Part shown: positions 1 through 25,275 of the stretch, one piece after another
Position numbering within the stretch: position 1 is the first letter of the stretch
Layout of the letters: each line of letters begins with the position of its first letter
Virus record (IMG/VR): IMGVR_UViG_3300009419_001319
Location: 1 to 25,275 of that record
DNA length: 25,275 bases
Strand: one strand, 5' to 3'
From: a virus
Notes under the pieces: model-generated
What the model saw: only the letters and a program-made list of their open reading frames with translations
What the model was told of the DNA's origin: nothing
Databases searched by the model: none
Translations under genes and position numbers: made by a program

Positions 1-1
1 A

Positions 2-517
2 TCCTGCTACTCTTGGGTTGTGACTAGAATTTTATTTCGAAATAAGAAAATCATCGATATTGATGAGGTTTTCAAAGAAACAAATGAAACCTTTGCAATT
101 CTTTTAGAAAATCTAGGGCTGACTGCAACTTTTGATTTTTCTAAAAGAAATAATCAGAAATTGTATACTCATGAGTTCATTAAGACATTTACTGAATTTT
201 TGAAATATACACAACAAGATTTTGTATTTTTTTCCAATACACTGACGAAGGATAAATTCCGTAATCAGCTTTTGAAAAAAGTTCGTAGAATTTTCAAAAT
301 CAATATCATTGAAAAGAATTTTGATTTCGAAAAATTGGAATATCTTTTGAAAATTTTGAATGCTGAAATGATCTCTGAATTAGAAATGGCATTTCAAAAT
401 AGAAAAACACCATCATTCCGAAAAATATCCAAATATTTGGAGAAAGAGGGTCTGACTTTTCTCAATGAGCAGTATTTCCAAGAAGTTATCAATAAGATGA
501 CTATTTTGATTAAATAA
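2..517 (+). CDS. Hypothetical phage protein, probably 5'-truncated by the window edge
   Basis: I do not recognise this protein. The frame is open to the left edge (codons from base 2), so the gene may begin outside the window; a GTG at base 20 is the only alternative start nearby and would give 165 residues. The visible part is rich in Lys, Phe, Glu and Leu, looks mostly helical, and has no signal peptide or membrane segment. It ends four bases before the next ATG, and its stop codon lies within a TAAATAAT motif that may serve the next gene. It lies first in a run of small plus-strand genes that look like virion or prohead accessory genes, so a structural or assembly role is possible, but nothing in the sequence proves it. 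Confidence 0.6.
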   Translation, partial: SCYSWVVTRILFRNKKIIDIDEVFKETNETFAILLENLGLTATFDFSKRNNQKLYTHEFIKTFTEFLKYTQQDFVFFSNTLTKDKFRNQLLKKVRRIFKINIIEKNFDFEKLEYLLKILNAEMISELEMAFQNRKTPSFRKISKYLEKEGLTFLNEQYFQEVINKMTILIK

Positions 518-521
518 TGCT

Positions 522-986
522 ATGAGTAAATTTTTGAAACTTATTGAAGAACACGATCCAGCTACTAAGCGTGAAATGGAAAATTCTTCCAAAGCTAAAA
601 AAAGCAAATTTTTAGAAATTTTAGAAGGATATGATCCAGCTAATGAACAAAAAATGGAAGATGCTTTCAAAGCTAAAATGCTTCTTCATGAAAAGAAAAA
701 ACGTCTCAAGAAGAAAAAATACGCCGAAGAGGATGAATTTATCGATGCGGGAACAGGGGCATATGAAGTCGATAAAGAAGTCGAAGGTTTGGCAGGTAAA
801 GCTTCTAGTGGTTTGAAAGGTCTTGCAGGTAAATTGTTTGGCACTTCCGCGCAAAAAGCAAAATCAGCAGTGAAAGAAAGACAAAATCTTGCTAATCAAG
901 CGGTTGATGCTTATAGAAAAGGTTCAGTAAGAATTAAAAAAGGATTGCAAGCAGTAAAACAAACTGCAACTGGAAGAACTTATTAA
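522..986 (+). CDS. Lys-rich putative internal head/core protein with tandem N-terminal repeat
   Basis: Function not established. The 154-residue protein starts with two contiguous 26-residue repeats (residues 2-27 and 28-53), 13 of 26 identical, each reading SKFL..(I/L)..(H/Y)DPA....ME...KAK. Each copy carries an (L/I)xE triplet (LIE at 7-9, ILE at 33-35), the cut-site pattern known for the T4 prohead protease. A very basic stretch (residues 57-66) follows, then a Gly/Ala/Lys helical region that could bind DNA or amphipathic surfaces. T4 internal proteins and prohead core proteins are similarly small, basic and protease-trimmed, so a packaged or scaffold protein is my inference. It lies between two small genes, one base before the next ATG. 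Confidence 0.75.
   Translation: MSKFLKLIEEHDPATKREMENSSKAKKSKFLEILEGYDPANEQKMEDAFKAKMLLHEKKKRLKKKKYAEEDEFIDAGTGAYEVDKEVEGLAGKASSGLKGLAGKLFGTSAQKAKSAVKERQNLANQAVDAYRKGSVRIKKGLQAVKQTATGRTY
525..680 (+). repeat. 78-bp in-frame tandem duplication
   Basis: Two adjacent units, 525-602 and 603-680, encode the two 26-residue repeats of the small Lys-rich gene. They keep 13 of 26 residues, so the duplication is old but under coding constraint. The best conserved positions are the SKFL start, the DPA triplet and the KAK end. Confidence 0.8.
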
Positions 987-987
987 C

Positions 988-1392
988 ATGAAATCAAAAA
1001 CATTACAACTAATTGAAAAATATAGTCGCCTTCTTGAACAAGAAGGACAAGACCCTAATGCTGGTATGGAGCAAGCACCACCTCAAGAGGGGCAACCAGC
1101 ACCATCAGCGGAAGAAGCTAATCCTGTTCCTCTAACTTCCATAGCAGAAATTAATTACATCAAACATGTTGTGATGGCATTGCTATACGCAACAACAACT
1201 AATGTATCGGAAGCAGATAAATCAAATCTGAAGGAACTTGAAGTTGCTTTACAGGATGATGATAAAGCTCAAGAATTGTTACAACAGACTGGAAAGACTG
1301 GTAAAGAATTTTATGAAGAAGAAATTCTACCAATTATCATGGGAATCCAGAATGAGAAAGAGGAAACTCAGAATTTAAACTCAATTAGCTAA
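988..1392 (+). CDS. Small hypothetical phage protein with candidate head-targeting leader
   Basis: I do not recognise this 134-residue protein. It starts MKSKTLQLIEKYSRLLEQE, a short amphipathic helix with LIE at residues 8-10 that resembles the capsid-targeting leader of T4 internal proteins. A Pro/Gln/Ala-rich linker (about 21-50) follows, then a compact helical domain (about 50-125) with acidic segments. There is no membrane segment or Cys. It begins one base after the upstream stop. GGAAG lies 11 bases before the ATG, a modest Shine-Dalgarno match. Its stop is embedded in CTAAATAAT, a possible promoter of the next gene. A virion-packaged or core role is inferred from leader and neighbours only. 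Confidence 0.7.
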   Translation: MKSKTLQLIEKYSRLLEQEGQDPNAGMEQAPPQEGQPAPSAEEANPVPLTSIAEINYIKHVVMALLYATTTNVSEADKSNLKELEVALQDDDKAQELLQQTGKTGKEFYEEEILPIIMGIQNEKEETQNLNSIS

Positions 1393-1400
1393 ATAATATT

Positions 1401-1829
1401 ATGAAATTCAAAGGCGAAGAAAATAAAGTGATTTGGGAATCTTTCCGTGGTAAAGTTATGAACGAAAGATTTGATGAAGAGATGGATGATGACTTCGGTG
1501 ATGCCATGGAGGATGATGATTTCGGTGACGACGATGACTTTGGTGACGAAAGTGATTTTGATCAACCTGAAGCACATGGAATGGTCATGGAATTTGATCC
1601 AATTAGTCCTGTTGAGAAGCACGAAGTTAATGAAGTTCTTCTTTCAGAGTTGAAAAAACTCGCTGAATATGCTGATCGTTTGTATGAAATGAGAAACGAT
1701 TGTGAATTTGAAGATTGGATGGTTTCCGCGATTACTATTTCTTCGACATATGTTTCCGATGTTTGGCATCGTCTTGATGCTAAAGCTGATTTTGCAAACA
1801 CTGGATTCGAGCAATCCGATGATTATTAA
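1401..1829 (+). CDS. Acidic phage protein with DFGD repeats and helical C-terminal domain
   Basis: The 142-residue protein has three parts: a basic start with IWE at 11-13, a very acidic low-complexity segment (about 25-57) with repeated DFGD units at 31-34, 40-43 and 46-49, and a C-terminal helical domain (about 72-130) with a ...LAEYADRLYEM...WMVSAI.....SDVWH pattern. That last pattern resembles a short helical module I recall from proteins of T4-like marine phages (LxxYAxxLxxM...LPEWVxxKI...), but I could not search for it. The acidic segment may mimic DNA or bind basic proteins such as its Lys-rich neighbour; this is inference. CTAAATAAT ends three bases before the ATG. Confidence 0.7.
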   Translation: MKFKGEENKVIWESFRGKVMNERFDEEMDDDFGDAMEDDDFGDDDDFGDESDFDQPEAHGMVMEFDPISPVEKHEVNEVLLSELKKLAEYADRLYEMRNDCEFEDWMVSAITISSTYVSDVWHRLDAKADFANTGFEQSDDY

Positions 1830-1845
1830 TAATTTTTATAAATGA

Positions 1846-2304
1846 ATGACAAGTTTCAAACAATTCTTTGTGGAAAAAAATATATTCGGTCTAATCGAAG
1901 ATATTATTATTGATGGTGTCGGGACTATTTCCTCTAAATTGGATACTGGTAACGGTGCTTACAATGTTTTACATGGAGAAGATGTTGAATTTGGTAAGGA
2001 TAAGAAAACAGGCGAGAAGATAGTAAGATTCACAACCATCAATTCCATGAGATTAGAAAAACCTACAGAAGATACAATCATAATTAATATCGGAGAAGGA
2101 AATACTGTTGAAAGACCTGTGTGTCTTTTCGATTGTATTATAGGAGGTAAAAAATTTAAAAGTATCCCCTTTTCTATTAGTAATCGATCTACTAATGACC
2201 ACAAGGTTTTAATCGGAAAAGATTTTATCAAAAATGAATTGGATGCCCTGATCGATGTGGCATTAAACAATGTAGCAGACAAAAAATTATCAGTCGATGT
2301 ATAA
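1846..2304 (+). CDS. RimB/COG4067-type retropepsin-like protease, putative virion protein
   Basis: The 152-residue protein fits the retropepsin-like family annotated as ATP-dependent zinc protease (COG4067, PF05618). It shows the active-site turn KLDTGNG (31-37) followed by VLH (41-43), where family members usually have K(I/L)DTGA..S.LH; then ERPVCLF.C.IGG (89-101); and SNR.....KVLIGKDF (112-127), matching the usual ..R.....PMLIGRDFL ending. Asp33 would be the catalytic aspartate of a homodimer. The family name implies zinc and ATP, but the fold is that of aspartic proteases. The first ten residues, MTSFKQFFVE, look like an added leader of the T4 internal-protein type. A second ATG four bases upstream is out of frame. 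The substrate is unknown. Confidence 0.7.
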   Translation: MTSFKQFFVEKNIFGLIEDIIIDGVGTISSKLDTGNGAYNVLHGEDVEFGKDKKTGEKIVRFTTINSMRLEKPTEDTIIINIGEGNTVERPVCLFDCIIGGKKFKSIPFSISNRSTNDHKVLIGKDFIKNELDALIDVALNNVADKKLSVDV

Positions 2305-2842
2305 GTTATCACAGAGAGAATTATTGGAAGAGGGACTTTGGGATGCTTTTAAAAGAGGTCTTAATTTCGCAAAGCAAGTAGGTAAAGAAGTTGGTAAGGT
2401 TGTCGCGCCTAATACTAGTTCTAAATTGGCTAATATTGCACAAGCAAGTAGAGGTGCTATACAAAGAATAAAACAATCCGTCAAAAAAATAGAAGAAAGA
2501 ATTTTGGATTGGATGGATGAACAAGGCATAGTGCCAATCCCAAATGAAAAAATTAAAGTGGGTAAAAACACTCCAAAGGGGCAGCACTATCTGGTCAAAG
2601 TAGCGCAAAAAGGTGTCACCCCAACAGGTGAATCTGTAGCTGGTAAAAAATTCAGATATCCTCAAGCAATTGTTCTTTTTGATAAAGACAAAGATTCCTT
2701 TGATTGGGTCATTAAACCTAGATGGGATCAATTTATGAAAGATGAAGATAGGAAGGATGCATATTGGAACGATGATGCTAGACCCGAAGGAGAGAAAAAT
2801 ACTCCACCATCTACTACGCCTCCAACATCTACCACGCCATAA
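2297..2842 (+). CDS. Hypothetical phage protein with amphipathic N-terminus and Pro/Thr-rich tail
   Basis: I do not recognise this 181-residue protein. It overlaps the protease gene by eight bases. Residues 4-14 (LSQRELLEEGL) include an LLE triplet at 9-11 like the candidate cleavable leaders of the neighbouring genes. Residues 13-35 (WDAFKRG...VGKEVGKVV) form a Gly/Lys amphipathic helix that I associate loosely with virion proteins of T4-like phages. A middle domain (about 85-150) contains the motif KVGKNTPKGQHY and several aromatic residues. The tail is a low-complexity run of Pro, Thr and Ser, probably disordered. A packaged or structural protein is plausible; no enzyme motif is visible. 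Confidence 0.7.
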   Translation: MYKLSQRELLEEGLWDAFKRGLNFAKQVGKEVGKVVAPNTSSKLANIAQASRGAIQRIKQSVKKIEERILDWMDEQGIVPIPNEKIKVGKNTPKGQHYLVKVAQKGVTPTGESVAGKKFRYPQAIVLFDKDKDSFDWVIKPRWDQFMKDEDRKDAYWNDDARPEGEKNTPPSTTPPTSTTP

Positions 2843-2846
2843 GATA

Positions 2847-2874
2847 TTGACATTCACAAATCATTCATAAATAT
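2847..2874 (+). promoter_or_regulatory. Putative promoter TTGACA-N14-ATAAATAT
   Basis: A perfect TTGACA (2847-2852) is followed after 14 bases by ATAAATAT (2867-2874), then four bases and ATG at 2879. The same arrangement with identical spacing precedes the GroES-like gene at 18722. If TAAATA acts as the -10 element, transcription would begin at or very near the A of ATG, giving a leaderless mRNA. Confidence 0.5.
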
Positions 2875-2878
2875 CAAT

Positions 2879-3058
2879 ATGAACGTAGAAATCGTAGTGA
2901 AAGAGGATGAGAATTTTAAGATTGTGAACGGTGAAGAAGAAACACCGAAAGCTGTTGAGCAACCAATCAAAGTAGAAACACCACAAAAACCACAACCAAC
3001 CTTGGAAAATCCAAAAGGTCATTCATGGTTTGATGGTACTTCTTGGGGGGCGAAGTGA
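2879..3058 (+). CDS. Small acidic 59-residue hypothetical protein
   Basis: An ATG at 2879 opens a 59-residue frame ending at TGA 3056-3058. The product begins MNVEIVVKEDENF, continues with a Glu/Pro/Lys-rich disordered-looking middle, and ends in an aromatic tail, HSWFDGTSWGAK. I do not recognise it. Support for a real gene comes from the promoter-like TTGACA/ATAAATAT pair just upstream, the fit between the upstream gene and the convergent phoH gene, and the ordered tail. The short aromatic C-terminus could be a docking peptide for another phage protein. It is absent from predictions that ignore frames under about 60 residues. Confidence 0.6.
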   Translation: MNVEIVVKEDENFKIVNGEEETPKAVEQPIKVETPQKPQPTLENPKGHSWFDGTSWGAK

Positions 3059-3070
3059 TTAGTATTTATA

Positions 3071-3084
3071 GCGTATTAATACGC
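3071..3084. terminator. Perfect 14-bp palindrome between convergent genes
   Basis: GCGTATTAATACGC is a perfect palindrome in the 27-base gap between the 59-residue gene and the convergent phoH gene. As RNA it could fold into a five-pair stem with a TTAA loop on either strand. It lacks a clear U-run, so it is at best a weak bidirectional terminator; it could instead be a protein-binding site. Confidence 0.3.
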
Positions 3085-3085
3085 A

Positions 3086-3826
3086 TTATACCTTGAGAAC
3101 TTGCGTGATATGTTTCAATATCTGTGATCTCACGATATCACTTGTGTCGAATTCGACACATTGAATTTCATTTTTTCTTGAGAAATCAGTGTCAAATGCT
3201 TCATATACGGAAGTAAATCCAGAGTCCTTGATATCTGCTTGAGCAGCATCGCCCAATACGAAGTATCGAGAATGTCTACCAAATCGTGTTAGGATGGTTG
3301 TTAGCTCTCCCTTTGTCATGTTTTGAGCTTCATCAATGATCACAGCACAGCGATGGAAGGTAAGACCTCTTACGAAATTTACTGGTATTGCTTTGATATA
3401 TTCGTTTTCCATCAAATAAGTGATATCTGTTTTAGACAAAATTTCATTCAATTTATCCAACATTGGCATAATATAAGGTAAGAATTTTTCATTCTCGTCA
3501 CCTTTAAGAAATCCAATTGAACGTGAAGAACTCTCCACTACAGAACGAATATAGATGATCTTATCAACATGCCCGTTCTTTAGAAGTTCTAAGGCTGAAA
3601 ATACAGCTAAGTGAGTCTTCGCGCTTCCTGCTGGTCCGTTGACAAATACCATATTATTCCTCGGACTTTGCGACATATAATAAAATTTCTGTTGGTTATC
3701 AGTCATTGGATAATTATTTTTCAAATATAAATTTGATAAATCAAACCCCTTTTTGATGTGTTCAGTATATTCTTCTGTCACATCCCGCTCTTTCCTCTTA
3801 CGAGGAGGTGTCTTTTTAACTGACAT
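3086..3826 (-). CDS. phoH: PhoH-like P-loop ATPase
   Basis: The 246-residue protein is a PhoH-family ATPase. It has Walker A GPAGSAKT (64-71), an R-rich region with YIRSVVE (92-98) typical of PhoH, Walker B IIDEAQN (163-169), and the third motif GDAAQAD (192-198). The basic N-terminus (KKTPPRKRKER) could bind nucleic acid. PhoH-like genes are common in marine T4-like phages; related PhoH2 proteins act as RNA helicases or ribonuclease partners, but the phage role is unsettled. This is the only minus-strand gene here, lying tail-to-tail with the genes on its left and head-to-head with the kinase gene on its right. A TTAAATAAT motif lies upstream of its ATG on the minus strand. Confidence 0.93.
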   Translation of the reverse strand: MSVKKTPPRKRKERDVTEEYTEHIKKGFDLSNLYLKNNYPMTDNQQKFYYMSQSPRNNMVFVNGPAGSAKTHLAVFSALELLKNGHVDKIIYIRSVVESSSRSIGFLKGDENEKFLPYIMPMLDKLNEILSKTDITYLMENEYIKAIPVNFVRGLTFHRCAVIIDEAQNMTKGELTTILTRFGRHSRYFVLGDAAQADIKDSGFTSVYEAFDTDFSRKNEIQCVEFDTSDIVRSQILKHITQVLKV

Positions 3827-3835
3827 ATGTATTAT

Positions 3836-3841
3836 TATTTA
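3836..3841 (-). promoter_or_regulatory. Putative late-type promoter element for phoH
   Basis: Read on the minus strand, TTAAATAATAAT lies nine bases before the phoH ATG. It matches the TAAATA element found before several other genes here and resembles the TATAAATA core of T4 late promoters. The assignment rests on position and similarity alone. Confidence 0.35.
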
Positions 3842-3853
3842 ACAAAAAACCAC

Positions 3854-3881
3854 TTGATTTATGAGAATATGGTGGTAAATT
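3854..3881 (+). promoter_or_regulatory. Putative sigma70-like promoter TTGATT-N16-TAAATT
   Basis: TTGATT (3854-3859) and TAAATT (3876-3881) are spaced by 16 bases, and the -10 element ends seven bases before the ATG at 3889. The bases GTGGTA in front of the -10 recur in the promoter before the helicase gene (GTGGTAGGAT). Together with the phoH element, this makes the 62-base gap a divergent control region. Confidence 0.45.
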
Positions 3882-3888
3882 AATTAAT

Positions 3889-4626
3889 ATGAAAATTGCG
3901 TTTAGTGGTAGCGGTAATGTCGGAAAAAGCACCTTAATTAAGTCTTTTTTGCAGAAATGGCAGATGTATAAAACACCGTTAAAAACATACAGAGATATTA
4001 TCAAAGAAAAAGATTTGAAACATTCTTCCAATACCACAGCAGAAACACAATTGCTTATCTTGGATTGGATGACACAGACCTTAGAAGTTAATAAGGATGA
4101 GAAATATGTCGTATATGATCGCTGTCCTTTGGATAATTTGGCATATACCCTCCATGCTACTGAAAAAGATTTGGTATCGGAGGATGTTCTCGGAATTACT
4201 GTAGATATTGTTCGACGTTCTCTGAAAAATCTAGATATTATTTTTTGGATTAAATACGATCCCACTATCAAAGTTGTAGCAGATGGATTACGCGATACTA
4301 ATTTGAATTATATTCAGGAGATTGATGATATCTTTGCTGGTCTTTATGAACAATATTCTGATCATCTGGAAAACACACCATTCTTCATCGCTGATGACAT
4401 GCCAGCAATTATTCCTATTGAAAATATTCCGAATCTTGATGATCGAATTGCTTGGGTTGGAGAATTTATCGATCAAAAAGGTGAATTAATTGAAACACAA
4501 GAAAGTGTTCTTGATCCTAAAAATCTGGAAATGATGGAACAAATGCTGAAAGATCAGGGTCAATGGATAGAAAAGGATAATCAATTCAAGAATCTCACGA
4601 ATCAAATCAAGAATTTCAAGATTTAA
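3889..4626 (+). CDS. P-loop nucleotide/nucleoside kinase-like protein (AAA_28-like)
   Basis: The 245-residue protein begins with a P-loop, GSGNVGKST (7-15), right after the first strand, as in deoxynucleoside/thymidylate kinases and the NadR-type nicotinamide riboside kinase fold. YDRCPLDNLAY (76-86) fits the DR(S/C)..D motif that binds the phosphate acceptor in these kinases. Residues 117-123 (DIIFWIK) match the strand after the helical region. The C-terminal 40 residues are Gln/Lys-rich and probably helical. The acceptor cannot be read from sequence; its place at the head of the Prs-HAD-NAMPT run makes a role in NAD or nucleotide metabolism attractive, but that is inference. It may be transcribed from the TTGATT/TAAATT promoter. 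Confidence 0.8.
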   Translation: MKIAFSGSGNVGKSTLIKSFLQKWQMYKTPLKTYRDIIKEKDLKHSSNTTAETQLLILDWMTQTLEVNKDEKYVVYDRCPLDNLAYTLHATEKDLVSEDVLGITVDIVRRSLKNLDIIFWIKYDPTIKVVADGLRDTNLNYIQEIDDIFAGLYEQYSDHLENTPFFIADDMPAIIPIENIPNLDDRIAWVGEFIDQKGELIETQESVLDPKNLEMMEQMLKDQGQWIEKDNQFKNLTNQIKNFKI

Positions 4627-4635
4627 AAACTAGGT

Positions 4636-4641
4636 TACAAT
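4636..4641 (+). promoter_or_regulatory. Possible -10 element TACAAT before the Prs-like gene
   Basis: TACAAT, preceded by TAGGT, ends six bases before the first of two consecutive ATG codons at 4648. No good -35 hexamer lies at the right distance (TTTCAA at 16 bases is a weak match). It fits the local pattern of -10-like elements placed almost against the start codon. Confidence 0.3.
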
Positions 4642-4647
4642 CGCAAC

Positions 4648-5577
4648 ATGATGAAACAAAAAAATCACATTACTTGGAAAAACGAAAGCGAAGAGCTTTA
4701 TGTTCTCAATCTGGATCAGAATTTTGATCCTTTTGAAAATTATGAAGGCGGAATTTTCAAAGTTAAGTTTTCCAAAGGACTTTTTCCAGCAGGAGAACCA
4801 AATTTTAAAATCGAATCATCGTTATATAATGGTAATATGGTGATCACGCACCGTATTAATTCGGTGTCGGATTTGATCGATATCGTAATAGCCAATGATG
4901 CTGTTCGCCGTATGGGGATCAAAAATATTGAATTGTTCATACCCTATTTCCCAGCAGCAAGACAAGATAGAATTTGTAATACAGGAGAGGCTTTTACTTT
5001 GAAAATCTTCGCGGATATGATCAACTCTTGTGGATTTGATAAGGTATCTATTCTGTGTCCGCATAGTGATGTTACACCAGCGTTGATCAATAATGTTCAT
5101 ATTTTAGATGAACGTGAATGGGTGTTGCAAAGTGTTTTGGAAATGTCGAATGGTAAGGATATTAATATCGTATGTCCTGATGCTGGTGCTGGTAAAAGAG
5201 TTCAGAAAATCATTGAGTATCTATCCAATCAAGATAGAACTCATCTTTATCATCTCGTCCGATGTGAAAAAATTCGAGACGTTAAAGACGGTTCTTTGAA
5301 AGAATTTTACGTTGGTGAAGGACTTGTTGAGGGCGCACCGACATTGATAATCGATGATATCAATTGTAAAGGTGGGACATTCTTGGGTCTTGCTGAAAAA
5401 TTGAAAGAGAAAAATTGTGGTTCTTTGGGATTGTTTACCACACACAGTGACTGCCAAGAAGGGGTTGAAAATGTTTCACGTAAATTTGACTTCGTTTTCA
5501 CGACCAATAGTAAGCAAAATTGGTCAGATATCTTAAAATTCGCTGGTTTGACAACTTTTAAAATCAAATACCAATGA
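4648..5577 (+). CDS. prs: Ribose-phosphate pyrophosphokinase-like enzyme (Prs, or NARP1 Adps)
   Basis: The 309-residue protein has the Prs fold: PYFPAARQDR (99-108), matching the PYFGYARQDR signature of PRPP synthetases; CPDAGAGKR (176-184), matching ..PD.G...R; KIRD (208-211) in the flexible-loop region; and the pyrophosphate/ribose loop IIDDINCKGGT (234-244), where cellular enzymes have VDD..DTGGT. It would make PRPP from ribose 5-phosphate and ATP. In the phage NARP1 pathway a Prs homologue (Adps) instead adds pyrophosphate to ADP-ribose; the altered loop (NCK for the usual D-T/A) leaves this open. The gene has a double ATG start (4648 and 4651) and overlaps the next gene by ATGA. Confidence 0.9.
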   Translation: MMKQKNHITWKNESEELYVLNLDQNFDPFENYEGGIFKVKFSKGLFPAGEPNFKIESSLYNGNMVITHRINSVSDLIDIVIANDAVRRMGIKNIELFIPYFPAARQDRICNTGEAFTLKIFADMINSCGFDKVSILCPHSDVTPALINNVHILDEREWVLQSVLEMSNGKDINIVCPDAGAGKRVQKIIEYLSNQDRTHLYHLVRCEKIRDVKDGSLKEFYVGEGLVEGAPTLIIDDINCKGGTFLGLAEKLKEKNCGSLGLFTTHSDCQEGVENVSRKFDFVFTTNSKQNWSDILKFAGLTTFKIKYQ

Positions 5578-5984
5578 GATATAATCATCCTTTTACAAAA
5601 TCTGAAAATTGTGCAGAGAGATTATTTCAACAATGGAAAGAACATAACTCTTTAATTATTGCAGTAGACTTTGATGACACAGTTTGCCCTTATAAAGACG
5701 ATTATGATACCTCAGAAGTTATCAATATCTTGAAAAGATGTAATGAAAATAATTTCAAATTGATTGTTTTCACTGCTTCGGAGAAAGAAAGATTTGAAAA
5801 AATTGAACAATTTTTTGAAGACAATCTCATTAAAATTCAAGGAATTAATAAAAATTTATTAGACAAAATTGGAAACGATGGTAAGATTTACTATAATCTT
5901 TTACTTTGTGATAGAGCGGGTTTAGGACAAGCTCTAGAAACTTTAGAAATACTTTTAGAAAAAATAAACAAAAATACAAAATAA
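5574..5984 (+). CDS. HAD-superfamily hydrolase-like protein
   Basis: The 136-residue protein carries HAD motif I as VDFDDTVCPY (31-40), with Asp32 the expected nucleophile and Asp34 the acid/base. Motif II is probably FTAS (66-69). LLLCDRAGLGQA (109-120) has one Asp at the motif IV place, where many relatives have two; there is little room for a cap domain. It would be a small phosphatase, substrate unknown. Being translationally coupled (ATGA) to the Prs-like gene and two bases before the NAMPT-like gene, it probably works on a sugar phosphate or nucleotide of that pathway. I recall similar small HAD proteins with the DRAGL ending beside NadV genes in other phages, without being able to check. 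Confidence 0.78.
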   Translation: MRYNHPFTKSENCAERLFQQWKEHNSLIIAVDFDDTVCPYKDDYDTSEVINILKRCNENNFKLIVFTASEKERFEKIEQFFEDNLIKIQGINKNLLDKIGNDGKIYYNLLLCDRAGLGQALETLEILLEKINKNTK

Positions 5985-5986
5985 AT

Positions 5987-7579
5987 ATGAAAAAGAAACC
6001 ACATCTCAGCTTCGACGGATACAAATGTGATCATCGTCGTCAATATCCAGAAAATAGTCTATTAGTCTTTTCTAATATGACTGCCCGTGGCACTCGCGTT
6101 AAAGGATTGAATAAAGTTATTTTCTTCTCATTACAGGCATTTATCAAGGAACATCTAATCCAAGAATGGGGTGATGAATTCTTTGCCAAGGATGTTGAAG
6201 AAGTCGTTGCAGATTACAATCGTCGTCTTAAAAATTATCTAGGACCAAATGGTATTGGTGAGCAACATATTCGTGATCTTCATGCTCTTGGATATCTCCC
6301 TCTTCAAATTTGGGCGTTGCCAGAAGGTTCTGCCGTTGATCTTAGAGTCCCCATGTTTGTCATGTGGAATACTGACGATAAATTTTTCTGGCTAACGAAT
6401 GCTATTGAAACCATTATCAGTGCTAATCTTTGGGGTGGTTGTACCAGTGCTACCACTGCTGTAATGTATCGTCAAATTCTCAATGAATGGGCTAATAAGA
6501 CTAACCCTGAAATGATCGATTTTGTCCCATGGCAAGGACACGACTTTAGTTTCCGTGGACACTTTGGATTTGATGCTGCTATTAAAAGCGGTGCTGCTCA
6601 TTTGCTCGCATTCACTGGCACAGATACAGTTCCTGCTATTGATTATCTCGAAGAGTATTATAATGCAGATTCTGATAAGGAACTTGTTGGCGGTAGCGTC
6701 TCAGCTACGGAACACAGTGTGATGTGTATGGGTGGAGTTGAAGATGAGATTGGTACATTCGATCGTATTATTAGCAAACTCTATCCAAGTGGTATTGTCT
6801 CGATTGTGTCTGATACTTGGGACTTCTGGAACGTTGTCAATCCTGATGGCGGCATTGCTGCTCAACTGAAGGATAAGATTATGGCTCGTGATGGCAAGGT
6901 TGTGATTCGTCCTGACTCTGGTGATCCAGTTAAGATTGTGACTGGCTATTTGCCTGATGAATATGAAGTTCGCGATGGAAAATATTACATCTTTGATATT
7001 GTATCGCATAAAAATGGCTCGCCAACACCTTACACCAAAGAAATCACTGAGCTTGAAGTCAAGGGTATGGTTGTGTGCCTTTGGGAAATCTTCGGTGGTA
7101 CCGAAACCAGCACTGGATATAAGCAGCTTGACAGCCACATCGGAGCAATCTACGGAGACTCCATTACGCTTGAACGTGCTACTCAAATTTGTGAACGTCT
7201 TGCCACTAAGGGATTTGCTTCTACCAACATTGTATATGGTATCGGTAGCTTCACCTATCAAGGTGCTGTAACTCCTGATGCTATTATTACTAGAGATACT
7301 CACGGGTTTGCTGTCAAATCCACCTATGGAGAAGTTCTAGTTAATGGTGAACGTCGAGGTATTGAAATTTTCAAAGACCCTAAGACTGATGATGGACTCA
7401 AAAAATCCGCTAAAGGTCTGATTGCGGTTTATGAAACCGAAGATGGATTTACTATGAAAGACCAAGCAACTTGGGATGATGTCAAGAACTGTGCTTTCGT
7501 GAACGTCTTCTCTGATGGAAAGCTTATGAAGGATTGGACTCTTGCTGAAATCCGTGAACGAGTTGCAAAGAATTTTTGA
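5987..7579 (+). CDS. nadV: Nicotinamide phosphoribosyltransferase-like enzyme (NadV/NAMPT, or NARP1 Namat)
   Basis: The 530-residue protein is a close NAMPT-family member, a little longer than the human enzyme (491). FRGHFGFDAA (189-198) covers the substrate-stacking region; FTGTDTVPAI (209-218) holds the Asp that selects nicotinamide; ATEHSVM (240-246) holds His243, equivalent to the autophosphorylated His of NAMPT; VIRPDSGDP (306-314) and SDTWDFWNVV (275-284) are family signatures. It would join nicotinamide to PRPP giving NMN, or to ADP-ribose pyrophosphate giving NAD+ directly if it is the NARP1 type. The Prs-like gene next door supplies the co-substrate. No NMN adenylyltransferase is visible in the window. 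The start is two bases after the upstream stop. Confidence 0.95.
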   Translation: MKKKPHLSFDGYKCDHRRQYPENSLLVFSNMTARGTRVKGLNKVIFFSLQAFIKEHLIQEWGDEFFAKDVEEVVADYNRRLKNYLGPNGIGEQHIRDLHALGYLPLQIWALPEGSAVDLRVPMFVMWNTDDKFFWLTNAIETIISANLWGGCTSATTAVMYRQILNEWANKTNPEMIDFVPWQGHDFSFRGHFGFDAAIKSGAAHLLAFTGTDTVPAIDYLEEYYNADSDKELVGGSVSATEHSVMCMGGVEDEIGTFDRIISKLYPSGIVSIVSDTWDFWNVVNPDGGIAAQLKDKIMARDGKVVIRPDSGDPVKIVTGYLPDEYEVRDGKYYIFDIVSHKNGSPTPYTKEITELEVKGMVVCLWEIFGGTETSTGYKQLDSHIGAIYGDSITLERATQICERLATKGFASTNIVYGIGSFTYQGAVTPDAIITRDTHGFAVKSTYGEVLVNGERRGIEIFKDPKTDDGLKKSAKGLIAVYETEDGFTMKDQATWDDVKNCAFVNVFSDGKLMKDWTLAEIRERVAKNF

Positions 7580-7580
7580 T

Positions 7581-8426
7581 ATGAGTGAAAAAATCGGAGT
7601 TGGTATTATCACATGTGGAAGAAAATCCATGTTTGAGAAGCTTTTCAATTCTCTTTTGGATTGTGGTGATCAAATTGATTATTTATATGTGGTTGAGGAT
7701 ACTAAAACCAATCGCAGTTATGATGATAATTACGCTGTCGATATTGCAAGATCTTGGAAGGGTGAACACATCGCAGTGTTCACCCCAACTGCAAATTTAG
7801 GTGTCGCCAAAGCTAAGAATAGCGCATTGGCGCATCTTCTTGATGCAGGATGTGATCATATCTTTCTGATTGAAGATGATATGTTTATTAAAAATCCAAA
7901 CATCTTCCAAGCATATATCGACGCTTCTAAGAAAAGTGGTATTCAACACTTCAATTTCTCACAACATGGTTTTGCTAATAAAATTGGCAATGATATGGGA
8001 GAGATTATTGCTAATCCCAAAATAACTATCAAGTATGATGATACTGGAATATCATTTTATCAACATTGTGTGGGGGCATTTTCATATTATTCAAGGGAAT
8101 GTTTAGATGATGTTGGGTTGATGGATGAAAGATATTATAATGCTTGTGAACATGTTGATCACACGTATGAGATTATTAAAAAAGGATATCATCCTCCTTT
8201 TTGGTGGTTTGCTGATATTGAAAATTCTTGGGAATATATCGGTGATGATGGTTGGTCGATTGAAACATCTTCGATTTGTTCCGACCAGTCTTTCATGGAA
8301 AATGTTAAAAAAGCTGATGATGTTTTCGTCGAAAAACATGGTCACTTACCAATACAAACACATCTAGTTGAAATGGATGATTTTGGAAAATCTTTAAAAG
8401 AAATTAAGAAAAAATGGACGATTTGA
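7581..8426 (+). CDS. GT-A fold glycosyltransferase (GT2-like)
   Basis: The 281-residue protein opens with GVGIITCGRKSMFEKL, the usual first strand and helix of a GT-A transferase. ANLGVAKAKN (71-80) is the ribose/phosphate contact region, and LIEDDMF (96-102) is the DxD-type metal site. MDERYYNACEHVDH (181-194) matches the acceptor-side catalytic region, with a Glu/Asp base. It would move a sugar from a nucleotide donor to a glycan or protein. I chose ATG 7581, one base after the upstream stop, over a TTG at 7542 inside the NAMPT gene. It opens the sugar island and overlaps the next gene by 13 bases. Confidence 0.85.
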   Translation: MSEKIGVGIITCGRKSMFEKLFNSLLDCGDQIDYLYVVEDTKTNRSYDDNYAVDIARSWKGEHIAVFTPTANLGVAKAKNSALAHLLDAGCDHIFLIEDDMFIKNPNIFQAYIDASKKSGIQHFNFSQHGFANKIGNDMGEIIANPKITIKYDDTGISFYQHCVGAFSYYSRECLDDVGLMDERYYNACEHVDHTYEIIKKGYHPPFWWFADIENSWEYIGDDGWSIETSSICSDQSFMENVKKADDVFVEKHGHLPIQTHLVEMDDFGKSLKEIKKKWTI

Positions 8427-9103
8427 CGATTGTAACGTGTAATTATAATACACCTGATCTTATTATAAATCTTAAAAGATCTATAGAAAAACATTGTCCA
8501 GTATTACCGAAAATACTGATAATAGATACTGGTGAACATCCAATGATGGATTTTCAAAACGTTAAAATGTTGAATACTTCACATGGAAATGCTGTCAATG
8601 CAGCGTTTGATTTAGTGAAAACAAAATACGTGTTACTCGTTGATTCCGATGTTTTATTTTTGAAAGATATAAAAAAACCATATGAGAAATTCAAAGAAGG
8701 TGGATTTGTATTGATGGGAGAAGTTGTCGGTGATCGTGGTGGGAAGTCATTATACCCAAGAGTCAATCCGTGGTTTTGTTTTATAGATTTAGAACAATTA
8801 AAAGAGCATGACATTAATTTTTATGATCATCATAGAACCAAAGAAATAAAATCCGAAAGAATATATGATATTGGATCTACGATGTTCGAAGATGTTATCA
8901 AAGCGGATTTAACAGTTGCAAATGCTAAAATGGAGAATAAATATTTCAAACATTACGAAGGTATGTCTTGGAGAGTTCAGAAATATAACCCTAACAATGG
9001 AGACACTGATATTGATATCGGAGGGACTCATGATAGTGTTCAACTCTACAAATTGGGTTTACAAGTGAGAGAACGATATAACAAAGATGTTGCTGATTTA
9101 TGA
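8414..9103 (+). CDS. GT2-like glycosyltransferase
   Basis: The 229-residue protein begins LTIVTCNYNTPDLI, a classic GT2 first strand, continues with ILIIDTG (34-40) and GNAVNAAFD (58-66), and has the metal-binding DSD in LLVDSDVLFL (74-83). DIGSTMFEDV (about 154-163) is a plausible acceptor-side segment. Donor and acceptor cannot be assigned. It starts inside the previous gene and shares ATGA with the next one, so the three are probably translated together. Confidence 0.85.
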   Translation: MDDLTIVTCNYNTPDLIINLKRSIEKHCPVLPKILIIDTGEHPMMDFQNVKMLNTSHGNAVNAAFDLVKTKYVLLVDSDVLFLKDIKKPYEKFKEGGFVLMGEVVGDRGGKSLYPRVNPWFCFIDLEQLKEHDINFYDHHRTKEIKSERIYDIGSTMFEDVIKADLTVANAKMENKYFKHYEGMSWRVQKYNPNNGDTDIDIGGTHDSVQLYKLGLQVRERYNKDVADL

Positions 9104-9717
9104 AAAAATTAAACGAATATTTTGATAAAATTTATTGTATAAATTTGGATAGACGACCAGATAGATGGGAGAAATGCTCCAATCTCTTTGAAAGAGATGG
9201 TATAATTGTTGACAGATTTTCTGCTATCGATAAAAATAATATTAAAAATGAATCGAAAATAGCAAATGGACCTCTAGCTTGCTTATCTAGCCATTGGAAT
9301 ATTTTGAATAAAGCTCTAAAAGAAGGATATGAAAAAATACTAATATTTGAAGATGATATATCATTTGATGAAGGATTAAATTCTTTTTTCGAGAATAACT
9401 TAGTGGATGTTCCCGATGATTGGAAATTTTTATACTTGGGTGGTAATCATTTGAATGGTTTGACACATGTTAAAAATAATGTATTTAGAATGGTGTCATC
9501 TCTGACAACACATGCATATGCTATCAAATGTGATATTATACCTCAAATACTACACTTGATCGCTGAAGCGAATGCACCTGTAGATGTTTATTATGCAGCT
9601 TTTCATAGAGCATTTCCATCTTACGTTTTGAAAAACGGTGAAAAGTCCGTAGCATGGCAGGATGATGATTATAGTGATGTTGATGATTCTAAATGTGATT
9701 ATACTTGGTTGAAGTAA
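9100..9717 (+). CDS. GT25-family glycosyltransferase (LPS-type)
   Basis: The 205-residue protein has the three GT25 landmarks: YCINLDRRPDRW (12-23), GPLACLSSHWNIL (57-69) and ILIFEDD (80-86), as in LOS/LPS galactosyltransferases of the LgtB/LpsA type and in collagen galactosyltransferases. HAYAIKCDIIPQIL (about 137-150) is the usual following motif, and the protein ends with an Asp-rich WQDDDYSDVDDSKCDY tail. GT25 enzymes use UDP-sugars and EDD binds the metal. It is somewhat short for the family but looks complete. ATGA overlap with the upstream gene. Confidence 0.88.
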   Translation: MKKLNEYFDKIYCINLDRRPDRWEKCSNLFERDGIIVDRFSAIDKNNIKNESKIANGPLACLSSHWNILNKALKEGYEKILIFEDDISFDEGLNSFFENNLVDVPDDWKFLYLGGNHLNGLTHVKNNVFRMVSSLTTHAYAIKCDIIPQILHLIAEANAPVDVYYAAFHRAFPSYVLKNGEKSVAWQDDDYSDVDDSKCDYTWLK

Positions 9718-9718
9718 T

Positions 9719-10420
9719 ATGGCGGATAAACCACAATTATCATTATGTGTTCCTTGCTACGAAATGAGTGGGGTTGGGGCGAAGTATTTGAGCGAGTCAT
9801 TATCAATTATAAGAACACAGGAATGCGATCTATCGAATGTTGAAATTATCGTTTCTGACCATTCTCTTGATAATGAAATTGAGAAGTGTTGTGATAATTT
9901 TAAAGATTTGAATATTAAATATTTTAAAAATTCTTATGGGCGTGGATCGATGTCGGCAAATTTAAATAGCTGCATCAAACATAGCTCTGGAAAATATATA
10001 AAACCGCTGTTTCAAGATGATCTTTTTTATTACTCAAAATCATTGAAACATATTTTGAGTAATTTGAGTGATCCTTGGTATGCTCACGAATATACACATT
10101 TAAATGGTGATTTAAATACATACTACAATCAAAGAACTCCGTATAGTAATAATAATTTTATCGATGGTGTTAATTCATTAGGACCACCAAGTGTAATATA
10201 TTTTATCAATGATGATAATTTCTTCGATGAGAAACTTTCATATATGATGGATACAGAATTCTATCACAGAATGATCACAAAATATGGACAACCGACTATT
10301 TTGAAAAGTGGCATTCCTTTGGGAGTAGTAAGAACTTGGGCTGGTCAAACAACTCAAGCAACCACTAGTAATATGATTGACAAGGAACATATTTACATTA
10401 AATCGAAATATAATAAATGA
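9719..10420 (+). CDS. GT2-family glycosyltransferase
   Basis: The 233-residue protein starts LSLCVPCYEMSG (7-18), a GT2 opening strand. EIIVSDHS (42-49) holds the nucleotide-binding Asp, SMSANLNSCI (77-86) the helix contacting the donor, and KPLFQDDLFY (95-104) the DxD-like metal site. MDTEFYHRM (about 180-190) fits the acceptor-side (E/D)D.E.. motif. The donor is not assignable. It begins one base after the upstream stop and ends with an ATGA overlap into the GT11-like gene. Confidence 0.86.
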   Translation: MADKPQLSLCVPCYEMSGVGAKYLSESLSIIRTQECDLSNVEIIVSDHSLDNEIEKCCDNFKDLNIKYFKNSYGRGSMSANLNSCIKHSSGKYIKPLFQDDLFYYSKSLKHILSNLSDPWYAHEYTHLNGDLNTYYNQRTPYSNNNFIDGVNSLGPPSVIYFINDDNFFDEKLSYMMDTEFYHRMITKYGQPTILKSGIPLGVVRTWAGQTTQATTSNMIDKEHIYIKSKYNK

Positions 10421-11328
10421 TTACAACAAATTTAACAGGAAATTTAGGGAATCACATGTGGCAATATGCCGTATGTAGAACTATTGCAGAACATAAAGGT
10501 TATGAGTGGGGTATCAATTCTTCCCCCACTCATGATTATTTCAATGGGGATAATCAGATGAAATTCATGAATATTGATTTCGGTAAACCAGTTGAGGGTA
10601 TAACCAAAGAGTTTCACGAGAGATGGTTAAATATTCATCACGTTGATCAAGTCAATATTACCGTCTTGGATAAGCGTCTTTACGATATTGAAGATAATAC
10701 TATAATGTTGGGTGATAATGGTGCGTTTGGGGGATTATTCCAATCAGAAGATTATATTATAGATAGAAAGTTTGATGTCGAACGATGGTTCTCGATTAAT
10801 GATGATTATAGGAAAAAATACGACGATCAATTATTGGATATGGGTATTTCTTTGGATGATGACTTATGTGTAATTAATTTTAGAGGGGGGGAATATACAG
10901 GACTATATAATGTTTTGTTGAGGAGAGAATATTGGAGGGATTCAATAAATCATATGTTGAAAAACAATTCAAATATGAAATTCTTGGTTATTACTGATGA
11001 TATAAATCTTAGTAAAACATTCATGCCGTTTGATATCCCAACTGTTCATATTGATGTTGGATTTGATTTTTATGTAGTGAATCAAGCTAAATGGTTGATT
11101 ATATCCAATTCATCTTTTGGATGGTGGGCAGCGTGGTTGAATACAAAATGTAAAGAGATCATAGCTCCAAAATATTGGGCTAGACACAATGTAAGCAATG
11201 GTTACTGGGCAACTGGAGATGTATATTCTAGATTTTTTAATTATATTGATCGTGATGGAAATATGTTTAGTTATGATGAGTGTAGAGAAGAAGCTCAACA
11301 ATTTTACAAACAACACAATATATTATGA
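10417..11328 (+). CDS. Divergent GT11-like (fucosyltransferase-type) glycosyltransferase
   Basis: The 303-residue protein has the GT-B layout of GT11 alpha-1,2-fucosyltransferases: GNLGNHMWQYA (8-18) for the usual GGLGNQLFQYA, and SNSSFGWWAAW (230-240) for SNSSFSWWAAW. The central motif, normally HxRRxDY, is here NFRGGEY (154-160), keeping one Arg but lacking the second and the Asp. The donor may still be GDP-fucose or a related GDP-sugar, but the change makes this less certain. It is distinct from the canonical GT11 gene at 16185. ATGA overlaps join it to both neighbours. Confidence 0.8.
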   Translation: MITTNLTGNLGNHMWQYAVCRTIAEHKGYEWGINSSPTHDYFNGDNQMKFMNIDFGKPVEGITKEFHERWLNIHHVDQVNITVLDKRLYDIEDNTIMLGDNGAFGGLFQSEDYIIDRKFDVERWFSINDDYRKKYDDQLLDMGISLDDDLCVINFRGGEYTGLYNVLLRREYWRDSINHMLKNNSNMKFLVITDDINLSKTFMPFDIPTVHIDVGFDFYVVNQAKWLIISNSSFGWWAAWLNTKCKEIIAPKYWARHNVSNGYWATGDVYSRFFNYIDRDGNMFSYDECREEAQQFYKQHNIL

Positions 11329-12191
11329 GAAAAATCTACGACTGCTTTATATTTTTTAATGAATTAGATTTATTAGAACTTCGCTTCAATATACTAGATG
11401 AATATGTCGATTATTTCGTGTTGTGTGAAGCAGATGTTACCCATAGTGGTCTTCCAAAATCTTATATTTTTGAAGATAATAAAGAGAGATTTTCCAAATT
11501 TCTCCATAAAATAATTCACATTAAAATTGATGATATTCCAACAGATTTCACAAACCTGCCAACAATAGATACTCCCAAATCATTCGATGAAGAATGTTTA
11601 AAGGATATATACAAATTTATAAATGACACTGAATTATTTATACCTGAAATACACCCCCATTATGGGCGGGATTTCTTTCAAAAAGAATCTGTAAGAAGGG
11701 GATTAGTGAATTGTTCAGACGATGATATAATCATATTGTCCGATTGTGATGAGATCCCGAACCCTGAAATTTTATCAAAAGTTGATAAGTTTATTGATAT
11801 GGAGCCGTTCTTCACCCTCCAGCAAACTACTTATTATTACTATATAAATTTATTGAAAGAATACAATTGGAGAGGTTCTCGGATCAGTAGATTTAAAAAT
11901 ATTAAACACTATTCATTTAATGAACTACGAGCGCAAAAAAATTGTGAGCTATCAAATGGCGGGTGGCACTTTAGTTTTATGGGTGATCAAGATCACGTTA
12001 AAAATAAAATAAAGGCTTATTCACACCAAGAACTCAATAATCAAGATATTCTCGATAAAATTAATTTCAATATTGAGAATAATATCGATCCGTTTTCAAG
12101 AAGTAAACTTGAATTAGTCGCAGTAGATGAATCTTATCCAAAATATTTGTTAGATAATATTGAAAAATATCACCACATGATTAAACAATAA
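11325..12191 (+). CDS. GT17-family glycosyltransferase
   Basis: The 288-residue protein matches GT17 (the family of MGAT3, beta-1,4-N-acetylglucosaminyltransferase, and many bacterial and viral members). It begins IYDCFIFFNELDLLELR (4-20), continues with CEADVTHSG (34-42) and the metal-binding SDCDEIPNP (139-147), and later GGWHFSFMG (about 216-224). GT17 proteins use UDP-GlcNAc in eukaryotes; the bacterial and phage donors are unknown. Length is normal. It is coupled by ATGA to the GT11-like gene upstream. Confidence 0.88.
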   Translation: MRKIYDCFIFFNELDLLELRFNILDEYVDYFVLCEADVTHSGLPKSYIFEDNKERFSKFLHKIIHIKIDDIPTDFTNLPTIDTPKSFDEECLKDIYKFINDTELFIPEIHPHYGRDFFQKESVRRGLVNCSDDDIIILSDCDEIPNPEILSKVDKFIDMEPFFTLQQTTYYYYINLLKEYNWRGSRISRFKNIKHYSFNELRAQKNCELSNGGWHFSFMGDQDHVKNKIKAYSHQELNNQDILDKINFNIENNIDPFSRSKLELVAVDESYPKYLLDNIEKYHHMIKQ

Positions 12192-12194
12192 AAT

Positions 12195-12839
12195 ATGATC
12201 AATCTTCCAAATGTTACATTAATTGCCATGACATCTGTGAAAATTCCACAGACTATAAAAGCTTTGCAGTATAGTATGCGTGGTATAAATTTTGGGGCTG
12301 TTAAAATTGTTTCTGACATTATACCCGAAAATCTTCCTGATGAAATCACTCATGAATTCACTGAAAAAATGTCAAATATAGACGAGTGGAATCATGATAT
12401 AATTTATAAATTAGGGAAACATGTGAATACAGAATTTTTAATTTTGATTCATGATGATGGGTTTATAATTAATCCTGAAATGTGGAGAGATGAATTTTTA
12501 AAATATGATTACATCGGCGCACCATGGCCGCTTCCTAATGATGATTTCTCATTCAGAGACATAAATGGTGAGTTAATACGAGTCGGGAATAGTGTTTCTT
12601 TGAGAAGTAAAAGATTGACAGATTTAGCATCAGAATTAAAATTAGAGTGGAAACCTTTCCATGGATTTACTAACGAAGATGGATTTATATGTGTCAATTA
12701 TCGTCACGTATACAAAGAGCATGGGATGAAATTTGCTGATATTGATGTTGCTAAATATTTTTCACATGAAACTCAATTACCAGAAACTATAGGGATTAAA
12801 CCACTTGCTTTTCATGGTAAAAAAGGAATTTTTGATTAA
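12195..12839 (+). CDS. DUF5672-type putative glycosyltransferase
   Basis: The 214-residue protein fits the DUF5672 pattern seen in polysaccharide clusters: FLILIHDDGFIINP (81-94), carrying a likely metal-binding HDD; YDYIGAPWP (104-112); VGNSVSLRSKRL (130-141); and EDGFICVNY (161-169). The order is that of a short GT-A fold with the acceptor/catalytic Glu-Asp near the end. Activity has seldom been tested for this family. It lies three bases after the GT17 gene. Confidence 0.8.
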   Translation: MINLPNVTLIAMTSVKIPQTIKALQYSMRGINFGAVKIVSDIIPENLPDEITHEFTEKMSNIDEWNHDIIYKLGKHVNTEFLILIHDDGFIINPEMWRDEFLKYDYIGAPWPLPNDDFSFRDINGELIRVGNSVSLRSKRLTDLASELKLEWKPFHGFTNEDGFICVNYRHVYKEHGMKFADIDVAKYFSHETQLPETIGIKPLAFHGKKGIFD

Positions 12840-12840
12840 T

Positions 12841-13488
12841 ATGAACAAAGAATTAGTGATATCGTTATATGATAGAGATATAAGTTGGATCAGTAAAATA
12901 AATCCAGATGTATCTGTTAAAATATATAGAAAAGGGAATTTGATAAGTCATTCAAATGAGATATTTTTGGAAAACAATATAGGTAGAGATGTTCACACGT
13001 TTTTTTACCACATAGTATCCCAATATGAAAATTTAGCAGATTATACATTTTTTTCACAAGATTATCCATTCGATCATATTGAAAATTATACAGATATTAT
13101 AAATGGAGACATAGAATTTTGGAATGAGAAAGCTAGTCAACATTTCGAAGAATATTGGGGGTATCATTGGAATAGCATAGGAACAATGTGGGCTTTACAG
13201 CCATCTAATCAATTTGGTGGAAAGATATTAACATGTGATAAAACAGGAAGTGGAATGTGGGTAAGACCTCTTAATTTAGAGGATTCTTGGAAATTGTTTT
13301 TCGAATGTAAATGTCCTGAATTTTTTGAATTCACTCCAGGCGCACATTTTGGAATTTCCAAAAATCAAATAAAATTAAGACCCTTGACATTTTACAAGAA
13401 GGTATTAGAATTCTTGGAAAATGTGGAAGATGCTCCTTATGTAATTGAGAGATTCGAACCTTATATTTTTAATTCAACTATAAAATAA
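12841..13488 (+). CDS. DUF3431-like protein of the glycan cluster
   Basis: The 215-residue protein has the DUF3431 signature NIGRDVHTFFYHI (46-58) followed by YTFFSQDYPFDH (68-79), and later FTPGAHFGIS (about 163-172), where family members have Y..GAqF.V. The family is found in fungi, plants and sugar clusters and is thought to be transferase-like, but its reaction is unknown. I chose ATG 12841 over a frame that opens at 12805 inside the previous gene, because the shorter start sits one base after the upstream stop and begins directly with the first strand. Confidence 0.78.
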   Translation: MNKELVISLYDRDISWISKINPDVSVKIYRKGNLISHSNEIFLENNIGRDVHTFFYHIVSQYENLADYTFFSQDYPFDHIENYTDIINGDIEFWNEKASQHFEEYWGYHWNSIGTMWALQPSNQFGGKILTCDKTGSGMWVRPLNLEDSWKLFFECKCPEFFEFTPGAHFGISKNQIKLRPLTFYKKVLEFLENVEDAPYVIERFEPYIFNSTIK

Positions 13489-13490
13489 TT

Positions 13491-14777
13491 ATGATCTTAA
13501 AAGAAGATATTAAAACACTGGTAGGCAATCATGTATCGCCTTATATCTATAATGCTAAAGAATTTAAACATGGAAAAACTCCAATATATTATTCTGGTCC
13601 ATACTGGGATAATCGAGAAACTGAAGCAGCATTAGATTCATTTTTAAATGGTAAGTGGATCACTGCTGGAGAAAAGGTTCATAAATTTGAAAGTCAATTT
13701 TCTAAAAGGTTTAATACCAAATATGGGCATATGGTGAATTCTGGAAGTTCTGCGAATCTTGTTTTAATTTCAGCATTGAAACGACGATTTAATTGGCAAG
13801 ACGGAGATGAAGTGATTGTATCTCCTGTTGGATTCGCCACTACCGTTTCTGTTATTTATCAAAATAAATTAACTCCTGTATTTGTTGATATTGAATGGGA
13901 TACTTTAAACTTCGATCTAGAACAAATAGAATCCAAAATAACAAATAAAACAAAAGCTATTTTTGTTTCTCCAGTTTTAGGAAATCCGCCAGATATGGAT
14001 AAGTTAATCGCTATTAGCGAAAAACATGGGATTCTTTTGGTAGGTGATAATTGCGATAGTTTGGGAAGTAAGTGGGATGGGAAATATCTCAATGAATACT
14101 ATGTAGCGTATTCCAATTCTTTTTATCCTGCTCATCACATCTCGACAGGAGAGGGTGGTATGGTGTGTTCAAACGACATTGAACTTAAAAAATTATTCGT
14201 GAGTTTGAGTTGGTGGGGTAGAGATTGTTACTGTGTGGGGGCTGCAAATTTGCTCCCTTGTGGAACATGTGGTAACAGATTTGATAATTGGCTGGAGAAT
14301 TTTGACGGTGTTATAGATCATAAATATGTTTTTTCTGAAATGGGGTATAATTTAAAACCTTTAGATTTACAAGGTGCTATTGGTTTGGTTCAGCTTGAAA
14401 AATTGGATGAAATGGAATCCAATAGAAGAAATTCTAATCGTAAAATATCAGAAATTTTCAATAAACACATCTCCAATATTAGAAGCCCGAAAGTTTTAGA
14501 AAAAGCAGATCCTTGTTGGTTCGGGACACCATTCATCTGCGAAGATATTGGTGTTAAGCATAGAATCGTCAAGCATTTAGAAGATAATAAAATTCAAACA
14601 AGAAATTATTTTGCTGGAAATATTCTCTTACATCCTGGATATAAAGACTTGGATGATTATAGAAAATATCCTGAAGCTAACAAAGTGTTGAATTCTGTAT
14701 TTTTTGTCGGGGCTGCACCGCATTACACGCAGCCAGTATTTGATTATATCGAAGACGTAATTTCAAAATTCCAATGA
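13491..14777 (+). CDS. rfbH: RfbH/E1-type CDP-4-keto-6-deoxyglucose 3-dehydratase
   Basis: The 428-residue protein is a DegT/AHBA-family enzyme: NSGSSAN (83-89) and DNCDSLGS (186-193) hold PMP/PLP. At the usual Schiff-base lysine it has His215 in SFYPAHH (210-216), the hallmark of 3-dehydratases rather than aminotransferases. Cysteines follow C188-X57-C246-X1-C248, then C257 and C260; from memory the [2Fe-2S] motif of Yersinia E1 is C-X57-C-X1-C-X7-C. The ending DHKYVFSEMGYNLKP (303-317 region shortened here) is also RfbH-like. It would remove the 3-hydroxyl of CDP-4-keto-6-deoxyglucose, on the way to abequose, paratose, tyvelose or ascarylose. The reductase partner, cytidylyltransferase and 4,6-dehydratase are not in the window, so host enzymes would be needed. 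ATGA overlap with the SDR. Confidence 0.9.
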   Translation: MILKEDIKTLVGNHVSPYIYNAKEFKHGKTPIYYSGPYWDNRETEAALDSFLNGKWITAGEKVHKFESQFSKRFNTKYGHMVNSGSSANLVLISALKRRFNWQDGDEVIVSPVGFATTVSVIYQNKLTPVFVDIEWDTLNFDLEQIESKITNKTKAIFVSPVLGNPPDMDKLIAISEKHGILLVGDNCDSLGSKWDGKYLNEYYVAYSNSFYPAHHISTGEGGMVCSNDIELKKLFVSLSWWGRDCYCVGAANLLPCGTCGNRFDNWLENFDGVIDHKYVFSEMGYNLKPLDLQGAIGLVQLEKLDEMESNRRNSNRKISEIFNKHISNIRSPKVLEKADPCWFGTPFICEDIGVKHRIVKHLEDNKIQTRNYFAGNILLHPGYKDLDDYRKYPEANKVLNSVFFVGAAPHYTQPVFDYIEDVISKFQ

Positions 14778-15589
14778 TATCTGTATTTGGTGGTAGTGGT
14801 TTTATAGGACAGGCTTTTTGTGATAAAAAGAAGTCTGATGTAGCAATTATAGATAGAAATTCTTTCACTCCTATTAGTGATAAAGTTTTGTATTTGATAA
14901 GCACTGTTGATAATTACAACGTTTTAACGGATTCTAAGTTAGATATAAATACAAATCTGATTCATCTTATGAACGTATTGGATGAATGTAGAAAAATAAA
15001 AGGTATGGAATTTACCTTTATAAGTTCTTGGTTTGTATATGGGGACACCACCCTTCCAGCTAGAGAGGATTCGATTTGCAATCCAAGAGGATTTTATTCT
15101 ATAACTAAATATGCGGCTGAATTGTTAATTCATTCTTACTGTAAAACATTCAATATTGATTATAAAATAATCAGATTGGGTAATGTGGTTGGAAATTCTG
15201 ATTCCAAAATTTCAAAAAAGAAAAACGCTCTTCAATATTTGATAAATGAGATGAGGGAAAACAACCCAATCAATCTTTATAATAATGGTAATTTTTATAG
15301 AGATTATATTCACATAGATGATGTCGTGTCTGGTATTGAATTTTTAATGGACAAAGGGCAAAATGGTGAAACGTATAACTTATCAGGTGGAAAGCCAATT
15401 TTATTCAGAGATATCATAGATTATGCATATCAAGCACTGGATTCTTCCAGCAAAATAGGAAACATGGAACCATCGGATTTCCATAAAATAGTACAAGTTG
15501 AATCAATGTATTTGGATACATCGAAAATAAATGATATGGGATTTCACACAAAAAATAATATAAATGAAATTATAAATAAATTATTATGA
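14774..15589 (+). CDS. Sugar-nucleotide SDR (epimerase/reductase), perhaps paratose/abequose synthase-like
   Basis: The 271-residue protein is an extended short-chain dehydrogenase: NAD(P) loop GGSGFIG (6-12), catalytic SSWFVYG around residues 88-94, YSITK (Tyr108, Lys112), IIRLGNVVG (about 132-140) and YRDYIHIDDVV (about 176-186), the last typical of sugar-nucleotide enzymes. Next to an RfbH-type dehydratase and joined to it by ATGA, it would naturally be the 4-keto reductase that finishes CDP-abequose or CDP-paratose; a 4,6-dehydratase or epimerase role cannot be excluded. It is slightly short, with a brief substrate-binding end. Confidence 0.82.
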   Translation: MISVFGGSGFIGQAFCDKKKSDVAIIDRNSFTPISDKVLYLISTVDNYNVLTDSKLDINTNLIHLMNVLDECRKIKGMEFTFISSWFVYGDTTLPAREDSICNPRGFYSITKYAAELLIHSYCKTFNIDYKIIRLGNVVGNSDSKISKKKNALQYLINEMRENNPINLYNNGNFYRDYIHIDDVVSGIEFLMDKGQNGETYNLSGGKPILFRDIIDYAYQALDSSSKIGNMEPSDFHKIVQVESMYLDTSKINDMGFHTKNNINEIINKLL

Positions 15590-16182
15590 AAACATTGAAA
15601 CAAATTTTAAATGAATATAAACTGAATATTTTCGATGAAGAAAATATGAGAATTAATCCTAATTACGGGACAGATAAAGGTCATCCAAAATCTTATATAG
15701 ATAAATTTTATGAAGATTTCTTTAAAAAATTTAGAGACAATAATAACACTATAGTTGAAATTGGAGTTAGAAGCGGAGCATCTTTAAAATTATGGAGGGA
15801 ATATTTTTCAGAAGATAGTAAAATATATGGTTTAGATAATCTATATGATAAAAATGAACATTCTGTGCCAATAAATAATGAATGGATTTCTGGGAAAAAT
15901 GTTGAATATATAGTAGGAGACGCATACACCGAGGAAATAGCAAATAAATTTGAAAATATAACGATTCTTATCGATGATGGTCCCCATTCTCCAGATTCTC
16001 ATGTCAGATTGTTAGAATTATATTCTGATAAAATAGAAAAGGGAGGTGTCATTATAATAGAAGATGTTGGTTATGATCCGAACGGATTACTCAACATTTT
16101 GAAAAAAACTCCAAATGCAGAATTTTCATATTTCGATTTCGGAACATACTACGATAACAAAATTATATTATTTCAATTTTAA
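15586..16182 (+). CDS. Class I SAM-dependent methyltransferase (macrocin O-methyltransferase-like)
   Basis: The 198-residue protein has a Rossmann methyltransferase core: YGTDKG (28-32 region), VEIGVRSGASLKLW (57-70) as SAM motif I, YGLD (81-84) as motif II, GDA (111-113) and IDDGPHS (129-135), the metal/acceptor segment of the macrocin/demethylmacrocin O-methyltransferase and cephalosporin-hydroxylase-like group. It probably O-methylates a sugar of the glycan made by this cluster, a common capping step. ATGA overlap with the SDR supports a shared pathway. The substrate is not readable from sequence. Confidence 0.82.
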   Translation: MKTLKQILNEYKLNIFDEENMRINPNYGTDKGHPKSYIDKFYEDFFKKFRDNNNTIVEIGVRSGASLKLWREYFSEDSKIYGLDNLYDKNEHSVPINNEWISGKNVEYIVGDAYTEEIANKFENITILIDDGPHSPDSHVRLLELYSDKIEKGGVIIIEDVGYDPNGLLNILKKTPNAEFSYFDFGTYYDNKIILFQF

Positions 16183-16184
16183 AT

Positions 16185-16919
16185 ATGAATAGTTGCTACG
16201 TAAATGTTATTGGTGGCGTGGGCAATCAGTTATTTCAAATAGCTGCTGGCTATGCTTATGCCAAGAAACATGGTAAGAAATTGATCGTCAACCCTTATAA
16301 TTGGTTTGCTGGTCAAGGAACCAATCCTTTAGTGTATAAGGATACAATTTTCAAGAATTTTGAATATGGTAATTGTTTCACTAGAGATGTGATTGGTATC
16401 CATGAAAAAAGATTTAATTATGATGAGTTACCATTCCATGTAGGGTCTGTATCATTGAATGGGTATTTTCAATCTTTGAAATATTTCGAAGAATATAAAG
16501 ATGAATTTATTTCTTTATTGAACTTGCCAGAAGTTGATTCAGAAATTGATATAGCATTTCATATTAGAAGAGGGGATTATCTCAAACATGCTACAATTCA
16601 TCATGTTTGTCATACAGAATACTTTGAAAAGTTCTTTGAAAAATACAAAGGGCAAAATATTAAAGTATTCACTGATGATCCAAATCATGTAATCAACGAA
16701 TTTCCGAATTATAAATTTGAAATATTACATTCCGATTCTGATATTAAAGATCTTGCATACATGTCAAATTGTGATATCGTAGTGGGGAGCAACTCTACCT
16801 TTTCTTGGTGGGCAGCTTTGATTGGTGATAAGACATCTTATTTCCCTTCCAAGTGGTTTAGCGATGGTGGAGAAGCAACTGATATTTACTACGATAAAAT
16901 GATTAAATGTGATGTTTGA
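16185..16919 (+). CDS. GT11 alpha-1,2-fucosyltransferase family protein
   Basis: The 244-residue protein keeps all GT11 motifs: GGVGNQLFQIA (10-20), HIRRGDYL (126-133), where the Arg pair binds the GDP-sugar, VFTDDP (161-166) and SNSTFSWWAAL (202-212). It would transfer fucose from GDP-L-fucose to galactose or a related sugar in alpha-1,2 linkage. No GDP-fucose synthesis gene is visible here, so the donor must come from the host or another part of the genome. It is slightly shorter than bacterial FutC-type enzymes. It starts two bases after the methyltransferase and overlaps the DNA methyltransferase by eight. Confidence 0.9.
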   Translation: MNSCYVNVIGGVGNQLFQIAAGYAYAKKHGKKLIVNPYNWFAGQGTNPLVYKDTIFKNFEYGNCFTRDVIGIHEKRFNYDELPFHVGSVSLNGYFQSLKYFEEYKDEFISLLNLPEVDSEIDIAFHIRRGDYLKHATIHHVCHTEYFEKFFEKYKGQNIKVFTDDPNHVINEFPNYKFEILHSDSDIKDLAYMSNCDIVVGSNSTFSWWAALIGDKTSYFPSKWFSDGGEATDIYYDKMIKCDV

Positions 16920-17691
16920 AATTAATAAAATATATAATGAAAATTGTCTGGATACTATGAATAGTATGTCAGAAGAATCCATTGATTTAACTGTTACCAG
17001 TCCTCCATATGATGATTTGCGAACTTATAATGGTTATTCTTTCGACTTTGAAAATGTAGCCAAGGGGCTTTTCAAAGTCACTAAGAAAGGTGGAGTTGTT
17101 GTTTGGGTGGTCGGTGATCAGACTAAAGATGGTGATAAATCTGGAACGAGTTTCCGTCAAGCTCTTTACTTCAAAGAAATTGGCTTCAAATTACATGATG
17201 TCATCATTTATGAGAAGAGTGGTGTCTCACCAGTGAAAAATAGATATTACCCTGCATTTGAATATATGTTTGTTTTATCCAAAGATAAAATCAAAACATT
17301 CAATCCTATTTGCGATAGACCAAATAAATGGAGAGAGCGTTGGGGTAAAACTCGCCAACGTCGAAAAGCAGACGGGACTATGGGTGAGAAATATGAAAGT
17401 AAAATCGCTCCTGAATTCGGTATTCGACGTAATATCTGGAAGTATACGCAAGGAGGTGGTTATGGGTCTGATGATAAAATTGCATACAAACATCCCGCAA
17501 TCTTTCCTGAAAAATTGGCAGAAGATCATATTTTAAGTTGGTCAAATGAAGGTGATTTGGTATATGATCCGTTCATGGGAAGTGGAACTACTGCTAAAAT
17601 GGCTATAAAAAATAATAGAAATTTTGTAGGCAGTGAGATCAGTGGGGAATATATAAACATCATCAATAATCGCTTATGTTTAACGCAATAA
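16912..17691 (+). CDS. Beta-class DNA (N4-cytosine/N6-adenine) methyltransferase
   Basis: The 259-residue protein (ATG 16912; a GTG three bases earlier is also possible) has the catalytic motif TSPPYDD (29-35) before the SAM-binding motif DPFMGSGTT (219-227), the circular order of beta-class amino-methyltransferases such as PvuII-type and CcrM-type enzymes. SPPY is common in m4C enzymes but also occurs in m6A ones. The middle (about 125-205) is the likely target-recognition part. No restriction partner is next to it, so it is an orphan enzyme, likely protecting phage DNA or altering gene control. It overlaps both neighbours (8 and 16 bases). Confidence 0.9.
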   Translation: MFEINKIYNENCLDTMNSMSEESIDLTVTSPPYDDLRTYNGYSFDFENVAKGLFKVTKKGGVVVWVVGDQTKDGDKSGTSFRQALYFKEIGFKLHDVIIYEKSGVSPVKNRYYPAFEYMFVLSKDKIKTFNPICDRPNKWRERWGKTRQRRKADGTMGEKYESKIAPEFGIRRNIWKYTQGGGYGSDDKIAYKHPAIFPEKLAEDHILSWSNEGDLVYDPFMGSGTTAKMAIKNNRNFVGSEISGEYINIINNRLCLTQ

Positions 17692-17936
17692 ATCATATTC
17701 TTTTTGATAAGAAAGGGGAGATGACAAATGAATTGTTGGAAGAATTTTCTCCATACATGGTCACTCGTTACTTGAGTTTCTATGATAAAGATCTGTTGAA
17801 TTATGCTAATGAGACAGTGAATAGATACTCACAGATATTCGATACGGACGAAGAAGCATTTCGATTCTTTGAAAATGTGATTCCCAAATTGAAAAGAAAA
17901 AATATTAAATATATATCTAAAAAAAGAGAAAAATGA
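17676..17936 (+). CDS. Short gp62-like sliding-clamp-loader subunit (Phage_clamp_A-like), tentative
   Basis: The 86-residue protein reads INHILFDKK....FSPYMVTRYLSF...LLNYANETVNRY.....EEAFRFFENVIPKLKRKNIKYI. This follows what I recall of the small clamp-loader subunit of T4-like phages (gp62, PF16790): short helix, (F/Y).PF(M/I)VN+.LS, ..ANE.N, then a basic ..P+.+R....+ end. T4 gp62 is 187 residues, so this would be a core-only form, as in many non-enteric relatives. It would pair with a gp44 ATPase to load the clamp; gp44 and gp45 are not in the window. Its place inside a glycan island is odd. The call needs a profile search. Confidence 0.55.
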   Translation: MFNAINHILFDKKGEMTNELLEEFSPYMVTRYLSFYDKDLLNYANETVNRYSQIFDTDEEAFRFFENVIPKLKRKNIKYISKKREK

Positions 17937-18700
17937 AAAGTCTTGTTGTATGCCCTACATACGGTAGAATACCTTATTTGGGAAGGATGTTAGCATCTTT
18001 CTTATCACAGGATTGGGATGATAAACATTTAGTTATCATCAATGATGATAAAAATGTGACACTGCATTGTGATTATTCAAACGTGACTGTTATAAATTGT
18101 AACAGGAAAATGACAGTTGCAGAGAAAAGAAATATCGGCATTTCCGTTGGAAATTACGATTTAATATTTCCATTGGACGACGATGATGTTTTTCTACCAA
18201 ACCGAATTAGTAATCACATTTCAAAATATGATGAGAATAAAGCTTATAGAAATATTCCATGTTATCTTATATATGGGGATGAATTTTTGATAGGTAATTC
18301 ATCACCTAATTCAATTTCTTTCAAAAAAGAAGAATGGTATAATGTTGGTGGATATAAAATTCCAGAAGATGCCACGTCTGCACCCGCAGAAGATATTAAA
18401 ATTTGTAATGATTTGAATGATCGGAATATTTTATTAGAGGAAAATGATAATAGCAATATTGATTTTGTTTATCATTTTGGTGGTGTCAATTATCATTTGT
18501 CATGTGTCTCACATGATACCATAGATAAAATAGCATATCAACAATTAGTAGATATGAAATTGGAAGGTGGTCACTACTGGATAGAACCAGATTATGATAA
18601 ATTGAATATGATCCACGATTTAGTGCAACACTACAAACATATTAACACACCGTTTAAGGTTAAGCACGGTGGAAATTGTCAAATATCGATTGACAAATAA
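17933..18700 (+). CDS. GT2-family glycosyltransferase
   Basis: The 255-residue protein begins SLVVCPTYGRIPYLGRMLAS, a standard GT2 opening, has the donor Asp in VIINDDK (34-40), KRNIGIS (65-71) and the metal site FPLDDDDVFLP (79-89). EEWYNVGGY (about 137-145) and a following DATSAPAEDI contain the acceptor-side Glu-Asp. It is the last gene of the sugar island and is coupled by ATGA to the clamp-loader-like gene, followed by a promoter-like gap. Donor and acceptor are unknown. Confidence 0.86.
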   Translation: MKSLVVCPTYGRIPYLGRMLASFLSQDWDDKHLVIINDDKNVTLHCDYSNVTVINCNRKMTVAEKRNIGISVGNYDLIFPLDDDDVFLPNRISNHISKYDENKAYRNIPCYLIYGDEFLIGNSSPNSISFKKEEWYNVGGYKIPEDATSAPAEDIKICNDLNDRNILLEENDNSNIDFVYHFGGVNYHLSCVSHDTIDKIAYQQLVDMKLEGGHYWIEPDYDKLNMIHDLVQHYKHINTPFKVKHGGNCQISIDK

Positions 18701-18717
18701 ATAATACCAATAAATAT
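18690..18717 (+). promoter_or_regulatory. Putative promoter TTGACA-N14-ATAAATAT
   Basis: TTGACA (18690-18695) lies 14 bases before ATAAATAT (18710-18717), which lies four bases before ATG 18722. Element sequence and every spacing equal those before the 59-residue gene at 2879. The hexamer overlaps the end of the preceding transferase gene. It would start a new transcription unit after the sugar island. Confidence 0.5.
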
Positions 18718-18721
18718 ATTC

Positions 18722-19150
18722 ATGTCGAACGTATCTATTGATGTTTTAGCCCCTCAAAAATCCCACATTGATCTCAGTGATAAAGCACTACCAAGTGATT
18801 TTGGTTTGGATGATTATAGTCTATCCAAACTTTTTGACGATGTGATGCTTCTTGAATATTGTGATTTGGTCACAGGAGAAGAAACAGGTGACTATATTCT
18901 ACGTGGAGGAATTGCAATTCCTGTTGCTCAAGTTCATAATGCTTGGAGAAAAGGTAAAGTCATCCTCAAAGGACCAAACGTGCGATACACTGAAGTTGGT
19001 GATATCGTAGTGTTCCCTAATAATATGGGTATTCCAATCACCAACTTGGAAGTAACAGGTCATGGTAAAGTGAAGAACGGTTTGTTCTTGAATGAGCAGC
19101 GCATGTTTGGCGTTTGTGAAGTAAATGCTGAAAAAGTTAAGACGAAGTGA
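18722..19150 (+). CDS. GroES/gp31-like co-chaperonin, tentative
   Basis: The 142-residue protein has a possible Cpn10 (GroES) beta-barrel: DDVMLLEY (39-46) as the first barrel strand, a mobile-loop-like stretch (about 47-70, TGEETGDYILRGG), GKVILKGPNV (78-87) for the ..G+V.AVG.G segment, VGDIVVFPNNMG (92-103) matching the VGD.V.F....G signature, and LFLNEQRMFGVCE (121-133) as the last strand (.......DILAV). An N-terminal extension of about 35 residues is unusual. In T4, gp31 replaces GroES to fold the major capsid protein; a similar role is inferred. It has its own promoter-like sequence and overlaps the next gene by 26 bases. Confidence 0.6.
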   Translation: MSNVSIDVLAPQKSHIDLSDKALPSDFGLDDYSLSKLFDDVMLLEYCDLVTGEETGDYILRGGIAIPVAQVHNAWRKGKVILKGPNVRYTEVGDIVVFPNNMGIPITNLEVTGHGKVKNGLFLNEQRMFGVCEVNAEKVKTK

Positions 19151-19538
19151 ATTGCAAAGATTACTGAAAAGTAATATTTGTGATTTATTAATTGTTCGTA
19201 GGCGACCTGAACGCTCACCAGGACGACCTTATATTCGTCAGATGTTATGTACGAACAGTATGGAGATTCTTAATTCTTATAATGGTAAAACAACTTTGAA
19301 CTTTTCAGGTTCTTTTGACCCCAAAAAAGTTGATGAGCGTAGACATGATCTGGTTGTCACATGGGATATCTTCATGCAGGACTTTAGAAATGTCTCAATG
19401 GACATGTGCTACCTCGTCCAAAAAATCCCAGCAGATGATAACTTTTGGAAGTTTTTCAATGAAAATATATTCCCCATGAGTCCAAACGAGAAATTGCGAT
19501 ACATGGACAACGAACTCAATCTCGACCCTTACCCATGA
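19125..19538 (+). CDS. Conserved-looking hypothetical phage protein
   Basis: I cannot name this 137-residue protein. It starts with a basic region containing RRRPERSPGRPYIRQML (about 26-42), which could contact nucleic acid, then a mixed domain with NSMEIL (44-49), VVTWDIFMQDFRNVSMD (about 76-92) and IPADDNFWKFFNENIFPM (about 100-117). Similar W-D-(I/V)-(F/L)-M-Q segments exist, as far as I recall, in other T4-like phages, so I treat it as conserved. The ATG at 19125 overlaps the GroES-like gene by 26 bases; a TTG at 19152 just after that gene's stop is an alternative start. ATGA overlap with the next gene. Confidence 0.7.
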   Translation: MLKKLRRSELQRLLKSNICDLLIVRRRPERSPGRPYIRQMLCTNSMEILNSYNGKTTLNFSGSFDPKKVDERRHDLVVTWDIFMQDFRNVSMDMCYLVQKIPADDNFWKFFNENIFPMSPNEKLRYMDNELNLDPYP

Positions 19539-19864
19539 ATAGAATCGAAGAACATTTAAAAAAATTAATTTTCCGTGATGTAAAATTTGTTTTGAATTCC
19601 CGAACAATAAAAGGGGGTAAAATACAAATGTTTAACACGAAACAAAATTTCGTAAGATTTAAAATTGAGGAAGATGGGGAGATCAAAGAATGGGAAATCT
19701 CTTATCCTTATGATATTAAAAAAATTGAAAATGGATTTATTTTTGATTATGCTCTGAGCGCATTCTGTCCAAGAACTGAAGAAGTTTATTGGAAGATGAA
19801 AGCGATCAACAAATCAGATGCGTCTAAATTTTTCGATAATTATCTTTACGTCTTGACATCCTAA
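19535..19864 (+). CDS. Hypothetical phage protein
   Basis: I do not recognise this 109-residue protein. It looks like a small beta-rich fold: a short helix (2-12), then strands around FRDVKFVLNSRTIKGGKIQMF (shortened: residues 13-33), FVRFKIEEDGEIKEWEISYP (about 39-58), a turn and IFDYALSAF (about 68-76), ending in a helix. There is no signal peptide, membrane segment or enzyme motif. It is coupled by ATGA to the gene before it and followed by a promoter-like element that overlaps its end. Confidence 0.65.
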   Translation: MNRIEEHLKKLIFRDVKFVLNSRTIKGGKIQMFNTKQNFVRFKIEEDGEIKEWEISYPYDIKKIENGFIFDYALSAFCPRTEEVYWKMKAINKSDASKFFDNYLYVLTS

Positions 19865-19880
19865 AATTACGTGGTAGGAT
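19853..19880 (+). promoter_or_regulatory. Sigma70-like promoter TTGACA-N16-TAGGAT
   Basis: TTGACA (19853-19858) is a perfect -35 hexamer, 16 bases from TAGGAT (19875-19880, four of six -10 matches). It overlaps the end of the upstream gene and points at the helicase gene. Transcription would start near 19887, leaving a leader of about 39 bases, in contrast with the leaderless spacing elsewhere in this window. Confidence 0.55.
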
Positions 19881-19884
19881 TTCC

Positions 19885-19905
19885 ACATCAAATGTCTTTT
19901 GATGT
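19885..19905 (+). promoter_or_regulatory. 5' leader stem-loop before the helicase gene
   Basis: ACATCAAA and TTTGATGT are exact inverse complements around a TGTCT loop: an eight-pair stem. It lies at the predicted transcript start and 20 bases before the ATG. It could stabilise the 5' end or be a binding site for a translational repressor. There is no U-run, so it is unlikely to be a terminator. Confidence 0.45.
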
Positions 19906-19925
19906 TAAAATTGAAATCTTAGAAA

Positions 19926-21551
19926 ATGCGTAACTTAATATTAAACTTTCCAGAGGGATTTAACCCTCGTGATAAACAAGCCAAAGCTCTTAATGCTATT
20001 GAAAAGGCGTTTGAGAATGGTAAAAAATTCGTAATCGTTCATGCAGACACAGGTGTAGGTAAAACACACTTAGCTAAAACCCTTGGGAACGTATCCAAAG
20101 ATGTTCCCGTTGAATTTGAACGACTCGTGAAGAATTATAGCGTATTCGCTGAGAATGGTGCAGAATTGATGAAAGATATCGATCCATTTGGATGTTATTC
20201 TTTGACGATCACCAAATCCCTTCAAGACCAATACCAGAATACTTTCGATGATACAGGAGTCCTAAAAGGTAAAAGTAATTACCAGTGTGATGTGGATGAT
20301 ACATTATCTGTTGATATCGCACCATGTATTTACGTGGCAAATCAAAAGAATGAGTGTTGGAAAGCTAATCGTTGTCCATATTACAATTCTCGTAATAACA
20401 TGCTAACATCAAAGTTTTCTGCTTTGAATTACAGTATGTTTTTCTCTCTCCCCAACCATCTCAAGAAAAGACAAATCATTGTATGTGATGAGGGTTCGGA
20501 ATTGGAAGAGCAGTTAGTCGGTCAATTTACATGTGAAGTGGATATCCCATTTCTCATGAAGACTCAAACACTCGTCACGCCATTCCCTAATGATGATAAT
20601 AACAAAACCAAGGTGTTGGCATGGATTAGCAAGGTTGCAGACAGTGTAATAAATTCCGTAGAAGAATACAAAAGTTGGTTTGGTGAGAATAGTAATAAAA
20701 AGGATATCATCACTTTCAATAAAAAGAAACAGGAATACACCAAACTCACCAATCTTCAAAATTCCTTGCAATTGTTGGTCGATACTTTCTATGATAGCGA
20801 CTACATCGTAGAACGATTGGAAAATGCCATTCGATTTATTCCTTTGAAAGTTGATGTTCTTTCAAAATATTTGTTTGATTATGCTGAAAAGGTAGTCATT
20901 CTTTCTGCAACGATTATTGATCCTGATGCTTATTGTAAAGCTCTTGGTATTAAAGATCATGAATATATCCATATTGGAACAGACTTCAATCCAGAGAAGT
21001 CACCAATTCACATCATGGCGAAACAGAAATTAAATTTCCAAAATCTAAAATCCATGCTTCCAACTTTGGTGAAACAGATCAAAGGTATTATGGAACATCA
21101 TAAAGATGAAAAGGGTATCATTCATACACACACCCAATATTTGGCAGATTATATTCGAGAAAATATAAAATCAGATCGTTTGCTTTGTAGAGAAGCGGGA
21201 GTGAATAATGAACAGCTTTTGGAAATCCATGAATCGTCCAGCGAACCGACCATTTTGGTATCTCCGTCAATGACATATGGCGTGGATTTGAAAGGTGATT
21301 TGTCTCGCTTCCAAATCATTCTGAAAGCACCATGGCTCCCTACAAAAGATGTTCGAGTAGAGAAGCTGATGAAAATTGATAAGGATTGGTATGGTAATGC
21401 TATGCTCAAGACTCTGCTTCAGGCTTGTGGTCGTAGTGTTCGCGCCCATGATGACTGGTGTGAAACATATATACTTGACGGGAGCATTTTTGATGCTATT
21501 AATAGAAACAAGAAGAAGCTTCCCAAGTTCTTCCTAGACAGATTTAACTGA
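19926..21551 (+). CDS. DinG/XPD-type Fe-S superfamily 2 helicase
   Basis: The 541-residue protein has Walker A ADTGVGKT (40-47), a DEAH-like box VCDEGSELEE (186-195), motif III ILSATI (325-330), ILVSPSMTYGVDLKG (443-457) as motif V and QACGRSVR (499-506) as motif VI. Between motifs I and II are four cysteines, C121, C134, C144 and C150 (the last in CPYYN), placed as in the [4Fe-4S] domain of XPD and DinG. It would be a 5'-3' DNA helicase, acting in replication or recombination. T4's own helicases (gp41, Dda, UvsW) are different types. It may be driven by the TTGACA/TAGGAT promoter. Confidence 0.9.
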   Translation: MRNLILNFPEGFNPRDKQAKALNAIEKAFENGKKFVIVHADTGVGKTHLAKTLGNVSKDVPVEFERLVKNYSVFAENGAELMKDIDPFGCYSLTITKSLQDQYQNTFDDTGVLKGKSNYQCDVDDTLSVDIAPCIYVANQKNECWKANRCPYYNSRNNMLTSKFSALNYSMFFSLPNHLKKRQIIVCDEGSELEEQLVGQFTCEVDIPFLMKTQTLVTPFPNDDNNKTKVLAWISKVADSVINSVEEYKSWFGENSNKKDIITFNKKKQEYTKLTNLQNSLQLLVDTFYDSDYIVERLENAIRFIPLKVDVLSKYLFDYAEKVVILSATIIDPDAYCKALGIKDHEYIHIGTDFNPEKSPIHIMAKQKLNFQNLKSMLPTLVKQIKGIMEHHKDEKGIIHTHTQYLADYIRENIKSDRLLCREAGVNNEQLLEIHESSSEPTILVSPSMTYGVDLKGDLSRFQIILKAPWLPTKDVRVEKLMKIDKDWYGNAMLKTLLQACGRSVRAHDDWCETYILDGSIFDAINRNKKKLPKFFLDRFN

Positions 21552-21552
21552 T

Positions 21553-22695
21553 ATGAGCAAATTAAAAGAAACAATCAAAAAAGCACTGGAGAGAACCTAT
21601 TGGGTGAATTCAGTTGGTGAATTTAAGAATCCTTCTGACTATCCTCAAGAATTTGAACAGAAGTTTGGAAATATTTCTCTGAACACTATTATTCTCGATG
21701 ATTATCTAGTAGATGCTCGAAGACTTAATGATATCCATGATCTTTTCAGAAAATGGAAATTTGATGTCACCCATCAATATAAAATCAATGATTTCAAAGC
21801 TGGATATTATTTCAACGAATTTTTATATTTGATGGTTCGTTGTAATTTCGGTTTACCTGAAAACAAAATTGATAAAGAGGATGATGAAGATGTGGAATTT
21901 GTTGGCTTGGAAAGCGGAGTTGTTTCCATATCATTTTGCCCTCTTCTTAAAAATAAAAATGCTATCGAACAATTGTTAGGGGAGTTAATTGATATGAACG
22001 TTCTTTTCGTTCCCGATTCGGAGAAGAACTTTTACATGATCGCTCAGAATGCTCAAGGTTTGTATAAACAAAAGACCACTTTCAATAATATTGAAATTAA
22101 AGACGGGGAGTATCCTTTGTATTATGGAGACGAATTTCCATATGAAAAGATCATGAAATTCTTTGACGATAAATCAAATAATCTCATGGTATTTTACGGA
22201 CCTCCTGGATGTGGTAAGACGAACTTCATCAAGAACATGATCACGAAATGTGAGAATGATGTTATCTATGTTCCACCTTCGATGGTTAGTATTATATCAG
22301 AACCAAGCTTCGTTTCTTTCATGTTACAGAATCAAGGATGCACTTTGATCGTGGAAGACGCAGAACAAATTCTTTGTGGTGATAGAAATTCAGCAACAAC
22401 AAATTTGTTGAACTTGACTGATGGTTTCCTCAAGGACTCACTGAAAATCAAAGTGGTTGCCACGATGAATGCTGATATCAAAGCAATTGATTCAGCTTTA
22501 TTGAGAAAAGGAAGACTCCACATCTCTCACCATTTTGGTAAACTTTCAGTAAAAGATGCCAATCGTTTGGGAGAACATTGCGGTATCAGCCATATTTTTG
22601 ATGATGAAATTGCTCTGTGTGATGTCTTCAATGTTGAAGAATTTGACTCACCTTTGAAGCAACAAGAAAGAGCGATTGGATTTGGAAATTTTTAA
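21553..22695 (+). CDS. AAA+ ATPase, BCS1-like
   Basis: The 380-residue protein has an unassigned N-terminal part (1-190) and a C-terminal AAA+ module: Walker A GPPGCGKT (216-223), Walker B LIVEDAEQ (265-272), sensor 1 ATMNAD (303-308) and the DSALLRKGRLH segment (313-323), all arranged as in the BCS1-like group (LLLEDID, TTN, DPAL.RPGR). It would be a ring-forming remodelling ATPase. The N-terminal acidic stretch DKEDDEDVE (107-115) is probably a linker. It lies one base after the helicase gene and just before virion genes, so DNA processing or head/tail assembly are both possible. Confidence 0.87.
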   Translation: MSKLKETIKKALERTYWVNSVGEFKNPSDYPQEFEQKFGNISLNTIILDDYLVDARRLNDIHDLFRKWKFDVTHQYKINDFKAGYYFNEFLYLMVRCNFGLPENKIDKEDDEDVEFVGLESGVVSISFCPLLKNKNAIEQLLGELIDMNVLFVPDSEKNFYMIAQNAQGLYKQKTTFNNIEIKDGEYPLYYGDEFPYEKIMKFFDDKSNNLMVFYGPPGCGKTNFIKNMITKCENDVIYVPPSMVSIISEPSFVSFMLQNQGCTLIVEDAEQILCGDRNSATTNLLNLTDGFLKDSLKIKVVATMNADIKAIDSALLRKGRLHISHHFGKLSVKDANRLGEHCGISHIFDDEIALCDVFNVEEFDSPLKQQERAIGFGNF

Positions 22696-22699
22696 TAAT

Positions 22700-22924
22700 A
22701 TGAGAAAACAATACAACCTATATACAGATACTATCGTGGAATATGAAGATTCCGAAGAAATTCGCAATATCGTTTTTGATAAAGTAATAGATTTTTTCAA
22801 AGAATATAATTGTTTCAGTGGAGAGATTATTTGTCAATCAGACGACCCCCAAATCTATGCATCTGAACTTTTATCTGATATTGCCGATAATGTGATTAAA
22901 GCTAAATACATTGATGTTGATTAA
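22700..22924 (+). CDS. Small acidic hypothetical protein
   Basis: I do not recognise this protein. I use ATG 22700 (74 residues), four bases after the upstream stop; a TTG at 22676 would add eight residues but overlaps the AAA+ gene. It is acidic and looks like a strand-helix-strand domain: YEDSEEIRNIVFDKVIDFF (about 14-33), a Cys pair region with GEIICQSDDP, and a final helix ELLSDIADNVIKA. No motif is diagnostic. It precedes gene 15 by a few bases and is probably co-transcribed. Confidence 0.7.
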   Translation: MRKQYNLYTDTIVEYEDSEEIRNIVFDKVIDFFKEYNCFSGEIICQSDDPQIYASELLSDIADNVIKAKYIDVD

Positions 22925-22933
22925 GTATTATGA

Positions 22934-24013
22934 GTGAAGGACTATAATTACTTTTTCGAAAATTCCCAACTCCTCAATATGTTTGTTGCAGCATTTGACG
23001 ATGCTTTCGTGTATCGTTACGATGCGAAAACCAGACAATCGAAGGAGAAAATTGAAGTTCGGTATGTAAACGGACCTAAACACCGTGTCCTTCATGATCT
23101 TTCTGATAGAGCTAAGACACTGACACTGCCAGTAGTAACGATTGAGCAGACAAGTTTAGCTCGTGATCCTTCTAGGATTTCAAATAAAGATCAATTTCTG
23201 TATAGAAAACAGTTGGATTCTAGCAATAGACTTGCTAAAATTCCAACACCAATTCCAGTAAATCTCACTCTGGATGTGAACATCATTTGTTACTTCAAAG
23301 AAGATCTGGATCAGATCATCCAGAATTTCGTCGTAAATTGCAATCCATATATTATCGTTTCTTGGAAAATTCCTGAGAAATTTAATCTACCATTTATTGA
23401 TGAGATTCGTTCGGAAATTCAATGGTCAGGTGATATTTCCTATGAAAATCCCAAAGATTTGTCACCTGATACAAAATGGAGAATTTCTGCATCCACATCA
23501 TTCACAGTCAAAGGTTGGTTGTTCAAAGATTATAACCAAACTCAAGCACCGATCTATGTGGTTAATGCAGATTTCCATGCTCTAGCTGTCAGTAATAGAT
23601 TTTGTGATTACAATCTCTTCGATGCTATCAGTGCAGAAGGTGTTCAAACAGAAAGCGTATCGATTAGTGCGTATCCAGAATTCACCAATTATTTCATCAA
23701 TGGTATCCATCAAGAAGATTCTTTGATTGTAACTGAGTTGAATGAAAGAAATTTCCAATTCTATGGGAAGCGATTCGGTTACAATAACACTTGGTATCTG
23801 TCAGCAAACACAAATATTCCTGAATTGATTTATAAGGAGATCGATACTGCCAAGTTTCCCACGATTTCTGCTTATCAATTACCAGAGAATGTGATTACGG
23901 TGGTGAATGATAATATCGCTACAATTTCTTTAAGTTCTGATTATTTTAATAATTTTAATGGAAATGCGATATTTATCACTGCTAATGATGCAGGATGGGT
24001 AAGTTCTCATTGA
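22934..24013 (+). CDS. 15: T4 gp15-like proximal tail sheath stabiliser
   Basis: The 359-residue protein resembles T4 gp15 (272 residues), which caps the tail tube and sheath and joins the tail to the head. Shared order: an N-terminal YNYFFEN...MFVAAFDD (4-23) like YFYNSSFRRYATLMGDLF; PIPVNLTLDVNIICYFK (106-122) with DLDQIIQNFVVNCNPYI (124-140), like the PIKMIYELSIFTRYEDD..QIVEQILPYFQP block; and WRISASTSFTVKGWLF (182-197), like RIEWSLTFEVNGWMY. The C-terminal 160 residues are extra. The start is a GTG: an in-frame TGA lies directly before it (22931-22933), and no Shine-Dalgarno is seen. An ATG at 22930 opens only a five-codon out-of-frame peptide. Confidence 0.82.
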   Translation: MKDYNYFFENSQLLNMFVAAFDDAFVYRYDAKTRQSKEKIEVRYVNGPKHRVLHDLSDRAKTLTLPVVTIEQTSLARDPSRISNKDQFLYRKQLDSSNRLAKIPTPIPVNLTLDVNIICYFKEDLDQIIQNFVVNCNPYIIVSWKIPEKFNLPFIDEIRSEIQWSGDISYENPKDLSPDTKWRISASTSFTVKGWLFKDYNQTQAPIYVVNADFHALAVSNRFCDYNLFDAISAEGVQTESVSISAYPEFTNYFINGIHQEDSLIVTELNERNFQFYGKRFGYNNTWYLSANTNIPELIYKEIDTAKFPTISAYQLPENVITVVNDNIATISLSSDYFNNFNGNAIFITANDAGWVSSH

Positions 24014-24031
24014 ATAATTGACAAATCCCCC

Positions 24032-24039
24032 TAAATAAT
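24032..24039 (+). promoter_or_regulatory. Putative late promoter CTAAATAAT before the portal gene
   Basis: CTAAATAATAAGT lies directly before the portal ATG at 24044. It is the clearest copy of the TAAATA-N5/6-ATG pattern seen here and resembles the late promoter core TATAAATA of T4. A TTGACA stands at 24018-24023 but only eight bases away, too close for a normal -35. Confidence 0.45.
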
Positions 24040-24043
24040 AAGT

Positions 24044-25275
24044 ATGGCAGGAGTCGGAAGTTCAACAACCCCATCATCAAATAATCAATACCAAGGAAGT
24101 GACGGCAAGGGTTCCACTTTCGATAGGAATATGCAATCCTATTTGAAGAATCGTGGGAATTTTCTTCAGCAAACTCCTGATGAAGCAAAGAATACAAAAT
24201 ATAAATATTTCCAAAAAATCGGGTTACGCAGACCTGAAGCGATTGCTAAGAACTCTGTAGCTCTTAATAACGACTGGAATAACACAGCGTTTTCTGCTAT
24301 TTACCAAGACAAATCCTTTACGGATTTGATGTATTCCCAAGCATCAGAGGAAAAACCAGGTCGTCTTAGAGACTACCGTATGATTGCTGCTTACTCCGAA
24401 GTGGCAGATGCTTTGGATGAAATTTGTGACGAAACTATTAACGTCGATGAAGATGGAGAGATCGTAACTCTTAATTTCCGTAATGCTGATTTGGAATCAG
24501 AGAAAAAAGAAGAATTACAAAAAGAATTTTCTAAATTCTGTTCCATGTTGGATTTGGATGATAATGGATGGCATTATTTCCGACAATTTCTCGTTGAAGG
24601 TGAACTCTTTTTTGAACTTATTCTAAAAGATGATTACATCAAACAAGGTGTCGTTGCCATTAAAAATCTTCCTGCTGATCAATTCGATCCTGTTTATGAC
24701 AACATCCAGACGATGTTAGTCAAAGCATTTATTTACAAGAAGCCTATTTTTTCTAGCATCGATAATAAAAAAGTTGAACGGTATGAATATATTCCATTTG
24801 AACAGAACCAAGTTCTTTATGTGAATAGTGGACAATATAATGAAACAAAAGATTTTATTATTCCTTTCATTGAGAATTGCCGTAGAGCTTACAGACAGCT
24901 TTCGATGATCGAAGATTCTGTGGTTATCCATAGAATGGTTCATGCCCCTCTTCGTTTCCTTTTCAATGTTGATGTTGGTAGATTGCCAGTTCCTCAAGCT
25001 GAAGCATATCTGAGAAAATTACAATCTCAATATTGGTCTACTAAGACTTTCGATTTGGATCAAAGTGATGTCGTTAAAAAATATGCACCACAATCTACTT
25101 TGGATTCTTTCTGGTTTGCTAAAAGACAAGGACAAGAAGCAACAACTGTTGAAACATTTGGTGGTCAACAATCAGATGGTAATATGGAGCCTCTAGATTG
25201 GTTCATCAAGAAACTTTATCGTTCTCTGAAGACTCCTACTTCTCGTTTGAATAGTGAAACAGGATATAATGATGG
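24044..25275 (+). CDS. 20: Portal protein gp20, 3'-truncated by the window edge
   Basis: The first 410 residues of a T4-type portal vertex protein are visible; the frame runs off the window. Recognisable parts are YRMIAAYSEVADALDEICDE (about 112-131, trimmed), matching the ..YR.M...PEV..A.DEI..E opening; WHYFRQFLVEGELFFE (about 177-192), like F+.WYVDGRLY.H; and the strongest block from residue 293, VIHRMVHAPLRFLFNVDVG, followed by LPVPQAEAYL and, further on, DWFIKKLYRSLKTPTSRL, as in the ..R.YIDVGNLP..KAEQYL and ..YF..KLY.SLN.P.SRL blocks of gp20. It forms the dodecameric DNA-packaging and ejection channel. T4 has gene 67 next, then 68, 21, 22 and 23; these should lie beyond the window. Confidence 0.95.
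   Translation, partial: MAGVGSSTTPSSNNQYQGSDGKGSTFDRNMQSYLKNRGNFLQQTPDEAKNTKYKYFQKIGLRRPEAIAKNSVALNNDWNNTAFSAIYQDKSFTDLMYSQASEEKPGRLRDYRMIAAYSEVADALDEICDETINVDEDGEIVTLNFRNADLESEKKEELQKEFSKFCSMLDLDDNGWHYFRQFLVEGELFFELILKDDYIKQGVVAIKNLPADQFDPVYDNIQTMLVKAFIYKKPIFSSIDNKKVERYEYIPFEQNQVLYVNSGQYNETKDFIIPFIENCRRAYRQLSMIEDSVVIHRMVHAPLRFLFNVDVGRLPVPQAEAYLRKLQSQYWSTKTFDLDQSDVVKKYAPQSTLDSFWFAKRQGQEATTVETFGGQQSDGNMEPLDWFIKKLYRSLKTPTSRLNSETGYND

What the first reader, a model, noticed from the sequence alone, without database searches (positions are those of the whole stretch)
3889..7579. Four-gene NAD+ block: possible NARP1-type defence evasion with extra kinase and HAD partners
A Prs-like and a NAMPT-like gene flank a HAD protein and follow a P-loop kinase, tightly packed in one direction. 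Phage Prs/NAMPT pairs are known to act either as ordinary NAD salvage or as NARP1 (Adps + Namat), which rebuilds NAD+ from ADP-ribose and nicotinamide after NADase defences. No NMN adenylyltransferase is visible, as NARP1 would predict, and the Prs pyrophosphate loop (DDINCKGGT) is altered. The kinase and HAD protein may be unrecognised parts of the pathway.
Basis: partly seen in the sequence, partly recalled or inferred. Interest (0 to 1): 0.75.

Follow-up and report, generated by a model that had tools for sequence, protein, structure and literature searches.

The report
Phage NAD-rebuilding cassette with phosphatase
This virus of bacteria carries a three-gene cassette predicted to rebuild the cell's NAD+ after bacterial defences destroy it, and its middle gene, a small predicted phosphatase not described in any paper I could search, travels with the two known enzymes across many phages and bacteria, so it is probably a missing part of the pathway.

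Summary
The genes are real and correctly placed. The Prs-like and NAMPT-like proteins group with characterised Adps and Namat (NARP1), not with canonical Prs/NAMPT. The NAMPT-like protein keeps 18 of the 20 NAD+-contacting residues of SPbetaL1 Namat, including 4 of 5 at the adenine site (a canonical phage NAMPT keeps 1 of 5). No NMN adenylyltransferase is found in the window or in a 184-kb relative carrying the same cassette. The unit is three genes, not four. The kinase is a core gene of this phage group: only 2 of 43 related loci have the cassette beside it, and relatives preserve the empty site (8-bp AAGAATTT repeat at the junctions). The HAD is the real find. In 66 of 79 non-redundant relatives it lies within 5 kb of a Prs-like and/or NAMPT-like gene, on the same strand, in five gene orders, in phages and in Bacteroidota, Paenibacillus and Clostridium genomes. 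It matches no curated family at its cut-off. Such loci recurrently carry ADP-ribose-handling genes (NrtR, NADAR, macrodomain, ADP-ribosylglycohydrolase). Best reading: a NARP1 variant with a third component, a capless HAD phosphatase that probably returns phosphorylated ADP-ribose to ADP-ribose. The association is shown; the substrate is inferred.

The parts
4648..5577 (+). Prs-like gene, predicted Adps (ADP-ribose pyrophosphate synthetase), 309 aa
   Evidence: phrog_619 1e-64; below the TIGR01251 cut-off, 97.9 against 113 bits; groups with SPbetaL1 Adps and ICP1 NrsA and away from E. coli Prs, 100/99; shares HSDVTPAL with both
5574..5984 (+). Capless HAD-family phosphatase, 136 aa, candidate third NARP1 component
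   Evidence: phrog_1238 1e-19; catalytic D32, D34, T67, K104, D113 present, D112 replaced by C; AlphaFold2 pLDDT 94; nearest fold BT_0820 2obb, Z 11.1; genomic linkage
5987..7579 (+). NAMPT-like gene, predicted Namat (nicotinamide ADP-ribose transferase), 530 aa
   Evidence: best solved relatives are SPbetaL1 Namat 9W5X/9W5W, 3e-143; Xcc Nampt 5e-53; 18 of 20 NAD+-contact residues kept; tree
4617..7575 (.). Inserted segment (cassette) absent from the empty site of close relatives
   Evidence: blastn against L057, L062, L060, L063 and L093 breaks at 4616 and resumes at 7568
4609..4616 (.). Left copy of 8-bp direct repeat AAGAATTT at the insertion junction
   Evidence: one copy at the empty site of L057/L062/L093
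7568..7575 (.). Right copy of 8-bp direct repeat AAGAATTT, overlapping the end of the Namat gene
3889..4626 (+). P-loop (AAA_28) kinase: core phage gene upstream of the cassette, judged NOT part of it
   Evidence: 41 of 43 related loci lack the cassette beside it
7581..8426 (+). Glycosyltransferase: core gene on the far side of the insertion, not part of the cassette
   Evidence: phrog_2456; directly follows the kinase in empty-site relatives

Best explanation
Positions 4648-7579 hold a three-gene NARP1-type NAD+ reconstitution cassette (Adps-HAD-Namat) inserted between two core genes of a tailed phage. When a host NADase defence splits NAD+ into ADP-ribose (ADPR) and nicotinamide, Adps adds pyrophosphate from ATP to ADPR, giving ADPR-PP, and Namat joins nicotinamide to ADPR-PP, giving NAD+ directly without an NMN adenylyltransferase. 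The HAD is a dedicated capless phosphatase of the pathway. Most likely it removes a phosphate from a phosphorylated ADPR (ADPR-2'-phosphate from NADP+ cleavage, or ADPR-1''/2''-phosphates from RNA-end repair or ADPR-PP decay) so that Adps can use it. Shown here: gene content, relationship of both enzymes to Adps/Namat, conserved contact residues, insertion as a unit, recurrent linkage of the HAD. Inferred from the published NARP1 work: the two reactions and the anti-defence role. Inferred without direct evidence: the HAD substrate (I give that step alone about 0.35). The stated confidence is for the three-gene NARP1-type cassette with the HAD as a functional partner.
For: NAMPT-like: best solved match is SPbetaL1 Namat; 18/20 NAD+ contacts kept, including R40, F392, T398 and D400 of the adenine clamp described in PMC12774641, against 1/5 for KVP40 NadV and 2/5 for pNAD1 NadV; separated from canonical NAMPT by a long, fully supported branch. 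Prs-like: with SPbetaL1 Adps and ICP1 NrsA, away from E. coli Prs and a Prs lying next to an NMNAT-like gene. No PF01467 in the window, in the 184-kb relative with the same cassette, or in a 197-kb relative. Cassette inserted as a unit. HAD: 54 of 80 viral loci and 44 of 61 bacterial loci have both partner genes within 5 kb, five orders, all on the same strand; 66 of 79 non-redundant HADs are linked, against 2 of 43 kinase loci. Neighbours in such loci: NrtR (31 loci), NADAR (7), macrodomain (5), ADP-ribosylglycohydrolase (4). PMC9503650 proposed on other grounds that phosphatases linked to ADPR-handling genes act on ADPR phosphates.
Against: The Namat SCH motif has a 7-residue insert (GAVTPDA) and the second aromatic (Y396) becomes I433. 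pNAD1 NadV nests on the Namat side of the tree, and an Acinetobacter NAMPT-like with a full Namat motif sits next to an NMNAT gene, so tree side and motif are not perfect markers. The HAD also occurs beside a canonical NAMPT, Prs and NMNAT-like gene in Mucilaginibacter, so it is not exclusive to NARP1; and characterised NARP1 works with two genes (PMC12774641), so the HAD is not essential everywhere. The closest NAMPT relatives outside the cassette clade (L017, L020-L026, L030) lack the HAD. Motif IV of this HAD has C in place of the first Asp.
Confidence: 0.78

Rival explanations
1. Ordinary NAD salvage (NARP2-like): a true Prs makes PRPP and a true NAMPT makes NMN, which the host's NMNAT turns into NAD+. 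The HAD is then incidental or a nucleotidase.
For: Window is a fragment; Namat can also use PRPP in vitro (PMC12774641); the HAD occurs beside canonical NAMPT+Prs+NMNAT-like gene in Mucilaginibacter; one of two adenine-contacting aromatics of the SCH is lost.
Against: Both proteins group with characterised Adps/Namat; R5P loop altered as in Adps; adenine-clamp residues R37, F422, T435 and D437 kept; no NMNAT in 184-kb and 197-kb relatives.
Confidence: 0.15
2. The HAD is not a pathway enzyme acting on ADPR but a house-cleaning phosphatase for decay or by-products common to both routes (e.g. PRPP/ADPR-PP decay products, AMP, nicotinamide-nucleotide phosphates). This competes only with the substrate step of the best explanation.
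For: Occurs with both Namat-type and canonical NAMPT operons and with nicotinamidase/NAD-synthase variants; fold nearest to BT_0820 of unknown function, then the T4 Pnkp 3'-phosphatase domain.
Against: Recurrent ADPR-releasing neighbours (macrodomain, NADAR, ADP-ribosylglycohydrolase) and the ADPR-sensing regulator NrtR point to ADPR itself.
Confidence: 0.4
3. One reading: the kinase is part of the NAD pathway (e.g. nicotinamide riboside kinase).
For: AAA_28 is also the kinase domain of NadR, and there is a weak hit to phrog_3462 NadR (0.0015); adjacent and co-directional.
Against: 41 of 43 kinase relatives lack the cassette beside them; the kinase is a neighbour of phoH and a glycosyltransferase; no NAMPT in 8 of 10 long kinase-bearing contigs and ~90 kb away in another; clean empty site.
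Confidence: 0.03

Closest known systems
NARP1 (Adps + Namat) of Bacillus phage SPbetaL1, ICP1 NrsAB, mycobacteriophage DyoEdafos, Paenibacillus foliorum
   Same: Same two enzyme families, adjacent on one strand; same NAD+ contact residues; no NMNAT needed
   Different: HAD gene between them; Namat has a 7-aa insert in the SCH motif and a ~30-aa insert at 322-353; Y396 becomes I
NARP1 + RyDEP of DyoEdafos (PMC13232231)
   Same: Accessory gene inserted in a NARP1 operon that supplies it with ADPR
   Different: RyDEP is a glycosidase opening cADPR; here the accessory is a HAD phosphatase, found in many phages and bacteria
KVP40-type NAD salvage (NadV + NMNAT; NARP2)
   Same: NAMPT-fold transferase using nicotinamide
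   Different: KVP40 NadV has GMGGGLLQ..DRD in place of GSFTYQ..TRD and 1/5 adenine-site residues; partnered with NMNAT
BT_0820 HAD family (NF046079; PDB 2obb)
   Same: Nearest capless HAD by sequence profile (8.5e-9) and fold (Z 11.1)
   Different: ~20% identity; 20 bits against a 165-bit cut-off, so not a member; function of BT_0820 unknown; this family has a conserved N-terminal RLxxE helix and DDRAGL motif

Membership tests
Namat (NARP1 transferase) | Groups with characterised Namat, apart from canonical NAMPT | tested here: met
   Tree of 52, branch 100/100; pNAD1 NadV on the same side is a caveat
Namat (NARP1 transferase) | NAM/ribose catalytic residues conserved | tested here: met
   14/15, A362 to S as in ICP1 NrsB
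Namat (NARP1 transferase) | SCH motif GSX-T/S-X-Q/N-X-N/V-TRD with aromatics at positions 3 and 7, plus an R/K stacking residue in the SCL | tested here: inconclusive
   F422 and R37 present, TRD present; 7-aa insert and I at position 7
Namat (NARP1 transferase) | Makes NAD+ from ADPR-PP and nicotinamide | not testable with these tools
   needs enzyme assay
Adps (NARP1 synthetase) | Groups with characterised Adps, apart from canonical Prs | tested here: met
   100/99 split from E. coli and Mucilaginibacter Prs; only 3 canonical rows
Adps (NARP1 synthetase) | R5P 5'-phosphate loop DTGGT altered | tested here: met
   DDINCKGGT; SPbetaL1 DDLSSFGGT; ICP1 DDICDGAAS
Adps (NARP1 synthetase) | Makes ADPR-PP from ADPR and ATP | not testable with these tools
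   needs enzyme assay
NARP1 pathway | Adps and Namat encoded together, no NMNAT required | tested here: met
   the window's own full genome is not held
NARP1 pathway | Restores NAD+ and phage growth against NADase defence | not testable with these tools
   needs infection or co-expression test
BT_0820-type HAD phosphatase (NF046079) | Score above curated cut-off | tested here: not met
   20.4 against 165 bits
HAD superfamily phosphatase | Catalytic DxD, T, K, D and Rossmannoid fold | tested here: met
   D32, D34, T67, K104, D113; model and fold search

The most novel reading that the evidence does not exclude
NARP1 is commonly a three-component pathway: a dedicated, so far undescribed HAD phosphatase family converts phosphorylated ADPR (above all ADPR-2'-phosphate from NADP+) to ADPR, letting phages and bacteria rebuild NAD+ from products that two-gene NARP1 cannot use.
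Probability: 0.33. Interest if true: 0.78.

Novelty: new variant of a known kind. Interest (0 to 1): 0.62.

Why it matters
NARP1 was described as two enzymes. A third gene that follows them through five gene orders and several bacterial and phage lineages means that the pathway as drawn is probably incomplete, and points to a metabolite (a phosphorylated ADP-ribose) that matters when NADase defences act. It gives a directly testable enzyme of 136 residues and a searchable marker for NAD+-rebuilding operons. The related sub-variant with nicotinamidase and NAD synthase suggests a second, deamidated route to NAD+ that would also bypass the mononucleotide.

Tried and rejected
Kinase as a pathway member: rejected by synteny and the empty site. 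phmmer of the kinase against solved structures: nothing at E 0.1. Full match of the published Namat motif: not met at position 7, so the claim rests on the tree plus the other residues. The Nature 2024 NARP1 paper (Osterman et al.) is not held, so whether it mentions the HAD in a figure cannot be excluded; the full-text searches I ran and term searches of PMC9503650 and PMC13232231 show no mention of a HAD gene in Adps/Namat operons. Macrodomain and HAD as interchangeable partners: rejected as a simple rule, since L046 has both. Rfam scan of the insert that splits the NAMPT gene in L042: nothing. Lak-B7 and Lak-C1: HAD+Prs adjacent, NAMPT elsewhere in the genome; in LR756501 no NAMPT found. 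A structure model of the NAMPT-like protein was not run: without a ligand it would not decide ADPR-PP against PRPP.

Full report
The window is a 25,275-base linear fragment of a tailed-phage genome held in IMG/VR. It carries a portal protein and a tail sheath stabilizer at its right end, a phoH gene on the minus strand at 3086-3826, and a long run of glycosyltransferases and sugar enzymes to the right of the finding.

A kinase (3889-4626), a Prs-like protein (4648-5577), a small HAD protein (5574-5984) and a NAMPT-like protein (5987-7579) follow each other on the plus strand. The last three are coupled: a 4-bp overlap, then a 2-bp gap.

The unit is three genes. Among 43 IMG/VR loci related to the kinase, only two contigs besides the window have Prs, HAD and NAMPT next to it; nearly all others have phoH, kinase and glycosyltransferase with nothing between kinase and glycosyltransferase. 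Of ten long contigs with the kinase (85-207 kb), eight have no NAMPT-like gene and one has it about 90 kb away. Against relatives such as L057 and L062 the window's homology stops at 4616 and resumes at 7568 with 98% identity, and the 8 bases AAGAATTT, single in the relatives, stand on both sides of the cassette. The kinase keeps its last codons in both states. The cassette is therefore an accessory insertion and the kinase a core gene.

The two enzymes look like Adps and Namat. The best solved relatives of the NAMPT-like protein are the SPbetaL1 Namat structures (E about 3e-143), far ahead of Xanthomonas or human Nampt (5e-53 to 1e-47) (the entries are identified in PMC12774641). That paper lists 20 residues that touch NAD+; the window protein has 18 of them, including R40, F392, T398 and D400 around the adenine (numbering of SPbetaL1). 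The canonical phage NAMPT of KVP40 has one of the five adenine-site residues and pNAD1 NadV two. Two deviations must be told: Y396 is I433, and a 7-residue insert (GAVTPDA) stands in the selectivity-clamp motif. The insert is shared by near relatives, while L025 and L050 of the same clade have the ordinary GSYTYQYVTRD. In a maximum-likelihood tree the window groups with SPbetaL1 Namat and ICP1 NrsB and not with KVP40, Novosphingobium or Methylosinus NAMPTs; in the two plasmids the NAMPT gene sits with an NMNAT gene. The Prs-like protein groups with SPbetaL1 Adps and ICP1 NrsA against E. coli Prs and a Mucilaginibacter Prs that lies beside an NMNAT-like gene; it shares HSDVTPAL with both and has the ribose-5-phosphate loop altered as they do. 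No PF01467 gene is in the window, in the 184-kb relative with the same cassette, or in a 197-kb relative.

The HAD is the main new result. An unselected tblastn search of phage records found it in 27 records: Lak megaphages, crAss-like phages, Vibrio, Aeromonas and others. In VPT02 and PhAER-3 it sits between Prs and NAMPT as in the window; in three crAss-like phages the order is NAMPT-HAD-Prs; in Phass-1 Prs-NAMPT-HAD. With a profile of 13 members (three of them chosen by proximity to NAMPT), scans of viral contigs and of one genome per prokaryote species gave 80 viral and 61 true bacterial loci; 54 and 44 of them have both a Prs-like and a NAMPT-like gene within 5 kb, and 11 more have one. 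All 126 linked loci (some redundant) have the genes on one strand, 109 of them with frames within 50 bases or overlapping. In a non-redundant set, 66 of 79 are linked and the ten true orphans are scattered over the tree; two orphans inspected have a nicotinamidase-like or NAD-synthase-like gene nearby, judged by eye from the sequence. The lists are the best 80 of each scan, not complete counts.

The HAD family falls below every curated Pfam and NCBIfam cut-off I could check. Its residues R16, L17, D32, F33, D34, K104, D113 and R114 are invariant in 55 members. AlphaFold2 gives pLDDT 94; the nearest solved fold is BT_0820 of Bacteroides (2obb, Z 11.1), then the 3'-phosphatase domain of T4 polynucleotide kinase (Z 8.1). 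It has no cap domain, which by general HAD knowledge suits bulky substrates.

The neighbourhood suggests the substrate class. Around 125 non-redundant Prs+NAMPT loci (90 with HAD) recurrent neighbours are NrtR (31 loci), NADAR (7), macrodomain (5) and ADP-ribosylglycohydrolase (4), confirmed by Pfam on representatives. NrtR senses ADPR, and the other three release or bind ADPR (and general knowledge). Iyer et al. 2022 (PMC9503650) noted NADAR beside NadV/NadM and proposed that phosphatases tied to ADPR-handling genes act on ADPR phosphates. RyDEP is a precedent for an accessory gene that feeds ADPR into NARP1 (PMC13232231). I therefore infer that the HAD makes ADPR from a phosphorylated ADPR. 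The Mucilaginibacter operons, with canonical-type NAMPT, Prs and an NMNAT-like gene next to NrtR and HAD, show that the HAD is not tied to Namat alone. If the NMNAT there carries a Nudix domain, as NadM does, that route too would start from ADPR, so the inference survives, but it is not proven.

Literature: NARP1 biochemistry and anti-defence action are known (PMC12774641, PMC11559045, PMC13232231). None of the held texts I searched mentions this HAD gene in Adps/Namat operons; the original Nature paper is not held. Verdict: a new variant of a known kind, with a well-supported third gene whose substrate remains to be tested.

Noticed in passing
L010:1893-6331 (Phage Phass-1); L138, L160, L197, L211, L226: Sub-variant with nicotinamidase (PF00857) and NAD synthase (PF02540) beside Prs-like, NAMPT-like and HAD; the transferases of all six have SPbetaL1 D215 changed to A or S and A242 to S, and no PF01467 gene is in the three phage records searched. 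It suggests a deamidated route: nicotinate + ADPR-PP to NaAD, then NAD synthase.
   Followed up: partly
L202:157-5348, L213:478-5339: Mucilaginibacter operon NrtR, NMNAT-like, canonical-type NAMPT, Prs, HAD: the HAD also accompanies the ordinary NMN route.
   Followed up: partly
L042:5152-6000 (G002:170550-171398): NAMPT-like gene split between residues ~250 and ~254 by an 849-bp insert near the catalytic region; possible intron or decayed intein, no Rfam match.
   Followed up: partly
L017:7657-8124, L022:7911-8381, L024:8370-8861, L030:5301-5804: A nucleoside 2-deoxyribosyltransferase-like gene (PF15891) near NAMPT in 12 loci, mostly the sister clade of the window that lacks the HAD: another candidate accessory gene.
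   Followed up: no
L046:4381-4851, L033:5491-5925, L029:9413-9880: Macrodomain genes inside or beside Prs/NAMPT operons; L046 has macrodomain and HAD together.
   Followed up: partly
L014:3099-6316: Record named Acinetobacter phage MD-2021a looks like bacterial chromosome (iron transport, AraC, TauE genes) with a Prs, NAMPT, NMNAT/Nudix operon whose NAMPT carries the full Namat motif and 5/5 adenine-site residues: that motif may not always mean absence of the NMN route.
   Followed up: partly
window 7581-16919: Long run of glycosyltransferases, a DegT-type aminotransferase and an epimerase-like gene downstream of the cassette, a phage-encoded sugar-modification cluster.
   Followed up: no

Follow-up and report, generated by a model that had tools for sequence, protein, structure and literature searches.

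The window, that is, the whole stretch of 25,275 bases that was analysed, is a virus fragment that carries portal, tail sheath stabilizer and PhoH genes of the T4-like type, and its portal protein is at most 30% identical to those of named phages among the matches listed. Pfam matches place a pair of overlapping genes, which encode an RfbH-type enzyme and a short-chain dehydrogenase/reductase (SDR), amid a glycosyltransferase island. Both open reading frames (13491-14777 and 14774-15589) are genuine. The features are as follows:

9100..12839, + strand: upstream part of the glycan island, with GT25, GT2, GT11, GT17 and DUF5672 proteins (Pfam)
12805..13488, + strand: DUF3431 protein, candidate glycosyltransferase of the island, adjoining RfbH upstream (PF11913, 49 bits)
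13491..14777, + strand: RfbH/E1-type NDP-4-keto-6-deoxyhexose 3-dehydratase of the X11 (phage-type) clade, 428 aa (profile, E1 match, residues and tree)
14052..14054, + strand: codon of C188, first Cys of the conserved set (invariant in relatives)
14133..14135, + strand: codon of H215, catalytic His replacing the aminotransferase Lys (alignment with E1 3bcx; His in 88/88)
14226..14234, + strand: codons of C246-X-C248 (invariant in relatives)
14268..14270, + strand: codon of C260, invariant fourth Cys at X11 (Cys in 88/88; opposite the TC..RF cysteine of E1)
14774..15589, + strand: extended SDR (Epimerase family), probable NDP-4-keto-3,6-dideoxyhexose 4-ketoreductase, 271 aa (PF01370, 111 bits)
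15586..16919, + strand: downstream part of the glycan island, with a methyltransferase (PF13578) and GT11 (Pfam)

A homologue of the DUF3431 gene is present at 44 related loci. Elsewhere in the window (4648-7579), what looks by eye like an NAD salvage set is formed by three consecutive ORFs resembling ribose-phosphate pyrophosphokinase, a phosphatase and nicotinamide phosphoribosyltransferase.

We compared the product of ORF 13491-14777, which belongs to the DegT/DnrJ/EryC1 class by Pfam and fold, with family profiles and solved structures. The top NCBIfam match was RfbH (NF011936), although its score of 374.5 bits lies under the curated cut-off of 423; with the same model, the X11 relatives tested scored 354-364 (441 for L093) and four classical members 656-706. 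The top solved-structure match over the entire length was E1 of Yersinia pseudotuberculosis (3bcx/3bb8; E = 6e-79 by sequence), which was also the best match by fold. In the full-length alignment, H215 pairs with the histidine in the SFYPAHHI segment of E1, where the H220K mutant (3bb8) has PAKH, and the residue is His in 88/88 relatives and the catalytic Lys in none. A previous reading made from the sequence alone (hereafter the sequence-only reading) had placed the catalytic histidine at this position and had called the enzyme a true 3-dehydratase, not a lysine-dependent aminotransferase. Both points are borne out by the best structure and profile matches, by the catalytic residue being His and by a phylogeny in which the enzyme groups with RfbH. 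The plain aminotransferase reading was dropped on the strength of that residue and of the tree placement. The best reading of the enzyme is a ferredoxin-dependent NDP-4-keto-6-deoxyhexose 3-dehydratase, of which the cofactor and substrate are presumptive.

The cysteines C188-X57-C246-X1-C248 are likewise found where the sequence-only reading had put them, and the full pattern is C188-X57-C246-X1-C248-X11-C260. H215, C188, C246, C248 and C260 show no variation in 88 relatives. The same reading had taken the Cys at X8 as the next member of the set; C257 does sit at X8, but it is replaceable (Asn in five relatives, which are marine-phage members, and a gap in one) and was ruled out as the fourth Fe-S ligand, whereas the conserved residue is C260 at X11 (88/88). 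Because C260 is invariant while C257 varies, C260 is most likely the fourth ligand of the putative cluster. The classical RfbH/E1 motif (C-X57-C-X1-C-X7-C) is absent from the window enzyme, which has the same cysteines at another spacing, and its loop carries a four-residue insertion relative to the X7 of E1. In the AlphaFold2 model, the overall pLDDT is 84 and residues 242-269 and 274-286, the Cys loop, are below 50.

A search of IMG/VR returned 553 relatives, the best 80 of which are 74-99% identical to the window enzyme, and the observation is therefore no chance event. The enzyme was also found in the named phages S-H68, S-B43, S-B05, RB11-B and RN05-S (about 56%), in the 642-kb LR756502 (66%) and in the single-cell virus AG-345-D19 (53%). 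Among the matches listed from a cellular scan of 84,980 species genomes, five contigs showed at least 48% identity (Bacteriovoracales (two), Nitrosomonadaceae, Prochlorococcus and one Nitrospirales fragment), and the others were at about 41% or less. Every high-identity sequence has the X11 spacing; among 75 others kept, X7 occurs in 66 and X9, X10 or X12 in nine. A branch supported at 100/98 in a PMSF tree separates the X11 set from the other sequences. The X11 spacing marks a well-supported, mostly viral clade separate from classical X7 RfbH, and the gene pair, akin to O-antigen enzymes of bacteria, is carried by T4-like phages that are common in aquatic settings. A 2.6-kb contig labelled Salmonella phage (OR851175.1, L089) bears a classical X7 rfbH and is probably host DNA contamination. 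In Prochlorococcus SAG AG-363-O16 (L094), the SDR-RfbH pair lies in what by eye resembles a chromosomal glycan island of this marine cyanobacterium, a possible source of the gene for cyanophages.

The start of the SDR lies within the RfbH stop (a 4-bp ATGA overlap). Its GxxGxxG motif and Y108-K112 are invariant and its SSWFVYG segment is conserved; the Asp-Glu pair of RmlB (TDEVYG) was looked for in the window SDR and is absent, with SSWFVYG in its place and the Tyr-Lys pair kept. A reductase or epimerase is therefore more likely than a 4,6-dehydratase, and the protein is probably a 4-ketoreductase, as judged from these residues. Its model has a pLDDT of 91.6, with GalE and RMD as the nearest folds; profile and fold searches gave generic GalE/RmlB/RMD-like matches only and no close characterised 4-ketoreductase family. 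To compare neighbourhoods, we assigned flanking ORFs by their best BLAST match to reference proteins at 90 X11 loci and 75 other RfbH loci. The window-type SDR was present at 48/90 X11 loci and 1/75 others, and adjoined RfbH at 41/80 viral and 4/5 cellular X11 loci. At each of the 49 viral loci where both flanks extend for 5 kb or more, the gene directly downstream of RfbH encodes an SDR, which upholds the coupling proposed in the sequence-only reading; this SDR is of the window type at 27 loci and RmlD-like at 22, the two never occurring together, and BLASTP detected no significant similarity between the two types. That the two reductases exclude each other suggests that the stereochemistry of the sugar is under selection. 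A 200-aa protein was also observed after or near RfbH at several loci (L064:1453-2076, L071:2605-3228, L074:5265-5888 and L070:11196-11849).

The nucleotide of the substrate cannot be read from the Fe-S/His signature, because SpnQ has both features and yet uses a dTDP-sugar (PMC8987622). Where genes for earlier steps occur in the X11 clade, they are mostly dTDP-sugar genes. The claim that earlier steps are absent is correct for the 25-kb fragment, but some relatives encode RmlA, RmlB or RmlC. For example, in the marine virus AG-345-D19, RmlB (362 bits; cut-off 365.1), SDR and RfbH are contiguous, with touching or overlapping ends, and in S-H68 and RN05-S, RmlB, RmlC and SDR are consecutive and RfbH lies 4.7 kb on (cyanophage scores: RmlB 381.7 bits in S-H68; RmlC 221, cut-off 155.75). 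In Bacteriovoracales L091 and L095, RmlA (388 bits in L091) and RmlB (441) are divergent from an adjoining SDR-RfbH pair; these MAGs, which may be incomplete, gave no RmlC match, and rhamnose is therefore not the obvious use of their dTDP-sugar. Within 8 kb of RfbH, RmlA or RmlB was found at 0/80 viral loci. The close relative G003 has a lone RmlB-like gene (339 bits, L182:3616-4623) far from its RfbH island, and G001, the RfbH of which is 95% identical to that of the window, has an RmlA-like gene (242.6 bits) beside an uncharacterised SDR, away from RfbH. This last pair (L085:5155-6802, at 141.2-142.8 kb) stands isolated among structural and clamp-loader genes. Taken together, the gene context indicates that the nucleotide is likely dTDP.

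The sequence-only reading had proposed instead a CDP-4-keto-6-deoxyglucose 3-dehydratase supplied from CDP-sugars of the host, the SDR yielding CDP-abequose or CDP-paratose. That the best solved homologue is a CDP-using E1 and the family profile is RfbH would fit this proposal; however, RfbF was found near RfbH at 0/90 X11 loci and 43/75 others (Fisher P about 2e-19, a descriptive contrast only, as the loci are not independent and phages lack most pathway genes anyway). The phage records searched gave no match to RfbG or RfbF above the cut-off. No dedicated E3 reductase (AscD/RfbI) was found either, with no Fer2 domain across 18 viral contigs and nothing beyond a small ferredoxin in the cyanophages. 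Cellular genomes point both ways. In L091, a group of genes for RfbF, RfbG, a cupin and an RmlD-like SDR lies about 19 kb from the X11 RfbH, and no second RfbH, and thus no classical one, was detected at E = 1e-30 or better, which favours a CDP-sugar; on the other hand, its sister MAG G023 and the Prochlorococcus genome G022 have the X11 RfbH, with RfbF and RfbG not found. The Nitrosomonadaceae genome holds both kinds, an X11 RfbH with its SDR and, elsewhere, a classical RfbH reserved for the CDP cluster with RfbG-RfbF, and the cassette SDR shares just 26% identity, over a partial length, with the SDR next to that classical RfbH. The cyanophages have a CTP_transf-like gene that could also speak for CDP; in S-H68 this small nucleotidyltransferase-like protein (L082:8546-9040) lies beside RmlB, is annotated as glycerol-3-phosphate cytidylyltransferase and matches rfaE_dom_II best (56 bits), with a good fit to no family. 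The CDP-sugar claim is thus not supported by the context, which favours dTDP, and we regard it as unlikely.

A GDP route, in which the enzyme would act in the manner of ColD on GDP-4-keto-6-deoxymannose from a phage or host Gmd and the SDR would yield a colitose-like sugar, is suggested by the viral flanks, 10/80 of which have Gmd and 13/80 Fcl (at several loci two or three genes before RfbH), and by G012, in which a second RfbH directly follows Gmd-Fcl. However, Gmd and Fcl suffice for GDP-fucose, a donor for the fucosyltransferase-like GT11 proteins encoded in the same islands; Gmd is missing from most loci, and the flanks of X11 loci in cells and named phages gave no match to it; and the enzyme has Fe-S cysteines that are absent from ColD and groups with RfbH in the tree. 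These points make the GDP route improbable. The second RfbH of G012 and its counterpart in G006 (453 and 459 bits, above the cut-off; L183:2189-16330 and L184:2360-18252) are accompanied by an RmlB-like gene that is nearer to them than to the X11 RfbH. Also nearby in G012 are genes for an acetolactate-synthase-like TPP enzyme, acetaldehyde dehydrogenase and 4-hydroxy-2-oxovalerate aldolase, a set that we take to recall branched-sugar synthesis such as that of yersiniose. Mainly C4 transamination, giving a 4-amino sugar, would be compatible with the DegT/DnrJ/EryC1 fold and with phages lacking an E3 reductase, since SpnQ transaminates when its reductase is absent (PMC8987622). Nevertheless, His stands for Lys in all relatives, the Fe-S cysteines, needless for an aminotransferase, are invariant, and the constant ketoreductase-like partner suits a keto product, so that this activity seems very unlikely.

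We therefore favour, with a probability of roughly 0.58, the reading that the overlapping pair is a 3,6-dideoxyhexose cassette of a PMP/[2Fe-2S] 3-dehydratase and a 4-ketoreductase, with dTDP-4-keto-6-deoxyglucose as the most likely donor. In this family, the 4-keto sugar is bound to PMP as a Schiff base, the His takes a proton, the C3 hydroxyl departs, and two electrons delivered through [2Fe-2S] complete the reduction (PMC8987622). Likewise, the RfbH-type enzyme would bind an NDP-4-keto-6-deoxyhexose via PMP, and His215, in place of the aminotransferase Lys, would drive removal of the hydroxyl at C3. Electrons from ferredoxin- or flavodoxin-type reductases of the host, donors that we infer from the lack of a Fer2 domain in the 18 viral contigs, would be relayed by a [2Fe-2S] cluster bound by C188/C246/C248/C260, and the paired SDR would then reduce the C4 ketone. 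The dTDP-4-keto-6-deoxyglucose would come from host RmlA/RmlB, or from a phage RmlB in some relatives, as a branch off the rhamnose pathway, and the resulting dTDP-3,6-dideoxyhexose may serve the adjoining glycosyltransferases, which would attach the sugar to host LPS or to a glycan of the phage. For the cyanophages with RmlC, an ascarylose-type L-sugar is conceivable.

Compared with known systems, the window enzyme shares with E1/AscC/DdhC/RfbH (Yersinia 3bcx) the full-length fold and sequence, the catalytic His and the C-X57-C-X1-C start. However, it differs in its X11 rather than X7 spacing, its identity of about 35-40%, its separate clade and its RfbH score under the cut-off, and X11 loci have a different SDR and lack RfbF/RfbG/E3 partners in the flanks and records searched. 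E1 requires E3, whereas SpnQ, a dTDP-4-keto-2,6-dideoxyglucose 3-dehydratase, accepts ferredoxin or flavodoxin reductases (PMC8987622). As described in the literature, SpnQ resembles the proposed enzyme in PMP, His, [2Fe-2S], general reductases and a dTDP substrate, but its substrate, from antibiotic pathways, lacks the 2-OH; in L162, the single Streptomyces homologue examined, the spacing is X7. ColD (GDP-4-keto-6-deoxymannose 3-dehydratase, 2gms) has the same fold and catalytic His, but it uses a GDP-sugar, lacks the Fe-S cysteines, is about 30% identical and is distant in the tree. E1 and ColD serve 3,6-dideoxyhexose routes as CDP- and GDP-sugar enzymes, respectively (PMC8987622).

The genes rfbH, ascC and ddhC have been listed among viral carbohydrate auxiliary metabolic genes (AMGs) and assigned to CDP-sugars by orthology, and the accessible portions of these surveys do not describe the clade, the SDR pairing or the dTDP context (PMC10653327, PMC11295528). 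The gene of S-H68 is annotated as CDP-4-dehydro-6-deoxy-D-glucose 3-dehydratase. A literature search, with subscription papers mostly outside its reach, returned no account of RfbH with X11 spacing as a clade, of its pairing with SDRs or of an assignment to dTDP; viral rfbH as an auxiliary gene is already known, and these three points look new. A connection with DNA hypermodification through phage S-B43 was considered and rejected, the terms sugar, dehydratase and aminotransferase being absent from PMC12783734.

More tentatively, and at slightly less than even odds, T4-like phages and their relatives, as one widespread clade, may apply the [2Fe-2S]/PMP 3-dehydratase to dTDP-4-keto-6-deoxyglucose and so run a previously unrecorded dTDP-3,6-dideoxyhexose pathway off host rhamnose synthesis, in which two interchangeable ketoreductases would set C4 and the sugar would coat the host or the virion. 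To our knowledge, all characterised 3,6-dideoxyhexose routes begin from CDP- or GDP-sugars. Viral rfbH genes are filed by default under the CDP pathway, while the surrounding genes point to dTDP-sugars; if hundreds of viral copies indeed use dTDP-sugars, many AMG annotations would be wrong. The common rhamnose precursor would then give phages a route to dideoxy sugars of the O-antigen type, and receptor masking and superinfection would probably be affected.
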